Shown here one piece after another: positions 1 to 64,000 of a DNA stretch of 64,000 nt. The DNA comes from Ideonella alba (lineage in GTDB: Bacteria > Pseudomonadota > Gammaproteobacteria > Burkholderiales > Burkholderiaceae_C): contig NZ_JAGQDF010000001.1 in assembly GCF_018069875.1 (NCBI RefSeq), positions 124,001-188,000 on the forward strand, in the 5' to 3' direction. A program made the position numbers and the translations under genes. Every line of letters begins with the position of its first letter. Positions within the stretch are counted from its first letter, which is position 1. The notes under the pieces were generated by a model. That model ran no database searches and was not told where the DNA came from. It saw nothing but the letters and a program-made list of their open reading frames with translations.

Positions 1-118
1 GCCACTGCAGCACGCTGCGCGTGGGGGGCGCGTCGTTCACCTCCACGGTGCGGCCACGGAAGACGAAGCGCACCGGGCGGGTGGCGGCCTCGGGAGAAAC
101 CTGGGGGTGGGCGTCCAT
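1..118 (-). CDS. xdhA: Xanthine dehydrogenase small subunit, N-terminal fragment
   Basis: Only the first 39 codons are in the window; the gene runs off the left edge. The ATG is at 118 reading leftward. The fragment reads MDAHPQVSPEAATRPVRF and then a beta-hairpin segment with VRFVFRGRTVEV and PTRSVLQW, which is how the N-terminal 2Fe-2S ferredoxin domain of XdhA begins, just before its cysteine cluster. XdhA carries the iron-sulfur and FAD domains of the enzyme that oxidises hypoxanthine and xanthine to urate. The assignment is supported by the divergent LysR-guanine deaminase-purine transporter operon next door. The cysteine motifs themselves lie outside the window, so another 2Fe-2S molybdo-enzyme subunit is not fully excluded. 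Confidence 0.72.
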   Translation of the reverse strand, partial: MDAHPQVSPEAATRPVRFVFRGRTVEVNDAPPTRSVLQW

Positions 119-150
119 GGCGTGAACTTACCTGCGGCAGGCCGATGTTG

Positions 151-163
151 GCATACGATATGC
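151..163. promoter_or_regulatory. Inverted repeat in xdhA/lysR divergent region, candidate LysR operator
   Basis: GCATA-CGA-TATGC is a perfect 5-bp-arm palindrome between the xdhA start (118) and the regulator gene. LysR proteins usually bind interrupted dyads in the divergent promoter region of their own gene and its target. The position fits; binding is inferred. Confidence 0.45.
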
Positions 164-189
164 GACATGCAGGGAATATGCCCACGCGT

Positions 190-1143
190 ATGACGAAGCC
201 GTCCGATGCCGCCAACATCGACCTCCATCTCGTGAAGGTCCTGCACACCGTGATCACTGAACGCAGCGTTTCCCGTGCCGCGATGCGCCTGGGCAGCAGC
301 CAGCCCCAGGTCAGCGCGCAGCTGCGCCGCCTGCGTGCGCTGACCGGTGATGCGCTGCTGGTGCGCGCCGGTGGCGGCATGGTGCCCACCGAGGCCGCGC
401 AGGCCATGCTGGCGCCCGCCGAGAGCCTGCTGCGCGAGGCCGAAGCGCTGTTCGGCGGCGCCCGCGTGCAGCGCCGCTTCGAGCCGCAGCGCGCCGAGAT
501 GACGCTGCGCATCGCCGCCAGCGACTACCTCGACCCGCAGTTCCTGCCCGGCGTGGCTGCCGAACTGCGCCGGGCGGCGCCGGGCCTGACGCTGGAGATC
601 CATCCGCTGTCGGCCGAGTTCGACTACCGCCGCAAGCTGGCCTCGGGCGAGGTGGACCTGGTGATCGGCAACTGGCTGCGCCCGCCCGATGAGTTGCACC
701 TGGGCCGCCTGCTCAGCGACGAGGTGGTCTGCCTGGTGGCCGCCGACCACCCGGCGGTGAAGAACCCGCGCAGCTGGACCGAGGAGCGTTACCTGGACGC
801 CGAGCACATCGCCCCGATGCCGCTGCATCCCGGCGCGCTGGGCGTGATCGACGAGCACCTGGCGGCCCGTGGCCTGAAGCGGCGCATCGCGGTGCGCTGC
901 GCCCACTTCGGTCTGGCACCGCGCATGGTGGCCGACAGCCGCCTGGTGCTGACCACCGGTCGCCAGTTCTGCCAGCGCTACCTGGGCGCCCTGCCGCTGC
1001 GCATCGTGCGCTGCCCGGCCGGCTTTCCGCCGATGGCCTACTACCAGCTGTGGCACGACCGCGCCCATGCGGCGCCGGCCCAGCGCTGGCTGCGTGAGCA
1101 GGTGCGCGACGTGGCGCGTGCGCTGGCGGGGAGTGCCACATGA
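190..1143 (+). CDS. LysR-family transcriptional regulator of the purine catabolism locus
   Basis: A 317-residue LysR-type regulator. The N-terminal winged helix-turn-helix covers about residues 10-65 (LVKVLHTVITERSVSRAAMR then SSQPQVSAQLRRLR), followed by a periplasmic-binding-protein-like effector domain to the C terminus. It is divergent from xdhA and its TGA overlaps the ATG of guanine deaminase (ATGA), so it is probably co-translated with the operon it controls. Start choice is uncertain: ATGs at 145, 163, 178 and 190 are all in frame and none has a well-spaced Shine-Dalgarno. I chose 190 because the palindrome at 151-163 then lies outside the gene and the leader before the HTH has family-typical length. 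The effector is probably a purine or purine metabolite, by context only. Confidence 0.85.
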   Translation: MTKPSDAANIDLHLVKVLHTVITERSVSRAAMRLGSSQPQVSAQLRRLRALTGDALLVRAGGGMVPTEAAQAMLAPAESLLREAEALFGGARVQRRFEPQRAEMTLRIAASDYLDPQFLPGVAAELRRAAPGLTLEIHPLSAEFDYRRKLASGEVDLVIGNWLRPPDELHLGRLLSDEVVCLVAADHPAVKNPRSWTEERYLDAEHIAPMPLHPGALGVIDEHLAARGLKRRIAVRCAHFGLAPRMVADSRLVLTTGRQFCQRYLGALPLRIVRCPAGFPPMAYYQLWHDRAHAAPAQRWLREQVRDVARALAGSAT

Positions 1144-2474
1144 GCCTGCATGTGGGGCACGACCAGAAGCTGGCGCTGTTCGGCGACCTGCTCGATTTCA
1201 CTGAAGCGCCGCCGCTGGCCGATCCCGGCGCCGAGCCCCGCTGGCGCCCGGCGCACTGGCTGCTGATCGAGGCCGGCCGCATCGTCGGCGTGCAGCGCCA
1301 CGAGCCCGATGCCAGCTGGCCCAAGGAGCGCCACCCCGGCCGGCTGATCCTGCCCGGCTTCATCGACACCCATGTGCACAGCGCGCAGATCGATGTGCTG
1401 GGGGCCTGGGGCACCGAGCTGCTCGACTGGCTGGAGCGCCACACCTTCCCGGCCGAGGCGCGCATGGACGACCCGGAGCATGCGCGCTTCATCTCGGCGC
1501 TGTTCCTGGATGGCCTGCTGGCCACCGGCACCACCTCGGCGATGGTCTTTCCCACGGTGCACCGCGATTCGGTGGATGCACTGTTCGAGGCCGGCAGTGC
1601 GCGCGGCATGCGCCTGATCGCCGGCAAGGTGCTGATGGACCGCCACGCGCCCGAATTCCTGCGCGACGACGTGGCCCAGGCCGAGCAGGACTGCGTGGAG
1701 CTGATCGCCCGCTGGCACGGACATGGCCGCCTGGCCTACGCGGTGACGCCGCGCTTCGCACCCACCTCCACCGATGCCCAGCTGGCCATGGCCGGCGCGC
1801 TGATGGCCGCCCACCCGGGCCTGTATATGCAGACCCATGTGGCCGAGAACCGCGACGAGGTGCGCTGGGTCGGCGAGCTGTTCCCCTGGTCGCGCAGCTA
1901 CCTGGACGTGTACGAGCATTTCCGCCTGCTGGGCCCGCGCAGCATGCTGGCCCACGGCATCTGGCTGGATGCCGACGACCGTGCCTGCCTGGCGGCCACC
2001 GGCGCCATGATTTCGCACTGCCCCAGCTCCAACCTGTTCCTGGGCAGCGGACTGTTCGACTGGCCGGCGGCGCGCGCCGGCGGCGCGGCGGTGACGATGG
2101 GCTGCGATGTGGGCGGCGGCACCAGCCTGTCGATGCTGCGCACGCTGGCCGATGGCTACCAGGTGCAAGCCCTGGCCGGCCGGCGCATCACCGCCTGGGC
2201 GCTGCTGCATGCGGCCACCCGTGGCGCCGCCGAGGCCCTGGGTCTGGCCCATGAAATCGGCTCGCTTGAGCCCGGTACACTGGCCGACGTGGTCGTCTGG
2301 GACACCGCCCGTTCGCCTGTCGAGCGCCGCCGCCAGTCGGTGGCCCGCGACTTGCATGATGCGATCTTTGCCTGGCTGACCCTGGCTGGCGACGACCACG
2401 TGGTGAGCACCCGCGTGGCCGGCGTCGAGCGGTACCGGCGGCCGGCCGACCACGACGAGAAGCCCACCGCATGA
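1140..2474 (+). CDS. guaD: Guanine deaminase
   Basis: A 444-residue amidohydrolase that hydrolyses guanine to xanthine and ammonia. The metal ligands are visible: HVH in PGFIDTHVHSAQID (H78, H80), H233 in MQTHVAENRDEV, H272 in LAHGIW, and D323 in GCDVGGGTS. The substrate-loop signature CPSSNLFLGSGLF (residues 294-306) is typical of guanine deaminase rather than chlorohydrolase relatives. Length matches the family (about 430-450). It overlaps the regulator upstream and the ABC ATPase downstream by 4 bp each. Its product xanthine is the substrate of the divergent xanthine dehydrogenase, so the locus reads as one pathway. Confidence 0.93.
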   Translation: MSLHVGHDQKLALFGDLLDFTEAPPLADPGAEPRWRPAHWLLIEAGRIVGVQRHEPDASWPKERHPGRLILPGFIDTHVHSAQIDVLGAWGTELLDWLERHTFPAEARMDDPEHARFISALFLDGLLATGTTSAMVFPTVHRDSVDALFEAGSARGMRLIAGKVLMDRHAPEFLRDDVAQAEQDCVELIARWHGHGRLAYAVTPRFAPTSTDAQLAMAGALMAAHPGLYMQTHVAENRDEVRWVGELFPWSRSYLDVYEHFRLLGPRSMLAHGIWLDADDRACLAATGAMISHCPSSNLFLGSGLFDWPAARAGGAAVTMGCDVGGGTSLSMLRTLADGYQVQALAGRRITAWALLHAATRGAAEALGLAHEIGSLEPGTLADVVVWDTARSPVERRRQSVARDLHDAIFAWLTLAGDDHVVSTRVAGVERYRRPADHDEKPTA

Positions 2475-4003
2475 CCTTCCTCCCCGCACGCCTCGAACTG
2501 CGCGGCATCACCAAGCAGTACCCCGCGGTCCGGGCCAACGACAGCGTGGCGCTGAGCGTGGCCCCCGGCCAGATCCATGCGGTGCTGGGCGAGAACGGTG
2601 CCGGCAAGTCCACACTGATGAAGATCATCTACGGCGCGGTCAAGCCCGACGCCGGCGAGATCCTCTGGAACGGCCAGCCGGTGCAGGTGGCCAGCCCGGC
2701 GGCGGCGCGGCAGCTGGGCATCAGCATGGTCTACCAGCACTTCTCGCTGTTCGACACCCTCACCGCCGCCGAGAACGTCTGGCTGGGCCTGGACAAGGCG
2801 ATGAGCCTGGACGAGGTGACGGCCCGCATCCGCGAGGTCGCCGCCGGCTACGGCCTGGAGGTCGACCCGCTGCGCCCGGTGCACACCCTCAGCGTGGGCG
2901 AGCGCCAGCGCGTCGAGATCGTGCGCGCGCTGCTCACCAAGCCGCAGCTGCTGATCCTGGACGAGCCCACCTCGGTGCTCACCCCGCAGGCGGTGGAGAA
3001 GCTCTTCGTCACGCTGCGCCAGCTCAGCAGCGAGGGCTGCTCCATCCTCTACATCAGCCACAAGCTCGACGAGATCCGCAGCCTGTGCCACCACTGCACC
3101 GTGCTGCGCGGTGGCAAGGTGACGGGTGAGGTCGACCCCAGCCAGGAGACCAACGCCGGTCTGTCGCGCCTGATGATCGGCGCCGAGCCGCCGGCGTTGC
3201 ACGCGCGCGCCGCCACGCAAGGCGCCACGGTGCTGCAGGTCCGGGGCCTGTCGCTGCCCACCACCGACCCCTTCGGCATGGCGCTCAAGGACATCGCGCT
3301 GGACGTGCGCGCCGGCGAGATCCTGGGCATCGCCGGGGTCTCGGGCAATGGCCAGCAGGAGCTGATGGCTGCGCTCTCGGGCGAGGACCCGCGGGCGCCG
3401 GCCGGCTCGGTCACGCTGTTCGGCCACGACATCGCCACCGCCTCGCCGCGCAAGCGGCGCCACCTGGGCCTGCACTTCGTGCCCGAGGAGCGCCTGGGCC
3501 GCGGCGCGGTGCCCACGCTGTCATTGGCCGCCAACACGCTGCTCACCCGCACCGAGGCCGTGGGCCGCGGCGGCTGGCTTGATCTGTCGGCCACGCGTGC
3601 GCTGGCGGCCAGCCTGATCGATCGCTTCAAGGTCAAGGCGGGCGGGCCGGATGCCGCGGCCAGGTCGCTGTCGGGCGGCAACCTGCAGAAGTTCATCGTC
3701 GGCCGCGAGATTGACGCGAATCCGAAGCTGCTGATCGTCGCCCAGCCCACCTGGGGCGTGGACGTGGGCGCGGCCGCACAGATCCGCGGCGAGCTGCTGA
3801 AGCTGCGCGACGCCGGTTGTGCACTGCTGGTGGTCAGCGAGGAACTGGACGAGCTGTTCGAGCTGAGCGACCGCCTGCAGGTGATCGCGCAAGGGCGGCT
3901 GTCGCCATCGGTGCCGGTCAAGGAGGCCACGGTGGAGATGATCGGCGAGTGGATGTCGGGCCTGTGGAACGCCGCCCCGGCCGCGCAGGGGGTGGCCGCA
4001 TGA
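2471..4003 (+). CDS. Purine/nucleoside ABC transporter ATP-binding protein (double ATPase)
   Basis: A 510-residue protein with two fused ABC domains, as in the sugar/nucleoside class of importers. The first domain is complete: Walker A GENGAGKST (40-48), signature LSVGERQR (140-147), Walker B LLILDEPTS (160-168). The second is degenerate: GVSGNGQQE replaces Walker A near 289-297, the signature LSGGNLQK is at 400-407, and LLIVAQPTWG (420-429) lacks the normal Asp-Glu pair. That asymmetry is normal for this class. It sits between guanine deaminase and two permeases with 4-bp overlaps. Context and the BMP receptor downstream favour purine or purine-nucleoside uptake over sugars. Confidence 0.92.
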   Translation: MTFLPARLELRGITKQYPAVRANDSVALSVAPGQIHAVLGENGAGKSTLMKIIYGAVKPDAGEILWNGQPVQVASPAAARQLGISMVYQHFSLFDTLTAAENVWLGLDKAMSLDEVTARIREVAAGYGLEVDPLRPVHTLSVGERQRVEIVRALLTKPQLLILDEPTSVLTPQAVEKLFVTLRQLSSEGCSILYISHKLDEIRSLCHHCTVLRGGKVTGEVDPSQETNAGLSRLMIGAEPPALHARAATQGATVLQVRGLSLPTTDPFGMALKDIALDVRAGEILGIAGVSGNGQQELMAALSGEDPRAPAGSVTLFGHDIATASPRKRRHLGLHFVPEERLGRGAVPTLSLAANTLLTRTEAVGRGGWLDLSATRALAASLIDRFKVKAGGPDAAARSLSGGNLQKFIVGREIDANPKLLIVAQPTWGVDVGAAAQIRGELLKLRDAGCALLVVSEELDELFELSDRLQVIAQGRLSPSVPVKEATVEMIGEWMSGLWNAAPAAQGVAA

Positions 4004-5064
4004 TCCGCCTGATTCCGCGCCCGCAGCCCTCGAAGGCCATGTCCTTCGCCTCGCCGCTGATCGCGCTGGCGATCACCGTGCTGGTGGGTGTCGTGCTGTT
4101 CAGCGTGCTGGGCAAGGACCCGCTGAGGGCGCTGCAGGTCTTCTTCATCGAGCCGGTGAAGAACGGCTATGCGCTGTCCGAGCTGAGCGTCAAGGCGGTG
4201 CCGCTGGTGCTGATCGCGCTGGGCCTGTCGGTGTGCTACCGCTCGAATGTCTGGAACATCGGTGCCGAGGGGCAGTTCGTGCTGGGCGCGATCTTCGCCA
4301 GCGGCGTGGCCATGCAGGCCGGGCCCGACACCTCACGCTGGGTGGTGGTGCCGGTGCTGGCCGCCGGCGTGCTGGGCGGCATGGTGTGGAGCGGCATCGT
4401 CGCGCTGCTGCGCGACCGCTTCAACGCCAGCGAGATCCTGGTCAGCCTGATGATGGTCTATGTGGCCGACATGCTGCTGGCCTGGCTGGTCTACGGCCCC
4501 TGGAAGGACCCGGCCGGCTACAACTTCCCGCAGACCATCACCTTCGCCGCGGCGACCAAGATTCCGCGCCTGGTCGATGGCTGGCGCATGAACGTGGGCG
4601 TCTTCATCGCGCTGGCCGCGGTGCTGGGCCTGTGGGCCTTCCTGTTCCGCACCTACCGCGGCTTCTCGCTGCAGGTGGGCGGTCTGGCGCCCGATGCGGC
4701 GCGCTACGCCGGCTTCTCGTCGCGGCGCGCGCTGTGGATCGCGCTGCTGATCAGCGGCGGTCTGGCCGGTCTGGCCGGCGGCCTGGAAGCGGCCGGTCCG
4801 CTGGGGCAACTCACCCCATACGTGCCGGCCGGCTACGGCTTTGCCGCGATCATCGTCGCCTATGTGGGGCGGCTGCATCCGGTGGGGGCGGTGTTCTCGG
4901 CGGTGCTGATGAGCATGTTCTACATCGGCGGCGAGCTGGCGCAGTCGCGCCTGGGCCTGCCCAAGGCGCTGACCGGCGTGTTCCAGGGCCTGCTGCTGTT
5001 CGCGCTGCTGGCCTGCGACACGCTGATCCACTACAAGCCACAGTTCGGACGGAGGGGCCCGTGA
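4000..5064 (+). CDS. ABC transporter permease, nucleoside/purine (first subunit)
   Basis: A 354-residue polytopic inner-membrane protein of the branched-chain amino acid/ribose permease superfamily. It begins MIRLIPRPQPSKAM and has a first membrane span at about residues 18-40. The stretch around residues 85-100, NVWNIGAEGQFVLGAI, is the family signature seen in BMP-linked nucleoside transporters. The ATG at 4000 overlaps the ATPase stop (ATGA), which fixes the start. It pairs with the following permease as a heterodimer. Substrate is inferred from the locus. Confidence 0.9.
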   Translation: MIRLIPRPQPSKAMSFASPLIALAITVLVGVVLFSVLGKDPLRALQVFFIEPVKNGYALSELSVKAVPLVLIALGLSVCYRSNVWNIGAEGQFVLGAIFASGVAMQAGPDTSRWVVVPVLAAGVLGGMVWSGIVALLRDRFNASEILVSLMMVYVADMLLAWLVYGPWKDPAGYNFPQTITFAAATKIPRLVDGWRMNVGVFIALAAVLGLWAFLFRTYRGFSLQVGGLAPDAARYAGFSSRRALWIALLISGGLAGLAGGLEAAGPLGQLTPYVPAGYGFAAIIVAYVGRLHPVGAVFSAVLMSMFYIGGELAQSRLGLPKALTGVFQGLLLFALLACDTLIHYKPQFGRRGP

Positions 5065-5984
5065 TGGAACAGTTCGCGCTGCTGCTGGGCGCCACCTTCA
5101 ATGCCGGCACCGTGCTGGCGATCGCCGGCCTGGGCCTGCTGATCAATGAGCGTGCCGGCATCATCAACCTGGGCGCCGAGGGCATGATGCTGGTGGCGGC
5201 GATCGCCGGCTTTGCCACGGCGGCGCACACCGGCTCCGACCTGGCGGCCTTTGCCGCGGGCGCGGGCGTGGGGGCCGTGATGGCCGCCATCTTCGGCGTG
5301 CTGGTGATCTGGCTGAACACCAACCAGTACGCCACCGGGCTGGCGCTGAGCCTGTTCGGCACCGGCTTCTCGGCCTTCGTGGGCACCGCCTACACGCAGG
5401 CGCGCCTGAGCGACCGCGCCAAGTTCGACATCCCGCTGCTGGCCGACCTTCCGCTGATCGGGCCGGCGCTGTTCCGCCATCATCCGCTGGTCTATGGGGC
5501 GGTGCTGCTGGCGCTGGGCCTGGCCTGGTTCCTGTACCGCTCGCGGCCGGGCCTGGTGCTGCGCGCGGTGGGCGAGTCGCCCGAGTCGGCGCATGCGCTG
5601 GGCTACCCGGTGCGGCGCATCCGGCTGGCGGCGGTGATGACCGGTGGCGCGCTGTGCGGTCTGGCCGGCGCCTACCTGTCGGTAATCTACACGCCGCTGT
5701 GGGTGGAGGGCATGGTGGCCGGCAAGGGCTGGATCGCGCTGGCCCTGACCACCTTCGCCACCTGGCGCCCGGCGCGGGTGCTGCTGGGCGCCTACCTGTT
5801 CGGCGGCGTCACCATGCTGCAGTTCCACCTGCAGGGCGAGGGCGTGCAGATCGCCAGCCAGTGGCTCACCATGCTGCCGTATGTGGCCACCATCGTCGTG
5901 CTGGTGCTGATCTCGCGCAATCCGACCTGGATTCGTGTGAACATGCCGGCTTCGCTGGGCAAACCCTTCTTCCCGGGCGGCTGA
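5064..5984 (+). CDS. ABC transporter permease, nucleoside/purine (second subunit)
   Basis: A 306-residue polytopic membrane protein homologous to its upstream partner. It shows the signature ERAGIINLGAEGMMLVAA at about residues 25-42. The ATG at 5064 shares one base with the upstream stop and has GGAGG 9 nt upstream; an in-frame GTG directly before it (5061) is the only close alternative. With the double ATPase and the lipoprotein receptor it completes a BMP-type importer. Stop is at 5984, 45 bp before the receptor gene. Confidence 0.9.
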   Translation: MEQFALLLGATFNAGTVLAIAGLGLLINERAGIINLGAEGMMLVAAIAGFATAAHTGSDLAAFAAGAGVGAVMAAIFGVLVIWLNTNQYATGLALSLFGTGFSAFVGTAYTQARLSDRAKFDIPLLADLPLIGPALFRHHPLVYGAVLLALGLAWFLYRSRPGLVLRAVGESPESAHALGYPVRRIRLAAVMTGGALCGLAGAYLSVIYTPLWVEGMVAGKGWIALALTTFATWRPARVLLGAYLFGGVTMLQFHLQGEGVQIASQWLTMLPYVATIVVLVLISRNPTWIRVNMPASLGKPFFPGG

Positions 5985-6029
5985 GCCGCCCACGACCCCC
6001 GCTTTCATCCCCCCACGCACGGAGAACCC

Positions 6030-7187
6030 ATGACCCTGCACACCAAGCGTTCGATGCTTCGCCTGTCCGGACTGGCCACGGTGGCCGCCGCTGCCGCCCT
6101 GGTCGGTTGCGGCAAGAAGGAAGAGGCCGCGCCGGCCGCTGCGTCGGCGCCGGCCTCGGCCGCCGCCCCTGCCAAGGCCGAGCCGCTGAAGGTGGCCTTC
6201 GCCTACGTCGGCCCGGTGGGCGACGGCGGCTGGACCTTCGCCCACGACAACGCCCGCAAGGCGCTGGAGAAGGAACTGGGCGACAAGATCGTCACCAGCT
6301 TCGTCGAGAAGGTTCCCGAGGCTGCCGACGCCGAGCGCGTCTTCCGCGACATGATCGGCCAGGGCAACACGCTGATCTTCGGCACCACCTTCGGCTACAT
6401 GGAGCCGATGCTCAAGGTGGCCGCCGACAGCCCGAACGTCAAGTTCGAGCACGCCACCGGCTACAAGACCGCGCCCAACCTGCGCACCTATGACAGCCGC
6501 ACCTACGAGGGCGCCTACATGGCGGGCGTGGTGGCGGGTGCCATGACCAAGTCGAACACGCTGGGCGTGGTCGGCTCGATCCCCATCCCCGAGGTGATCC
6601 GCAACATCAACAGCTTCACCATGGGCGCGCAGAGCGTGAACCCCAAGGTCAAGACCAAGGTGGTCTGGGTCAACGAGTGGTTCAACCCGCCCAAGGAAAC
6701 CGAGGCCGCCACCGCGCTGATCAACGGCGGCGCCGACGTGCTGATGCAGAACACCGATTCGCCGGCCGTGCTCAAGACCGCGCAGGAAAAGGGCAAGCGC
6801 GCCTTCGGCTGGGACTCCGACATGACCGCCTACGGCCCCAAGGCCCACCTGGGCTCGGCCGTGATCAACTGGGGTCCGTACTACATCAAGGCCACCAAGG
6901 ACGCGCTGGAAGGCAAGTGGGCCACCGGCCAGAGCTGGTGGGGCGTCAAGGAAGGCGCGATCGATTTCGTCTCGATCGCCGAGGACGTGCCGGCCGACGT
7001 GAAGGCCAAGGTCGACGCCGTCAAGGCCGGCCTGAAGGACGGCAGCTTCGCGATCTGGAAGGGCCCGATCGTCGACAACACCGGCAAGGAAGTCCTGGCC
7101 AAGGACGCCGTGGCCGATGACGCCTTCCTGGGCGGCATCAAGTTCTACGTCAAGGGCGTGGAAGGCACGGTGCCGGGCGCCAAGTAA
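6030..7187 (+). CDS. BMP-family substrate-binding lipoprotein of the purine/nucleoside importer
   Basis: A 385-residue exported receptor. A basic N terminus and hydrophobic stretch end in the lipobox LVGC with Cys27 as the lipidated residue, followed by an Ala/Pro/Glu-rich linker (to about 50). The mature part starts KVAFAYVGPVGDGGWTFAHD, the typical opening of BMP (basic membrane protein, PnrA-like) receptors, which bind purine nucleosides in the characterised cases. It is the last gene of the operon and is followed by strong hairpins. Being last rather than first is unusual but seen in related Burkholderiales loci. The exact ligand cannot be read from sequence. Confidence 0.92.
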   Translation: MTLHTKRSMLRLSGLATVAAAAALVGCGKKEEAAPAAASAPASAAAPAKAEPLKVAFAYVGPVGDGGWTFAHDNARKALEKELGDKIVTSFVEKVPEAADAERVFRDMIGQGNTLIFGTTFGYMEPMLKVAADSPNVKFEHATGYKTAPNLRTYDSRTYEGAYMAGVVAGAMTKSNTLGVVGSIPIPEVIRNINSFTMGAQSVNPKVKTKVVWVNEWFNPPKETEAATALINGGADVLMQNTDSPAVLKTAQEKGKRAFGWDSDMTAYGPKAHLGSAVINWGPYYIKATKDALEGKWATGQSWWGVKEGAIDFVSIAEDVPADVKAKVDAVKAGLKDGSFAIWKGPIVDNTGKEVLAKDAVADDAFLGGIKFYVKGVEGTVPGAK

Positions 7188-7193
7188 GCACCC

Positions 7194-7214
7194 TCGGCCG
7201 CCAAGGGCGGCCGA
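7194..7214 (+). terminator. Hairpin after the BMP receptor gene, probable terminator
   Basis: TCGGCCGCC-AAG-GGCGGCCGA is a perfect 9-bp stem with a 3-nt loop, 7 nt after the receptor stop codon and followed by CTTTCG. The U-tract is short, so termination strength is uncertain. Confidence 0.6.
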
Positions 7215-7254
7215 CTTTCGAGGGTGTGCCGCCCGCGGCGGCGCCCACCCCCAC

Positions 7255-7288
7255 CACAGGGCCGGTCGCCTCAGCGTCCGGCCCTGTG
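7255..7288 (+). terminator. Second hairpin in the 7188-7501 intergenic region
   Basis: The 314-bp gap between the receptor gene and the sulfatase holds this second stem, CACAGGGCCGG paired with CCGGCCCTGTG around a 12-nt loop, followed by TCTTTGTC. Together with the first hairpin it isolates the purine operon from the sulfatase gene. I see no further gene in the gap; the rest (7289-7501) shows no clear promoter. Confidence 0.5.
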
Positions 7289-7501
7289 TCTTTGTCGGCG
7301 CTGTGATGCCGACGCTGTGGGCAGGCCCGGGGGAGGCCGGTGGTGGCGTGGCGCGGCCCGCGCACCACCGGGGTGCGGCGGGTTGCCTCCCCGACCCGCT
7401 GCGCTGTCACCGCCGCAGTTAGGGGTGGATCCTGGTGCACCGAGGCGTCAGGATGCCCGGTCACGGCGCTGCGACGGGGCCGGCCTGAGGGGGGATGACA
7501 C

Positions 7502-9019
7502 ATGACCACGAGACTGCTGGCGGGTTGCCTGCGGGTGCTGGGCCTGGCCGTGCTGCTGGTGGCCAGCGCTGGTGCCACCCCCCGGCCGCCGAACATCGTG
7601 TTCATCCTGACCGATGACATGGATGCGGAACTGCTGCAGCACCTGCCGCGCCTGCAGTCGCTGATGGTGCAGCAGGGCATGTCGTTCAACCAGCACTTCG
7701 TCAGCCTGTCGGCCTGCTGCCCCTCGCGCTCGGCCACGCTGCGCGGACAGTTCGCGCACAACACCGGGATGTACGCCAACAAGGGCGCCAACGGCGGCTT
7801 CGACAAGTTCTTCGGCGACGGGCTGGAGCAGCAGACCCTGGCCACCTCACTGCAGGCGGCCGGCTACGTCACCGCGCTGATGGGCAAGTACCTCAACGGG
7901 TACCCGAGCCGCCATCCGGGCAACCGCTACATCCCGCCGGGATGGTCCGAGTGGGCGGTGCCCAACCACGGCTCGCCGGCCCGGCAGTACAACTACGCGC
8001 TGAACGTCAACGGGCAGACGGTCCGCTACGACGCCTTGCCGTCCGACTACCTGGTGGACGTGCTGACCCGCCGCGCCACCCGGTTCATCCGGCAGACCAC
8101 GGCGGAGCGTCCGGACGCGCCCTTCTTCCTCTATGTCTCGCCGCTGACGCCGCACTTCCCCTCGGTGCCGCCCAGGCGCTACCGCAACCTGTTTCCGGAC
8201 GCCAAGGCGCCCCGGCCACCGTCCTTCAACGAGGCCGACGTCAGCGACAAGCCCGGCTGGCTGGCGCGCCGGGACCTGCTGCCCCGCGCGCAGGTGAACC
8301 TGATCGATGCGCTGTACCGCAAGCGCCTGCGCAGCATGTTGGCGGTGGAGGACATGGTCGAGCAGGTGATGCAGACCCTCAAGGATCTGGCGATCGACGG
8401 CCGCACCTATGTCTTCTTCACCTCGGACAACGGCTACCACCTGGGCCAGCACCGCCTGCCGCCCGGCAAGGGCACCGAGTTCGACGAAGACCTGAGGGTG
8501 CCCTTGCTGGTCACCGGCCCGGGCGTGCGCGCGGGCTCACAGGTGACGCAACTCACCGCCAACGTCGACTATGCGGCGACGATAGCCGAACTCGCAGGCA
8601 TCGCGCCGCTGCCGTTCAACGATGGCCGCTCGCTGGTGCCGCTGCTCAAGCGCCAGGCCACCGGACCCTGGCGAGACGCCCTGCTGCTGGAGCACGCCGC
8701 AGAACGAGGCGCGCCCCGCCAGACCCGGCCCTGGCTGGAGCCGCTGGACCCCGGCGACAGTCCGGCACCGGCGCCGATGGTCGAGTGGCGATCGCCCTAC
8801 ATCGGGTTGCGGCTGGCGGACAACCGGACCTACATCGAGTACGAGAGCGGCGAGCGCGAGTACTACGACATGAACACCGACCCCCACCAGCTGAGCAACG
8901 GCTACGCGCGGCTGCCGGCGGCCGAGAAGGCCCGGCTGTCGGCCTGGGCCCGGCGGCTGGCCGCGGCGGCCGGCCAGACCCTGCGCGACGCCGAGGTGGC
9001 GCCCCCGATCAGCCCCTGA
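7502..9019 (+). CDS. Secreted type I (cysteine) sulfatase
   Basis: A 505-residue protein with a cleavable signal peptide (residues 1 to about 25, ending SAGA) and a sulfatase fold. NIVFILTDDMD (31-41) carries the paired Asp metal ligands. The formylglycine signature is CCPSRSATLRG with Cys72 as the residue to be converted. MGKYLNGYP and the late FFTSDNGYHLGQHRLPPGKG block resemble N-acetylglucosamine-6-sulfatase-type enzymes, so a sulfated glycan or aryl sulfate ester is likely. A formylglycine-generating enzyme is needed but not encoded in the window. It stands alone on the plus strand, with hairpins on both sides. Confidence 0.88.
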   Translation: MTTRLLAGCLRVLGLAVLLVASAGATPRPPNIVFILTDDMDAELLQHLPRLQSLMVQQGMSFNQHFVSLSACCPSRSATLRGQFAHNTGMYANKGANGGFDKFFGDGLEQQTLATSLQAAGYVTALMGKYLNGYPSRHPGNRYIPPGWSEWAVPNHGSPARQYNYALNVNGQTVRYDALPSDYLVDVLTRRATRFIRQTTAERPDAPFFLYVSPLTPHFPSVPPRRYRNLFPDAKAPRPPSFNEADVSDKPGWLARRDLLPRAQVNLIDALYRKRLRSMLAVEDMVEQVMQTLKDLAIDGRTYVFFTSDNGYHLGQHRLPPGKGTEFDEDLRVPLLVTGPGVRAGSQVTQLTANVDYAATIAELAGIAPLPFNDGRSLVPLLKRQATGPWRDALLLEHAAERGAPRQTRPWLEPLDPGDSPAPAPMVEWRSPYIGLRLADNRTYIEYESGEREYYDMNTDPHQLSNGYARLPAAEKARLSAWARRLAAAAGQTLRDAEVAPPISP

Positions 9020-9035
9020 CCAGCCCCTGATCAGC

Positions 9036-9064
9036 CCGGCCCGCGCTGCCATGCCGCGGGCCGG
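9036..9064. terminator. Bidirectional terminator between convergent genes
   Basis: CCGGCCCGCG and CGCGGGCCGG form a perfect 10-bp stem around a 9-nt loop, between the stop of the sulfatase (9019) and the stop of the convergent small gene (9102). There is no U-tract. Confidence 0.5.
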
Positions 9065-9101
9065 CCTGCCTCAAAGCAGGCGCAGAGTGTGCCGGGTCTG
9101 T

Positions 9102-9419
9102 TCAGCCGCCGAACAGGCGCTTGAGCCAGCCCAGCAGGCCACCGCCGCCGCTGGCGGCGGGGGCGGCAGCCACTGGTGCCGGGGCCGGGCGGACCGGCGC
9201 GGGCGCTGCTCGGGCGGCCACGGCGGGTGCCGCGGCACGGGCCGGGGCGGCTGTCGGCGCCGCGGGCTGCGACGCGCGGGCCGCCTGCGCGGCTTGCCAC
9301 TGGGCGTAGTGGCGCTTGAGCACGGCGTCGGTGGGCGGCAGGCCCAGCAGGCGGTTGCGCTCGGTGATGGCATGGCGGCGCAGCACGGCGTCGGTGGGCA
9401 GGTCGTCAGATGCGGACAT
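9102..9419 (-). CDS. Small Ala/Pro-rich protein with duplicated PTDAVL-RH motif
   Basis: A 105-residue protein that I cannot assign to a named family. Residues 8-16 and 29-37 repeat PTDAVLRRH / PTDAVLKRH, giving two copies of a short helix-like unit. The middle (about 45-90) is a low-complexity Ala/Pro/Val/Arg linker, and the C terminus GLLGWLKRLFGG looks like an amphipathic helix. No signal peptide or membrane span is evident. It follows the minus-strand sulfatase by 103 bp and may be co-transcribed with it. The ATG at 9419 opens the duplicated region; the upstream in-frame sequence is part of the sulfatase's shadow. Confidence 0.7.
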   Translation of the reverse strand: MSASDDLPTDAVLRRHAITERNRLLGLPPTDAVLKRHYAQWQAAQAARASQPAAPTAAPARAAAPAVAARAAPAPVRPAPAPVAAAPAASGGGGLLGWLKRLFGG

Positions 9420-9522
9420 CAACTCGTCTCCTCGGTCGCCGGTCGGTGCCGGCTTCATGCTCACCGCGCGGCGCGCGGCCCCGTGCATCTTGCAAGTTGC
9501 AGGCCCACCGCCAACAGGGTTT

Positions 9523-11076
9523 TCACCACTGACCGTAGAACACGCCCGCCTTCTTGTGGTTGTCGGTGCCGCGCTCGATCTGTTCCAGGCTGACCGTGGT
9601 GCGTCGCTTGCGCGCGGCCAGCCAGACCAGGAGCTGCCCTCGGAAGGCCTGGCGCACGCCCTCGGTCGCGGCGGATCGGCCCAGGTCGACGAACTGGTCC
9701 GGGTCGGCCTGCAGGTCGTAGAGCTGCTCGGGCGCGCTCTGCCAGTAGACATAGCGCCAGCGGGCGTTGCGCAGGCTCCAGGCCTGGCATTGGTCCGGCG
9801 CCAGGCCCAGGCGGCGGCGCGCGGCCTTGTAGGCAAAGTCCAGTTCGCTGACCGTGGTGTCGCGCCAGGACGGCAGCGTCTGGCCGCGCGTGAGCGGCAG
9901 CAGGCTGCGGCCCTCGATGCGGTGCTGGGGGATGGCCATGCCCAGCGCATCCAGGATGGTGGGCACCACATCGATGCCCTCGACGAAGCGATCGTCGGTG
10001 CTGCCGCGCGTGGCGTCGGCCGCGGCACTGGGGTCGACGACGATGAAGGGCACGCGCTGCACGGTGTCGTAGAACAGCTCCTTCTCGCCCAGCCAATGGT
10101 CGCCCAGGAAGTCGCCGTGGTCGGCGCAGAAGACGATCAGCGTGTCCTTGAAGCGGCCCTGCTGCTCCAGCGCGTTGAAGAGGCGACCCAGGTGGTGGTC
10201 GAGCTGCTCGATCAGGCCCTGGTAGGCCGGACGCACGGTGCGGATGCAGTCGTCCCGGCTGAAGCTCTGGCTCTCCTCGCTCTGGCGGTAGGCGGCCAGC
10301 ACCGGGTGGGCGTCGATGGTCTCGGCCTCGTTGCGCACCACCGGCAGGCACTGCTCGGGCGTGTAGCGGGCGTGGTAGGGGGCCGGCGCCATGTAGGGCC
10401 AGTGTGGCTTCACATAGCTCAGGTGCAGCACCCAGGGTTGATCGCCCATGCGCCGGATGTAGGCCAGCGCCTGGTCGGTCATGTAGGCGGTTTCGGAATG
10501 CTCTTCGCGCACGCGGGCCGGCAGGTGCACATGGCGCATGTGCCAGCCGCTGACGACCTGGCCGCCCGCATCAACGCCGCTGATGACGTAGTCACTCCAG
10601 GGGTCGGCGCTGTCGTAGCCGTGCGCGCGCAGGAAGGCCGGGTAGCCGCTCTCGGTGCCCGGCGCGTGGTGGCCGTCGTAGCGGTCGATCTCCTCGAAGC
10701 CGCCGCGGGTGAGCAGCGTGTGCAGCTCGGAGCCGCCCTCCAGCTGCAGCCGCGCCAGGCCCTCGTGGTCGACCATCACATGGGTCTTGCCGGCCAGCGC
10801 CAGGTGCAGGCCCTGGCCGCGCAGGTACTCGCCCAGCGTGACCTCGCCCACCGACAGCGGCACACGGTTCCAGGTGGCGCCATGGCTGCTGGGCGTGCGG
10901 CCGGTGTAGTAGCTCATGCGGCTGGGGCCGCAGACGCCGCTGTTGACATAGGCCTGGGTGAAGCGCACGCCGCGGCGCGCCAGCGCGTCAATGTTGGGCG
11001 TGCGCAGGTACGGGTGGCCGGCGCAGGCCAGGTGGTCCCAGCGCAGCTGGTCGGCCATGATGAACAGCACGTTCAT
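9523..11076 (-). CDS. Sulfatase / alkaline-phosphatase-superfamily hydrolase
   Basis: A 517-residue type I sulfatase-like enzyme without a signal peptide, so probably cytoplasmic. It opens MNVLFIMADQLRWDHL with the metal-binding Asp9, and the formylglycine signature is CGPSRMSYYTG (Cys49). The late block FCADHGDFLGDHWLGEKELFY is typical of choline-sulfatase and phosphonate monoester hydrolase relatives. The substrate could be a sulfate ester or phosphonate/phosphate ester. It lies 10 bp downstream of a Bug-type binding protein gene on the same strand, which suggests import and hydrolysis of one organic ester. No maturation enzyme is nearby. Confidence 0.85.
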   Translation of the reverse strand: MNVLFIMADQLRWDHLACAGHPYLRTPNIDALARRGVRFTQAYVNSGVCGPSRMSYYTGRTPSSHGATWNRVPLSVGEVTLGEYLRGQGLHLALAGKTHVMVDHEGLARLQLEGGSELHTLLTRGGFEEIDRYDGHHAPGTESGYPAFLRAHGYDSADPWSDYVISGVDAGGQVVSGWHMRHVHLPARVREEHSETAYMTDQALAYIRRMGDQPWVLHLSYVKPHWPYMAPAPYHARYTPEQCLPVVRNEAETIDAHPVLAAYRQSEESQSFSRDDCIRTVRPAYQGLIEQLDHHLGRLFNALEQQGRFKDTLIVFCADHGDFLGDHWLGEKELFYDTVQRVPFIVVDPSAAADATRGSTDDRFVEGIDVVPTILDALGMAIPQHRIEGRSLLPLTRGQTLPSWRDTTVSELDFAYKAARRRLGLAPDQCQAWSLRNARWRYVYWQSAPEQLYDLQADPDQFVDLGRSAATEGVRQAFRGQLLVWLAARKRRTTVSLEQIERGTDNHKKAGVFYGQW

Positions 11077-11086
11077 CGCTGTCCCC

Positions 11087-12058
11087 TCAATCGGCCGGCT
11101 TGTAGCCCGAGGCGCGGATCGGCGGACCCCAGCGCTCGTAGTCGGCCTTCATGATGGCGGCCAGCTGCGCCGGGCCATGGCCGGTGGGCTCCAGGCCCAT
11201 CTCGACCAGGCGCTTGTGCACGGCCGGGTCGTTGACGGCGGCCGCAGCGGCCTTGGCCAGGCGATCGATCGTGGCCGGCGGCGTGCCGGCCGGGGCGAAC
11301 AGCGCATACCAGGGCTGGGCCACCAGGTCGTAGCCCAGCTGCTTGAAGGTGGGCACCTCAGGGAAGGCCGGGTCGCGCTGCTCGCCGGCCACCGCCAGCA
11401 GCCGCGCCTTGCCTGCGGCCACCAGCGGCTTGATGTCGGCCACCACGGTGGAGGCGGCATTCACCTCGCCCGCCGCCAGCGCCTGCATCGCCGGGGCGGT
11501 GCCCTTGTAGGGCACGTGGGTCATCGTGATGCCGGCCGAGCGCGCGAACATCACGCCGAAGAAATGCGGGATGCTGCCGGCCGCGGCCGAGGCGTAGAAG
11601 CCGTTCTTGTCCGAATCGGCCTTGACCCAGGCCACATAGTCGGCCAGCGTCTTCACCGGCGCCGCCGACTGCACCGCCAGGCCCACCTGGAAGTTGCTCA
11701 GGTGGGCCACCGGCGCGAAGTCCTTGAACGGGTCGTAGCGCAGCTGGCCGGCGTACGAGTGCGGGAAGATCGACATCGTCGCCACCGGCGTCATCAGCAG
11801 CGTCAGGCCATCGGGCGCCGCGGCCTTGACCGCCTCATTGGCGATGCGGCCGCCGGCCCCGGCCTTGTTGTCCACCACCACCGTCTGCTTGAGCGTGCGC
11901 TGCATGTGCTCGGCGACGATGCGGGTCAGCGAATCGCTGGTGGCGCCGGGCGGGTAGCCCACGATCAGCTTGATCGTGCCCTCCTGGGCGCCGGCTGGCA
12001 GCGCGCAGGCCAGCGCGGCGGCGGCCAGCCAGGTGCGGCGGGTGAAACGGTGGCTCAT
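11087..12058 (-). CDS. Bug-type (TTT) periplasmic substrate-binding protein
   Basis: A 323-residue exported protein of the Bug/tripartite tricarboxylate transporter receptor family, which is greatly expanded in Burkholderiales. The signal peptide (1 to about 24) ends ALPAGAQ. The family block KLIVGYPPGATSDSLTRIVA follows, then VVVDNKAGAGGRIANEAV, whose residues bracket the ligand carboxylate in known members. No TctA/TctB membrane genes are present here, so it is an orphan receptor. It is divergent from a MarR-like regulator with a candidate operator between, and is upstream of a sulfatase in the same operon. Confidence 0.9.
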   Translation of the reverse strand: MSHRFTRRTWLAAAALACALPAGAQEGTIKLIVGYPPGATSDSLTRIVAEHMQRTLKQTVVVDNKAGAGGRIANEAVKAAAPDGLTLLMTPVATMSIFPHSYAGQLRYDPFKDFAPVAHLSNFQVGLAVQSAAPVKTLADYVAWVKADSDKNGFYASAAAGSIPHFFGVMFARSAGITMTHVPYKGTAPAMQALAAGEVNAASTVVADIKPLVAAGKARLLAVAGEQRDPAFPEVPTFKQLGYDLVAQPWYALFAPAGTPPATIDRLAKAAAAAVNDPAVHKRLVEMGLEPTGHGPAQLAAIMKADYERWGPPIRASGYKPAD

Positions 12059-12111
12059 GGTGTCTCCTCGTGTGCGCGGTGGCGTTGGCCGCTAATCTAG
12101 GCGCGGCCGGA

Positions 12112-12129
12112 TCAATTGTTGAAATCAAC
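12112..12129. promoter_or_regulatory. Overlapping palindromes, candidate MarR operator
   Basis: Two overlapping dyads, TCAA-TTG-TTGA (12112-12122) and GTTGA-AA-TCAAC (12118-12129), are the only AT-rich sequence in the region between the Bug gene (start 12058) and the divergent MarR-like gene. TAATCT at 12093-12098 could be a -10 box just upstream. The arrangement fits MarR autoregulation. Confidence 0.45.
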
Positions 12130-12146
12130 CATCACCGGGATTCACC

Positions 12147-12659
12147 CTGAGCCTGCGCGAGCCCACCACCCTGGACGACCTGCTGAACTACCGCCTGCTG
12201 CGCCTGTTCGCGCTGGGCGGTGCGCCGGTGGTGCGCCTGCTGGAGGGCCGCTATGGCATTGCCCGGCGCGAATGGCGGCTGCTGGCGCTGCTGGCGGCGC
12301 GCGGGCCAATGTCGCCCTCGGCGCTGGCCGAGGCCGCGCAGCTCGACCGCCCGCGCACCTCGCGCGCCGCCGGCGTGCTGGCGGCCAAGGGCCTGGTTCA
12401 GCGCCAGGCGCAGTCCGGCGATGCGCGCCGCGCGGTGCTGACGCTGACCGAGGCCGGGCACCAGCTGCACGACGATCTTTTCCCGCAGATCGCCGCCATC
12501 AACGCCCGCCTGGTGGCGGTGCTGGATGAGGCACAGCTGGCCGTGCTGGACCAGGCGCTGGCGCAGCTGACCGCGCACGCGCGCCAGCTCAACACCGAGC
12601 TGGCGCAGGACGTGCGCGCCGACCGCCGCGCCGGTGGCAGCCGCCGCATCCGACGCTGA
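12147..12659 (+). CDS. MarR-family regulator with a probable CTG start
   Basis: A winged-helix MarR regulator of about 170 residues. The recognition region is SPSALAEAAQLDRPRTSRAA, followed by the wing (QRQAQSGDARRAVLTLTE). The reading frame is open from 12123 after a TGA at 12120, but has no ATG, GTG or TTG until a GTG at 12228. Starting there would remove the first dimerisation helix (LDDLLNYRLLRLFALGGA). The codon at 12147 is CTG, preceded by GGGA with a 6-nt gap, and the peptide would begin (M)SLREPTTLDDLL, a natural MarR N terminus. I therefore annotate the CTG. A sequencing error or a short GTG form is possible. It likely controls the divergent Bug/sulfatase operon. Confidence 0.7.
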   Translation: MSLREPTTLDDLLNYRLLRLFALGGAPVVRLLEGRYGIARREWRLLALLAARGPMSPSALAEAAQLDRPRTSRAAGVLAAKGLVQRQAQSGDARRAVLTLTEAGHQLHDDLFPQIAAINARLVAVLDEAQLAVLDQALAQLTAHARQLNTELAQDVRADRRAGGSRRIRR

Positions 12660-12677
12660 GCGCTATGCTCACCAGCC

Positions 12678-13217
12678 ATGAATGACATGCCCTTTTCCGC
12701 CGCCCAGGCCGACATGCGCCAGGGCTATCTGGATGGTGCGCCCGGCGTGCTCGCCTCGTCCCTGGCCTGGCTGGTGGCCGCCGGCGTGGCCTGGCAGGTC
12801 TCGGCCCCGGCCGCGGTGCTGACGCTGCTGGCCGGCGGTGCGCTGATCCACCCGGTGGGCGTGCTGCTGGCCCGGGCCCTGGGCCGACGTGGCGCACACA
12901 CGCCCGGCAACCCCCTGGCCAGGCTGGCGGTGGAGGGCACGCTGTGGATGCTGGCCGGCATCGCCGTGGCCTACGGCCTGCAGGTGCTGCGCATCGAGTG
13001 GTTCTTCCCGGCGATGCTGCTGGCCATCGGCGGCCGCTACCTGAGCTTCCAGACCCTGTATGGCTTGCGGGTCTACTGGGTGATGGGTGGCGTGTTGTGC
13101 GTGCTCGGTCTGGGCCTGGCCCTGGCCCGCGCGGCACCGGTGTCCGCGGCGCTGGCCGGCGGCCTGGTGGAGGCGGCCTTCGCCGCCGCCCTCCTGGCTC
13201 AGGCGCGCCGCGGCTGA
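12678..13217 (+). CDS. Small integral membrane protein (DUF7010-like)
   Basis: A 179-residue protein with an N-terminal soluble stretch (MNDMPFSAAQADMRQGYLDG) and about five or six predicted membrane spans. It starts 18 bp after the MarR gene on the same strand, so may be co-transcribed. The opening RQGYLDGAPGVLASSLAWL resembles what I remember of the DUF7010 group; that name is tentative and no function is known. Its 3' end overlaps the convergent VOC gene by 19 bp. Confidence 0.75.
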   Translation: MNDMPFSAAQADMRQGYLDGAPGVLASSLAWLVAAGVAWQVSAPAAVLTLLAGGALIHPVGVLLARALGRRGAHTPGNPLARLAVEGTLWMLAGIAVAYGLQVLRIEWFFPAMLLAIGGRYLSFQTLYGLRVYWVMGGVLCVLGLGLALARAAPVSAALAGGLVEAAFAAALLAQARRG

Positions 13218-13609
13218 TCGTCCTGCGGGGCGTGGCAGGCCACGCCCAGTTTGTTGCCGTCAGGGTCGCGGAAGTAGGCGCCCCAGTAGTGCGGGTGGTA
13301 GTGCGGCCGCAGCCCCGGCGGGCCTTCGCAACGGCCGCCCAGCGCCAGCGCGGTGGCGTGGGCGCGGTTCACCTGCTCGCGCGTGGCGGCCAGCAGTGCC
13401 ACCATCTGGCCGTTGCCGGGCGCGTGTTCGCCCGCGAACGGGTGGCCGATCAGCAGCAGCGGGCGCGGCCCGGGGCTGCTCTGCCAGCCGGCCCAGGGGC
13501 GGCTGCGGTCGACGAAGCGCGGTGCGATCTCCAGCACCTCGGCCAGCGCGCTGTAGAAGCCCAGCGCCCGCTCGAAATCGGTGACGCCGATGAACACATG
13601 GGACAGCAT
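13199..13609 (-). CDS. VOC (glyoxalase/bleomycin-resistance) superfamily protein
   Basis: A 136-residue single VOC module pair. It opens MLSHVFIGVTDFERALGFYS and ends with YFRDPDGNKLGVACH, the usual first and last strands carrying metal ligands (His4 and a late acidic residue). The fold covers dioxygenases, glyoxalases and antibiotic-binding proteins, so no reaction can be assigned. It is divergent from the Rieske oxygenase gene with only 30 bp between starts, a hint of joint regulation. Start ATG at 13609 is fixed by family length. Confidence 0.85.
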   Translation of the reverse strand: MLSHVFIGVTDFERALGFYSALAEVLEIAPRFVDRSRPWAGWQSSPGPRPLLLIGHPFAGEHAPGNGQMVALLAATREQVNRAHATALALGGRCEGPPGLRPHYHPHYWGAYFRDPDGNKLGVACHAPQDDQPRRA

Positions 13610-13639
13610 GGCCTGGCAGTCTACGGGGTAAGCTGGGCC

Positions 13640-14602
13640 ATGGGCCATGAACACGACTGTGCACATCCGCTGCTGCGGGTGGAGGAGCTGGGCGAGGCGC
13701 CGCAGGCGGTGCGCCTGCTGGGTGAGGACTGGGTGGTCTGGCGTGATGGCCAGGGCCAGGCCCGCGCCGCGCGCGACCAGTGCCCGCACCGCGGCGCGCG
13801 GCTGTCGCTGGGCCGCGTCTGCGCGGGGCAGCTGGAGTGCCCCTACCACGGCTGGCGTTTCGACGGCGATGGCCGCTGCGTGGCCATCCCGGCGGTGCCG
13901 GGCTTCACGCCGCCGGCCTCGCATGGCCTGGCGGTGCGGCCGCTGACGGCCTTCGCCGGCTTGTGGTGGCTGTTGCCCACCGACGCGGCGCTGCCGCCGG
14001 CCTTTGCCGCCGAGCACGAGCCACGCCTGCGCAAGCTCACCGTCGGGCCGTTTGATGTGGCCACCAGCGCGCCACGGGTGGTGGAGAACTTCCTCGACAT
14101 GGCGCATTTCGGCTTTGTGCACGAGGGCTGGCTGGGCGAGCGCAGCCATGGCGAGGTGCCGCCCTACCAGGTGGACGTCACCCCCGACGGCCTGCACGCC
14201 CACGGCTGCCGCGCCTGGCAGCCGCGCAGCAACCTGCAGTCCACCGAGGGCTCCTGGGTCGACTACGCCTACCGCGTGCCGGCGCCCTACACGGCGGTGC
14301 TGGAGAAGGCGCCCGATGCGCAGCAGGGCTGGCGTGAAGGCATTGCGCTGTTCATCTGCCCGCGGGACGAGGAACACAGCCGCGCCTGGTTCCGCCTGGC
14401 CGTGCCCGATTGGGATTCCAGCGACGAACAGGTGGCGGCCTTCCAGCACACCATCTTCGCCCAGGACCAGCCGGTGCTGGAGTCGCAGCGGCCGCGCCGC
14501 CTGCCGCTGAGTGGCGAGGTGCACAGCGCCGCCGACCGGATGTCCAGCGCCTACCGGCGTTGGCTGCGCGAGCGGGGGGTGGGCTTCGGCGTCCTGCCCT
14601 GA
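13640..14602 (+). CDS. Rieske non-heme iron oxygenase, oxygenase component
   Basis: A 320-residue oxygenase. The Rieske 2Fe-2S ligands are C48-x-H50 (DQCPHRGA) and C67-x2-H70 (LECPYHGWRFDG). The mononuclear iron site is in ENFLDMAHFGFVHEG with Asp153, His156 and His161. Layout and length fit the vanillate O-demethylase/phenoxybenzoate dioxygenase-like group, which act on aromatic acids by demethylation or hydroxylation. Such enzymes need a ferredoxin reductase partner; none is in the window. The stop is one base before the convergent LanC-like gene. The start at 13640 is the first ATG after a region shared with the divergent promoter. Confidence 0.88.
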   Translation: MGHEHDCAHPLLRVEELGEAPQAVRLLGEDWVVWRDGQGQARAARDQCPHRGARLSLGRVCAGQLECPYHGWRFDGDGRCVAIPAVPGFTPPASHGLAVRPLTAFAGLWWLLPTDAALPPAFAAEHEPRLRKLTVGPFDVATSAPRVVENFLDMAHFGFVHEGWLGERSHGEVPPYQVDVTPDGLHAHGCRAWQPRSNLQSTEGSWVDYAYRVPAPYTAVLEKAPDAQQGWREGIALFICPRDEEHSRAWFRLAVPDWDSSDEQVAAFQHTIFAQDQPVLESQRPRRLPLSGEVHSAADRMSSAYRRWLRERGVGFGVLP

Positions 14603-15820
14603 TCAGGCCAGGTCCAGCGTCGGCACGCCCTGGTAGCGGCCGTCCAGGCACTGGGCCAGCACACAGGCCAGGCCCATGTCGCCGGTCCACAGGCCGTGCC
14701 AGGGCTGGCCGTGCTGTTGCTGCAGGGCCCGCATCTGGCCGATCGCATGCATCGCGAAGGCGCGCGCCCGCTGCAGCCAGCGCGCGTCGCCCTGGCGGGC
14801 ATGCAGCGCCAGCAGCGCCAGCGCGTTGCCGGCCGTGCCGTGGCAGACGCCATGGCCCTTGGCCAGCGGGCCGGCCTGCCAGATGGCTTCGCCAGCGGCC
14901 TCCAGCAGCGCCTCGAACCCGGCGTCAAGGTCCGAGGGCAGGGGGTGCATCGCGCACAGGATGCCCGGGGCGCCATGGCACCACTGCAGCAGGGCCAGCG
15001 CGCCGCCGGGGCGCGGGGTGTACAGGCCGGGCGGCCAGTTGGCCAGCGCGCCCTCGCGCCGCGCGGTGCGGCTCAGCGTGTCGATCGCCAGGGCCTGCAG
15101 CGCGGCGCGCTCGGACGCGGGCAGCCAGGGGCTGGCCAGCAGCAGCGCATGCAGGTTGCCGGCAAAGCCGTGGCCGGCGCCCAGGTAGATCACCTCGCGG
15201 CCATGGATGCCCTGGGTCCACACCTGGCAGCCGCTGTCGTCATGGCGGTGCAGGCCTGCCAGGACGGCGCTGACATTGGCGCGCAGTTCGTCGACGGCGC
15301 GTGGGTCGTTGGCCAGGTGCGCCAGGTGCCAGGCCCCGAGCATCGTGCCCGGGGCGCCCCACAGCGCCTCCTGGCTGGGGTGGTGGCGGTTGGCGGCCGC
15401 CACGGCCAGCAGGCGGCTGGCCGCGTCATCACGGCCGGTCAGCCGCCACTGCACCAGGCGCAGGCCAGCCTCGCCCAGGAACCAGGAGGGCAGGGGCTCG
15501 CCGTTGTCGGGCGCGCGCTGCCAGGCCGCGGCCAGCGCGTCAACGCGCGTCGCCGGGTCCCATGGCAGCGTGGCGTGGCCCTGGCGGCACAGCCACCACA
15601 GCGCCCACAGCAGGCCGGCGCCGCCCAGGTAGAGGCCCTTGAAGCCGCCCTCGGGGGTGTCGCCCTCGTCGTCGCGGGGATGCACGGGCCAGGTGCCGTC
15701 GGGGCGGGCAGCGGCCTCGCAGCTGCTGACGATCTCCTGCACGGTGGCGCGTGCAGCGTCCGCATCCCAGGCCGGTGCGTCCAGCGGCGTGTGTCGTTCG
15801 GGGTGGAAGATCAGGCTCAT
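14603..15820 (-). CDS. LanC-like protein resembling eukaryotic LANCL (zinc, glutathione-type)
   Basis: A 405-residue protein with the seven Gly-rich hairpin motifs of the LanC alpha/alpha-toroid, roughly at residues 63-69, 114-119, 153-158, 212-222, 279-286, 324-331 and 378-383. Predicted zinc ligands are Cys281 (QWCHGAPG), Cys326 and His327 (KGHGVCHGTAGN); His217 in YLGAGHGFAGN matches the catalytic-base motif. The KGxGxCHG form, with Lys321 five residues before the Cys, is a LANCL hallmark rather than a lantibiotic cyclase one. Known LANCLs add glutathione to dehydroamino acids. No LanB/LanM or precursor peptide gene is near. The start at 15820 is fixed by an ATGA overlap with the upstream acetyltransferase. 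Confidence 0.85.
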   Translation of the reverse strand: MSLIFHPERHTPLDAPAWDADAARATVQEIVSSCEAAARPDGTWPVHPRDDEGDTPEGGFKGLYLGGAGLLWALWWLCRQGHATLPWDPATRVDALAAAWQRAPDNGEPLPSWFLGEAGLRLVQWRLTGRDDAASRLLAVAAANRHHPSQEALWGAPGTMLGAWHLAHLANDPRAVDELRANVSAVLAGLHRHDDSGCQVWTQGIHGREVIYLGAGHGFAGNLHALLLASPWLPASERAALQALAIDTLSRTARREGALANWPPGLYTPRPGGALALLQWCHGAPGILCAMHPLPSDLDAGFEALLEAAGEAIWQAGPLAKGHGVCHGTAGNALALLALHARQGDARWLQRARAFAMHAIGQMRALQQQHGQPWHGLWTGDMGLACVLAQCLDGRYQGVPTLDLA

Positions 15821-16218
15821 CCGGGGCGCCATTCCATCAGTCGGTCGGGCGCGGCTGGCGGGCCGAAACCGAAGGGGCGGTACAGCTCGTGGGCGTCGCG
15901 CGTGGCCAGCAGCCAGCGGCGCAGGCCCTGGAGTTCGGGGTGGGTGGTGATCGCGCCCAGCAGCTGGCGGGCCAGACCGCGGCCGCGGTGCGACTCCAGC
16001 ACGTAGACATCGGCCAGGTAGGCGAAGCTGCTGCGGTCAGTGACCACCCGGGCGAAGCCCACCTGGGCGCCATCGTCATAGACGCCAAAGCACATCGAGT
16101 GGGCGATGGCGCGGGCCACCTTCTCGCGGGCGATGCCGGGCGACCAGTAGGAGCGGCTGAGGAAGGCGTGCACCGCGTCCAGGTCGATGCGCGCCGGGTC
16201 GTCGCTGACCTCGATCAT
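15817..16218 (-). CDS. GNAT-family N-acetyltransferase
   Basis: A 133-residue single-domain GNAT. The acetyl-CoA pyrophosphate loop is visible as ESHRGRGLARQLL at about residues 77-89, preceded by the strand YLADVYVLE. The short N-terminal part (DLDAVHAFLSRSYWSPGI) is common in the YjdJ/YitI-like subgroup. It overlaps the GST upstream and the LanC-like gene downstream by 4 bp each, so the three proteins are translationally coupled. The acetyl acceptor is unknown. Confidence 0.88.
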   Translation of the reverse strand: MIEVSDDPARIDLDAVHAFLSRSYWSPGIAREKVARAIAHSMCFGVYDDGAQVGFARVVTDRSSFAYLADVYVLESHRGRGLARQLLGAITTHPELQGLRRWLLATRDAHELYRPFGFGPPAAPDRLMEWRPG

Positions 16219-16838
16219 GGGGCGGCCACCACGCCGTCGCCGTGCGGCGCGCGCTGGAAGCTGGGCTGCTGTTCGGCCTGGGCCGACAGCGCTGCCAGCG
16301 TGGGGTAGGGCGCCGGGTCGACACCGCCCAGCGTGGCGATCAGGAAGTGCCAGACCACGGCGCTGGTGATCGCGTCCTGGGTGGGCTGCTGCCAGTCCAC
16401 CGGCTGGCCCGCATGGGCAGCCTCCAGCGCCGCCAGGCCGCCATGCAGCTGCATGGTCACGCGGTCGACCCAGGGCTGGTGGCGCTTCTCCTCGGGCCGG
16501 ATCGCCCGCTCGTAGACCAGCTGCACCGCCTTCTCGCAGGCCGCCAGTGCCAGGCCCAGGCGGTGCAGCGCCTGGCGGCGCCCGGGCAGCGTGCGGGGCA
16601 TCAGGCTGCGTGGCGCGGCCAGGGCCTCGGCGTAGTCCAGGATCAGCGTCGAATCGGTCAGCATGGTGCCGTCGTCGCAGACCAGCGTGGGGGCCTTGAC
16701 GACCGGGTTGATGCGGCGGAACTCGTCCACGTGGCGGAACACCGACAGGGGTCGGTGCTCGAAGGGCAGGCCCAGGGCCTGCAGCGAGACCGCCACGCGG
16801 CGGACATAGGGCGAATCAAGCATGCCGATGAGTTGCAT
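16215..16838 (-). CDS. Glutathione S-transferase
   Basis: A 207-residue cytosolic GST. The thioredoxin-like domain opens MQLIGMLDSPYVRRVAVSLQ, with Ser9 in the position of the activating residue. VVKAPTLVCDDGTMLTDSTLI supplies the cis-Pro and the Asp-Ser that hold the glutathione gamma-glutamyl group. The alpha-helical C-terminal domain follows from about residue 85. First gene of the operon GST-GNAT-LanC-like, all joined by 4-bp overlaps. It is divergent from the large alpha-2-macroglobulin gene. Together with the LANCL-like partner it suggests a glutathione-dependent job. Confidence 0.9.
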   Translation of the reverse strand: MQLIGMLDSPYVRRVAVSLQALGLPFEHRPLSVFRHVDEFRRINPVVKAPTLVCDDGTMLTDSTLILDYAEALAAPRSLMPRTLPGRRQALHRLGLALAACEKAVQLVYERAIRPEEKRHQPWVDRVTMQLHGGLAALEAAHAGQPVDWQQPTQDAITSAVVWHFLIATLGGVDPAPYPTLAALSAQAEQQPSFQRAPHGDGVVAAP

Positions 16839-16899
16839 CGCGGGGTTCCCGTCGTGGTGCTGTCCATAATCATCGCAAAGCACGCGGGGAGATGCATCC

Positions 16900-19800
16900 A
16901 TGGGAGCGATGATGGGGATCAGGCAGGCACTGGCGGCCGCGTTGTTCGGGGTGCTGCAGGGCGCGATGGCGGCCACCCAGCCGGCGGTGATCGACACCCG
17001 GCCTGGCGTCGATGCGGTGCTGGAAGGCCGCGGCTGGATCGCGCTGCGCCTGGCCGCTCCGTTGGCCGAGCCGCCGCAGGCGCTGTGCGACATCTGGGGC
17101 CTGCGCTCGGCGGTGCCGGTGGAGGTGGCGCAGGGCGCCCAGCGGCTGCAACTGCTGGACGCCGCCGGCGTGCCCGCATCGCAGCGCGATGCCGGTGCGG
17201 CCAAGCCCTGGACCGTGCTGCGCTGCCAGGCCGCCTTGCCCGACGGTGCGCCGCTGTCGCTGCGCTGGCTGCGTCCGCGGCGTGACGATGCTGCGGCCGG
17301 CCTGATGCTGTGGGACAGCCAGCGCCTGGACTTCCGTGCGCGCAGCGACTGGCCGCTCAGCGTGGAGTGCTCGCGCAGCACCCAGGGCAGCGGCTGCAGT
17401 CCGCTGGAGCCGGTCAGGGTGCAGTTCCAGCAGCCGGTGCGCCTGGCCGATCTGGCCAAGGTGCGCCTGAAGGCCGCCGATGGCTCGCTGGTGGCGCCGC
17501 GCGAGCCGGTCGCCAGCGGCGACGGGGTCGGCGACCAACTGGTGTTCGGACCGCTGTCGCCCAAGAGCCGCTACCAGCTGGTCTGGCCCAGCCCGCTGGC
17601 CGGGGCCGATGGCCGCGACCTGCTGGGTCGCGCGCGCACGCTGGCGCCGCTGCCGGTGCTGGTGGGCGACACGCCGCCGCTGGCCAAGTTCGGTGGCCGT
17701 TTCGGCATTGCGGAGCGGGCGATCGGCGGCGTGGTGCCGCTGACGGTGCGCCAGGTCGAAGGCAAGGGCGACACGGTGCAGGCCACGCTGCGCACGCTGC
17801 GCATCACCGACGACGCGACGATGATCCGCGCCTACCAGGAGCTGATGCGCGTCACGCAGGCTGATGACAGCCATGCCCGCCTGGGCGACGACTGGGCCGA
17901 GGGCGACGAGTCCGAACCCGACGCACCCGCTGCCCGCCAAGGGACCGCGGCCTTTCGCTACGCCTTCAAGTCCAAGCCCGATGCCGACACCCGCGCGCTG
18001 CCCTGGCTGAAGACGCTGCGCGAGGCCCGCAGCCAGGCGCTGCCGCGCCAGTTCGAGGGCCGCGCCTTCGAGGTGCTGGGCGTGCCGCTGCCGGAGCCCG
18101 GCCTGCACCTGATGGAGGTGGAGAGTCGCGCGCTGGGCCGCGGCCTGCTGGGCGGGGCGCAGACCATGTACGTGCGCGCCGGCGCGCTGGTCACCGACCT
18201 GGGCGTGCACCTGCACCTGTCCGAGCGCCAGGCCGCGGTGTGGGTGACGCGGCTGTCCAGCGGTCAGCCGGTGGCCGATGCGGCGGTCACGCTGTACGAC
18301 TGCCGGGCCAAGGTGCTCGCCCGCGGGCGCGCCAACACCCAGGGCTGGCTGACCTTGGCCGCGACCCAGGGCGACGACCGCTGGTCCTGCCCGGTCTTCG
18401 CCTTCGCCCATGTGGGCGACGACACCGGCTTCGTCAGCAGTCGCTGGCAGCAGGGCATCGAGACCTGGCGTTTCGAGCAGCTGCGCGACAGCTGGGCGCC
18501 CACCTCGGACCGCATCACCCACGCGGTGCTGGCGCGCTCGCTGCTGCGCCCGGGCGAGACCCTGCATGCGCGCCTGTACTGGCGCCGCATCGGCCCGCAT
18601 GGCGAGCTGCTGGCCCCCGACGCAGCGCAGCTGCCGCGCGCGATCGACCTGGTGCACCAGGGCAGTGGCGAGCGCCGCAGCCTGCCGGTGAGCTGGGACG
18701 CGCGCGGCCAGGCCGAGCTGGTCTGGCCGCTGCCCTCGGGCCTCAAGCGCGGCGCCTGGGCGCTGGCCTTTGGCGATGCCTATGGCGAGACCGTGCAGTT
18801 CCGCGTCGAGGAGTTCCGCCTGCCGCTGCTGAAGGCCGAGGTGCTGACGCCAACGGCCCCGCAGGTGCTGCCACCGATCAGCGACGGCCAGCCGGCGCGC
18901 GTGGCCGCCTCGCTGCGCCTGTCCTACCTGGCCGGTGGCGCGGCGGCGGGCGAGAGCGTCAAGCTGTCGCAGCGACTGGTGCCCCTGACGCCACGCTTCG
19001 AGCAGTTCGAGGGTTTCTGGTTCGGCTTTGATGACCGCTGGCGCAGCGAGGATGCCGGCAGCGAGGCCGCACTGGGCAGCACGGTCGAGGGCGAGGCGGT
19101 GGGCGATGAACGCGCCCGCACGCTGGACGCCCAGGGCACGCTGAAGGCGGAGGCGCTGGTCCAGCGACCGCTGGACCGCCCGCGCACCCTGGTCACCGAG
19201 ATGGAATACCGCGACCCCAACGGCGAAACCTACCGCGCCCAGGGCCGCACGCCGCTGTGGCCGGCGTCCTTCGTGCTGGGCATCCGCGCCGCGCCCTGGA
19301 GCCAAGAGGCCAGGCGCAGCGTCGAACTGCTCGCGGTGGACCCCAGCGGCAAGCCGGTGCCCGACGCCGCGGTGCGGCTGGAAGGCGGCTGGGACGGCTA
19401 TGTTTCGTACCGCCGCCGCTCAGTGGGCGGCTTCTACGGCTACGCGAGCGAGCGCCGCGAGTACCGGCCCGAGCCCGTCTGCGAAGGCCGCACCGACGCC
19501 CAGGGCCGGCTGCGCTGCCAGGTGGCGCCCACGATGGACGGCCTGGACGCGGGCGAGTACACACTGCGCGGCACCGCCACCGACGCCCAGGGCCGCCAGG
19601 CCCGGGTGGGCACCACGCTGTGGTTCTATGGCGGCGGCGAGCTGTGGTTCGCCCAGGGCGACCACGACCGCATCGATGTGCTGTCCGAGAAGACCCGCTT
19701 CAAGCCCGGCGAGACCGCCACGCTGCAGGTGCGCTCGCCCTTCCGCGAGGCCACCGCCTGGGTCAACGTGATGCGCGGCGGCCAGGTGGTCGACACGCTG

Positions 19801-22386
19801 GTGCTGCCGATCAGCGGCCAGCAGCCGCAGATCAGCCTGCCGATCAAGCCCAGCTATGCGCCCAACGTGTTCGTCAACGTGCTGGTGATGCGCGGCCGCG
19901 TGGCCGAGCCGCCGGCCACCGCGCTGGTCGACCTGGCGCGCCCGGCCTTCAAGCTGGGCCTGGTGGGACTGCAGGTGGGGGCCGACGGGCAGAAGCTGGC
20001 CGTGTCGGTGAAGACCGACAAGCCGGCCTACCAGACCCGTGAGAAGGCGCGCGTGTCCCTGCAGGTGCGTGCGGCCGACGGCGCGCTGCCGGCCCAGCGC
20101 GAGGCCACGGTCTTCGTCGTCGACGAGGCATTGCTGGAGCTGATGCCCAACACCAGCTGGGATCTGTTCAGCGTGATGTTGGCGCGGCGCGGCTATGGCT
20201 TCGAGACCGCCAGCGCCGCGATGCAGGTGCTGGGCAAGCGCCACTACGGCCGCAAGGCGCTGCCCCCGGGCGGCGGGGGCGGGCGCAGCGCCGCGCGCGA
20301 GCTGTTCGACACCCTGCTGCTGTGGCAGGCCGCGGTGCCGCTGGATGCCGAGGGCCGCGCCACGGTGGAGGTGCCGATCAACGACAGCCTGACGCGCTTT
20401 CGCGTAGTGGCGGTGGCTGATGCTGGCAGCGATCGCTTTGGCACCGGCGAGGCCAGCTTCACCGTCAGCAAGGACCTGCAGCTGTTTTCCGGCTTGCCGG
20501 CCACGGTGCGCGAAGGCGACCGCTTCAGCGCCGGCTTCACGCTGCGCAACACCACCAGCGCGCCGATGAAGATCAGCGTGCAGGCCACGCTGGGCGGCCA
20601 GGCGCTGCCGGCGCGCAGCCTGAGCCTGGCCGGCGGCGAGGCGCGCGGCGTGGACTGGCCGGTCGACGTGCCGGCTGGCGCCAGCGCGTTGGAGTGGAGC
20701 GTGCAGGCGCGCGGCGAAGGGCCCGGCGGCGTGCGCGAGGACGCGCTGAAGCTGCGCCAGCCGGTGCACTCGCCGCTGCAGCCGCTGCGCTACGACGTCG
20801 GCCTGCTGAAGCTGCAGCCCGGCGCCGACGCGCAGACCCTCGGCGTGCAGCCGCCCACCGGCAGCCTGGCCGGACGCGGCGAGGTGCGTGTCAGCCTGGC
20901 CCCGGCGCTGGCTGCCGACGCCTCGGGCGTGCGCGCCTACATGCGGGGCTACCCCTTCGCCTGCCTGGAGCAGCGCACCAGCAAGGCGGTGTCGCTGCGC
21001 GACCCGGCGCTGTGGCGCGTGATCAGCGAGGGCATCGATGCCTACCAGACCTCCAGCGGCCTGCTGACCTACTACCCCGGCAGCGGCAACGCCGATCAGG
21101 GCTTCGATGTGCTGACCAGCTATGTGCTGTCGGTGGCCCACGAAGCCGGCCTGAGCCTGCCCGAGGACGCCCAGCGCCGCGCACTGGATGCGCTGGAGCA
21201 GTTCGTGCGCGGCCGGCTGACGCTGCGCTGGGACTACTGGGGCGGCGACGGCCTGGACCTGACCGAGCGCAAGCTGCTGGCGCTCGAAGCCTTGTCGCGC
21301 TGGCGCAAGCTGCCGCCCGCACTGGGTGAGAGCCTGCGCCTGGACCCGGCCAAGGACCTGCCCAGGCTGAGCCACCGGGCCATCGTGCAGTGGCTGGACC
21401 TGCTGCAGCGCACCCGCTGGCCGCGCCAGGACGAGGCCACGGCCGCGGCGCTGGCCGAGCTGGACAAACGCCTGGTCGATGACGGCCAGGGGGGCCTGCG
21501 CCTGCGCACCCGCGCCGAGGAGCGCCGCTGGTACTTCATGTACAGCGAACCCGTCAGCCAGGTCCGGCTGGCGCTGCTGGCGCTGGACCACCCGGCGCTG
21601 AAGGCTCGCGCCGATGCGCTGGCGCGCGGTGCGCTGCACCTGCAGAACCCCGGCGGCCATTGGTGGGACACCCAGGCCAATGTCTGGGGCGCGCTGATGC
21701 TGGACAAGCGCGCCCGCCAGGCCAGTGGCGAAATTACCGGCAGCACCGTGCTGGCCCTGGGCACACAGACGCGCACCCACGACTGGGCCCGCCAGCCCGC
21801 GGGCGAGACCTATGTCTTCAGCGCCGAGGGTCTGGGCCCGCAGCGCCCGGGCGCGGTGGCCGCCCGCCACCTGGGCACCGGCCAGCCGGTGCTGACCGCG
21901 CAGGCCAGCGCGCTGGGACCGCTCACCAGCGCGCAGGCCCATGGTGCCGAGCTCAGCCGCAGCGTGCGCGCCCTCAAGCAGGCCCGGCCCGGCCAATGGA
22001 GCGTGGGCGACGTGCTGGAGGTGACGCTGCGCTGGCGCCTGCAGCAGCCCGGCGGCGCACTGGTGGTCAGCGACCCCATCCCCAGCGGCGCCACGCTGCT
22101 GGGCAGCGGCCTGAAGGGCCAGGCCCCCGTGGATGCCGGCGGCGGGCGGCGCGGCTGGCGACGCGAGGACGGCAGCTGGGAGGCCTGGCCGGCCTACATC
22201 GAGCGCGGCTTCACCCAGGTGCGCGCCTACTACGAGTACCTGTGGGGCGAGGGGCCGTTCACGATGACCTACCAGCTGCGCCTGAACAACGCCGGCCGCT
22301 TTGCGCTGCCGCCGGTGCAACTGGAGGCGATGTACGACCCCGAGGTCTGGGCCGCGCTGCCGGGCAGCACGGTGGAGGTGAAGTGA
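16900..22386 (+). CDS. Bacterial alpha-2-macroglobulin with thioester motif
   Basis: An 1828-residue periplasmic protease trap, matching the length of E. coli YfhM/ECAM (about 1650) and longer relatives. A signal peptide ends near GAMAA (residues 1 to about 25). Several macroglobulin-like beta domains follow, then the thioester motif CLEQ at residues 1355-1358 inside YPFACLEQRTSKAV, in the toroid domain, and a C-terminal receptor-binding-like domain. These proteins trap attacking proteases when the cell wall is breached. The start has GGGGAG about 8 nt upstream. Unlike E. coli ECAM, no lipobox Cys is present, so it may be soluble in the periplasm. Its stop overlaps pbpC (GTGA), the usual partnership. 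Confidence 0.93.
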   Translation: MGAMMGIRQALAAALFGVLQGAMAATQPAVIDTRPGVDAVLEGRGWIALRLAAPLAEPPQALCDIWGLRSAVPVEVAQGAQRLQLLDAAGVPASQRDAGAAKPWTVLRCQAALPDGAPLSLRWLRPRRDDAAAGLMLWDSQRLDFRARSDWPLSVECSRSTQGSGCSPLEPVRVQFQQPVRLADLAKVRLKAADGSLVAPREPVASGDGVGDQLVFGPLSPKSRYQLVWPSPLAGADGRDLLGRARTLAPLPVLVGDTPPLAKFGGRFGIAERAIGGVVPLTVRQVEGKGDTVQATLRTLRITDDATMIRAYQELMRVTQADDSHARLGDDWAEGDESEPDAPAARQGTAAFRYAFKSKPDADTRALPWLKTLREARSQALPRQFEGRAFEVLGVPLPEPGLHLMEVESRALGRGLLGGAQTMYVRAGALVTDLGVHLHLSERQAAVWVTRLSSGQPVADAAVTLYDCRAKVLARGRANTQGWLTLAATQGDDRWSCPVFAFAHVGDDTGFVSSRWQQGIETWRFEQLRDSWAPTSDRITHAVLARSLLRPGETLHARLYWRRIGPHGELLAPDAAQLPRAIDLVHQGSGERRSLPVSWDARGQAELVWPLPSGLKRGAWALAFGDAYGETVQFRVEEFRLPLLKAEVLTPTAPQVLPPISDGQPARVAASLRLSYLAGGAAAGESVKLSQRLVPLTPRFEQFEGFWFGFDDRWRSEDAGSEAALGSTVEGEAVGDERARTLDAQGTLKAEALVQRPLDRPRTLVTEMEYRDPNGETYRAQGRTPLWPASFVLGIRAAPWSQEARRSVELLAVDPSGKPVPDAAVRLEGGWDGYVSYRRRSVGGFYGYASERREYRPEPVCEGRTDAQGRLRCQVAPTMDGLDAGEYTLRGTATDAQGRQARVGTTLWFYGGGELWFAQGDHDRIDVLSEKTRFKPGETATLQVRSPFREATAWVNVMRGGQVVDTLVLPISGQQPQISLPIKPSYAPNVFVNVLVMRGRVAEPPATALVDLARPAFKLGLVGLQVGADGQKLAVSVKTDKPAYQTREKARVSLQVRAADGALPAQREATVFVVDEALLELMPNTSWDLFSVMLARRGYGFETASAAMQVLGKRHYGRKALPPGGGGGRSAARELFDTLLLWQAAVPLDAEGRATVEVPINDSLTRFRVVAVADAGSDRFGTGEASFTVSKDLQLFSGLPATVREGDRFSAGFTLRNTTSAPMKISVQATLGGQALPARSLSLAGGEARGVDWPVDVPAGASALEWSVQARGEGPGGVREDALKLRQPVHSPLQPLRYDVGLLKLQPGADAQTLGVQPPTGSLAGRGEVRVSLAPALAADASGVRAYMRGYPFACLEQRTSKAVSLRDPALWRVISEGIDAYQTSSGLLTYYPGSGNADQGFDVLTSYVLSVAHEAGLSLPEDAQRRALDALEQFVRGRLTLRWDYWGGDGLDLTERKLLALEALSRWRKLPPALGESLRLDPAKDLPRLSHRAIVQWLDLLQRTRWPRQDEATAAALAELDKRLVDDGQGGLRLRTRAEERRWYFMYSEPVSQVRLALLALDHPALKARADALARGALHLQNPGGHWWDTQANVWGALMLDKRARQASGEITGSTVLALGTQTRTHDWARQPAGETYVFSAEGLGPQRPGAVAARHLGTGQPVLTAQASALGPLTSAQAHGAELSRSVRALKQARPGQWSVGDVLEVTLRWRLQQPGGALVVSDPIPSGATLLGSGLKGQAPVDAGGGRRGWRREDGSWEAWPAYIERGFTQVRAYYEYLWGEGPFTMTYQLRLNNAGRFALPPVQLEAMYDPEVWAALPGSTVEVK

Positions 22387-24506
22387 GGGACCGACTTGCC
22401 GCGCTGCTGGTGGCCGGCGTCTGCGGCGTCGCCGCCGCGCAGACGCTGCCCAGCTTCGAGCAGGTGCGCACCGCCCACCGGCCCAGCGACGCACTGCTGC
22501 TGGACCGCCATGGCGAGCCGATCGGCGCGCGGCGCGTGGATGCCACGGTGCGGCGGCTGGCCTGGGTCAGCCTGGACGAGGTGTCGCCCGCGCTGCCGGA
22601 AGCCCTGTTGTGGGCCGAGGACCAGCGCTTCTGGCAGCACGGCGGCGTGGACTGGGCGGCCGCCGCGGCGGCGCTGTGGCAGCACGCCAGCGGCGGCAGC
22701 GCGCGTGGCGCCAGCACGATCAGCATGCAGGTGGCGGCGATGCTCGATCCGGCACTGGCCCGGGGTGGCGCGCCGCGCGACCTGTCCCGCAAATGGAGCC
22801 AGGCCGAGGCCGCCTGGGCGCTGGAGCGGGCCTGGAGCAAGCCGCAGATCCTGGAGGCCTACCTCAACGGCCTGGGCTTTCGCGGTGAGCTGCAAGGCCT
22901 GCGCGCCGCCAGCCAGGGCCTGTTCGGCAAGGCGCCCGATGGTCTGGACAGGCAGGACAGCGCGCTGCTGGCTGCACTGGTGCGCGCGCCCGGCGCCCCG
23001 GCCACCACCGTGGCCCGCCGCGCCTGCCAGATCCTGGCCCACACCCGGCCGGGCGAGCCCTGCGACGCGCCGGCGCTGGCCAGCCTGCTGAATGCCGCGC
23101 AGCCGCCGCAGCCGGCCGAGCCGCTGGCGCCGCATGCGGCGCGGCGCCTGCTGGCGGATGGCCAGACACGGCGCAGCAGCCTGGACGCCGCCCTGCAGCG
23201 CACCGCGCGCCAGGTGCTGGCGGCCCAGGTGGCGCAGCTGGCGCCACGCGGCGTGGAGGACGCCGCCGCGGTGCTGCTGGATCGCCGCAGCGGCGAGGTG
23301 CTGGCCTATGTGGGCTCGTCCGGCGGCTTCAGCCGCGCCGCGCAGGTGGACGCGGCCGACGCGCCGCGCCAGGCGGGCTCCACGCTCAAGCCCTTCTTCT
23401 ACGCGCTGGCGCTGGAGCGCGGCTTGCTTACGCCGGCCACGCTGCTGGATGACAGCCCGCTGGCGCTGGCGGGTGAGGCCGGCGTCTACGCGCCACGCAA
23501 TTACGACGGCCGCTACCAGGGGCCGGTGTCGGTGCGGCGGGCCTTGGCCTCGTCGCTGAACGTGCCGGCGGTGCGCACCGTCGGTCTGGTCGGCGTGCCG
23601 GCGGCGCATGCGCTGCTGCGCGCGCTGGCGTTGCCGCTGCTGCCCGAGCCGGCGCACTACGGCGACTCACTGGCGCTGGGCAGTGCCGACGTGACGCTGC
23701 TGTCGCTGACCAACGCCTACCGTGCGCTGGCCAACGGCGGCGTCTGGAGCCCGGTGCGCTGGAGCGCAGACGACCCCATGGCGCCGGGCCGTCGCGTGCT
23801 GGTCGCCCCGGCCGCCTGGCTGGTCGGTCACATGCTGTCGGACAACGCCGCGCGCGAGACCACCTTCGGTTTCGACAGCGTGCTGGCCACGCCGGTGTGG
23901 AGCGCCGCCAAGACCGGCACCAGCAAGGACATGCGCGACAACTGGTGCATCGGCTTCACAGAACACTATGTGCTGGGCGTCTGGGTGGGCAATGCCAGCG
24001 GCGCGCCGATGCGCGATGTCTCGGGCGTCAGCGGCGCCGCACCGGCCTGGGCCGAGCTGGTGCGCAGCCTGCACCGCGACCTGGCCAGCCGGCCGCCGCC
24101 GCCCCCGCCTGGCCTGCGCGCCCAGGCGGTGCGCTACGAGCCGCCGGTCGAGCCGCCGCGCGACGAGTGGTTCCTGGCCGGCAGCGTGCCCGCTGGCACG
24201 GTGGTGGTGACGCTGCAGGACAGCGCCGGCCGGCCGCGCATCCTGGCGCCACAGGCGGGTGCGCTGCTGGCCTGGGACCCTGATATTCCGCCCGGCCACC
24301 AGGCCCTGGTGGCGCGCCATTCCGACCCGCAGCGCGCGCTGCAGTGGCAACTGGACGGTCGCGACGCTGGCCAGGGCGCCACGCTGACCGTGCCGCTGGT
24401 GCCCGGGCCACACCGCCTGAGCCTGCTGGACGCCGCCGGCCAGGTGCTGGACGAGCGCCTGTTCGAGGTGCGCGGCGGCCCGGGCACGCCGCGTGCAAGC
24501 CGCTGA
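22383..24506 (+). CDS. pbpC: Penicillin-binding protein 1C
   Basis: A 707-residue bifunctional peptidoglycan synthase, slightly short of the usual 770. The N terminus (LAALLVAGVCGVAAAQ) is a signal anchor. The glycosyltransferase 51 domain shows AEDQRFWQHGG (Glu79) and GASTISMQVA (109-118). The transpeptidase has the three penicillin-binding motifs: STLK (Ser333-Lys336), SLN (391-393) and KTGTS (from Lys510). A C-terminal BiPBP_C-like beta domain ends the protein. GTG start overlaps the macroglobulin stop; the pair works in cell-wall repair and defence. The Glu79-Asp80 order and GASTISMQ depart a little from the consensus GGSTITQQ. Confidence 0.93.
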   Translation: MRDRLAALLVAGVCGVAAAQTLPSFEQVRTAHRPSDALLLDRHGEPIGARRVDATVRRLAWVSLDEVSPALPEALLWAEDQRFWQHGGVDWAAAAAALWQHASGGSARGASTISMQVAAMLDPALARGGAPRDLSRKWSQAEAAWALERAWSKPQILEAYLNGLGFRGELQGLRAASQGLFGKAPDGLDRQDSALLAALVRAPGAPATTVARRACQILAHTRPGEPCDAPALASLLNAAQPPQPAEPLAPHAARRLLADGQTRRSSLDAALQRTARQVLAAQVAQLAPRGVEDAAAVLLDRRSGEVLAYVGSSGGFSRAAQVDAADAPRQAGSTLKPFFYALALERGLLTPATLLDDSPLALAGEAGVYAPRNYDGRYQGPVSVRRALASSLNVPAVRTVGLVGVPAAHALLRALALPLLPEPAHYGDSLALGSADVTLLSLTNAYRALANGGVWSPVRWSADDPMAPGRRVLVAPAAWLVGHMLSDNAARETTFGFDSVLATPVWSAAKTGTSKDMRDNWCIGFTEHYVLGVWVGNASGAPMRDVSGVSGAAPAWAELVRSLHRDLASRPPPPPPGLRAQAVRYEPPVEPPRDEWFLAGSVPAGTVVVTLQDSAGRPRILAPQAGALLAWDPDIPPGHQALVARHSDPQRALQWQLDGRDAGQGATLTVPLVPGPHRLSLLDAAGQVLDERLFEVRGGPGTPRASR

Positions 24507-24540
24507 ACTATCCTTGCGCCATTCCCCCACGGAGCCTGCC

Positions 24541-25596
24541 ATGACCCCCGCGATCGCCTTCGACCGCATCCCCCGCGACCGCCTTCCGGCGCTGCTGCAG
24601 CGCATGCCCAAGGCCGAGCTGCATATCCACATCGAGGGTTCGCTCGAGCCCGAGCTGATCTTCGCGCTGGCCCAGCGCAACGGCCTGACGCTGGCCTACC
24701 CCAGCGTCGAGGCGCTGCGCGCCGCCTACGCCTTCACCGACCTGCAGAGCTTCCTGGACATCTACTACGCCGGCGCCAGCGTGCTGCTGCACGAGCAGGA
24801 TTTCTTCGACATGGCCTGGGCCTACTTCCAGAAGGCGGCGGCTGACCATGTGGTGCACGCCGAGCTCTTCTTCGACCCGCAGACCCACACCGAGCGCGGC
24901 GTCGACATCGGCGTGGTGATCCGCGGCCTGCACCGCGCCTGCCAGCAGGCGCAGGCCGAACTGGGCGTCAGCGCCCGCCTGATCCTGTGCTTCCTGCGCC
25001 ACCTCAGCGAGGAGGCCGCGTTCGACACGCTGGAGGCGGCGCTGCCGTACCGCGAGCTGTTCATTGGCGTGGGCCTGGACAGCTCGGAGGTGGGCCACCC
25101 GCCCGAGAAGTTCGCGCGCGTGTTCGCCAAGTGCCGCGCCCTGGGCCTGCATGTGGTGGCCCATGCCGGCGAGGAGGGCCCGCCCGCCTACATCCATGCG
25201 GCGCTGGACGTGCTGCAGGTCGAGCGCATCGACCACGGCGTACGCAGCGTCGAGGACCCGGCGCTGATGCAGCGCCTGGCTGCCAGCCGCATGCCGCTGA
25301 CGGTCTGCCCGCTGTCCAACGTCAAGCTGTGCGTCTACCGCACGATGGCCGAGCACCAGCTGCCGGCGCTGCTGTCGGCTGGGCTGTGCGCGATGGTCAA
25401 CTCGGACGACCCGGCCTACTTCGGCGGCTACATGAACGACAACTTCCTGGCCACCTTCGAAGGCCTGCCGCAGCTGGGCGCCCGCGAGGCCTGGCAGCTG
25501 GCCGCCAACAGCTTCGAGGCCAGCTTCGTGCCGGCTGCGCAGAAGGCGGTGTGGCAGGCTGAGCTGGACCGCGTCTTCGCCGACGCCGCGGCCTGA
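24541..25596 (+). CDS. Adenosine/adenine deaminase family protein, probably adenine deaminase
   Basis: A 351-residue zinc amidohydrolase. The metal and catalytic residues are H28 and H30 (ELHIHIEGSLEPEL), H208 and E211 (AHAGEEGP), H232 (RIDHGVR) and D289-D290 (NSDDPAYFGGY). The sequence HIEGSLEPE, rather than the HLDGALRP of classical adenosine deaminase, and CPLSNVKLCVYRTM point to the adenine deaminase (EC 3.5.4.2) subgroup; many databases label these adenosine deaminase. It gives hypoxanthine, which feeds xanthine dehydrogenase at the left edge. The ATG at 24541 follows GGAG by 6 nt. It stands alone, 34 bp after pbpC. Confidence 0.88.
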   Translation: MTPAIAFDRIPRDRLPALLQRMPKAELHIHIEGSLEPELIFALAQRNGLTLAYPSVEALRAAYAFTDLQSFLDIYYAGASVLLHEQDFFDMAWAYFQKAAADHVVHAELFFDPQTHTERGVDIGVVIRGLHRACQQAQAELGVSARLILCFLRHLSEEAAFDTLEAALPYRELFIGVGLDSSEVGHPPEKFARVFAKCRALGLHVVAHAGEEGPPAYIHAALDVLQVERIDHGVRSVEDPALMQRLAASRMPLTVCPLSNVKLCVYRTMAEHQLPALLSAGLCAMVNSDDPAYFGGYMNDNFLATFEGLPQLGAREAWQLAANSFEASFVPAAQKAVWQAELDRVFADAAA

Positions 25597-25986
25597 TCAG
25601 ACGGCGGCAGGCCGCGGCCGAGAACCGCGGATCACGGCCTGCCAGGCCGCGCCAATGGCCATCAGCGTCAGCGCGCCCAGGCCCCACAGCGTCCACAGCA
25701 GTGGCGCCAGCCATTCGGCCAGCCACTGCAGCAGGCGCCATTCGTGCGCCGCACCCAGGCCCACCGACACCAGCAGCAGAGCGTCGTCCAGCAGGTTCAC
25801 CACACCATCGCGCGCCTGGCGGGCCCAGTCGCCCCAGCCCTCCAGGGTGGGCAGCCCATGCAGCGCCTGCTGCGTCGCCAGCACCGTCGCCTGCGGGTCG
25901 GCCAGCAGCGCATGCACGCCCCACAGCGCGCCGCTCCACAGCGCCAGCAGCACGCCGAGTACCATCCACATCAGAGTGATCGCCAT
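25597..25986 (-). CDS. Small membrane protein, unknown function
   Basis: A 129-residue protein with a clear N-terminal span (ITLMWMVLGVLLALWSGALW, residues 3-22) and a second near residues 94-115 (LAPLLWTLWGLGALTLMAI). The middle is an amphipathic stretch of about 70 residues. No family recognised. Its stop directly abuts the stop of the convergent deaminase gene, with no intergenic space. The start is divergent from yciH with 36 bp between. Confidence 0.7.
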   Translation of the reverse strand: MAITLMWMVLGVLLALWSGALWGVHALLADPQATVLATQQALHGLPTLEGWGDWARQARDGVVNLLDDALLLVSVGLGAAHEWRLLQWLAEWLAPLLWTLWGLGALTLMAIGAAWQAVIRGSRPRPAAV

Positions 25987-26022
25987 CAGGGCTTCGACTC
26001 TACGCCACGCCCGAGTTCCCCG

Positions 26023-26391
26023 ATGCCGACGTCCCGCGACAGCCGCCCCGTCTACTCCACCGACACCGGCCGCCTGTGCCCCGAGTGCGCCCAGCCGGTG
26101 GCGCAGTGCCGCTGCCAGGCGCTGGCGCGCGCGGCGGCGCGGCCCGCGGGTGATGGCGTGGTGCGCGTCTCGCGTGAAGTGGCCGGCCGCGGCGGCAAGG
26201 TGGTCACCGTGGTGCGCGGCCTGCCCGGCAGCGAGACCGAGCTGGCCGCCACCGCCAAGGCGCTGAAAGCGGCCTGCGGCAGCGGCGGCACGCTGAAGGA
26301 CGGCGTGCTGGAAATCCAGGGCGAGCAGCGCGACAAGGTGGTGGCCTGGCTGCAGGCCCGCGGGCTGAGCGTCAAGCGCGCCGGCGGCTGA
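26023..26391 (+). CDS. yciH: SUI1-family translation factor YciH
   Basis: A 122-residue eIF1/SUI1-like protein. The N-terminal extension has four cysteines, CPECAQPVAQCRC (about residues 19-31), a probable zinc knuckle. The SUI1 domain reads VVRVSREVAGRGGKVVTVVRGL and ends LEIQGEQRDKVVAWLQARG. In bacteria YciH affects start-site fidelity, though it is not essential. Start is the ATG at 26023 by family length; the upstream in-frame extension is not protein-like. Confidence 0.85.
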   Translation: MPTSRDSRPVYSTDTGRLCPECAQPVAQCRCQALARAAARPAGDGVVRVSREVAGRGGKVVTVVRGLPGSETELAATAKALKAACGSGGTLKDGVLEIQGEQRDKVVAWLQARGLSVKRAGG

Positions 26392-26426
26392 TCGACGAGA
26401 ATCCGCGGCTTTCGAGGAGTCCCGCC

Positions 26427-26789
26427 ATGCGCATCGCCGCCGATCTCGTCACCGCCCTGGTGGCTGCCCTCCATGTCTACATCCTGGTGCTGGAGATGTT
26501 CTGGTGGGACACGCCCAAGGGCCGCAAGGCCTTCGGCCTGACGCCCGAGTTCAGCGCCGCCACCAAGGTGCTGGCGGCCAACCAGGGCCTGTACAACGGC
26601 TTCCTGGCGGCCGGCCTGATCTGGGGCCTGTGGCTGGGGCCGGCGGGGGATGCCGTGAAGGTGTTCTTCCTGCTGTGCGTGGCGGTGGCGGGCCTGTACG
26701 GCGCGGCCACGGCCTCGAAGCGCATCCTGTTCGTGCAGACGGTACCGGCGGTGCTGGGACTGGCGCTGCTGTTCCCGCTGCAGGGATGA
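26427..26789 (+). CDS. DUF1304 family membrane protein
   Basis: A 120-residue protein with four hydrophobic spans, opening MRIAADLVTALVAALHVYIL and carrying EMFWWDTPKGRKAFG between spans 1 and 2 and AANQGLYNGFLAAGLIWG in span 2. These are the conserved features of the DUF1304 family, whose function is unknown. A GAGGAG-like Shine-Dalgarno (cgaggagtcc) sits 8 nt upstream of the ATG. It lies 35 bp after yciH on the same strand. Confidence 0.85.
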   Translation: MRIAADLVTALVAALHVYILVLEMFWWDTPKGRKAFGLTPEFSAATKVLAANQGLYNGFLAAGLIWGLWLGPAGDAVKVFFLLCVAVAGLYGAATASKRILFVQTVPAVLGLALLFPLQG

Positions 26790-26797
26790 GGCCCGGG

Positions 26798-26814
26798 GCC
26801 CTGACCCTCAGGGC
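26798..26814. terminator. Terminator overlapping the spoT stop codon
   Basis: GCCCTGA-CCC-TCAGGGC is a perfect 7-bp stem with 3-nt loop between the convergent DUF1304 and spoT genes; the right arm contains the spoT stop. No U-tract, so it is weak evidence. Confidence 0.4.
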
Positions 26815-29090
26815 TTGACGCGCTGCACCTTCAGCACCGTGGCATTGCGCTTGAGGGTGCGCAGCACATCGGCCAGGTGCAGGCGGTCGCGCACGCTGAC
26901 CAGCAGGCGCAGCTCGGCCACCTCGCCCGGGGGTTCGTCACCCATGTCGATGTGGGTGATGTCGGCCTCGGCGGCGCTCACCGCCTGGGCCACCTGGGCC
27001 AGCACGCCCTTGCCGTTCTTCAGCAGGATCAGCACGCCGGCCTCGAAGGGCCGCACCGGCTCCTCGGCCCATTCCACCTGCATCCAGCGCTCGCGGTCGC
27101 GCTCGAACAGGCGCTTGCCGGTGGAGCACTCGGCGGTGTGGACCACCAGCCCTTCGCCGCGGCCCAGGTAGCCGACGATCGCGTCGCCCGGGATCGGCCG
27201 GCAACAGGTCGCCAGGCTGACCGAGGCGCCCTCGGTGCCGTCGATCACCACCAGGCCCTGGGTGGGGGCGGAGTCGTCGCCGCCGTAGCGGCCCAGGCTC
27301 AGCGTCAGGGCATCGGGCCGCTGGCCGGCTTCGCGCAGCTGCTGCGCCATGCGCTTGGCGACGATGGTGGCAATCTTGCGGCCCAGGCCGATGTCGACCA
27401 GCAGGTCGGCCGGCGTGCGGTTGCCGCTCCAGCGCAGCACCGGCTGCCAGATCGCGGTGAGCGGCTCACCCTCGCGCGCGGGCAGTGCCAGGCCTTCGGC
27501 ACGCAGCGCCTGGCCCAGCATCTTCTCGCCCAGCGCCTGCGACTCGGCGTGCTCCAGGTTCTTCAGGTAGTGACGGATCTTGGAGCGCGCACGCCCGGTG
27601 CGCACGAAGTTCAGCCAGGCCGGGTTGGGCCGGGCGCCAGGCGCCGAGATGACCTCGACCACGTCACCCGAGCGCAGCTCGGTGCGCAGCGCCGCGGCCT
27701 CGCCGTTGATCTTCACCGCCACCGTGCGGTCGCCCACGTCGGAGTGGATCGCGTAGGCGAAATCCACCGCGGTGGCGCCGCGCGGCAGCGCCAGGATCTT
27801 GCTCTTGGGCGTGAACACGTAGACCGCGTCGGGCACCAGGTCGATCTTGACGTGCTCCAGGAACTCCGACGAATCGCGCGTGTCCTGCTGGATGTCGAGC
27901 AGCGACTTCAGCCACATCGCGCCCAGGCGCTGGGCGACATCGGAGGGGCTGCCGCCGATCTTCTGGCCGGTCTTGTAGAGCCAGTGCGCGGCGATGCCGG
28001 CCTCGGCCACCGCATGCATCTCCTCGGTGCGCACCTGGAACTCCACCGCCGTGCCCAGCGGGCTGACCAGCGTGGTGTGCAGCGACTGGTAGCCATTGGG
28101 CTTGGGGATCGCGATGTAGTCCTTGAAGCGGCCCGGCACCGGCTTGTAGAGCTGGTGCAGCACGCCCAGCGCCAGGTAGCACTCGGGCAGGGTCTGCACG
28201 ACGATGCGGAAGCCGAAGATGTCGTTGACCTGCGCAAAGCCGGCGTGCTTCTCGCGCATCTTGCGGTAGATCGAGAAGACGGTCTTCTCGCGGCCGGAGA
28301 TCTCGGCCTTGAGCTTGTTGTGCGCGAAGGCCTTGACCACATCGTCCTGCACCTTGGAGACGATGTCGCGCCGGTAGCCGCGGGCGCGCTGCACCGCCTT
28401 CTCCAGCGCCGCATGGCGCCAGGGGTGGATGTAGCTGAAGGACAGCTCCTGCAGCTCGCGGTAGGTCTGGTTCAGGCCCAGGCGGTGGGCAATGGGCGCG
28501 TAGATGTCCAGCGTCTCGCGGGCGATGCGGGCGCGCTTGTTGGCGGCCATGGCCGCCATCGTGCGCATGTTGTGCAGGCGGTCGGCCAGCTTGACCAGGA
28601 TGACGCGCACATCGCGCGACATCGCCAGCAGCATCTTGCGGAAGGACTCGGCCTGGCCCTCCTCGCGGGTGGAGAACTGCAGCTTGTCGAGCTTGGTCAG
28701 GCCGTCGACCAGCTCGGCCGTGGGCGCGCCGAAGCGCTCGATCAGCTCGGTCTTGGTGACGCCGCAGTCCTCCATGGCGTCATGCATCAGCGCGGCCATG
28801 ATGGCCTGCGCGTCCAGCCGCCAGTCGGCCACCAGGCCGGCCACCGCGATCGGGTGGGTGATGTAGGGTTCGCCGCTGGCGCGGAACTGGCCCAGGTGGG
28901 CCTCGTCGGCGAACTTGTAGGCGTCGCGCACCAGCTTCAGGTCGGCCTTGCCCAGGTAGCCCAGCTTGTCGGCCAGGCCGGCGAAGGTGGAGACCTCGGG
29001 CTCGCGCGGGGCGCCGCCGCCGGGCGCAGCCTTGGCCCGGCCGGCCAGTGCGGCGGGGATCAGCTCGGCGGCGAAGGATCGGATGCCCAT
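26808..29090 (-). CDS. spoT: Bifunctional (p)ppGpp synthetase/hydrolase
   Basis: A 760-residue long RelA/SpoT homologue with four parts in order: HD hydrolase domain (about 60-210, His79 and the motif HDAMED at 103-108), synthetase domain (about 265-400, containing RFKDYIAIPKPNGYQSLHT at 321-339), TGS domain (ALPRGATAVDFAYAIHSDVG) and C-terminal ACT domain (EVAELRLLVSVRDR). The intact HD residues imply ppGpp hydrolysis. The charge pattern RFKD (not EFDD as in RelA) is the bifunctional SpoT/Rel type. It follows gmk and rpoZ in the conserved proteobacterial order, 87 bp after rpoZ with a hairpin between. The start at 29090 gives a family-typical N terminus. Confidence 0.96.
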   Translation of the reverse strand: MGIRSFAAELIPAALAGRAKAAPGGGAPREPEVSTFAGLADKLGYLGKADLKLVRDAYKFADEAHLGQFRASGEPYITHPIAVAGLVADWRLDAQAIMAALMHDAMEDCGVTKTELIERFGAPTAELVDGLTKLDKLQFSTREEGQAESFRKMLLAMSRDVRVILVKLADRLHNMRTMAAMAANKRARIARETLDIYAPIAHRLGLNQTYRELQELSFSYIHPWRHAALEKAVQRARGYRRDIVSKVQDDVVKAFAHNKLKAEISGREKTVFSIYRKMREKHAGFAQVNDIFGFRIVVQTLPECYLALGVLHQLYKPVPGRFKDYIAIPKPNGYQSLHTTLVSPLGTAVEFQVRTEEMHAVAEAGIAAHWLYKTGQKIGGSPSDVAQRLGAMWLKSLLDIQQDTRDSSEFLEHVKIDLVPDAVYVFTPKSKILALPRGATAVDFAYAIHSDVGDRTVAVKINGEAAALRTELRSGDVVEVISAPGARPNPAWLNFVRTGRARSKIRHYLKNLEHAESQALGEKMLGQALRAEGLALPAREGEPLTAIWQPVLRWSGNRTPADLLVDIGLGRKIATIVAKRMAQQLREAGQRPDALTLSLGRYGGDDSAPTQGLVVIDGTEGASVSLATCCRPIPGDAIVGYLGRGEGLVVHTAECSTGKRLFERDRERWMQVEWAEEPVRPFEAGVLILLKNGKGVLAQVAQAVSAAEADITHIDMGDEPPGEVAELRLLVSVRDRLHLADVLRTLKRNATVLKVQRVKP

Positions 29091-29129
29091 CGCCCGAATC
29101 TAACCGAGAAAGCGCACCCTGAAAGTGCA

Positions 29130-29152
29130 ACGGGCGCCAATCTGGCGCCCGT
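29130..29152 (-). terminator. Strong hairpin between rpoZ and spoT
   Basis: ACGGGCGCCA-ATC-TGGCGCCCGT is a perfect 10-bp stem in the 87-bp rpoZ-spoT gap. Read on the minus strand it is followed by TGCACTTTC. It could terminate or attenuate transcription, or mark a processing site, between rpoZ and spoT. Confidence 0.5.
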
Positions 29153-29177
29153 CGTCAGGGTATGCGCAGCGCGTGGG

Positions 29178-29381
29178 TCAGGTCGGGACCTTGCGCAGCA
29201 TCTCCAGGCCCACTTCACCGGCGGCGATTTCGCGCAGCGCGGTCACGCCGGGCTTGTTCTTGGACTCGACCTTGGGCGCGTGGCCCTGGCTCAGCATGCG
29301 GGCCCGGTAGGTGGCGGCCAGCACGAGCTGGAAGCGGTTGGGGACCTTGTTCAGGCAGTCTTCAACGGTGATGCGGGCCAT
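29178..29381 (-). CDS. rpoZ: RNA polymerase omega subunit
   Basis: A 67-residue protein, exactly the family size. It reads [20 protein letters not shown] and has the conserved block [20 protein letters not shown]. The omega subunit helps fold beta-prime and, in proteobacteria, contributes to the ppGpp site, which fits its place next to spoT. It is 41 bp downstream of gmk on the minus strand. Start is fixed by the MARITVEDC opening. Confidence 0.96.
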
Positions 29382-29422
29382 GGGTGTCCTTGCGGAGGTC
29401 GGCGCCCCGGGGCGCCGAGCGT

Positions 29423-30043
29423 TCAGGAAATGTCCAGCGCGGCAAACACCTGGGATTTGGCGCGCCGCTGGGCGGCGTACTTCAGGCGCTGGGAGTGAAC
29501 CACCGTCTTCAGATCGAAGAGGGCGGTTTCGAACAAGCTGTTGATTATAACAAAGTCGAAGTGCCGGGCCTGGGCCACCTCGGTGCGGGCGTTGGCCATG
29601 CGCAGCGCGATGACGTCGGGCTGGTCCTCGCCGCGGCGCTTCAGGCGCTGCTCCAGCTCCTGCCAGCTGGGCGGCAGGATGAAGATCAGCACCGCGTGCG
29701 GGAAGATCTGCTTGATCTGCAGCGCGCCCTGCCAGTCGATCTCGAGGATCACATCCTCGCCGGCCATCAGCCGCGCCTCGATGCCCACGCGCGAGGTGCC
29801 GTAGCACCGCCCGTGCACCTCGGCCCACTCGAAGAACTCGCCGCGGTCCGCCATGGCCTGGAAGACCTCGGGCGTGACGAAGTGGTATTCCCGGCCGTCC
29901 TGCTCCTGGCCGCGTGGCGCCCGCGTGGTGTGCGAGACCGACACGCCCAGGTGCGAGTCCAGCTCCAGCAGCGCCTTGACCAGGCTGGACTTGCCGGCCC
30001 CGCTGGGGGCGGCGACGACGAACAGGTTGCCGGGGGTTTCCAT
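29423..30043 (-). CDS. gmk: Guanylate kinase
   Basis: A 206-residue nucleotide kinase that phosphorylates GMP to GDP. The P-loop PSGAGKSS is at residues 13-20. GMP-binding residues lie in [20 protein letters not shown] and in FEWAEVHG, and [13 protein letters not shown] is the Walker B-like block. Length is typical. First gene of the gmk-rpoZ-spoT cluster. Confidence 0.96.
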
Positions 30044-30052
30044 GCGACGAAG

Positions 30053-30072
30053 CCCGGGCCGAGCGGCCCGGG
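30053..30072 (-). terminator. Hairpin after the tannase-family gene
   Basis: CCCGGGCC-GAGC-GGCCCGGG is a perfect 8-bp stem in the 51-bp gap between the end of the esterase gene (30095) and the start of gmk (30043), both minus strand. It probably terminates the esterase transcript before gmk. There is no U-tract. Confidence 0.45.
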
Positions 30073-30094
30073 TGGGGTGCGAAGCGGCCCGATT

Positions 30095-31846
30095 CTAGCG
30101 GCGGGCGGTCTTCGTCGTCGGGGCGCTGGGCGCCTGGCAGGACCAGTTCGCGGCCTGTTCCACATCGCCCGAGCCGTTGTAGCGCGCCACCTGCGGGAAG
30201 GGGCACAGCGGGCGGGTCCGGCTGGGCGACCAGCTGGCCGGCACGTCGGCATTGACGCCGCCCGGGTTCCCGGTGCCGCGCGCCTGGGCCACGATCGCCT
30301 GCGGCGCCTGGCCCTGCTCGACCCAGGCCACCAGCGGGCTCAGGAAGTCGGCCTGGTCGGTCGCCGGGCCGCCCGAGCAATGGCCCATGCCGGGGACGCG
30401 GTACAGGCGGGCGAAGTCGCTGCGCTTGCCCTTCGAGTTGGCCAGCAGGTGGCGGTACCAGTCCACGGTGTCGTCGACCGAGAAGATCGGGTCGCTGACG
30501 CCGTGGTAGACCATGATCTTGCCGCCGCGGCGGTAGACGTCGCCGAAGTCGCTGTCGCCAGGCGTCATGAAGGACATCGCCGACTCGGTGTAGGTGGCGT
30601 CGGTCGCCTGCAGTTCAGACAGGGCCTGGTCGATCCCCAGCCCCAGCGAGAACGCCGGTCCGTTCGTCAGGGCGGCGATGCTGGGAGGCACCTTGAAGAT
30701 CACGCCCACCGCGCCCGAATCCAGGTTCAGCGGTGCGGTGAACTCCCAGAAGGCCGTGCCGCTGCCACCAACGCCGCTGTCGTACGGGAAGCTGTTGTAG
30801 AACGCCGCGCCCGCCGAGGTGGTGGCGCCCTTGAAGATGCCGTCCACCACGCTCTTCTGCGTGTCGGTCAGGCAGCTGCCGTCACGCGCGCCAGTGCAGG
30901 TGGGCACGTCGCGCTTGAGCTTGAAGGCCTTCTGGCAGGCCTTGGTGTCCTGCACCAGACCATCGACCGCGCCATCCAGCGCGTCGCAGCGCGCCAGCAC
31001 CGCGTTGGCGACCAGGGTGCGCTCGGCGGCGGTGTAGGCGGTTTCCAGGCCGGCCGGCGTGGCCGGGTCGCCGGTGGCGACCGTGGCGTAGCGCTGCGCG
31101 CCCCAGATGTTGGCCAGCGCGGCCAGCGGCAGGCGGTAGCCGGGGGCGCCGGCCAGGAAGCCGTCGTACTCCTGCGCGTAACGCGCGGCGGCCACCAGGG
31201 TGTGGCGGCCGCCGTTCGAGCAGCCGCCGAAGTAGGAGCGGTCCGGTGCGCGCTCGTAGGCGGCGGCGATCAGCTGCTTGGCCATTGGCGTCAGTGCGCC
31301 CACGGCAGCATAGCCATAGTCCTTGCGCGCCTGCGGGTCCAGGCCGAAGGCCGGGCCGCCCTGGGCCAGGGTGTGGCCGGCGTCGGAGGACAGCACCGCG
31401 AAGCCCTGCTTCAGTGCCCCGGTCAGCGGGCCGCCGCCCAGCGCGCCCAGCGCGGTGACCACCGAGCCGTCGATGCCGCCGTTGCCCTGGTGGTAGAAGC
31501 GACCGTTCCAGGCCTTGGGCAGGCGCATCTCGAAGCCGATGGCGTAGGTCTTGCCGTCCACCGGGCTGACCCGCTCGTTCATCCGGCCGGTCACCCGGCA
31601 GTGCTCGGCGATCGGCTGGCCGCCCTGGCTGAGCGTGCCGGCCGGCACGGTGGTGCTGGCGGTGATCACGGTGTTGGCCAGTCCGCCCAGGCGGGCGGGC
31701 AGGTCCTCGCAGGTGCCGGCAAAGCTGCCCGGCTGGGCCGGGGGCAGCTGCGGTGGGGCGGCCAGGGCCAGGGCCGGGGCACTCAGGGCTGAGCAAGCCA
31801 GCGCGGCGATACTCGCGGCGCGCAGGCGCGGATGGGGATGTGACAT
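30095..31846 (-). CDS. Tannase/feruloyl esterase family protein, secreted
   Basis: A 583-residue alpha/beta hydrolase with a signal peptide (residues 1 to about 30). It carries the CS-D-HC arrangement of fungal tannases and feruloyl esterases: Cys-Ser in [12 protein letters not shown] (Ser210), Asp in [10 protein letters not shown], and His-Cys in GMGHCSGG. The family splits esters of phenolic acids (tannin, feruloyl or chlorogenic esters, and also MHET in one branch). The start at 31846 has AGGAGA 4 nt upstream; in-frame sequence further upstream belongs to the divergent promoter. It is divergent from a MarR regulator, the usual arrangement for phenolic-ester genes. Confidence 0.9.
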
Positions 31847-31942
31847 GCGGTCTCCTCGGTGTGCGACGCGGCGGACAGCCTGGGTGGACCACCTGGCGCC
31901 TGGCGTCTGATAGTTATTCTGCTTATCTAATTTATCGACTGA

Positions 31943-31993
31943 CATCGGGCTTACACCGATGCCCATGGTGACAGTATGGTTCACCCGTTGAAC
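31943..31993. promoter_or_regulatory. Two dyads in tannase/marR divergent promoter, candidate operators
   Basis: CATCGG-GCTTACA-CCGATG (31943-31961) and GTTCA-CCCGT-TGAAC (31979-31993) are perfect inverted repeats 17 bp apart in the 164-bp region between the esterase and the MarR gene. An AT-rich patch (31910-31938) adjoins them on the esterase side. They are the expected kind of site for the adjacent MarR protein. Confidence 0.5.
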
Positions 31994-32010
31994 GAATCGA
32001 GGGCCTTTCC

Positions 32011-32499
32011 ATGACCCGCAAGACCGCTGCAGTCGCAGCCGAGCGCACGCCGGTCGGCCGCCTGGCCGAGCCCGGCTTGCACGACATCATGGGCTACCAG
32101 CTGGCGCAGGCCAGCGTGGTCACCAACGCGATCTTTCGCCGCTGCGTGGCCGAGCCCGAAGGCATGGGCAAGGTCGAGTTCACCATCCTGGCGCTGGTGC
32201 AGGCCAACCCCGAGGTCAGCGCGCGCCAGCTGGCGCAGGCGCTGGCGGTGACGCCGCCGAACATCGCGATGTGGCTGGACAAGCTGGAGCAGCGCGGCTG
32301 GGTGGCCCGCACCCGCAGCACGCGCGATGCCCGTGTGCAGCACGTCAGCCTCACCGCCGAGGGCACCGCCACGGTGAACCGCTGTGTGCAGGCCCTGCAC
32401 GCCGCCGAGCACGAGGCCATGGCCACCCTGAGCACGGCCGAGCAGGCGATGCTGGTGGAGCTGCTGCACAAGCTGGCCTGCGCGCGCAGCCGATCCTGA
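32011..32499 (+). CDS. MarR-family regulator of the divergent esterase
   Basis: A 162-residue MarR regulator. The winged helix includes SARQLAQALAVTPPNIAMWL (recognition helix) and the wing ARTRSTRDARVQHVSLT. MarR proteins next to tannase/feruloyl esterase genes usually release DNA when they bind phenolic acids or their CoA thioesters. The ligand here is inferred from the neighbour. Start ATG at 32011. The downstream 228-bp gap (32500-32727) shows no gene. Confidence 0.88.
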   Translation: MTRKTAAVAAERTPVGRLAEPGLHDIMGYQLAQASVVTNAIFRRCVAEPEGMGKVEFTILALVQANPEVSARQLAQALAVTPPNIAMWLDKLEQRGWVARTRSTRDARVQHVSLTAEGTATVNRCVQALHAAEHEAMATLSTAEQAMLVELLHKLACARSRS

Positions 32500-32727
32500 C
32501 CTCACGGGGCGTTCTGCCTGCTTGGCGTCAGCCCGGTGGCTCGCAACCCTGGACGCCGATAGTCAGAAGGGGGAACAGACCGCCTGCGCTGCCCTGCCGC
32601 GCCTTGGCTGAGATACTCCGCCCATTCAGGTCCCGCCAACGGGACACAGCGACAGCACGGCGCCGCGCACGGCGAGCGCTTCGCTGTCGGGCGTCACCCA
32701 ATTCTCTCTGCGGAACGGTCATCACGC

Positions 32728-33246
32728 ATGGACAAGCTGCTTTCAGCGATCGGCTCGGTGCTCTACGGCATGCGGTTCACGATGCTGTTCTTCTACGTGG
32801 GCCTGGTCACGATCATCATCGGCATCCTGGGCAAGTTCGTGCTCGAGACCCATAAGCTGATGACCACGCTGCTGTTTGGCGAGCTGGCGAAGATCGACCT
32901 GATCATCAAGGTGCTGGAGCTGGTCGACATGACGATGGTGGCGCAGCTGGTCTGGGTGGTGGCGCTGGCCGGCGTGTCGCTCTTCGTGACCACGGGGCAC
33001 TTCGACAAGCAGGACATGAAAAAGCCCGACTGGCTGGACCATGTCAACACCTACAACCTCAAGCTGAAGCTGGCCTTCGCCATCATCTCGATCTCGGGTG
33101 TGCACGCCTTGAAGACCTACCTGAGCGGCGACCTGAGCCTGGAGAACATCCGGATCGTGGCGATCGTGGCGGTCATCCACTTCACCTTCGTGCTCTCCGC
33201 GATCGGCATCTCCGTGGCGGAGCGCCTGACGCGCGACAAGGCCTGA
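32728..33246 (+). CDS. YqhA/UPF0114 family membrane protein
   Basis: A 172-residue protein with about four membrane spans. It opens MDKLLSAIGSVLYGMRFTML and includes LIIKVLELVDMTMVAQLVWV and a charged loop FDKQDMKKPDWLDHVNTYN, all characteristic of the UPF0114/YqhA family. Function is unknown. It is monocistronic, 106 bp before the convergent yicC. Confidence 0.87.
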   Translation: MDKLLSAIGSVLYGMRFTMLFFYVGLVTIIIGILGKFVLETHKLMTTLLFGELAKIDLIIKVLELVDMTMVAQLVWVVALAGVSLFVTTGHFDKQDMKKPDWLDHVNTYNLKLKLAFAIISISGVHALKTYLSGDLSLENIRIVAIVAVIHFTFVLSAIGISVAERLTRDKA

Positions 33247-33352
33247 GCGAGCCCGTCGACCTGACCCGTTCGGGGGCGGCCCATGCCCGCGGACGTCAGG
33301 GCGTTCAGCGCAGGCCCCGGGGGGCAGCGAGAGCTGCGGATCCCGGGAGCCG

Positions 33353-34264
33353 CTACTCGATGTTCTGCACCTGCTCGCGCATCTGCTCGATCAGCACCTT
33401 CATCTCCACCGAGATGCCGGTGAGCTCCAGCGCCGCCGACTTGCTGCCCAGCGTGTTGGCCTCGCGGTGCAGCTCCTGGATCAGGAAGTCCAGGCGCTTG
33501 CCCAGTTCGCCGCCGGCCTTCAGCAGGCGCTCGATCTCGTCGAGGTGGGCGCTCAGGCGCGACAGCTCCTCGGCCACGTCGATGCGGATCGCGAAGGCCG
33601 CGGCCTCACCCAGCGCGCGGTCGCGCGCTGATTCGGCGCTGACCTGGGCGCCGGCGCCGGCGTTGTCCAGCGCCTCGTTCCAGCGCTCCAGGAAGCGCTC
33701 CTGCTGCTTCTTCACCACGGCCGGGATCAGCGGCGCGGCCTGGGTGGCCAGTGCGCGCAGGGCGTCGATGCGCTCCATCAGGATGGCCACCAGGCGCTCG
33801 CCCTCGCGGGCGCGGGCCTCCTTGAGGCCTTCAATCGCCTGCCGGCCGGCCTGCATCGCCAGCTCGTCCAGGGATTCGCGCGGCGTGCTGACGCCGCTGC
33901 CGCGGCACCATTGCAGCGCCTCATGCACGCTCAGCGGTGCGGCCTTGGGCAGCCAGGCGCTGACCTGAGATTCCAGACGCGCCAGGCGCGACAGCTGCTC
34001 GCTGCTGGGCAAGGGCAGGGCGCCGTCGGCCGCGCGCTCGAGGTTGCCGCGCACCTCCACCTTGCCGCGGCGAAGTGCCGCGGTCAGGGCTTCGCGCAGC
34101 GAAGGCTCGATCTGGCGCAGCTCGTCCGGAAGGCGAAAGGCAATGTCCAGGAAACGGCTGTTGACCGAGCGGAGCTCAAGGTGGACGCCGTCGGTGGCAG
34201 CGCCACCCTCGGCCGACGGCTTCGCGCCCGCATGGGCGAAACCGGTCATGCTGTAGACTGGCAT
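33353..34264 (-). CDS. yicC: YicC-family endoribonuclease
   Basis: A 303-residue protein opening MPVYSMTGFAHAG with ELRSVNSRFLDIAFRLPDE, the YicC N-terminal signature. It ends EANTLGSKSAALELTGISVEMK and IEQMREQVQNIE (the DUF1732 C terminus). YicC is an Mg-dependent endoribonuclease that cuts small RNAs and cooperates with PNPase. Its start is only 33 bp from the divergent kinase gene, so their promoters overlap the genes. This yicC-kinase-phosphatase-rph arrangement is common in Burkholderiales. Confidence 0.94.
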   Translation of the reverse strand: MPVYSMTGFAHAGAKPSAEGGAATDGVHLELRSVNSRFLDIAFRLPDELRQIEPSLREALTAALRRGKVEVRGNLERAADGALPLPSSEQLSRLARLESQVSAWLPKAAPLSVHEALQWCRGSGVSTPRESLDELAMQAGRQAIEGLKEARAREGERLVAILMERIDALRALATQAAPLIPAVVKKQQERFLERWNEALDNAGAGAQVSAESARDRALGEAAAFAIRIDVAEELSRLSAHLDEIERLLKAGGELGKRLDFLIQELHREANTLGSKSAALELTGISVEMKVLIEQMREQVQNIE

Positions 34265-34297
34265 GGCGCTTTTCTTGCAGGAAGACAGAACGCGATT

Positions 34298-35266
34298 ATG
34301 TCAAAGCCCAAACCCGCCCCGTTGCCCGCCGGCACCGTGGTCGGCGGCTACCAGATCATCAAGAAGCTGGCCGCTGGCGGGTTTGGCGTGGTCTACCTCG
34401 CCGAAGACGAACAGCGCCGCCTGGTGGCCTTGAAGGAGTACCTGCCGGCCTCGCTGGCCGAGCGCTCCGCGGGCGAACTGATTCCGCGTGTGCGTCCCGA
34501 AAAGCAGCCGCTGTACCGCCTGGGCCTGAAGAGCTTCTTCGAGGAAGGTCGCGCACTGGCCCAGATTTCCCACGCCAGCGTGGTCTCGGTGCTGAACTTC
34601 TTCCGCGAGAACGAGACCGTCTACATGGTGATGAACTACCTGCAGGGCGACACGCTGCAGGACTTCATCGTCACCGCGCGCGAACTCAAGCGCGAGAAGG
34701 TCTTCCGAGAGTCCACCATCCGCAGCCTGTTTGATGAGATCCTGCGCGGCCTGCGCATCGTCCACCAGCACAAGATGCTGCACCTGGACATCAAGCCGGC
34801 CAACATCTTCATCACCAACGACAACAAGGCGGTGCTGCTGGACTTCGGCGCGGCGCGCGAGGTGCTGTCCAAGGAAGGCAACTTCATCCGCCCGATGTAC
34901 ACGCCGGGCTTCGCCGCCCCCGAGATGTACCGCCGCGACGGCAGCCTGGGCCCCTGGACCGACATCTACGCGATCGGCGCCTGCATCTATGCCTGCATGC
35001 AGGGCTATCCGCCGGCCGACGCGCCGCAGCGCATCGAGAAGGACCGCCTGCCGATGTCGCTCTCGCGCATGCGCAACACCTACTCCGACAACCTGATCGA
35101 GGTGGCCGAGTGGTGCATGTCGCTGGACCCGTTGTCGCGGCCGCAAAGCGTGTTCGCCCTGCAGAAGGAACTCTCGCGTGAGACCGAGCGCCGCTACACC
35201 GCGCTGAGCTTCACCGAGCGTCTGAAGCTGCAGATCGAGAACCTGAAGTCCGGCGCCCGAACTTGA
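34298..35266 (+). CDS. Hanks-type serine/threonine protein kinase, soluble
   Basis: A 322-residue kinase domain with almost nothing else. Gly-rich loop AAGGFGVVYLA (25-35), catalytic Lys46 in VALKEYLP, catalytic loop HLDIKPANIF (162-171, Asp164), DFGAAR (182-187) and APE (207-209) are all present. The Arg of the HRD triad is Leu (HLD), so it is a non-RD kinase that may not need activation-loop phosphorylation. No membrane span, PASTA or FHA domain is seen. A short helical tail (SFTERLKLQIENLKSG) ends it. It forms a pair with the PP2C phosphatase 173 bp downstream. Confidence 0.93.
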   Translation: MSKPKPAPLPAGTVVGGYQIIKKLAAGGFGVVYLAEDEQRRLVALKEYLPASLAERSAGELIPRVRPEKQPLYRLGLKSFFEEGRALAQISHASVVSVLNFFRENETVYMVMNYLQGDTLQDFIVTARELKREKVFRESTIRSLFDEILRGLRIVHQHKMLHLDIKPANIFITNDNKAVLLDFGAAREVLSKEGNFIRPMYTPGFAAPEMYRRDGSLGPWTDIYAIGACIYACMQGYPPADAPQRIEKDRLPMSLSRMRNTYSDNLIEVAEWCMSLDPLSRPQSVFALQKELSRETERRYTALSFTERLKLQIENLKSGART

Positions 35267-35429
35267 GAGGCTGAAAGTCTTTCACTCATGCCCGCCTTTC
35301 ACCTGAAAACGCCCCCGCTCGTCGTTGCAAATGCTCGCCATAGCCCGAGCTATGGCTGCGCTTTGCGCCTAGATCGGAGGCGTTTGCAGGCGCCTGTCGG
35401 GCACGATCGAAAAACTCTCAGCCTCTGAG
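35266..35429. repeat. Nested palindromic element between kinase and phosphatase genes
   Basis: The 173-bp gap is filled by properly nested inverted repeats: AGAGGCTGA (35266-35274) with TCAGCCTCT (35418-35426); AAACGCC (35307-35313) with GGCGTTT (35379-35385); GCAAA (35327-35331) with TTTGC (35362-35366); and a tip of GCCATAGC-CCGA-GCTATGGC (35337-35356). The left arm also contains its own dyad TGAAAG-T-CTTTCA (35272-35284) and the right arm CTCAG-CCT-CTGAG (35417-35429). The transcript could fold into a long bulged hairpin. It may be a member of a dispersed REP-like or small palindromic family, or an attenuator or processing site in the kinase-phosphatase mRNA. Confidence 0.7.
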
Positions 35430-35439
35430 CCGAGCCACC

Positions 35440-36351
35440 ATGCGTTTCTCCGTCTACCAGATCAGCCGCAAGGGCGGCCGCGAGCTCAACGAAGACCGCA
35501 TGGGCTACTGCTACACGCGCGACTCCGGCCTGTTCGCGCTGGCCGACGGCATGGGCGGCCACCCGGAAGGCGAGGTGGCCGCGCAGCTGGCGCTGCAGAC
35601 CCTGGCCTCCACCTTCCAGCGCGAGGCCAAGCCGGTCCTGAAGAACCCCTCGAAGTTCCTGCAGGACGCGGTGCTCGCCGGCCACCACCAGCTGCTGCGC
35701 TACGCCACCGAGAAAGGCCTGGTCGACACGCCGCGTACCACCGTGGTCGCCTGCGTGATCCAGGGCAAGTCGGCCTACTGGGCGCACTGCGGCGACTCGC
35801 GCCTGTACCTGGTGCGCGGCGGCCAGCTGCACGCCCGCACCCGCGACCACAGCTATGCCGAGCTGCAGCAGACGCTGGCCCAGGTCGTGCCCATCGAGGC
35901 CAATTTCAACCGCTCGGTGCTGTTCACCTGCCTGGGCAGCCCGGGCAAGCCGGTGGTCGACACCGCCGGCCCCACGGTGCTCAAGCCCGGCGACCGCCTG
36001 GTGCTGTGCTCCGACGGCCTGTGGAGCGTGGTGCCCGACGACGAGATCGTCGACACCCTGACCCAGCGCCCCTTGTCGGACGCCGTGCCCGAGCTGGTCG
36101 AGCAGGCGCTGCGCAACGGCGGCAGCCATGCCGACAACGTCACCGTGCTGGTGGTCGAATGGGAGGCCGCCGAGGACACCGACTCCACCCAGGGCATCTC
36201 CACCCGCACGCTGGGCGAGGATGTGTTTGCGTCCACCATCCAGGCCAGCGTCGGCGATGGCCTGCTGGCCGACCTGGACGAGGCCGAGATCGAACGCTCG
36301 ATCCGCGAGATCAACGAGGCCATCCAGCGCTCGGCCCGCAAGCCGACCTGA
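35440..36351 (+). CDS. PP2C-family serine/threonine protein phosphatase
   Basis: A 303-residue PPM phosphatase. The metal-binding motifs are [10 protein letters not shown] (about 14-23), [11 protein letters not shown] (34-44), the [13 protein letters not shown] block, [15 protein letters not shown] and the C-terminal [15 protein letters not shown] tail of about 60 residues after the catalytic core is acidic and of unknown role. It presumably reverses phosphorylation by the kinase upstream. No membrane anchor. Confidence 0.94.
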
Positions 36352-36370
36352 GCCACTGCATCCCACCCCG

Positions 36371-36393
36371 GCGGCCGGCATGATGCCGGCCGC
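36371..36393 (+). terminator. Hairpin between phosphatase gene and rph
   Basis: GCGGCCGGCA-TGA-TGCCGGCCGC is a perfect 10-bp stem in the 61-bp gap before rph. No U-tract follows (GCCACTTCG), so attenuation or mRNA stabilisation is as likely as termination. Confidence 0.45.
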
Positions 36394-36412
36394 GCCACTT
36401 CGAGAGACTGTC

Positions 36413-37153
36413 ATGAGCTACCAACGCAGCGCCGAACGCGCCGCCAACGCCCTGCGCCCGCTGCGCATCACCCGTGGCTATACCCGCCATGCCGAAGGCT
36501 CGGTGCTGATCGAGTTCGGCCAGACCCGGGTGCTGTGCACCGCGTCGGTGGAGGAACGCGTGCCGCCGCACCAGAAGGGCAGCGGCGAAGGCTGGGTCAC
36601 CGCCGAGTACGGCATGCTGCCGCGCGCCACCCACACCCGCGGCGCCCGCGAGGCCGCCAAGGGCAAGCAGAGCGGCCGCACGCAGGAGATCCAGCGCCTG
36701 ATCGGCCGCTCGCTGCGCGCGGTGTTCGACCTGAAGGCGCTGGGCGAGCGCACCATCACGCTGGACTGCGACGTGCTGCAGGCCGACGGCGGCACCCGCA
36801 CCGCGGCCATCACCGGCGCCTTCGTCGCCGCGCGGGACGCGGTCAACGGCCTGCTGGCCAGTGGCGCGCTGAAGACCGATCCGATCCGCGACCAGGTGGC
36901 TGCGATCAGCGTGGGCATCGTCCAGGGCACACCGCTGCTGGACCTGGAGTACACCGAGGACTCGGCCTGCGACACCGACATGAACGTGGTGATGACCGGC
37001 TCCGGCGGCTTCGTCGAGGTCCAGGGCACGGCCGAAGGCGTGCCCTTCAGCCGCGCCGAGATGGACGCGCTGCTGCAACTGGCCGCTGACGGCATCGCCA
37101 CCCTGGTGCAGGCCCAGCAGGCCGCGCTGGCGCAGCCCCTGGTGAAGGACTGA
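36413..37153 (+). CDS. rph: Ribonuclease PH
   Basis: A 246-residue phosphorolytic exoribonuclease that trims tRNA 3' ends. Family blocks are clear: [54 protein letters not shown], and [20 protein letters not shown] with the conserved Asp pair. Full length. The ATG at 36413 gives the usual short N terminus. Followed by rdgB after 4 bp, the typical rph-rdgB-hemW order. Confidence 0.97.
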
Positions 37154-37157
37154 GTCG

Positions 37158-37787
37158 GTGAAGCTGGTCCTGGCCTCCAACAACGCGAAGAAGCTGAAGG
37201 AGCTCTCGGCGCTGTTCGGCGCGCTGCCGATCGAGCTGGTCACGCAGGGCAGCCTGGGGGTGGCCGAGGCCGAGGAGCCGCACATCACCTTCGTCGAGAA
37301 CGCGCTGGCCAAGGCCCGCCAAGCCGCGCAGGCCACCGGCCTGCCGGCGATCGCCGATGACAGCGGCCTGTGCGTGGACGCGCTGGGCGGCCACCCCGGT
37401 GTGCAGAGCGCCGTCTACGCGCCACTGCAGGCGCCCGAGGGCCTGGAGCGCGAGGCCCGCCGGGCGCTGCAGGACGAGGCCAACAACGCGCTGCTGCTGC
37501 AGCGGCTGCAGGACCAGGCCGACCGCCGCGCCAGCTTCGTCTGCGCGCTGGTGGCGCTGCGCAGCGCCGACGACCCCGAGCCGCTGATCGCCTTCGGCCG
37601 CTGGGGCGGCGAGATCCTCACCGCGCGCCAGGGCCAGGGCGGTTTCGGCTACGACCCGCTGATGTTCATCCCGGTCTTCGGCCAGACCGTGGCCGAGCTG
37701 GCCGCCGAGGTCAAGAACGCACACAGCCACCGCGCGCTGGCCGCGGCGCAGATGGTGGCGCTGATGTGCTCGGCCTGGGGCCTCTGA
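37158..37787 (+). CDS. rdgB: XTP/dITP diphosphatase (non-canonical purine NTP pyrophosphatase)
   Basis: A 209-residue Ham1/RdgB protein that hydrolyses ITP, dITP and XTP to prevent misincorporation. It starts at a GTG (MKLVLASNNAKKLKEL), and the motifs TFVENALAKARQAA, IADDSGLCVDALGG and GGFGYDPLMFIP are intact. Length is typical. It sits between rph and hemW with short gaps (4 and 7 bp). Confidence 0.96.
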   Translation: MKLVLASNNAKKLKELSALFGALPIELVTQGSLGVAEAEEPHITFVENALAKARQAAQATGLPAIADDSGLCVDALGGHPGVQSAVYAPLQAPEGLEREARRALQDEANNALLLQRLQDQADRRASFVCALVALRSADDPEPLIAFGRWGGEILTARQGQGGFGYDPLMFIPVFGQTVAELAAEVKNAHSHRALAAAQMVALMCSAWGL

Positions 37788-37794
37788 GCGGCGC

Positions 37795-38991
37795 ATGGAC
37801 GAGCTGCAATCGCGCTATCTGCGCCCCGGCACACTGCAGCTGGGCGCGCCGCCGCCGCTGTCGGTCTATGTGCACCTGCCCTGGTGCCTGCAGAAGTGCC
37901 CGTACTGCGACTTCAACTCGCACGCCGCACCGGCCGACGGCCTGCCCGAGGTGCGCTACCTGGACGCGCTGCGCGCCGACCTGGAGCAGAGCCTGCCGCT
38001 GGTCTGGGGCCGCAGCGTGCACAGCGTGTTCATCGGCGGCGGCACGCCCAGCCTGTTCTCGCCCGAGGGCATCGAGCGCCTGCTGGCCGACCTGCGCAGC
38101 CTGCTGCCACTGCAGCCCGGCTGCGAGGTCACGCTGGAGGCCAACCCCGGCACCTTCGAGCAGGGGCGCTTCCGGGCCTTCCGCGCGGCCGGGGTGACCC
38201 GGCTGTCGATCGGCGTGCAGAGCTTTGACGACGCTGCGCTCAAGGCGCTGGGCCGGGTGCATGACCGGGGCCAGGCCATCGCTGCGGCCACGCTGGCCGC
38301 CGAGGTCTTCGACACCTTCAACCTCGACCTGATGTACGCGCTGCCGGGCCAGGACCTGGCGGCACTGGACCGCGACCTGGACCAGGCCCTGGCCTTTGCG
38401 CCGCCACACCTGTCGCTCTACCACCTGACGCTGGAGCCCAACACGCTGTTCGCGCGGCAGCCGCCGGTGCTGCCCGACGAGGACACCGCGGCGCTGATGC
38501 TGGACCGCCTGGCCGAGCGCACCGCGGCCGCCGGCCTGCAGCGCTACGAGGTCTCGGCCTACGCCCGGCCCGGCCACCGCTGCGCCCACAACCTGAACTA
38601 CTGGCAGTTCGGCGACTACCTGGGCCTGGGCGCCGGGGCGCACGGCAAGCTGAGCTTTCCGCACCGCGTGCTGCGCACCGTCAAGTGGCGCGAGCCGGCG
38701 GCCTATCTGCGCGAGGCGCTGGCGGGACGCGCCACCTCGAACGAGGAGGAGGTGGGCCGCAAGGCGCTGCCCTTCGAGTTCATGCTCAATGCGCTGCGGC
38801 TGCGCGAGGGCTTCGAGGAAGCACTGTTCATGGAACGCACTGGCCTGCCCCCGTCGGCCGTGTTGCCGCGCCTGGAGGCCGCCGCGGCCGAAGGGCTGAT
38901 CGAGCCCTTGATGACGGCGCAGGGCCGCTGGTGGCGCCCCACCGCCCGTGGCTTCGACTTCCTCAGCGACCTGCAGGAACGCTTCCTCTGA
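37795..38991 (+). CDS. hemW: HemW (radical SAM heme chaperone)
   Basis: A 398-residue radical SAM protein related to coproporphyrinogen III dehydrogenase HemN but of the HemW type. The 4Fe-4S ligands are C31, C35 and C38 in WCLQKCPYCDFNSH; the glycine motif GGGTPSLF follows. The Cys directly after the third Fe-S ligand that HemN carries is absent (CDF), as in HemW, which traffics heme. The HemN C-terminal domain is present. Last gene of the rph-rdgB-hemW run. Confidence 0.93.
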   Translation: MDELQSRYLRPGTLQLGAPPPLSVYVHLPWCLQKCPYCDFNSHAAPADGLPEVRYLDALRADLEQSLPLVWGRSVHSVFIGGGTPSLFSPEGIERLLADLRSLLPLQPGCEVTLEANPGTFEQGRFRAFRAAGVTRLSIGVQSFDDAALKALGRVHDRGQAIAAATLAAEVFDTFNLDLMYALPGQDLAALDRDLDQALAFAPPHLSLYHLTLEPNTLFARQPPVLPDEDTAALMLDRLAERTAAAGLQRYEVSAYARPGHRCAHNLNYWQFGDYLGLGAGAHGKLSFPHRVLRTVKWREPAAYLREALAGRATSNEEEVGRKALPFEFMLNALRLREGFEEALFMERTGLPPSAVLPRLEAAAAEGLIEPLMTAQGRWWRPTARGFDFLSDLQERFL

Positions 38992-39100
38992 CATCGGCGC
39001 GCCACGGGCGCGTCACGGTCTGGTCACCCCGTGTGGCGAGCATGTGCTGCTCGTCCCGCCAGCACGGCGGACGTCAGATGACGAACACAGGAGGACCTTC

Positions 39101-40225
39101 ATGCACACCCCCCTCTGGCGCGCGCTCGCGCTGGCCGCTGCCGCGCTGGTTCTGCAGGCCTGCAGCGGTGGCGACACCGTCACCACGCTGGATGGTGGCC
39201 CGACCCTGGTCATCGGGCACCGGGGGGCTTCGGGCCTGCGCCCGGAGCACACGCTGGCCAGCTACCAGCGCGCGATTGACGACGGCGCCGACTTCATCGA
39301 GCCGGACCTGGTGCTCACCGCCGACGGCGAAATGGTCGCCCGCCACGAACCCATGCTCGACAGCACGACAGACGTGGCCGACAAGTTCCCGGCCAGCCGC
39401 ATGCGCACCCGCCTGGTCGATGGCGTCGAAACCACAGCCTATTTCGCCGGTGACTTCACGCTGGCCGAGATCAAGACGCTGCGCGCCCGGCAGTCACGCG
39501 CAGGCCGCTCCACCGCCTACGACGGCCTGTATGAGATCCCGACGCTCGCCGAGGTCATTGCCCTGGCCCTGGGCGCGGGCCGCACGGTCGGCATCTACCC
39601 TGAGATCAAGCACTCCACGTTTCATGCCGGGCTGTTCGGCGTGAACGTCTTCGAGGACAAGCTGGTCGCGGCCCTGCACGCCGCCTGGGGCAACCGTGCC
39701 GATGCCCCGGTGTACATCCAGTCCTTCGAGGTGTCGAACCTGCAGTACCTGCGCACGCGCACGGCGATGCGGCTGGTGCAGCTGATCGATGCCGATGACG
39801 TCAAGGCCGACGGCTCGATGTCGCTGGTCGCCCCCTACCGCCAGCCCTACGACTTCGTCGTCAAGGGCGATCCCCGCACCTTCGCCGATCTGCTGAGCGA
39901 CCAGGGCCTGGATTTCGTGAAGGGCTATGCCGACGCGGTGGGCCCCTGGAAGCCCTACCTGGTGAAGACGGTCGACGACGGCACGGACCGCGATGGCGAT
40001 GGCCAACTGACGATCAACGACCGGCGCCTCGTGGGATCGACGGGCGTCATCGAGCGGGCGCACCAGCGTGGCCTGCGGGTCCACACCTGGACCTTCCGCA
40101 ACGACGCCAGCGGCTACGGCTTCAGCGATCCGCAGCAGGAGATGACCTACTACATGCAGCTGGGTGTGGACGGTGTGTTCACCGACTTCCCGGCCACCGG
40201 CGTCGCGGCACGCAAGGCACTGTGA
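39101..40225 (+). CDS. Glycerophosphodiester phosphodiesterase, lipoprotein
   Basis: A 374-residue periplasmic GDPD. The signal ends in lipobox LQAC (Cys21). Catalytic motifs are GHRGASGLRPEHT (His40) and FIEPDLVLTADGEMVARHEP with the Glu-x-Asp metal pair and second His. It splits glycerophosphodiesters to glycerol-3-phosphate and alcohol, like GlpQ. A perfect EF-hand-like loop DRDGDGQLTIND lies at residues 296-307, between catalytic strands, and may bind calcium. AGGAGG is 7 nt upstream of the ATG. Convergent with cheB. Confidence 0.92.
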   Translation: MHTPLWRALALAAAALVLQACSGGDTVTTLDGGPTLVIGHRGASGLRPEHTLASYQRAIDDGADFIEPDLVLTADGEMVARHEPMLDSTTDVADKFPASRMRTRLVDGVETTAYFAGDFTLAEIKTLRARQSRAGRSTAYDGLYEIPTLAEVIALALGAGRTVGIYPEIKHSTFHAGLFGVNVFEDKLVAALHAAWGNRADAPVYIQSFEVSNLQYLRTRTAMRLVQLIDADDVKADGSMSLVAPYRQPYDFVVKGDPRTFADLLSDQGLDFVKGYADAVGPWKPYLVKTVDDGTDRDGDGQLTINDRRLVGSTGVIERAHQRGLRVHTWTFRNDASGYGFSDPQQEMTYYMQLGVDGVFTDFPATGVAARKAL

Positions 40226-40241
40226 CCGGGCGGCGCCGCGC

Positions 40242-41336
40242 TCAGACCCGGTGCAGCATCGCGCCGTGGGTGGCGCGCAGGCGCTCGATCAGCTTGGGCG
40301 CGATCTGGGTGAGCGGCAGCACCTCGTTGGCGGCGCCGTGGTTGATGGCTTCGCGCGGCATGCCGAAGACCACGCAGCTGGCCTCGTCCTGGCAGTAGTT
40401 GTAGGCGCCGGCATCGCGCATCGCCTTCATGGCCTTGGCGCCGTCGCCGCCCATGCCGGTCAGCATGATGCCGAAGGCATTGGGGCCGACCACGCGCGCG
40501 GCGGATTCGAACAGCACCTCGACCGAGGGCTTGTGGCGGTTCACCGGCTCGCCGTCGCGCACGCGGGCGATGTAGTTGGCGCCGGAGCGCTCCACGCTCA
40601 GGTGCAGGCCGCCCGGCGCGATGTAGGCGTGGCCGGGCAGGATGCGTTCGCCGTCCACCGCTTCCTTCACCCGGATCTTGCACAGCCCGTCCAGCCGCGC
40701 CGCGTAGCTGCGCGTGAAACCGGGCGGCATGTGCTGGGTGATCACCACCGCGGGCGAGTCGGGGGGCAGGTTGACCAGCACTTCCTTGGTGGCCTCGGTG
40801 CCGCCGGTGGAGGCGCCGATGAAGATCAGCTTCTCGGTCGACACCCGGCCCAGGCTGGGCAGGGGCGCGCTGGGCGCGGCGGCGGCCGGCGCCGCGCCGG
40901 CCTGGGCCACGGTGGACGGCGGCAGGCGACGGATGTGGGCGCGGCTGGCGATGCGGATCTTGTCGGTGATCTCCTCGGCCAGCTGTTTCAGGCCATCGGA
41001 GATGCCGACCTTGGGCTTGGCGACGAAGTCCACCGCGCCCAGCTCCAGCGCCTTGAGCGTGACCTCGGCGCCGCGCTCGGTCAGCGTGGAGACCATCACC
41101 ACCGGCATCGGCCGCAGGCGCATCAGGCGGGCCAGGAAATCGATGCCGTCCATGCGCGGCATTTCCACGTCCAGCGTGATGACGTCGGGGTTGATGTTGC
41201 GGATCATCTCGCGCGCCGCAAAGGGATCGGCGGCAGTGCCCACGCACTGCATGTCCGGTTGCCGGTTGATGATCTCGGCCAGCAGGTTGCGCACCAGCGC
41301 CGAGTCGTCGACCACCACGACACGTGTCTTGGCCAT
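40242..41336 (-). CDS. cheB: Chemotaxis protein-glutamate methylesterase/deamidase CheB
   Basis: A 364-residue response regulator with effector. The receiver domain has [11 protein letters not shown] and phospho-acceptor Asp56 ([12 protein letters not shown]). After a linker rich in Ala/Pro (about 143-163) the methylesterase domain shows [11 protein letters not shown] (Ser176), [10 protein letters not shown] (His202) and [12 protein letters not shown] (catalytic Asp). It removes methyl groups from chemoreceptors. Start is the ATG at 41336 ([11 protein letters not shown]). Last gene of cheR-cheD-cheB on the minus strand. Confidence 0.95.
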
Positions 41337-41361
41337 GTTGTTTTCCTTGGGTTCGTGGTCC

Positions 41362-42060
41362 TCAGAACAGATCGATCGAGCCGCCGCCGGTGCTGGCCGG
41401 CACCACCTTCTGGGCCGCGGCGCGTTCCTGCGCCACCAGGGCCTCGGCATTGGTGGGCGCCAGGCGCTTGACCATGGCCTTGCCGCTGGCCGGCAGGAAG
41501 CAGACCTTGCGCGGGTAGACGTCCATCACGTCCTTGGAGACGATGGGAATGCGCTCGGTGGCCAGGAAGTGGGTGACGAACTCGGTGTTGCGCTCGCCCA
41601 CGTTGATCGAGTTCATGCCGCTGATCACCGCGCCGCCGCCGAAGATCTTGGCCTCCATCGTCAGGCGCGAGGCGCCGCGCTTCATCATCTCGTTGATCAG
41701 CAGTTCCATCGCGTAGCTGCCGTAGCGGCCGCTGTCGCCGCTGCCTTCGGGCAGCATGAAGTGGTTCATGCCGCCAATGCGCTTTTCGCGGTCCCACAGG
41801 CAGGCGGCGATGCACGAGCCCAGCGTGGTCATCACCAGCAGGTCCTCGTTGTCGACGTAGTACTCGCCGGGCAGCACCTTGACCGCCTCGTTCTTGAAGT
41901 GCGCGTCGTAGAAGAAGAAGGAGGCCTCGCCGGGCTTGCGCGACACGGCCTTGAGCCGCTCCAGGCGCGAACCGGCCGGGCTCTGGCCCGTCATCAGGCC
42001 GCTCAGGCGCGGAGGCGGCATCGCAGGCCGGGGCGAGGAGGTCGAGGGGGTCAGGGCCAT
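41362..42060 (-). CDS. cheD: Chemoreceptor glutamine deamidase CheD
   Basis: A 232-residue CheD. The catalytic motif is [13 protein letters not shown] (Cys83) with [11 protein letters not shown] (His100) and the conserved Thr/Ser in the following strand. An N-terminal extension of about 40 residues (Pro/Ser-rich, [18 protein letters not shown]) is longer than in Thermotoga or Bacillus CheD but normal in betaproteobacteria. It converts specific glutamines of chemoreceptors to glutamate. It sits between cheR and cheB. Confidence 0.94.
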
Positions 42061-42091
42061 GGGGTGTCCTGTGGAGCGGGTGGGTTCGGGG

Positions 42092-42940
42092 TCAGCTGCG
42101 CTGGTAGATGGTCTTGCCGCGCAGCTGGAACAGGTCGCGCGAATCGGTGAAGTTCTCCGAATGGCCGACGAACAGCAGGCCGCCCGGTCGCATCACGCCG
42201 TGGATGCGCTCCAGGACCTTTCGCTGGGTGGCATGGTCGAAATAGATCATCACGTTGCGGCAGAACACCATGTCGAAGGGTTCGCCCAGCGACCAGCTGG
42301 TGGACATCAGGTTGAACTGGCGGAACTCCACCAGCCGCGCCAGCTCGGGCTTGACGCGGATGAAGCCGGCGTTCGGCCCGGTGCCGCGCATGAAGTGGCG
42401 GCGCAGCCGCTCGGGCGACAGGCCGCGCGCGTCGGCTGGGTACACCCCGCGCTGCGCGGTGGCCAGCACCTTGGTGTCGATGTCGCTGCACATCAGCTTC
42501 CAGCCGGCACCGTTGCCCAGCACCTCGGACAGCACCATGGCCAGCGAGTAGGGCTCCTCGCCGGTGGAGGCGGCGTTGCACCACAGGCGCACCGGCTTGC
42601 CGGTGGGATGGGCGCGCAGCGCTTCGGTCAGCGCGTGGAAATGGTGCTCCTCGCGGAAGAAGGAGGTCAGGTTGGTGGTCAGGCAGTTGATGAACTCCTG
42701 CCACTCCGATTCGCCGGCACCGTTCTCCAGCCAGCGCAGGTATTCGGCAAAGCTGCGGTGGCCGGTCTCGCGCAGCCGGCGCGACAGCCGGCTGTAGACC
42801 ATGGCGCGCTTGCCGTCATGCAGGCTGATGCCGGCGCGCTGGTAGATCAGCTGGCGGGTGCGCTCGAAATCGGCGGTGCCGAAGGCGAACTCCTGCTCGC
42901 TCTCGTCGCCCGGGCGTTGGATCTCGGCTAGCTGGTTCAT
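42092..42940 (-). CDS. cheR: Chemotaxis protein methyltransferase CheR
   Basis: A 282-residue SAM-dependent methyltransferase that methylates chemoreceptor glutamates. The N-terminal helical domain (about 20-90) carries ISLHDGKRAMVYSRLSRRLR. The catalytic domain shows TNLTSFFREEHHF, LWCNAASTGEEPYSLAM (SAM motif) and MVFCRNVMIYFD. First gene of the minus-strand cheR-cheD-cheB operon; divergent from the GGDEF gene. Core genes cheA, cheW and cheY are not in the window. Confidence 0.95.
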   Translation of the reverse strand: MNQLAEIQRPGDESEQEFAFGTADFERTRQLIYQRAGISLHDGKRAMVYSRLSRRLRETGHRSFAEYLRWLENGAGESEWQEFINCLTTNLTSFFREEHHFHALTEALRAHPTGKPVRLWCNAASTGEEPYSLAMVLSEVLGNGAGWKLMCSDIDTKVLATAQRGVYPADARGLSPERLRRHFMRGTGPNAGFIRVKPELARLVEFRQFNLMSTSWSLGEPFDMVFCRNVMIYFDHATQRKVLERIHGVMRPGGLLFVGHSENFTDSRDLFQLRGKTIYQRS

Positions 42941-43162
42941 CGTGGCGCACGCGGTGGTCGTGATCGGTGGTGACAGGCCGCGCCCGGGGCGCAGACCTGC
43001 GTCATGCCCCACAGTCTTGCGGCTGGCGGCCGGCTGTGGCGGGTGGAGTTGCACCCGCTTTGGGGGCCTTTTCCGGGCCCTGGCCGGGTGGGGCCCGCTG
43101 CTAGACTGATCCGCACCACCGGGACCCTGCCCAGGCAGGCCGGACAACCGCCTTTTCGTGCC

Positions 43163-43885
43163 GTGACGCCACCCCTTGCCACCCGTCTGTCGGACACCAC
43201 CGCGCTGCGGCTGGACTCGGCGCTGCAACTGCTGCAGCAGTCGGGCCACGCCGCGTTGCCGGGTGCGCCGGGCAGCGTGGCCTGGCTGCAGGGGGTGATC
43301 GACGCGCTGTGCGACCTCTCCAGCCGTGACGCGCTGACCGGTCTGGCCAACCGCCGCGCCTTCGAGGCGGCGCTGGGCCGCGAGATCGACCGCGTCGCCC
43401 GCTCCGGCGAGCCGGCCCTGCTGCTGCTGCTGGACATCGACCATTTCAAGCGGGTCAACGACACCTACGGCCACCAGGCTGGCGACGTCGTCATCCAGGC
43501 GGTGGCCGACATCCTGCGCGACTGCGTCCGGCCGATGGACCTGCCGGCCCGCATCGGCGGCGAGGAGTTCGCCATCGTGCTGCCCAACTGCCCGCCGGCC
43601 TTCGGCCAGACCGTGGCCGAGCGCCTGCGCGCCCGGCTCGAGAGCCAGACCATCGCGCTGGGCCCGCAGCAGCACCTGGGTGTGACGGTCAGCGTCGGTG
43701 GTGCCTATGCCCCGCAGTGGGTGCGCTCCTCGTCCACGCTGTGGATCGAGCGGGCCGACCTGCAGCTCTACCGCGCGAAGGCCGAGGGCCGCAACCGCAC
43801 CTGTCTGGAACCGACTCCCGTGTCGCTGGTGAGCGCCGAGGAGAAGGGCATGCTCTTTGGCGGCCCGAGCTGGGATCAATCATGA
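43163..43885 (+). CDS. GGDEF diguanylate cyclase, soluble
   Basis: A 240-residue diguanylate cyclase with active-site GGEEF at residues 132-136 and the substrate block DIDHFKRVNDTYGHQAGD (91-108). An allosteric I-site, RPMD (123-126), lies five residues before GGEEF, so product inhibition is expected. The short N terminus has no sensor or membrane domain. I chose the GTG at 43163; in-frame sequence further up is Pro/Gly-rich and unlike protein. The stop overlaps the MinD-like gene (ATGA). Divergent from cheR. Confidence 0.88.
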   Translation: MTPPLATRLSDTTALRLDSALQLLQQSGHAALPGAPGSVAWLQGVIDALCDLSSRDALTGLANRRAFEAALGREIDRVARSGEPALLLLLDIDHFKRVNDTYGHQAGDVVIQAVADILRDCVRPMDLPARIGGEEFAIVLPNCPPAFGQTVAERLRARLESQTIALGPQQHLGVTVSVGGAYAPQWVRSSSTLWIERADLQLYRAKAEGRNRTCLEPTPVSLVSAEEKGMLFGGPSWDQS

Positions 43886-44664
43886 CGACCGCCTCCGCCC
43901 CCACCGATCGCCGCGCCCAGATCACCGCCATCACCAGCGGCAAGGGTGGCGTGGGCAAGACCTTCGTCTCGGCCAACCTGGCCGCCGCGCTGGCCCGCCA
44001 GGGCGAGCGGGTGCTGGTGCTGGACGCCGACCTGGGCCTGGCCAACCTGGACGTGGTGCTGAACCTCTTCCCCAAGGTCACGCTGCACGACGTCTTCACC
44101 GGCAAGAACTCGCTGGAGGACGCGATCCTGCCGGCCCCCGGCGGCTTCTCGGTGCTGCTGGCCGGCTCGGGCATGGTCGAGTACTCGCGCCTGACGCCCG
44201 AGGTGCGTGACCAGCTGACCGAGGTGATCCAGCGCGTGCGCCCGCGCTTCGACCGCATCCTGCTCGACACCGGCGCCGGCATCTCCGATGTGGTGCTCTA
44301 CACCGTCTCACTGGCCGACGAGGTGCTGGTGGTGGCCACGCCCGAGCCCACCTCGCTGACCGACGCCTATGCCACCATCAAGGTCCTGGCCACCACCCAG
44401 GGCCGGCGTGACCTGCAGCTGCTGGTCAACCAGGTCGGCCGCAGCGGCGAGGGCCGCACCATCCGCGGCCAGCTGCAGCAGGTGGTCGATCGCTACGTCA
44501 CGCCCGGCCTGTCCGAGCCGGTGAAGCTGGCCTTTGTGGGCGAGCTGCCGGTGGACCCCAACGTGCGCGAGGCCGTGAAGCGGCGACAATTGCTGCTCGA
44601 ATGCTTCCCCGGGAGCCCCGCCGCCCAGGCCGTGGTGGCCGTGGCCACCCGCCTGGCCACGTGA
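43882..44664 (+). CDS. MinD/ParA-family ATPase, FlhG-like
   Basis: A 260-residue deviant Walker ATPase. Walker A is SGKGGVGKTFVSANLA (Lys21 and Lys26), and LDADLGLANLDVVLNLFP is the switch region. Closest by eye to FlhG/FleN/YlxH, which counts flagella. However the N-terminal DQAxxLR-type motif that contacts FlhF is missing (it begins MTTASAPTDRRAQ), so the FlhG role is not secure. No MinC, MinE or flagellar gene is in the window. Joined by 4-bp overlaps to GGDEF upstream and globin downstream. Confidence 0.87.
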   Translation: MTTASAPTDRRAQITAITSGKGGVGKTFVSANLAAALARQGERVLVLDADLGLANLDVVLNLFPKVTLHDVFTGKNSLEDAILPAPGGFSVLLAGSGMVEYSRLTPEVRDQLTEVIQRVRPRFDRILLDTGAGISDVVLYTVSLADEVLVVATPEPTSLTDAYATIKVLATTQGRRDLQLLVNQVGRSGEGRTIRGQLQQVVDRYVTPGLSEPVKLAFVGELPVDPNVREAVKRRQLLLECFPGSPAAQAVVAVATRLAT

Positions 44665-45080
44665 GCTCTGCAGACCACCCCGACGACGCCCCCCCGCCCG
44701 GCCCCACGCCCTTTGACCGCCTCGGCGGCGAGAGCGGCGTGCGCGCCCTGGTCGACCGCTTCTACGACCTGATGGACCTGGAGCCGGCCTACGCCCGGCT
44801 GCGCGCCGTGCACGGCAGCACACTGGCCGACGCCCGCGACAAGCTGTTCTGGTTCCTGTGCGGCTGGCTGGGCGGCCCGGACCATTACATCCAGCGTTTC
44901 GGCCACCCGCGGCTGCGCGCGCGCCACCTGCCCTTCAGGATCGGCAGCGTCGAGCGCGACCAGTGGCTGGCCTGCATGTTCCAGGCGATGCAGGAACTGA
45001 ACGTGGAGCGCAGCCTGGCCGAGCGGCTCGAGAAGAGCCTGTTCGACACGGCCGACTGGATGCGCAACACGCCGGGCTGA
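44661..45080 (+). CDS. Group II truncated hemoglobin
   Basis: A 139-residue globin with a disordered Pro-rich N-terminal tail (about 1-17). It has FDRLGGESGVRALVDRFYDLM (helices A/B, with the B10 Tyr), FGHPRLRARHLPF around the proximal His, and GSVERDQWLACM with the TrHbII-type Trp at G8. These proteins bind oxygen or NO. GTG start at 44661 overlaps the MinD-like stop. A seven-C run lies in codons 9-12. Confidence 0.87.
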   Translation: MSSADHPDDAPPPGPTPFDRLGGESGVRALVDRFYDLMDLEPAYARLRAVHGSTLADARDKLFWFLCGWLGGPDHYIQRFGHPRLRARHLPFRIGSVERDQWLACMFQAMQELNVERSLAERLEKSLFDTADWMRNTPG

Positions 45081-45100
45081 CCGGATCCAGCTGGCGCCGC

Positions 45101-45129
45101 GACGGCGGCGTTTCGCGCCGCGCGCCGTC
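45101..45129 (+). terminator. Hairpin after the globin gene
   Basis: GACGGCG...CGCCGTC (7 bp) encloses GCG-TTT-CGC, 20 nt after the globin stop and followed by ATTTCAT. It probably ends the GGDEF-MinD-globin operon. Confidence 0.4.
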
Positions 45130-45206
45130 ATTTCATCGCACGCCCCATGCGGCGCGGCGTCCCGGCCGCGACAGTCTCCCCATCGATTGATTCACCGGAG
45201 ACTGCC

Positions 45207-45689
45207 ATGACCGCCACCATCCCCACCTGGGTTCCCGTCCTGTTCGTCGCGCTGGCCTGGCTGGGCTACCGCCTGTCGCAGCCGCGCACGGTCCGCCCCG
45301 GCAAGCTGCTGCTGGTGGCGCTGGGCATGTTTGCCTTCTCGCTCTACGGCCTGGTCGGCACCTTCGGGCTGGCGCCGCTGGCGCTGGGGCTGTGGCTGCT
45401 GGGCTATGCCTTGTCGATGACCCTGGGCGCCCGGCACTTCACGGCGCGCGGCCTGACAGCCGTGGGTGAGCTGGTCCGCATGCCTGGCAGCTGGGTGCCG
45501 CTGGCGCTCCTGATGGGGATCTTCATGGCCAAGTTCGTGCTGGGCGCGGCCATGGCGGTGCGCTCGCCGATGCTGCACGACCTGGCCTTCATCGCGGGCA
45601 TGAGCGGGGTGCTGGGTGTCCTGAGCGGTGGCTTCGGAGCCCGTGCGCTGGCGGCGCTGCGTTGCGTGGCCCAGACCCCGGCGGCCTGA
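45207..45689 (+). CDS. Four-span membrane protein, unknown function
   Basis: A 160-residue protein with hydrophobic spans near residues 8-24, 33-50, 54-72 and 96-113. Sequence includes WVPVLFVALAWLGYRLSQPR and LVALGMFAFSLYGLVG. It may belong to the DUF6622 group, which I recall only loosely. Shine-Dalgarno CGGAG is 8 nt upstream. Its stop is 22 bp before the convergent YCII gene. Confidence 0.78.
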   Translation: MTATIPTWVPVLFVALAWLGYRLSQPRTVRPGKLLLVALGMFAFSLYGLVGTFGLAPLALGLWLLGYALSMTLGARHFTARGLTAVGELVRMPGSWVPLALLMGIFMAKFVLGAAMAVRSPMLHDLAFIAGMSGVLGVLSGGFGARALAALRCVAQTPAA

Positions 45690-45711
45690 GGCCTCCCAAC
45701 CAGCGCCCGGT

Positions 45712-46053
45712 TCAGGACGCCGGATCGAACATGATCTCCCGCACGTCCTGGGCACAGCGGCAGGCACGGGCGATCTTCGCCGCCCAGGCCAGCGCCTCGT
45801 CGCGCGTGGCCACCTCGATCACCGAGAAGCCGCCGACCACCGCCTTGCGCTCGGGCACCGGACCGGGGGTGACGGTGCCGTCCGGCGCCACGACGGCGGC
45901 CTGCTGACGCTGCAGGCCGCCGCCAAAGATCCAGACGCCGGCGGCCTTGGCCTCACTCAGCACGGCGTGCGCGGCCTCGCCGACGGCGGGCCAGTCGGCG
46001 TCGGGGATGTGGTCCATCGCGCCGTCGTCGAAGGAGATCAGGTAGCGGGGCAT
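45712..46053 (-). CDS. YCII-related domain protein
   Basis: A 113-residue ferredoxin-like protein, opening MPRYLISFDDGAMDHIPD and ending IEVATRDEALAWAAKIA, as in the YCII-related/DGPF family. These small proteins often neighbour SRPBCC-type or sigma-factor genes, as here. Function unknown. Divergent from the SRPBCC gene (92 bp between starts). Confidence 0.85.
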   Translation of the reverse strand: MPRYLISFDDGAMDHIPDADWPAVGEAAHAVLSEAKAAGVWIFGGGLQRQQAAVVAPDGTVTPGPVPERKAVVGGFSVIEVATRDEALAWAAKIARACRCAQDVREIMFDPAS

Positions 46054-46145
46054 CGCGGGTGTCCTTGTATCGTGGGCGGTGTCGAACCGGGCCGGGTTCA
46101 TTCGTCGTCCTGGCTCCACCCCTCGTCTTTGAAAGGCACCCGACC

Positions 46146-46592
46146 ATGGCCACCGGCACCGTCCGACTGCACCGCATCCTCAAGGCGCCGCCCGAGCGTG
46201 TCTACCGGGCTTTCCTCGAGCCCGACGCGCTGGCGCGCTGGCTGCCGCCCTATGGCTTCACGTGCATCGTCCACCACCTGGACGCCCGCGTGGGCGGTAC
46301 GCACCGCCTGTCCTTCCGCAACTTCGGCAGCGGGCACGCCCACTCCTTTGGCGGCGAGTACCTGGAGCTGGTGCCGAACGAGCGCCTGCGCTACACCGAC
46401 CGCTTCGACGACGCGAACCTGCCTGGCGAGATGACGGTCACCGTGCAGCTGCGGGCCGTGGTCTGCGGCACCGAGCTGAGCGTGGTGCAAGAGGGCATTC
46501 CGGCCGTGATCCCCACCGAGATGTGCTATCTGGGATGGCAGGAATCGCTGGAGCAGCTGGCCCGCCTGGTCGAGCCCGAGATCCCGGGCTGA
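46146..46592 (+). CDS. SRPBCC (AHSA1-like) family protein
   Basis: A 148-residue START-like protein. It opens TVRLHRILKAPPERVYRAFL and continues RWLPPYGFTCIVHHLDARVGG, the AHSA1/activator-of-Hsp90-like SRPBCC pattern with a hydrophobic ligand pocket. It ends LGWQESLEQLARLVEPEI. Ligand unknown. It forms a divergent pair with the YCII gene. Confidence 0.87.
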   Translation: MATGTVRLHRILKAPPERVYRAFLEPDALARWLPPYGFTCIVHHLDARVGGTHRLSFRNFGSGHAHSFGGEYLELVPNERLRYTDRFDDANLPGEMTVTVQLRAVVCGTELSVVQEGIPAVIPTEMCYLGWQESLEQLARLVEPEIPG

Positions 46593-46604
46593 GCGGCGGG
46601 CGGC

Positions 46605-47255
46605 TCAGCGCTGCCGGCTGGCCAGCAGCACGATCAGTGCGCCGGCGCCGCCCTGCGGCCCGCTGGCCTGCGCGAAGGCGATGACTTCCTGGCGCTGCGC
46701 CAGCCAGCGCTGCACCTTGGCCTTGAGCACCGGCTGCTTGCCGGGCGAGCCATGGCCCTTGCCGTGGATCACGCGCACGCAGCGGTGGCTTTGCTGGTGG
46801 GCCTGGCGGATGAAGTCGGCCAGGCTCTCGCGCGCCTCGTCGCGGCGCAGGCCGTGCAGGTCCAGCTGGCGCTGGATCGCCCAGTGGCCCTTGCGCAGCT
46901 TGGCCAGCACATCGGGTGCGATGGCGGGGCGGCGAAAGCCCAGGCCGTCGTCGGTCAGCAGCAGCGACTCGACATCGACCTCGTCGGACAGCGCCTCGGC
47001 CAGCGCAGCCTGTTCGTCCAGCTCGCGCTGGCGCGGCTCGGGCGGCGGCGGCTGGTGGGCGTGCAGCACCCGCTGCGGTCCCTTGACCGGCTGCACCGGG
47101 CCCACGGCCAGCGCGAAGGCCTGCTGCTCACGCCACCGGCGCGCCTGCTCGGCGGCCTGGCGCTGGCGCTCGGCCTCGGCAGCCGCCTCGGCGCGGCGCA
47201 GCTCGTCGCGCAGGGCGCCGAGATCACGCAGGTCGCGGACAGCTCGCTTGGTCAT
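46605..47255 (-). CDS. Smr (MutS2 C-terminal-like) domain protein
   Basis: A 216-residue protein. The N-terminal half (about 1-110) is charged and coiled-coil-like (ELRRAEAAAEAERQRQAAEQ). The C-terminal Smr domain reads QLDLHGLRRDEAR, CVRVIHGKGHGSPGK and GGAGALIVLL, the three motifs of the family, which has nicking endonuclease activity in MutS2 and SmrA/SmrB. SmrB acts on collided ribosomes in E. coli; this stand-alone form is similar in layout. Convergent with the SRPBCC gene. Confidence 0.9.
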   Translation of the reverse strand: MTKRAVRDLRDLGALRDELRRAEAAAEAERQRQAAEQARRWREQQAFALAVGPVQPVKGPQRVLHAHQPPPPEPRQRELDEQAALAEALSDEVDVESLLLTDDGLGFRRPAIAPDVLAKLRKGHWAIQRQLDLHGLRRDEARESLADFIRQAHQQSHRCVRVIHGKGHGSPGKQPVLKAKVQRWLAQRQEVIAFAQASGPQGGAGALIVLLASRQR

Positions 47256-47321
47256 GGCCCAAGGCTAACCGATCGCAGAGCAAGCCCGGGCGGACCAGCC
47301 GCAAACCCCCTCGTCACACTG

Positions 47322-47412
47322 ACTGGAGCCTCCCTCTCGGAGGGAGGCTGGAGGGAGCCAAACGCCGAACTGGAGCCCCCTTCTCGGAGGGGGGCTCGGG
47401 GGAGCTCAACGC
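47322..47412. repeat. Two imperfect 44-bp tandem hairpin repeats
   Basis: Copies at 47322-47365 and 47369-47412 share ACTGGAGCC at the start, TCTCGGAGGG in the centre and AACGC at the end. Each centre folds: AGCCTCCCT-CTCGG-AGGGAGGCT in copy 1, and AGCCCCC with GGGGGCT around TTCTCGGA in copy 2. The stems differ by paired changes, so folding seems conserved. They lie in the 188-bp gap between the Smr gene and lysS. Confidence 0.6.
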
Positions 47413-47421
47413 GATAGCCTC

Positions 47422-47450
47422 AGGCTAGGAGCCCTGTGGGCTCCTAGCCT
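47422..47450 (-). terminator. lysS terminator overlapping its stop codon
   Basis: AGGCTAGGAGCCC-TGT-GGGCTCCTAGCCT is a perfect 13-bp stem with a 3-nt loop. The lysS TAG (47444-47446) lies inside the right arm. A second stem, TTCCCGGCG-CAG-CGCCGGGAA (47450-47470), abuts it inside the last lysS codons. Confidence 0.6.
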
Positions 47451-48967
47451 TCCCGGCGCAGCGCCGGGAACAGGATGACGTCGCGGATGCTGGGCGAGTT
47501 GGTCAGCAGCATCATCAGGCGGTCGATGCCGATGCCGCAGCCGCCGGTGGGGGGCATGCCGTACTCCAGCGCGCGGATGAAGTCGGCGTCATAGAACATC
47601 GCCTCGTCGTCGCCGGCTTCCTTGTTGGCCACCTGGGCGTGGAAGCGCTGGGCCTGGTCCTCGGCATCGTTCAGCTCGGAGAAGCCGTTGCCGAACTCGC
47701 GGCCAGTGATGAACAGCTCGAAGCGCTCGGTGATGGTCGGGTTGCTGTCGCTGGCGCGGGCCAGCGGCGAGACCTCCACCGGGTAGTCGATGATGAAGGT
47801 GGGCTGCCACAGCTGCTCCTCCACCACCGCTTCGAACAGACCGAACTGCAGCTGCGCCAGGCCCCAGTGCTTGGGCGGCTCCTCGCCCAGTTCCTTCAGC
47901 CGGGCGTGGATGGCGGCGGCATCGTCGGCCTGGGCGGCGGTCAGGCCGGCGTGGGCCACCAGCGAGTCGCGCACCGACAGGCGGGCGAAGGGCTCGTCCA
48001 GGCGCACTTCCTTGTCACCGTAGACCAGGCGGGCGGTGCCGGTGGCCGCGCGCGCGGCATGGCGCAGCAGGGCCTCGGTGAAGTCCATCAGGTCGTGGTG
48101 GTTCCAGTAGGCCGCATAGAACTCCATCATCGTGAATTCCGGGTTGTGCCGGACGCTGATGCCTTCGTTGCGGAAGTTGCGGTTGATCTCGAACACCCGC
48201 TCGAAGCCGCCCACCACCAGGCGCTTGAGGTAGAGCTCGGGCGCGATGCGCAGGAACATCTCCTGGTCCAGCGCGTTGTGGTGGGTGGTGAAGGGTCGCG
48301 CATTGGCGCCGCCCGGGATCGGGTGCAGCATCGGCGTCTCAACCTCGAGGAAGCCGTGCTCGACCATGAAGTTGCGGATCGAGGCCACGCCCTTGCTGCG
48401 GGCGATGAAACGGGTGCGCGCCTCCTCGTCGGTCATCAGGTCGACGTAGCGCTGGCGGTACTTCTGCTCCTGGTCGGTCATGCCGTGGAACTTGTCCGGC
48501 AGCGGGCGCAGGCTCTTGGTCAGCAGGCGGATGCGGCTGGCCTTGACCGAGAGTTCACCGGTCTTGGTCTTGAACAGCGTGCCCTCGCAGCCCAGGATGT
48601 CGCCCAGGTCCCAGTGCTTGAACGCGGCCAGCGCCTCGGGGCCGACCATGTCCTGGGTGATGTAGAGCTGGATGCGGCCGGTGGCGTCCTGCAGCGTGGC
48701 GAAGCAGGCCTTGCCCATCACGCGCTTGAGCATCATGCGGCCGGCCACGCTGACCTGCACGGGGGCGCCTTCGAGCGCCTCGTTGTCCTTCTCGCCATGC
48801 GCCTGGTGCAGCGCGGCGGCGCGATGGCCGGGCTTGAAGTCGTTGGGGAACACCGCCTGGCCGCTGGCCTGGGCCGCGGCGCGCAGGCCGGCCAGTTTCT
48901 CGCGGCGCTCGGCGATCAGCTGGTTGTCGTCGTCGGGCGTCAGGGGAACAGGCGTGTCGTGGCTCAT
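47444..48967 (-). CDS. lysS: Lysyl-tRNA synthetase, class II
   Basis: A 507-residue class IIb synthetase. The N-terminal OB-fold anticodon domain (about 60-165) has [18 protein letters not shown]. Class II motif 2 is visible as [20 protein letters not shown], and motif 3 as [13 protein letters not shown]. Full length. Start at the ATG at 48967 ([20 protein letters not shown]); in-frame upstream sequence is antisense to the next gene. Terminated by hairpins that overlap the stop. Confidence 0.97.
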
Positions 48968-49063
48968 GGCGGAAGACAAGAAGGGGTGAGGCCCGGAAGC
49001 TGCGGGCAAACCCCCGATTGTAGGTGGCCGGCTGAACCGGACATGACGGGCTCGGGCGCCTTC

Positions 49064-49069
49064 TAGAAT
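49064..49069 (+). promoter_or_regulatory. TAGAAT -10 box upstream of the polysaccharide locus
   Basis: TAGAAT lies 10 bp before the acetyltransferase ATG at 49079, in the 111-bp gap between lysS and the plus-strand locus. No convincing -35 element is visible at the right distance, so this is weak. Confidence 0.3.
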
Positions 49070-49078
49070 GCGCGCAGC

Positions 49079-49630
49079 ATGAACGCCGCCCTGCGCGCTG
49101 CGCTGGACCAGGGCTATTTCCTGGTGCTGCAGCTGATCAATGTCCTCCACGGCCTGCTGCCCTTTGCGCTGCGGCCGCTGCTGTACCGGGCCTGCGGCTA
49201 CCGGGTGCACCGCAGCGCCACGCTGCAGGGCGGGGTGCGCTTCTTCCACGTGGGGCGGCTGGAGGTGGGCGAGGGCTCGCTGGTCAACCGCGGCGTGCTG
49301 CTGGACAACCGCGGCGGCATCCGCATCGGCCGGCAGGTCTCGATCGCCCACGATGCGCGCATCTACACCATGGGCCACGACCCGCATGATCCGGATTTCG
49401 TCACCAAGTCGGCGCCGGTGCAGATCGACGACCACGCGGTGGTGTTCGCCGCCGCGATGATCATGCCCGGCGTGCACCTGGGCGAGGGCTGCGTGGTGAT
49501 GGCCGGCTCGGTCGTCACGCAGGACGTGCCGCCCGGCCGGATGGTCGGCGGCAACCCGGCGCGTGACCTGGGCGAGCGTCGCTGCACGCCGCGCTACCGC
49601 CTCAAGCGCCGCTTCTGGTTCGCGCATTGA
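49079..49630 (+). CDS. Hexapeptide-repeat (LbH) acyltransferase
   Basis: A 183-residue acetyltransferase of the WcaF/NodL-like group. The left-handed beta helix is seen as repeated hexapeptides such as [32 protein letters not shown]. The catalytic His lies in [10 protein letters not shown] (about 97-106). The N-terminal 35 residues are hydrophobic ([16 protein letters not shown]) and may contact the membrane. First gene of the plus-strand polysaccharide operon. Confidence 0.88.
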
Positions 49631-50757
49631 GCACGGCGGCACCGCGGCGCATCGCCCTGGTCGACCCGGGCGCCTATGTGTTGCCCTACCTGTACCAGCT
49701 GGTGCGGGCGCTGGCCGCGCGCGGCGATGTGGTGAGCGTGTGGCTGTCGAGCACCCGCTACAACGCCGAGTTCGGCCAGGCCTTGCGCGCGCTGCCGGGC
49801 GTGGTGCTGCACGAGCGGGCCATCTCGTCCTCGGTGGCGCCGCGCTGGCGCGGGGCGCTGGCCTACCTGGCGCAGCTGGCCAGCGTGCTGCGCCATGCAC
49901 GGCGTCAGGACTTGGTGAACCTGCAGTGGGTGGGCGCCGGGCCGTGGTGGCTGGAGGGCCTGGTGTTCGGCGTGCTGCTGCCGTGTCTGGGGGTGCCGCT
50001 GGCGCTGACCGTGCACAACGCGGTGCCGCATGGCTTTGCGGGCCGACAGCACCGGCCCACGCGCTGGCTGGCGACGCGTGCGGCGCGGCTGATCTTCGCC
50101 AGCCAGGCCTCGCTGGACGACTTCCTGGCCCGCTACGGGGAATCCTTCCGCTCGCGCAGCACGCTGCTGCCGCACGGCCTGCTGCCACTCACCCCCGAGG
50201 CGCCCGCCCAGCCCTGCGAGCCGCTGCCGCGACCCGAGGCCCTGGTGTTCTGGGGCCGCGTCCAGCGCTACAAGGGCATTGAGCTGTTCGCCGACCTGGC
50301 GCGCCACCCTGGCTGGCACGCGCGCGGCCTGCCGCTGGAAGTGCACGGCGCCTGGGCTGCCGAACTGCACCCGCTGCGCGACGAGCTGCGGGGGCTGGGC
50401 GTGACCGTGGTCGATGCCTACCTGGACGAGGCCGCGCTGCGGGCCCTGATGCAGCGCCCGGTGCTGTTCCTGCTGCCCTACCAGCGCGCCACGCAGTCGG
50501 GGGCGATGTATGCGCTGCTGCACCATGGCCGCTGCTTCGCCTGCAGCGACAGCGGCGACCTGGGGCAGTTCATGCGCGGCCATGGTCTGCAGGACCTGCT
50601 GCTGGGCGAGCGCAGCGCCGAGGCGGTGCTGGCGCTGCTGGACCGCCTGGCCGCGCGCGCCGAACCCCTGGCGGCGGCCTTCGCCCAGGCCCAGCAGGCG
50701 CTGGGCTGGGACCGGCTGCTGGCGGCCCACCCCGAGGCCTACGCAGCCTGGCGCTGA
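49627..50757 (+). CDS. Glycosyltransferase, GT4-like
   Basis: A 376-residue GT-B transferase. It starts at a TTG overlapping the acetyltransferase stop (TTGA). N-terminal [20 protein letters not shown] forms the first Rossmann unit. The donor half has [20 protein letters not shown] and ends [20 protein letters not shown], as in GT4 enzymes, though the classic EGxP-type Glu is replaced by QSGAM. Sugar donor unknown. Second gene of the operon. Confidence 0.85.
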
Positions 50758-50790
50758 GCCCGTTCCCCCGGTGCGACAATGCCGGGTTCC

Positions 50791-51543
50791 ATGAAAAGCA
50801 TCGTCAAAGCCGCGCTGGCCGGGGCCGGCTGGGAACTCTCCCGCCCCGCCGAGCGTGAAGACCAGGCCCTGGCCGACCTGAGCGAAGCCGACCGCGCCAT
50901 CGTCCGCCGCGTGGCCCCGTTCACGATGACCGGGCTGGAGCGCCGCGCCAGCCTGCTGGGCGCGGTCGACCATGTGGTGCGCCACCGCATCCCGGGCGAC
51001 ATCGTCGAGTGCGGTGTCTGGCGCGGCGGCAGCATGATGGCGATCGCGCTGGCGCTGATGGCGCGCGGTGATACCTCGCGCCACCTGTACCTCTACGACA
51101 CCTTCGAGGGCATGAGCGCGCCCACCGAGCACGACCGCGCGCTCAGCGGTGAGGCCGCCGCCGACCAGCTGGCCCGCACCGGGCGCGACCACCCGCTGTG
51201 GGCCGTGGCCAGCCTGGAGGACGTGCAGGCCAACCTGGCCAGCACCGGCTACCCGGCCGAGCGCATCCATTTCGTGCGCGGCAAGGTGGAAGACACCATC
51301 CCCGCCACGCTGCCCGGCGCGGTGGCCTTGCTGCGCCTGGACACCGACTGGTACGAGAGCACCCGGCATGAGCTGCAGCACCTCTACCCGCTGCTGGCCC
51401 GCCACGGCCTGCTGATCATCGACGACTACGGCCACTGGCAGGGCGCGCGGCGGGCGGTGGACGAGTACTTCGCCGCCCAGCCCGAGCCGGTCTTCCTGCA
51501 CCGCGTGGACTACACCGCGCGGCTGGTGGTCAAGCACGGCTGA
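50791..51543 (+). CDS. TylF/MycF-type O-methyltransferase
   Basis: About 250 residues (254 if started at the ATG at 50779). The block IVECGVWRGGSMMAIALAL is the SAM-binding motif of the TylF/MycF family, sugar O-methyltransferases. The metal-binding region reads LLRLDTDWYESTRHEL and LLIIDDYGHWQGAR. It likely methylates a sugar of the surface glycan. I took 50791 because 50779 has no clear ribosome binding site; neither does. Confidence 0.86.
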   Translation: MKSIVKAALAGAGWELSRPAEREDQALADLSEADRAIVRRVAPFTMTGLERRASLLGAVDHVVRHRIPGDIVECGVWRGGSMMAIALALMARGDTSRHLYLYDTFEGMSAPTEHDRALSGEAAADQLARTGRDHPLWAVASLEDVQANLASTGYPAERIHFVRGKVEDTIPATLPGAVALLRLDTDWYESTRHELQHLYPLLARHGLLIIDDYGHWQGARRAVDEYFAAQPEPVFLHRVDYTARLVVKHG

Positions 51544-51545
51544 CG

Positions 51546-52784
51546 ATGGCCTCGCCGCGGCTGCTGCATGCGCTGCCTGCCGTCTACGCGGCGGCGGCGG
51601 TGCGCCTGCTGCAGCCGCTGCTGGTGCTGCCGCTGATGGCCCAGCGGCTGGGCCCCGAGGCCTTTGGACGGGTCAGCTTCGTGCTGGTCTGGAGCGCGCT
51701 GCTGGCGATGCTGGTGGAGGGCGGCTTCCTGGCGGCGGCCACGCGTCTGGCGGTGAATGCCGACGCGCCGCAGCGCTGGCGCCTGGCCCAGCAGGTGGCC
51801 AGCGCGCGCAGCCTGCTGTGCCTGCCCACGGTGCTGCTGGCCGGGCTGGTGGTGGGGGCGCTCGGTGCGCCCGGCACCGGCGTCATCGAGGCCCTGGTGA
51901 TCGCCGCGCTGGCCTGCGCACTGGGCTGGCCGGCCACCTGGTACCTGCAGGCCAGCCAGCAGCTGGCCGGCTGGGCGCGCACCGAGCTGGTGGTCTATGC
52001 CGCGCTGATCGCGACCACGGTGTGGCTGGCGCATGACGCCGCCACCTTCCTGGCGCTGCAGCTGGCGGCCAGCAGCGCGCTGGCGCTGCTGGGCTGGCGC
52101 TGGCTGCAGCGCGACCTCGCCCCTGCGGCCGAGGGCAGCGGTCTGTTGCAGCGCGACGCGCTGGCGCCGGGCCTGCGCCTGGGCTGGACGATGCTGCCGG
52201 TGTCGGTGGCGGGCGCCGCCTACAGCGCCGCGCTGCCGGCCGCGGCCTCGGTGCAGATGGGGCCACAGGCGCTGGGCACCTACTTCCTGGGAGACCGGCT
52301 GCTGCGGGCGGTGCTGAACGCCGCCGAGCCAGTGTTCGCACTCGTGTACCCGCGCATCGTGGCGCGCCAGGCCCAGGGGCTGCGCGCCTCGCTGGTCTAC
52401 GCCGGCCGCTGGGCGGTGGGCGGCGGCCTGGCCGGCCTGGCGCTGCTGGGCGGGCTGACCCTGGCCTGGCAGATGCTGGAGCCGCTGGTGGCGCAGCGCG
52501 CCGGCCAGGTCGACCTGCCGGCGCTGCGCGAAGTGCTGGCGCGCCTGGGCTGGCTGCTGCCGCTGTTGCTGGGCTGGAAGTTCATCGGCTACTGGATGCT
52601 GGGCAGCGGCCGCTTCGATGGCGCCTACCGCACCTGCGTGGTGGTGGGCGGCGTGGCCGGCACGCTGGGCGCGGCCACCTGGGCCACAGCGGCGACGCCG
52701 CCGGGCCTGGCGCTGCTGGCCGTGGGGGTGGAACTGCTGGTGATCGCGGTGGCGGTGGCCGGCATGGCGCTGACGCGCCGCTGA
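51546..52784 (+). CDS. Wzx-like polysaccharide flippase
   Basis: A 412-residue protein with about 12 membrane spans. N-terminal RLLQPLLVLPLMAQRLGPEAFGRVSFVL is the start of the RfbX/Wzx (MATE-like) family. It would flip undecaprenyl-linked oligosaccharide across the inner membrane. Starts 2 bp after the methyltransferase stop. A Wzy polymerase is not seen in the window. Confidence 0.87.
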   Translation: MASPRLLHALPAVYAAAAVRLLQPLLVLPLMAQRLGPEAFGRVSFVLVWSALLAMLVEGGFLAAATRLAVNADAPQRWRLAQQVASARSLLCLPTVLLAGLVVGALGAPGTGVIEALVIAALACALGWPATWYLQASQQLAGWARTELVVYAALIATTVWLAHDAATFLALQLAASSALALLGWRWLQRDLAPAAEGSGLLQRDALAPGLRLGWTMLPVSVAGAAYSAALPAAASVQMGPQALGTYFLGDRLLRAVLNAAEPVFALVYPRIVARQAQGLRASLVYAGRWAVGGGLAGLALLGGLTLAWQMLEPLVAQRAGQVDLPALREVLARLGWLLPLLLGWKFIGYWMLGSGRFDGAYRTCVVVGGVAGTLGAATWATAATPPGLALLAVGVELLVIAVAVAGMALTRR

Positions 52785-52807
52785 GCGACAAGAAAGAACG
52801 AGCGACC

Positions 52808-53716
52808 GTGGGCATCGACATCCACAACCTGAACCTGCTGGCCCACGCGCAGGACCTGGGCGTGTCCTACACGCGCACGCTGGCCATCGGCCGCCAGGCC
52901 TTGTTCATCGAGGCCTACGAGCTGGAGGACCACCGCCGCCTGCGCGGCCTGCCGCCGCTGGTCGAGCCGCCCCGGCCGGCGGGCGCGCCGCGCTACTTCG
53001 AGCCGCTGCTGACCCAGTGGCTGGGCGCCCGGTCGGCCGAGTCGGTCGATGCCTCGGCCTACGAGCAGGCCAGCCACCTGCACGACATGAACCGCCCCTG
53101 GCCCGCCGACAGCCCGCTGCCCGGCCAGTTCGACGCGGTGCTGGACTTCGGCTGCCTGGAGCATGTCTTCGACTTTCCGGTGGCCTGGCGCAATGTCACG
53201 GCGGCCTGCCGCGTGGGCGGGCATGTGCTGCATGCGCTGCCGGCCAACAACCTGTCGGGCCATGGCTTCTACCAGTTCTCGCCCGAGCTGTTCTTCAACC
53301 TCTACCGGCCCGAGCGCGGCTTCGAGCTGCGCGGCCTGTGGTTTGCCGTGAAGGGCGACCGCCGCCACTGGTGGCAGGTGGCCAATCCGCGCGAACTGCG
53401 ACGGCGCGTCAACCTGTGCAATGCGCACGAGGTCTACATGATGGTGCTGGCGCGCAAGCTGCACGAACCGGGCGAGCTGCCGCCGCCACAGCAGAGCGAC
53501 TACGCCGACGACGAGTGGCTCAAGACCCCCGCCGCCGCTGCGCCAGCCAGCGCTCCGGGCCTGCGCCAGCGCCTGCACGGCGCGCTGGGCCGACAGGGCC
53601 TGATCGACCCGCTGCGTGCGCTGCGCGACCGCCTGCGCGCGATCGGCGCCAGCGGCTGGGCACTGCCCGCCCCTGACTACACGCGCGTGGATGTGCACGC
53701 GCTGATCCGCAAGTGA
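52808..53716 (+). CDS. SAM-dependent methyltransferase-like protein
   Basis: A 302-residue protein starting at a GTG. The block AVLDFGCLEHVFDFPVAWRN resembles the class I methyltransferase acidic/post-motif region, and VGGHVLHALPANNLSGHGFY the following strand. The usual glycine-rich motif I is not obvious near the N terminus, so catalytic competence is unclear. A long C-terminal tail (about 235-302) is Ala/Pro/Arg-rich. In the polysaccharide operon, possibly methylating a sugar. Confidence 0.78.
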   Translation: MGIDIHNLNLLAHAQDLGVSYTRTLAIGRQALFIEAYELEDHRRLRGLPPLVEPPRPAGAPRYFEPLLTQWLGARSAESVDASAYEQASHLHDMNRPWPADSPLPGQFDAVLDFGCLEHVFDFPVAWRNVTAACRVGGHVLHALPANNLSGHGFYQFSPELFFNLYRPERGFELRGLWFAVKGDRRHWWQVANPRELRRRVNLCNAHEVYMMVLARKLHEPGELPPPQQSDYADDEWLKTPAAAAPASAPGLRQRLHGALGRQGLIDPLRALRDRLRAIGASGWALPAPDYTRVDVHALIRK

Positions 53717-54855
53717 GCACGCCACCCAGCGCGCTGCTGCTGTGCGAGCGGCTGGACATTGCCGGCGGCGTCGAGCGCTTCGCCTGCGAACTGGCCAATC
53801 ACCTGGCCGGCCAGGGCTGGGCTGTGGCGCTGGGCAGCCTGGACACGCCGCGCGAGGCCGTGCGCTATCCGCTCGACCCCGGGGTGCGCGTGCTCTGCGG
53901 GCCGCCGGAACGGGCCGCGGCCGCCGCCCGCTCCCGCCTGGGCCGGCTGTGGACCATGGCCCGTCACCAGCTTCGCCTGGGCCGCGTGCTGGCCGCGCAG
54001 ATCCGCGGCTCGCAGGCCGATGTGGTGCTGCTCAACGGCCTGACCACCGCGGCCTCGGTGCTGCCCCGGTTGCGCCGCGACGAGGCCGCCCGCGTGGTCT
54101 GCTGCGACCACAACCACTTCTTCGCCCGCTCGCGCTTCTGGCAATGGCTGCGCGCGCGCCAGTACCCCCGGGTGGCCGCGCTGGTCAGCCTGACCCAGGC
54201 CGACGCGCCGCGCTTTGCCCGCCTGCACCCGGTGACCCGCGTGATCGCCAATGCGTCGGCGCTGCAGGCCGCGCAGGCCGGTGCGGTCGAGGCGCCGGTG
54301 GTGCTGGCGGTGGGACGCCATGTGGCGCAGAAGGGCTTCGACCGCCTGCTGCAGGCCTGGGCCCGGGTGCGGCCCGGCCGGCCCGCGGCCGAGCTGCGCC
54401 TGATCGGTGACGGGCCGCTGCTGGCCGCCCATCAGGCGCTGGCGCAGCAGCTGGGCGTGGCCGACAGCGTGCGTTTCCTGCCGCCCACGCCGGCGATGGC
54501 CGAGGCCTACCGCGACGGCGCCGTCTTCGTGCTGCCCTCGCGCTACGAGGGCATGCCGCTGGTGCTGCTGGAAGCCCAGGCGATGGGCCTGCCGGCCGTG
54601 GCCTTCGATTGCCCGACCGGCCCGGCCGACGTGATCGCGCCCGAGACCGGCGTGCTGGTGCCCGACGGCGACATCGACGGCCTGGCCCGGGCACTGGGCG
54701 AGCTGCTGGACGACCCGGCGCGCCGCCAGCGCCTGGGCGCCGCGGCGATCGAGCGCAGCCAGCGCCTCTTCAGCCCGCAGCGCCACACCCAGGCCTGGAC
54801 CACGCTGCTGCAGGCGGTGGCGCGCCGTACGCCGGTGCCGGAGGTGCTGGCATGA
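53713..54855 (+). CDS. Glycosyltransferase family 4
   Basis: A 380-residue GT-B transferase starting at a GTG that overlaps the upstream stop. N-terminal CERLDIAGGVERFACELANH; donor domain with VLAVGRHVAQKGFDRLLQAW and the GT4 signature SRYEGMPLVLLEAQAMGLP followed by DCPTGPADVI. The GPADVI form is typical of N-acetylhexosamine or galactose-specific GT4 enzymes, but the donor is not assignable. Overlaps the following GT2 by 4 bp. Confidence 0.92.
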   Translation: MSTPPSALLLCERLDIAGGVERFACELANHLAGQGWAVALGSLDTPREAVRYPLDPGVRVLCGPPERAAAAARSRLGRLWTMARHQLRLGRVLAAQIRGSQADVVLLNGLTTAASVLPRLRRDEAARVVCCDHNHFFARSRFWQWLRARQYPRVAALVSLTQADAPRFARLHPVTRVIANASALQAAQAGAVEAPVVLAVGRHVAQKGFDRLLQAWARVRPGRPAAELRLIGDGPLLAAHQALAQQLGVADSVRFLPPTPAMAEAYRDGAVFVLPSRYEGMPLVLLEAQAMGLPAVAFDCPTGPADVIAPETGVLVPDGDIDGLARALGELLDDPARRQRLGAAAIERSQRLFSPQRHTQAWTTLLQAVARRTPVPEVLA

Positions 54856-55907
54856 CCGCGCTGCATTGGCCGCCCGCCGAGCCGGGCTGGGTGTCGGTGA
54901 TCGTGCCCTGCCGCAACGAGGCCCGCTACATCGACACCTTCTGCACCAGCGCGCTGGCCCAGCAGCTGCCCGCCGGCTGGCAGCTGGAGCTGCTGGTGGC
55001 CGACGGTCAGAGCGACGATGGCACCCGCGAGCGCCTGCAGTCGCTGGCCGCCGCCGACGCCCGGCTGCGCTGGGTGGACAACCCGGGGCGCATCGTCTCC
55101 TGCGGCCTGAACGCGGCGCTGCAGCAGTCGCGCGGCGAGGTGATCGTGCGCATGGACGTGCACACCGAGTACGCGCCCGATTACATCGCCCAGTGCCTGG
55201 CGGTGCTGGCCGAGACCGGTGCCGACAACGTCGGCGGCCCCTGGCATGCGGTGCCCGAACCCGGCGCCGGGCCGATGCAGCAGGCGGTGGCCGCGGCCTT
55301 CCAGTCGCGCTGGGTGGCTGGCGGCGCGCGCTCGCGCGATCTGGGCTTCGAGGGCTGGGTCGACACCGTCTACCTGGGCTGCTGGCCACGCCGCGTGCTG
55401 GCCCAGCATGGCGGCTTTGACGAATCGTTGGTGCGCAACCAGGACGACGAGCACAACCTGCGCCTGACACGCGCCGGCGCGCGGGTGTGGCAGTCCAGCC
55501 GCATCCGCAGCACCTACCGGCCGCGGGCGCGGCTGGCTCAGGTGTTCCGGCAGTACCAGCAGTACGGCTACTGGAAGCCCTTCGTGATGCGCAAGCACGG
55601 GCAGGCGGCGGCGCTGCGCCAGCTGGTGCCGGGTCTGTTCGTGGCCGCACTGGGGCTGGCCTTGCTGGCCTGGCCGCTGGCGGGTTCCGGTCTGCTGCTG
55701 GGCCTGCTGTCGCTCTACGCCGCGGCCGTGGCCGCGATGACGGGCGCAGTGGCCGCGTCGTCCGACCTGGACCGCGCCGCCGTGGCGCGCGTGCCCGCGG
55801 TGATCGCCGCCTACCACCTGGGCTACGGCCTGGGCTCGCTGCAGGGCTGGTGGGCCGTGCTGCGCGGTCGGGGGCCGCGGGACCGCTTCGCGAGACTGAC
55901 CCGATGA
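54852..55907 (+). CDS. Glycosyltransferase family 2 with C-terminal membrane region
   Basis: A 351-residue GT-A transferase of the succinoglycan ExoA type. VSVIVPCRNEARYIDTFCTS starts the nucleotide-binding fold, VADGQSDDGT supplies the first Asp, VRMDVHTEYAPDY has the DxH/DXD-like metal motif, and RNQDDEHNLRL the catalytic acidic residues. Hydrophobic spans from about residue 255 to 310 anchor it. Coupled by ATGA on both sides. Confidence 0.91.
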   Translation: MTALHWPPAEPGWVSVIVPCRNEARYIDTFCTSALAQQLPAGWQLELLVADGQSDDGTRERLQSLAAADARLRWVDNPGRIVSCGLNAALQQSRGEVIVRMDVHTEYAPDYIAQCLAVLAETGADNVGGPWHAVPEPGAGPMQQAVAAAFQSRWVAGGARSRDLGFEGWVDTVYLGCWPRRVLAQHGGFDESLVRNQDDEHNLRLTRAGARVWQSSRIRSTYRPRARLAQVFRQYQQYGYWKPFVMRKHGQAAALRQLVPGLFVAALGLALLAWPLAGSGLLLGLLSLYAAAVAAMTGAVAASSDLDRAAVARVPAVIAAYHLGYGLGSLQGWWAVLRGRGPRDRFARLTR

Positions 55908-56611
55908 GCACCCCCCCCGACGACGCCGAGGCCCGCGCGCTGCGCGAACGCTACGCCCGCCGCGCGCCGCAGGACCCGCGCTATGCGCTGACCAACCCGG
56001 CCGCGCTGTGGCCGCAGCAGGAGCGCCAGCGCGCGCTGGTGGCGCTGCTGCGCCGCCACGGCTGGGCCGATCCGTCGGCTTGCCGGCTGCATGAGGTGGG
56101 CTGCGGCCACGGCGGCAACCTGCTCGAGGCGCTGCAGCTGGGCTTCCAGCCTGCGCTGCTCAGCGGCACCGAGCTGCTGGCCGAGCGTTTCGCCACGGCC
56201 CGCGAGCGGCTGCCGAGCGCGCTGACGCTGTGGCGGGGCGACGCCCGCCACCTCGGCCCGGCGCCCGCCAGCGTGGACGTGGTGATGCAATCCACCGTGT
56301 TCTCCTCGCTGCTGGACGACACGGTGCAGCAGCAGCTGGCCCAGGCGATGTGGGCGCAGCTGCGCCCGGGCGGCGCGGTGCTGTGGTACGACTTCACCGT
56401 CAACAACCCGCGCAACCCCGATGTGCGCGGCGTGCCACTGGCGCGCGTGCGCGCACTGTTCCCGCAGGGCCGCATCGACGCCCGCCGGGTGACGCTGGCG
56501 CCACCGATCGCCCGCGCGGCAGCCCGCTGGCATCCGTCGCTCTACACTGTCCTCAACGCCCTGCCGCCGCTGCGCACGCACCTGCTGGCCTGGATCGCCA
56601 AACCCGCATGA
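55904..56611 (+). CDS. Class I SAM-dependent methyltransferase
   Basis: A 235-residue methyltransferase. Motif I is [19 protein letters not shown] (about 63-81), followed by [17 protein letters not shown] and [15 protein letters not shown]. An eight-C run directly after the ATG (55911-55918) encodes T-P-P. Start fixed by the ATGA overlap with the GT2. Substrate is probably a glycan intermediate. Confidence 0.86.
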
Positions 56612-57774
56612 CCGACACCAAGCCCCCGTTCCTGGCCTTCGCCCTGCCCGACATCGGCGAGGAGGAGATCGCCGAGGTGGTCGATACGCTGCGCAGCGGC
56701 TGGGTCACCACCGGCCCCAAGGCGCGCCGCTTCGAGGACGATTTCGCGCGCTACCTGGGCGAGCCGGGGCTGCAGGCGATCGCCGTCAACTCGGCCACTG
56801 CCGGCCTGCACCTGGCGCTGGAAGCCCTGGGCATCGGCCCCGGCGACGAGGTCATCGTGCCTACCCACACCTTCACCGCCACCGCCGAGGTGGTGCGCTA
56901 CCTGGGCGCCGACGTGCGCCTGGTGGACGTGGACCCGGTGACGCTGAACATCGACCCGGCGCGGGTGGAAGCCGCCATCACGCCGCGCACCAAGGCCTTC
57001 GTCCCGGTGCACTACGCCGGCCTGGCGGCCGACATGCCGGCGCTGCTGGAGATCGCCCGCCGCCACGGCCTGAAGGTGGTGGAAGACGCGGCCCATGCGC
57101 TGCCCAGCACCAGCGGCGGCCGGCTGGTCGGCACGCTGGACAGCCACGCCACGGTGTTCAGCTTCTATGCCAACAAGACCATCACAACCGGCGAGGGCGG
57201 CATGCTGGTCACCCGCGATCCGGCGCTGGCGGCACGCGCGCGGGTGATGCGCCTGCATGGCATCAGCCGCGACGCCTTCGACCGCTTCACCGCCACCGTG
57301 CCCAGCTGGTACTACGAGATCGTGGCGCCGGGCTTCAAGTACAACCTGACCGACATCGCTGCCGCGCTGGGCCTGCACCAGCTGCGCAAGGCCGACGCCT
57401 TTGCCGCGCGCCGTGCCGAGCTGGTGGCACGCTACGACGCCGCGCTGGCCGACCTGCCCGTGCTGCGGCCAGCCCATGCGCCGGCCGGCGAGCGCCACGC
57501 CTGGCACCTGTATGTGCTGCGCCTGGCAGATTCGGTGCGCCTGGGCCGCGACCAGGTCATCGAGGCGCTGTTCGCCGCCGGCATCGGCTGCAGCGTGCAC
57601 TACATCCCGCTGCACCTGCAGCCCTACTGGCGCGACCGCTACGGCCTGCGGCCCGAGCAGTTCCCGCACAGCCAGCGCGCCTATGAGCGCATGCTGAGCC
57701 TGCCGCTGCACACCCGCATGAGCGATGCCGACGTCGACCGCGTGGCCGCGGCGCTGCGCACGGCGCTGGCCTGA
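56608..57774 (+). CDS. DegT/DnrJ/EryC1 sugar aminotransferase
   Basis: A 388-residue PLP aminotransferase. The Schiff-base Lys190 is in [48 protein letters not shown] are family blocks. Similar enzymes (PglE, WbpE and relatives) transfer an amino group to a 4-keto or 3-keto UDP-sugar. With the dehydratase at 58375 and the sugar-phosphate transferase at 57782 it fits formation of a 4-amino-4,6-dideoxy-N-acetylhexosamine. Confidence 0.93.
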
Positions 57775-57781
57775 GCCATCC

Positions 57782-58374
57782 ATGGCCAAGCGCGTGATGG
57801 ACCTGCTCGTCTCGGCCCTGGCGCTGACGCTGCTGGCGCCGCTGCTGCTGCTGATCGCGCTGGCGGTGAAGCTGGATTCGGCCGGCCCGGTGTTCTTTCG
57901 CCAGGAACGGGTGGGGCAGGGCGGACGGGTCTTTCGCATCCACAAGTTCCGCACCATGCGCACCGACGCCGAGCGCCTGGGCCCGCAGGTCACCGTGGGC
58001 CGCGACCCGCGCATCACCCGCGTCGGCCACTGGCTGCGCGACCGCCGCCTGGACGAGCTGCCGCAGCTGATCGACGTGCTGCGCGGCGAGATGAGCCTGG
58101 TCGGCCCGCGCCCCGAGGTGCCGCGCTACGTGGCCCACTATCCCGCCGCGCTGAAGGCCGAGGTGCTGGCCGTGCGCCCGGGCCTGACCGACCCCGCCAC
58201 GCTGGCCCACCTGGACGAGGCCGCGCTGCTGGCCGCCGCGCCCGACCCCGAGCGCGCCTACATCGACGAGGTGCTGCCGCGCAAGCTGGCGCTGCAGGCC
58301 GACTACGCCCGCCGCGCCACGCTGCGCGGCGACCTGTCCCTGCTGTGGCGCACGCTGTGCGCGCTGGTGCGCCG

Positions 58375-58378
<4 letters not shown>
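57782..58378 (+). CDS. Initiating sugar-phosphate transferase (PglC-like)
   Basis: A 198-residue polyprenyl-phosphate hexose-1-phosphate transferase of the small, monotopic type. One re-entrant membrane helix is at 1-30 (MDLLVSALALTLLAPLLLLI), then FRQERVGQGGRVFRIHKFRTM, LRDRRLDELPQLIDVL (catalytic Asp-Glu pair) and GEMSLVGPRPEVP. It loads the first sugar onto undecaprenyl phosphate. Without the large N-terminal domain of WbaP/WcaJ, it resembles PglC. Overlaps the dehydratase gene by 4 bp. Confidence 0.92.
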
Positions 58379-60252
<1,874 letters not shown>

Positions 60253-60333
60253 AATCGCAGGGTTTTGGCCGCCCGACAGGCGGCCCGCGCCCAGGCGGCG
60301 TCCACCGCGGCGCCGTCGAACCTGCGAGCCTGC

Positions 60334-61533
60334 ATGACCGAACCCCAGATCTCCCCCGAAGCCCTGAGCGCCGCCGATCGCGAGTGGAGCGCACTGGACC
60401 TGGCCCTGGTGCTGTCACGCCGTCTGCGCCTGCTGGTGCTGGCGCCGCTGACCGTGGCGGTGATCGCCTTCGGCGCCACCTACCTGATGCCGCTGACCTT
60501 CACCGCGCATGCGCAGATCCTGCCGCCGCAGCAGCAGGGCAGCGCGGCCTCGGCCCTGCTGGGCTCGCTGGGCGGTCTGGCGGGCATGCTGGGCGGTGGT
60601 GGCGGCGGCGGTCTGGGCGGCCTGAAGAACCCTGCCGACCAGTGGATCGGCTTCATGAAGAGCCGCACCATCGCCGACGCGCTGATCGAGCGCTTCGACC
60701 TGATGAAGGTCTATGAGGCCGATCTGCACTTCCTGGCCCGCGACGAACTGGAGAAGCGCACCCGCATCTCCTCGGGCAAGGACGGCCTGATCGACATCGA
60801 GGTCGACGACCGCGACCCGAAGCGTGCCGCCGACATCGCCAATGCCTACATCGACGAGCTGCAGAAGCTCTCGCGCACGATGGCGCTGACCGAAGCCTCG
60901 CAGCGCCGCCGCTTCTTCGAGCGCCAGCTGCAGGAGGCCAAGGACAACCTGACCCGCGCCGAACAGGCGCTGAAGGCTGGTGGCGTCTCGGCCAGCGTGC
61001 TCAAGACCAGCCCGGAGGCGGCCGTGGCCGAGCTGGCGCAGATCAAGGCCCAGGTGGCGGTGTCCGAGACCCGGCTGGCGGTGCTGCGCGGCACGCTGAC
61101 CGACAGCGCGCCCGAGGTGCAGCAGGCGCTGCGCGAGCTGTCCTCGCTGCGCGGACTGATGACGCGCACCGAGGCCCGTGATCCGGACAACGGCAAGGGC
61201 GACGGTGCGGCCTATGTGGCGCGCTTTCGCGACTTCAAGTACTACGAAACCCTGTTCGAGCTGATGGCCCGCCAGTACGAGATGGCCCGTGTGGACGAGG
61301 CCCGCCAGGGCAGCGAGCTGCAGGTGCTGGATGCGGCGGTGGTCCCCGAATGGAAGTCCGGCCCGAAGCGCGGCCTGATCGCGGTGCTGGCCCTGGTGGG
61401 CAGCTTCCTGCTGCTGGCGGGCTGGACCGTCTGGCGGGCCTGGCTGGACGGCCAGTCGCGCGAGGCCAGCAGCGCCGAGACGCTGTCCGAGATCCGGGTC
61501 GCGCTGCGCCGTGCCCTGGGCCGCCGCGCCTGA
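60334..61533 (+). CDS. Wzz/GumC-like chain-length determinant protein
   Basis: A 399-residue polysaccharide copolymerase with two membrane spans (near residues 30-52 and 345-367) and a large periplasmic coiled coil between (about 190-300). A Gly-rich stretch GGLAGMLGGGGGGGLGGLK (residues 86-104) precedes ADQWIGFMKSRTIADALIE. LQVLDAAVVPEWKSGPKRG is the usual block before span 2. No tyrosine kinase domain follows. Start: the ATG at 60334; an in-frame TTG at 60265 is possible but gives an atypical Ala-rich N terminus. Confidence 0.9.
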   Translation: MTEPQISPEALSAADREWSALDLALVLSRRLRLLVLAPLTVAVIAFGATYLMPLTFTAHAQILPPQQQGSAASALLGSLGGLAGMLGGGGGGGLGGLKNPADQWIGFMKSRTIADALIERFDLMKVYEADLHFLARDELEKRTRISSGKDGLIDIEVDDRDPKRAADIANAYIDELQKLSRTMALTEASQRRRFFERQLQEAKDNLTRAEQALKAGGVSASVLKTSPEAAVAELAQIKAQVAVSETRLAVLRGTLTDSAPEVQQALRELSSLRGLMTRTEARDPDNGKGDGAAYVARFRDFKYYETLFELMARQYEMARVDEARQGSELQVLDAAVVPEWKSGPKRGLIAVLALVGSFLLLAGWTVWRAWLDGQSREASSAETLSEIRVALRRALGRRA

Positions 61534-61545
61534 CGAGACGCCTGC

Positions 61546-62412
61546 ATGCACAAGATCGCGCTGGGCACCGTCCAGTTCGGCCTGACCTACGGGGCCTTCA
61601 ACACGGCCGGACAGGTGCCGCCTGACGAGGTCGCGCGCTTGCTCGCGCGCGCGGCCGAGGCGGGCGTGGGCCTGCTGGACACCGCCCACGCCTATGGGCG
61701 CAGCGAGGAGGTGCTCGGCGAGGTGGGCGCTGGCGCGCGTTTTCGCATCGTCACCAAGGTGCCGGCACTCAACGAGCAGGCGTCGGCCGAAGCGGTGCAC
61801 CGCTTCGTGGCCGAGAGCCTGCAGCGCCTGCGTGTCGAACGCGTGGACGGGTTGCTGCTGCACCGCGCGGCCGACCTGCTGGGACCGCAGGGACCGGCCG
61901 TCTGGTCGGCGCTGCAGGCGCTGCGTGACGAGGGCCGGGTGGGGCGCATCGGCGTCTCCGGCTATGGCGCCGACGAGGTGCTGCAGGTGCTGGACCGCTA
62001 CCCGGTGGGTCTGGTGCAGCTTCCGATCAATGTCTTCGACCGCCGCCACCAGCAGGCCGGTGTGCTGGCGCGCTGCCAGGCCCAGGGCGTGGAGGTCCAT
62101 GCGCGGTCGGCCTTCCTGCAGGGCTTTGCGCTGGCCGACACCGCCGCGCTGACACCGCACCTGGCCACCTACACCGAGGTCCTGACCGCCTTCGATGCGC
62201 GCTGTCGCGCGCTGGGCCTGTCGCGCCTGGCCGGTGCGCTGCATGCGGTGGCCGACCTGCCGGAGGTGGCCCAGGTGGTGGTGGGGGTCGACCGGCTGGC
62301 GCAGCTGGACGAGATCCTGGCCGCGGCCACCACGCCCTCGCCCGGTCCGGCGGCCTGGGACGGGCTGGGCAGCGACGCACTGGAACTGATCGAACCCGGG
62401 AGATGGCGATGA
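61546..62412 (+). CDS. Aldo/keto reductase
   Basis: A 288-residue aldo/keto reductase. It opens MHKIALGTVQFGLTYGAFNT and has LLDTAHAYGRSEEVLGEV with the catalytic Asp-Tyr, then VTKVP with the Lys, and LLLHRAADLL with the His. In polysaccharide loci such enzymes reduce or remodel nucleotide-sugar intermediates. Overlaps the acetyltransferase downstream by 4 bp. Confidence 0.9.
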   Translation: MHKIALGTVQFGLTYGAFNTAGQVPPDEVARLLARAAEAGVGLLDTAHAYGRSEEVLGEVGAGARFRIVTKVPALNEQASAEAVHRFVAESLQRLRVERVDGLLLHRAADLLGPQGPAVWSALQALRDEGRVGRIGVSGYGADEVLQVLDRYPVGLVQLPINVFDRRHQQAGVLARCQAQGVEVHARSAFLQGFALADTAALTPHLATYTEVLTAFDARCRALGLSRLAGALHAVADLPEVAQVVVGVDRLAQLDEILAAATTPSPGPAAWDGLGSDALELIEPGRWR

Positions 62413-62984
62413 GCGAGGACCACCTGTTCGTGCGGCGACTGGGCCCGGGCCTGGACCACGGTGGCCCGATCCGCCTGCGGCCGCTGCTGCCCGACGACCT
62501 GGGCGAGCGCTACGAGGCCTGGTTCCGCGACGAGCAGGTCACGCGCTACCTGGAGGCGCGCGGCATCAGTGCCTTTGATGCGCTGCGCCACCTGATGGAC
62601 GGCTTCCAGTCCGAGGCCTGGTTCATGTACGCGATCGAGCAGAAGGCGCCGCAGCCGCGCCACGTGGGCAACCTGAAGATCGGCCCGATCAATCGCCGCC
62701 ATGCCACGGCCGAGATCTCGATCGTCATCGGCGAGCGCGACTGCTGGGGCCGCGGCGTGGCCACCGAGGCAGTGCGCCTGGGCACCGAGCTGGCCTTTGG
62801 CCGCTTCGGCCTGCGCAAACTGTACGCCGGCATGGTCGAGGGCAACGAGGGGTCGGTGCGGGCCTTCGAGAAGGCCGGCTGGCGGGTCGAATCGCGTCTG
62901 CCCGGCGCCTTCATCCACGAGGGGACCATCAAGGGCAAGGTGGTGGTGACGATTGACAACCCGGGATTCCATGTCGGCACCTGA
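62409..62984 (+). CDS. GNAT acetyltransferase (RimJ/RimL-like)
   Basis: A 191-residue GNAT. HVGNLKIGPINRRHATAEIS and CWGRGVATEAVRLGTELAF (acetyl-CoA loop) are followed by GLRKLYAGMVEGNEGSVRAF. This type (PseH, WecD and relatives) N-acetylates amino sugars of surface glycans, which fits the aminotransferase upstream. Start at 62409 is fixed by the ATGA overlap; an ATG two codons earlier (62403) is the alternative. Overlaps the last gene by 14 bp. Confidence 0.87.
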   Translation: MSEDHLFVRRLGPGLDHGGPIRLRPLLPDDLGERYEAWFRDEQVTRYLEARGISAFDALRHLMDGFQSEAWFMYAIEQKAPQPRHVGNLKIGPINRRHATAEISIVIGERDCWGRGVATEAVRLGTELAFGRFGLRKLYAGMVEGNEGSVRAFEKAGWRVESRLPGAFIHEGTIKGKVVVTIDNPGFHVGT

Positions 62985-64000
62985 GCAAGGACCCGTGCGC
63001 ACCGTCCTGTTCCTGGAGAACCGCGAGAAGACCGCCCTGTGGGCCCAGGTGGCGCGCCGCTTGCGGGCTCAGCGCCACCGCGTGGTCTGGCTGGTGCAGA
63101 ACCCGGCCTTTGCGCCGCGCGCCGAGGGCTGTGCCGACGACCTGCGCCGCATGCCCTGGCCCGCCGCCGGTGGCAGCGCGGATGAGGCCGCCGCCCTGCG
63201 GCGTCACCCGGTGCTGGTGCGCGAGCGGGGACGCCTGCATTTCGACGCGGGCTGCGCCCACTACGACCACTACGCCGCCGAGATCGCCCGTGCGCTGGAC
63301 GACTGGCGCCCCGACCTGGTGGTGGGCGAGTGCACCTTGTTCCACGAGCTGCTGGCGATCGAGGCCTGCCGCGCCCGTGGCATCGCCTTTGTCCACCCCT
63401 GTGCCAACCGCTATCCGGCCGGCCGCTTCGCGCTGTTCCAGGGCGACACCCAGCTGCCGGCGGCCGGCAGCGGCGAACGCTGGCCCGCCGATCAGCTGGC
63501 TGATCTGGCCGAGCGCATCGCCAGCAACCGGGAGCTGCCCTTCTACATGCGCCGCCCCGGGACGGCCGAGCGTGCCTGGCGCCGCGTCCTATGGGCAGCC
63601 ACCCGGGGCCGCGTCTGGTGGGCCCGGCTGCAGGGCGAGCGCTACAACACGCCATCCCTGGCCCTCAAGTGGCGCCTGTCGCGGGGGGTGAAGGGGCTGC
63701 TGCTGCGCTGGCAGGCGCTCGCCCGTCGGCCGTCCGATCCGTCGACCACGCTGCTGTATCCGCTGCAATTGCAGCCCGAGGCCAACATCGATGTCTGGGG
63801 TCGCCCCTACTCGGACCAGCTGGCCTTGGTGCAGCGCCTGTTGGCGGCCCTGCCGGCCACGCACACGCTGGCGCTGAAGGCCAACCCGAAATCGAAGTAC
63901 GAGCTGAGCGATGCGCTGCTGGCGCTGGCCGCGCGCGAGCCGCGCCTGTGCCTGCTGCCGCTGGACCTGCCGATGCCCGAGGCGCACCGGATGAGCCTGG
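62971..64000 (+). CDS. Capsule/glycan biosynthesis protein, 5' part
   Basis: The gene runs off the right edge; 343 codons are visible. It reads MSAPEQGPVRTVLFLENREK, with VVWLVQNPAFAPR and a GT-B-like pattern of strands (WRPDLVVGECTLFHELLAIE). STTLLYPLQLQPEANIDVWG is reminiscent of KpsS/KpsC-type capsule glycosyltransferases (QPE motif). The assignment is weak without the rest of the protein. The ATG at 62971 overlaps the upstream gene; a GTG at 62995 is the alternative. Confidence 0.72.
   Translation, partial: MSAPEQGPVRTVLFLENREKTALWAQVARRLRAQRHRVVWLVQNPAFAPRAEGCADDLRRMPWPAAGGSADEAAALRRHPVLVRERGRLHFDAGCAHYDHYAAEIARALDDWRPDLVVGECTLFHELLAIEACRARGIAFVHPCANRYPAGRFALFQGDTQLPAAGSGERWPADQLADLAERIASNRELPFYMRRPGTAERAWRRVLWAATRGRVWWARLQGERYNTPSLALKWRLSRGVKGLLLRWQALARRPSDPSTTLLYPLQLQPEANIDVWGRPYSDQLALVQRLLAALPATHTLALKANPKSKYELSDALLALAAREPRLCLLPLDLPMPEAHRMSL

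Follow-up and report, generated by a model that had tools for sequence, protein, structure and literature searches.

Does the close packing of a glutathione S-transferase (GST), a GNAT acetyltransferase and a LanC-like protein in Ideonella alba reflect a bacterial pathway for glutathione adducts, and what would a LanC-fold protein do there? The window that we analysed is a stretch of 64,000 nucleotides, in which the three genes are read on the minus strand in the order GST (16215..16838, 207 aa; Pfam GST_N_3, 8.7e-24), GNAT (15817..16218, 133 aa; Pfam Acetyltransf_1, 2.9e-15) and LanC-like (14603..15820, 405 aa from the second ATG; PF05147, 8.7e-23). From its first ATG the LanC-like ORF spans 14603-15832(-) and encodes 409 aa, the second in-frame ATG being at 15820; the second ATG is the better start because the N-termini of the relatives fall within about two residues of it. 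Read in this way, the LanC-like gene overlaps GNAT by 4 bp (16 bp from the first ATG), and the 4-bp overlaps by which the initial annotation had joined the three genes are borne out. The closest solved chain by sequence is 3lxt for the GST, YibF (4ibp) being more remote, and 2ozh (XCC2953) for the GNAT. The operon promoter is likely to be positioned in the 61-bp intergenic stretch (16839..16899) between GST and the divergent gene that starts at 16900, a stretch found with near-identical sequence in I. aquatica. In the comparison with I. aquatica, the dN/dS values of 0.08 for GST, 0.10 for GNAT and 0.33 for the LanC-like gene indicate purifying selection on all three, which are therefore not chance ORFs. 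In these two close Ideonella-type genomes the three genes probably share a transcript, as a local arrangement.

The arrangement is not kept outside these genomes. The 109 loci with a LanC-like ORF reduce to 104 unique ones once those with the same last 250 residues are merged (the weak match L060, probably another kind of LanC, and the fragment L059 are counted, and L061, without an ORF, is excluded). GST and GNAT stand beside the LanC-like gene in two of the 104, both of them Ideonella (I. alba and I. aquatica), six of the 104 having no called upstream gene since the stretch stops there. In the genomes G264, G488 and G528, close homologues of the GST, the GNAT and the LanC-like protein are encoded far apart or on separate contigs. 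Conversely, in the 20 GST loci read of the 50 matches listed, a GNAT or LanC-like gene adjoins the GST only in the I. alba locus itself. The neighbours were called by a custom gene caller, which missed the window GST; in the first 25 of 129 families, the 79 operon-like upstream genes comprise 11 CoA-transferases, 4 acyl-CoA dehydrogenases, 3 PP2C, 3 Acetyltransf_1 and 2 GST_N_3 members, the set containing the window GST and that of I. aquatica. A further 148 near neighbours, drawn from the 428 remaining of 60-1200 codons, have glyoxalase and GNAT as top families with five members each (first 25 of 247 families); beyond this sample, single GST genes may still occur close by. No alternative conserved partner was found among these 79 upstream genes and 148 near neighbours. 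One GNAT homologue (62% identity) is near the Myxococcaceae LanC-like gene of L113, at a distance of 2.2 kb and on the opposite strand, and was taken as chance.

On these observations, a conserved GST-GNAT-LANCL operon is rejected. The initial annotation had drawn an analogy with the mercapturate route, for which gene proximity was the sole basis: GST, GNAT and the LanC-like protein would in sequence glutathionylate, process and N-acetylate an electrophile. Such a route would fit the 4-bp overlaps and the purifying selection on three genes in two genomes, but it has to face the scattering just described and an operon of three genes only, without a peptidase step, and we consider it improbable. 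The GST and the GNAT need not share the pathway of the LanC-like protein.

In a profile search of solved structures, the LanC-like protein matches LANCL2 (3.5e-44) and LANCL1 (6.4e-41). Its AF2 model has a pLDDT of 95.9, and the first nine Foldseek ranks are occupied by chains of GCR2, LanCL1 and LanCL2 (TM 0.67-0.76), with an identity of about 18-21% in the fold alignment. The next match, MadC, has a TM of 0.72, which sits within the LanCL range, so that the fold alone does not split LanCLs from LanCs. The separation comes from the tree and from the profiles. In a tree of 44 rows, 23 family rows and three eukaryotic LanCLs are set apart from 18 lanthipeptide-type rows with a support of 97/96, and in a tree of 51 rows the grouping of the family with the eukaryotic LanCLs reaches 100/97; both trees are unrooted, contain three eukaryotic rows only and have long branches among the lanthipeptide-type rows. 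The 18 lanthipeptide-type rows of the 44-row tree are the solved chains LicM2 and NisC and 16 loci ranked with the family's own profile and classed by length and motif reading, of which L200, L201 and L205 may be other LanC proteins. A profile built from eukaryotic sequences only gives 65-120 bits for each of the 23 family rows and 48 bits at most for the 18 lanthipeptide-type rows. According to passages of PMC9934072, the LanCLs are nearer to the LanMs; a clade of eukaryotic LanCLs with six LanM-type rows and without the bacterial family, a topology picked on that statement after the tree was known, is rejected (p-AU 0.005). Profile, Foldseek E-value, tree and eukaryote-only profile thus agree with the LANCL-type identity first proposed from the sequence, and support the assignment of the LanC-like protein to a LANCL type apart from the lanthipeptide cyclases. 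The family has members in Pseudomonadota, Myxococcota and Actinomycetota.

The same conclusion is reached at the level of residues, which are numbered here from the first Met (409-aa form). The initial annotation had named Cys281, Cys326 and His327 as zinc ligands together with His217; these are present and become C285, C330, H331 and H221. The motif QWCHG (14972..14986, minus strand), seen in the family alignment, contains Q283, the zinc ligand C285 and H286, and the motif KGHGVCHGTAGN (14825..14860, minus strand), aligned with LANCL1, contains K325 and the zinc ligands C330 and H331. This second motif begins at K325, five residues ahead of C330; the Lys that had been noted before the second Cys is indeed there and aligns with Lys317 of LANCL1. 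In the 96 aligned members (of the 104 unique loci, 8 being dropped), H221, C285, C330 and H331 are each conserved in 96, H286, the equivalent of LANCL1 His277, in 95, and K325 in 95. The roles of the LANCL1 residues, including that of His277 in stabilising the enolate, are those given in passages of PMC9934072. The bacterial protein therefore resembles LANCL1, LANCL2 and Arabidopsis GCR2 as a stand-alone α-toroid with a Cys-Cys-His zinc site, an acid His, a WCHGAPG motif with the LanCL-type His, and a Lys at position -5 relative to the second zinc Cys. The class I LanCs NisC and MadC have the fold and the type of zinc site in common with it, but in NisC the first zinc Cys is followed by Tyr and position -5 is not Lys, where the bacterial LanCL has His and Lys. 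The cyclase domains of LicM2 (LanM), ThurKC and CuvL (class III/IV) also adopt the LanC fold; they are parts of large multi-domain enzymes on a separate branch, whereas the bacterial LanCL stands alone. Since LicM2 and several further lanthipeptide-type rows carry the LanCL-type His, the His after the first zinc Cys is not exclusive to LanCLs; the Lys at -5 is found in the three eukaryotic rows and in none of the 14 readable lanthipeptide-type rows. A catalytically idle protein that serves in binding or regulation would be consistent with the wide differences between neighbours and with L190, a later-found alphaproteobacterial-looking relative in which Tyr replaces the first zinc Cys; it is most improbable for a family whose zinc ligands and acid His are kept in 96 of 96 aligned members.

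Class I LanC cyclases act together with LanB and a precursor peptide. The absence of LanB from the surroundings, claimed at the outset, holds for the five window proteins scanned with Pfam and does not extend to the genome, where one protein with a LanB-N domain (PF04738) is encoded on a different contig, apparently within an NRPS cluster. The LanC-like ORF has no fused dehydratase, and the NCBIfam model that it matches best, class IV LanL, gives 84 bits where the cut-off is 650. One could thus imagine a lanthipeptide (RiPP) cyclase whose dehydratase and precursor are unlinked, given this match, the membership in PF05147 and the LanB-N protein elsewhere. The tree and the profiles nevertheless place the protein with the LanCLs, the alternative clade being rejected as described above; the I. 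alba genome has a single LANC_like match, and PF04738 was not found in 55 of the 64 carrier genomes searched, including I. aquatica (it is present in the other 9). We regard a cyclase of this kind as highly improbable.

The model that we propose is that of a stand-alone bacterial LanCL that would add a small thiol, probably glutathione in I. alba, to dehydroalanine or dehydrobutyrine; this reading stands at about an even chance. The scheme that we infer covers co-transcription, the identity of the thiol, the substrate, the catalysis and the physiological role of the LanCL. In the α-toroid enzyme, the zinc held by C285, C330 and H331 would activate the thiolate of the small thiol, H286 would polarise the carbonyl of the dehydroalanine or dehydrobutyrine residue and H221 would protonate the adduct. 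The targets would most likely be dehydroamino acids arising in proteins or peptides, and the thiol would most likely be glutathione, gshB being present in the I. alba genome (2.5e-73). Of the glutathione-adduct operon that had been suggested initially, the LANCL type and the aligned Lys are thus retained and the conserved operon is lost.

Of the seven residues by which LANCL1 contacts glutathione, the I. alba protein clearly retains two, the Lys and the zinc His. The contacts that grip the γ-glutamyl end are lost: Asp367 is replaced by Q376 (mostly Q or R across 51 rows) and Glu374 by T383 (T in 87 of 96), and Arg364 aligns with a variable site of the bacterial family. His274 is replaced by Q283 (Gln in 96 of 96), and Arg4 has no alignable counterpart, R13 being a candidate. 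K325 argues only weakly for glutathione, both because LANCL1 His274, Asp367 and Glu374 are replaced and because the site is also K in 31 of the 32 carriers that have no strong gshB match. A match was called strong at an E-value of 6.2e-51 or better, which holds for 22 of 50 genomes in one set and 43 of 47 in the other; 30 of 50 and 43 of 47 are over the Pfam cut-off. The eight sub-strong matches over the cut-off in the first set (2.8e-15 to 1.6e-5) are taken as other ATP-grasp enzymes, because the family also matches Bacillus and archaeal controls. None of the 26 actinobacterial carriers tested, mostly MAGs, has a strong gshB match (8 have a weak PF02955 match, 6 of them over the Pfam cut-off), MshC is over its cut-off in none of 32 carriers, and GCS2-type ligases are found in 27 of the 28 carriers without strong gshB.

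These data could also be read with the same LanCL fold and chemistry and another ancestral or general nucleophile, e.g. γ-glutamylcysteine, cysteine, ergothioneine or CoA, the use of glutathione in Proteobacteria being then secondary or absent. The distribution of gshB, MshC and GCS2 points in this direction, as does a conserved catalytic core from which the γ-glutamyl contacts of LANCL1 are missing. On the other hand, K325, which corresponds to a contact with the glycine end of glutathione in LANCL1, is kept almost throughout, and R13 is invariant in the gshB-positive carriers; furthermore, the weak PF02955 matches and the predominance of MAGs blur the actinobacterial pattern, GCS2 is a family of several functions that also gives a match in E. 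coli, and an unrelated enzyme may stand in for GshB. We consider another general nucleophile unlikely and retain glutathione as the probable thiol of the I. alba LanCL.

In PMC9934072, LanCLs are presented as enzymes of eukaryotes by which dehydroamino acids are capped with glutathione, and the LanC fold of bacteria as that of a lanthipeptide maker. In PMC11251773 (2024), the alignable eukaryotic domains stand apart from every bacterial sequence examined there, and the order in which damage repair and lanthipeptide synthesis arose is left undecided. In PMC7268733, a RefSeq mining study of 2020, 3052 LanC-domain sequences are unclassified, 1392 after two groups are set aside, and for some of the 1392 a new class of RiPP is considered; the bacterial LanCL family may be among these sequences, and its kinship here is to LanCLs. 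No bacterial LanCL family is described in the titles and abstract starts of the matches listed from the open PMC literature, in which subscription papers and preprints are few. We tentatively suggest, as an idea more doubtful than probable, that bacteria have a LanCL branch which, rather than the lanthipeptide cyclases, stands nearest to the LanCLs of animals and plants and which repairs or caps protein dehydroalanine and dehydrobutyrine with the small thiol available, and that an N-terminal Arg of the R13 type marks the glutathione users. If this branch is truly the closest to the eukaryotic LanCLs, repair may date back as far as lanthipeptide synthesis, or further. Because this sister branch has the catalytic residues of LanCLs and lacks a consistent lanthipeptide partner, the question of repair versus synthesis would become testable in bacteria such as Ideonella, Nannocystis and Sorangium, and the carriers that lack a strong gshB match provide a natural test of which thiol is used. 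In genome mining, a LANC_like match would not always denote a lanthipeptide cluster.

The proposed role of R13 can be set against its distribution. R13 is Arg in all 60 gshB-positive carriers that have this column and in 6 of the 32 others. As a glutathione marker it was rejected: the pattern requires two changes on a quick tree and provides three independent pairs for gshB, far too few for a test, and since by mutual information R13 comes 14th among the 409 columns (51 rows), the pattern may reflect nothing more than phylogeny. Among the 96 aligned members, R13 and R281 seem to replace each other (66 R/non-R, 25 non-R/R, 1 both, 1 neither and 3 gapped); this was likewise dismissed as a signal, the tree requiring only about two changes. 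In the same N-terminal region, H14, W22, W48, H51 and D54 are conserved positions specific to the bacterial family.

The LanC-like protein (gene at 14603-15820 on the minus strand) is, as far as sequence can place it, a bacterial enzyme of the LANCL type, and what is new relative to the open literature searched is a bacterial sister branch of the LanCLs, not the operon. A family profile built from 93 sequences matches the eukaryotic LanCLs LANCL2, LANCL1 and GCR2 at 3.5e-44, 6.4e-41 and 4.3e-37, against 1.4e-12 and 1.3e-4 for the lanthipeptide enzymes LicM2 and NisC. Conversely, a profile of the three eukaryotic chains only gives 65-120 bits for 23/23 family rows and at most 48 bits for the 18/18 lanthipeptide-type rows, which were classed by reading of their motifs. 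When the AF2 model (mean pLDDT 95.9, pTM 0.94, 75 sequences) is used in a PDB fold search, the first nine hits by E-value are chains of GCR2, LanCL1 and LanCL2, and the lanthipeptide cyclases follow; the TM-score of the cyclase MadC (0.72) lies inside the LanCL range of 0.67-0.76, so that fold likeness alone cannot settle between a LanCL and a lanthipeptide cyclase. In a 44-row tree, 23 family members and the 3 eukaryotic LanCLs are separated from 18 lanthipeptide-type domains with support 97/96, and a 51-row tree gives the same split 100/97; both are unrooted, contain three eukaryotic sequences only and have long branches among the lanthipeptide rows. A topology in which the eukaryotic LanCLs group with six LanM-type rows to the exclusion of the family was rejected (p-AU 0.005). 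The LANCL placement made in the initial annotation is thus borne out by sequence profile, fold-search E-value rank and tree.

A lanthipeptide reading fits the locus poorly. The host's own genome gives a single LANC_like match, and no second LANC_like protein such as a LanM was found in it. LanB-N (PF04738) occurs in 9 of the 64 carrier genomes searched; the host's copy, an 864-aa protein (L215:6350-8944, contig C12), lies on a different contig from the LanC-like gene, and none was found in Ideonella aquatica. On each side of the host LanB-N gene is a large gene that seems to encode an NRPS adenylation protein, an unusual pairing.

The catalytic residues known from LANCL1 are retained. According to PMC9934072, the zinc ligands of human LANCL1 are Cys276, Cys322 and His323, the acid is His219 and His277 acts on the carbonyl, while glutathione is contacted by Arg4, Lys317, His274, His323, Arg364, Asp367 and Glu374. 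Numbered from the first Met (409-aa form), the zinc ligand and acid equivalents C285, C330, H331 and H221 are present in 96/96 aligned family members (from 104 unique loci, 8 being left out for stops or length), and H286 (LANCL1 His277) and K325 (LANCL1 Lys317) in 95/96 each; LanCL-type chemistry is therefore likely. The other glutathione contacts are not kept: the His274 position is Gln in 96/96, Q376 stands opposite Asp367 and T383 opposite Glu374, the site matching Arg364 varies, and Arg4 could not be placed in the alignment. If glutathione is used, the binding of its gamma-glutamyl end must then differ from that of LANCL1. Outside the 96, L190:859-2109, an alphaproteobacterial-looking member from genome G928, reads QHYHGAPG, with Tyr for the first zinc Cys; that Cys is present in its close relative L189.

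The best single guess, which we hold with about even confidence, is that the LanC-like protein adds glutathione to dehydroamino acids. A strong match to glutathione synthetase, gshB (PF02955 at E <=6.2e-51), was found in 22/50 carrier genomes of one set and 43/47 of another (one genome, G699, in both; own genome included); 30/50 and 43/47 pass the Pfam cut-off, the 8 extra matches being weak (2.8e-15 to 1.6e-5). The main rival, in which another small thiol would replace glutathione as the nucleophile, seems rather unlikely. None of the 26 actinobacterial carriers tested has a strong gshB match, although 8 show a weak one, which passes the cut-off in 6. A strong match is likewise missing from one member each titled Eremiobacterota, Bradymonadaceae, Myxococcaceae and Bdellovibrionaceae, from a Rubrivivax MAG and from genome G442. 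The carriers without strong gshB are mostly MAGs by title, but gaps can hardly account for the 0/26. MshC passes its cut-off in 0/32 carriers; the matches below it, present in every genome, are probably its homologue cysteinyl-tRNA synthetase. GCS2-type ligases occur in 27/28 carriers without strong gshB. K325 is kept in 31/32 rows without strong gshB and is thus by itself no mark of glutathione. R13, adjacent to the almost invariant H14, is Arg in 60/60 gshB-positive rows and 6/32 others; it was rejected as a glutathione marker, the tree showing too few events to serve as evidence. Among the 96 members, an Arg at 13 and an Arg/Lys at 281 nearly always exclude each other (66 and 25, 1 with both, 1 with neither, 3 gapped), a switch that follows Actinomycetota and rests on too few independent changes to allow a test.

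The operon itself is real but non-conserved. Pfam matches the GST gene (16215-16838), the GNAT acetyltransferase gene (15817-16218) and the LanC-like gene, all on the minus strand, to the families first assigned to them. The last could extend to 15832 from an earlier in-frame ATG; its relatives' N-termini lie no more than about two residues from the second Met (405-aa form), which makes the 4-bp overlap with GNAT originally proposed more likely. The LanC-like residues named with it, numbered from that Met, are all present. By sequence, the closest solved structures are 3lxt for GST and 2ozh for GNAT. A large gene divergent from GST (16900-22386) is, we take it, alpha-2-macroglobulin-like, and a Rieske oxygenase gene is convergent with the LanC-like gene. 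I. aquatica 4Y11, the nearest named relative, has all three genes, with a LanC-like protein 95% identical; dN/dS is 0.08 for GST, 0.10 for GNAT and 0.33 for LanC-like, amino-acid changes being fewer than silent ones in each, so all three are most likely functional in both hosts.

The proposal of a conserved GST-GNAT-LANCL operon failed: among 104 unique loci, examined over at most some 6 kb to either side and less where a contig ends, homologues of this GST and this GNAT adjoin the LanC-like gene at just two, those of the window and of I. aquatica. Close homologues of GST and GNAT occur in 49/200 and 24/200 genomes of the host's family (own included); at 20 of the 50 GST matches, within 1.5 kb on each side, GNAT or a LanC-like gene appears only at the own locus, and G264, G488 and G528 carry all three homologues far apart or on separate contigs. 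An operon-like upstream gene, called at 51/104 loci, is of many kinds: CoA-transferases occur in one set of related genomes within the host's family, for example, and acyl-CoA dehydrogenases (4/79 upstream genes scanned) in some Actinomycetota. The LanC-like gene looks self-sufficient. At four actinobacterial loci (L119, L122, L128, L129) the upstream genes belong to a single family, apparently that of acyl-CoA dehydrogenase, and each overlaps the LanC-like gene by 8 bp. In three Burkholderiales (L067:2931-7215, L068:2995-7230, L079:2789-7242) a type VI FHA gene (PF20232), a PP2C phosphatase gene and the LanC-like gene follow in one direction; a LanCL tie to phospho-signalling, if present, would fit Dha/Dhb formation at phosphosites.

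The LanC-like query matches 25/299 genomes of the host's family and 5/399 of its order (own included and one match weak in each), and the 80/118 loci kept in a named scan include Burkholderiales and other Proteobacteria, Nannocystis and Sorangium, as well as many actinobacterial MAGs. PF05147, whose counts pool this family with lanthipeptide-type proteins, occurs in 10/299 genomes of the host's phylum and 13/198 of that of a Gaiella (G707). A VOC/glyoxalase-like gene adjoins the LanC-like gene of Ideonella oryzae and of Ideonella sp. B508-1 (L075:7241-7603; L076:7250-7654), and its window homologue (13199-13621) lies about 1 kb away, even though identity between the LanC-like proteins is only about 51%.
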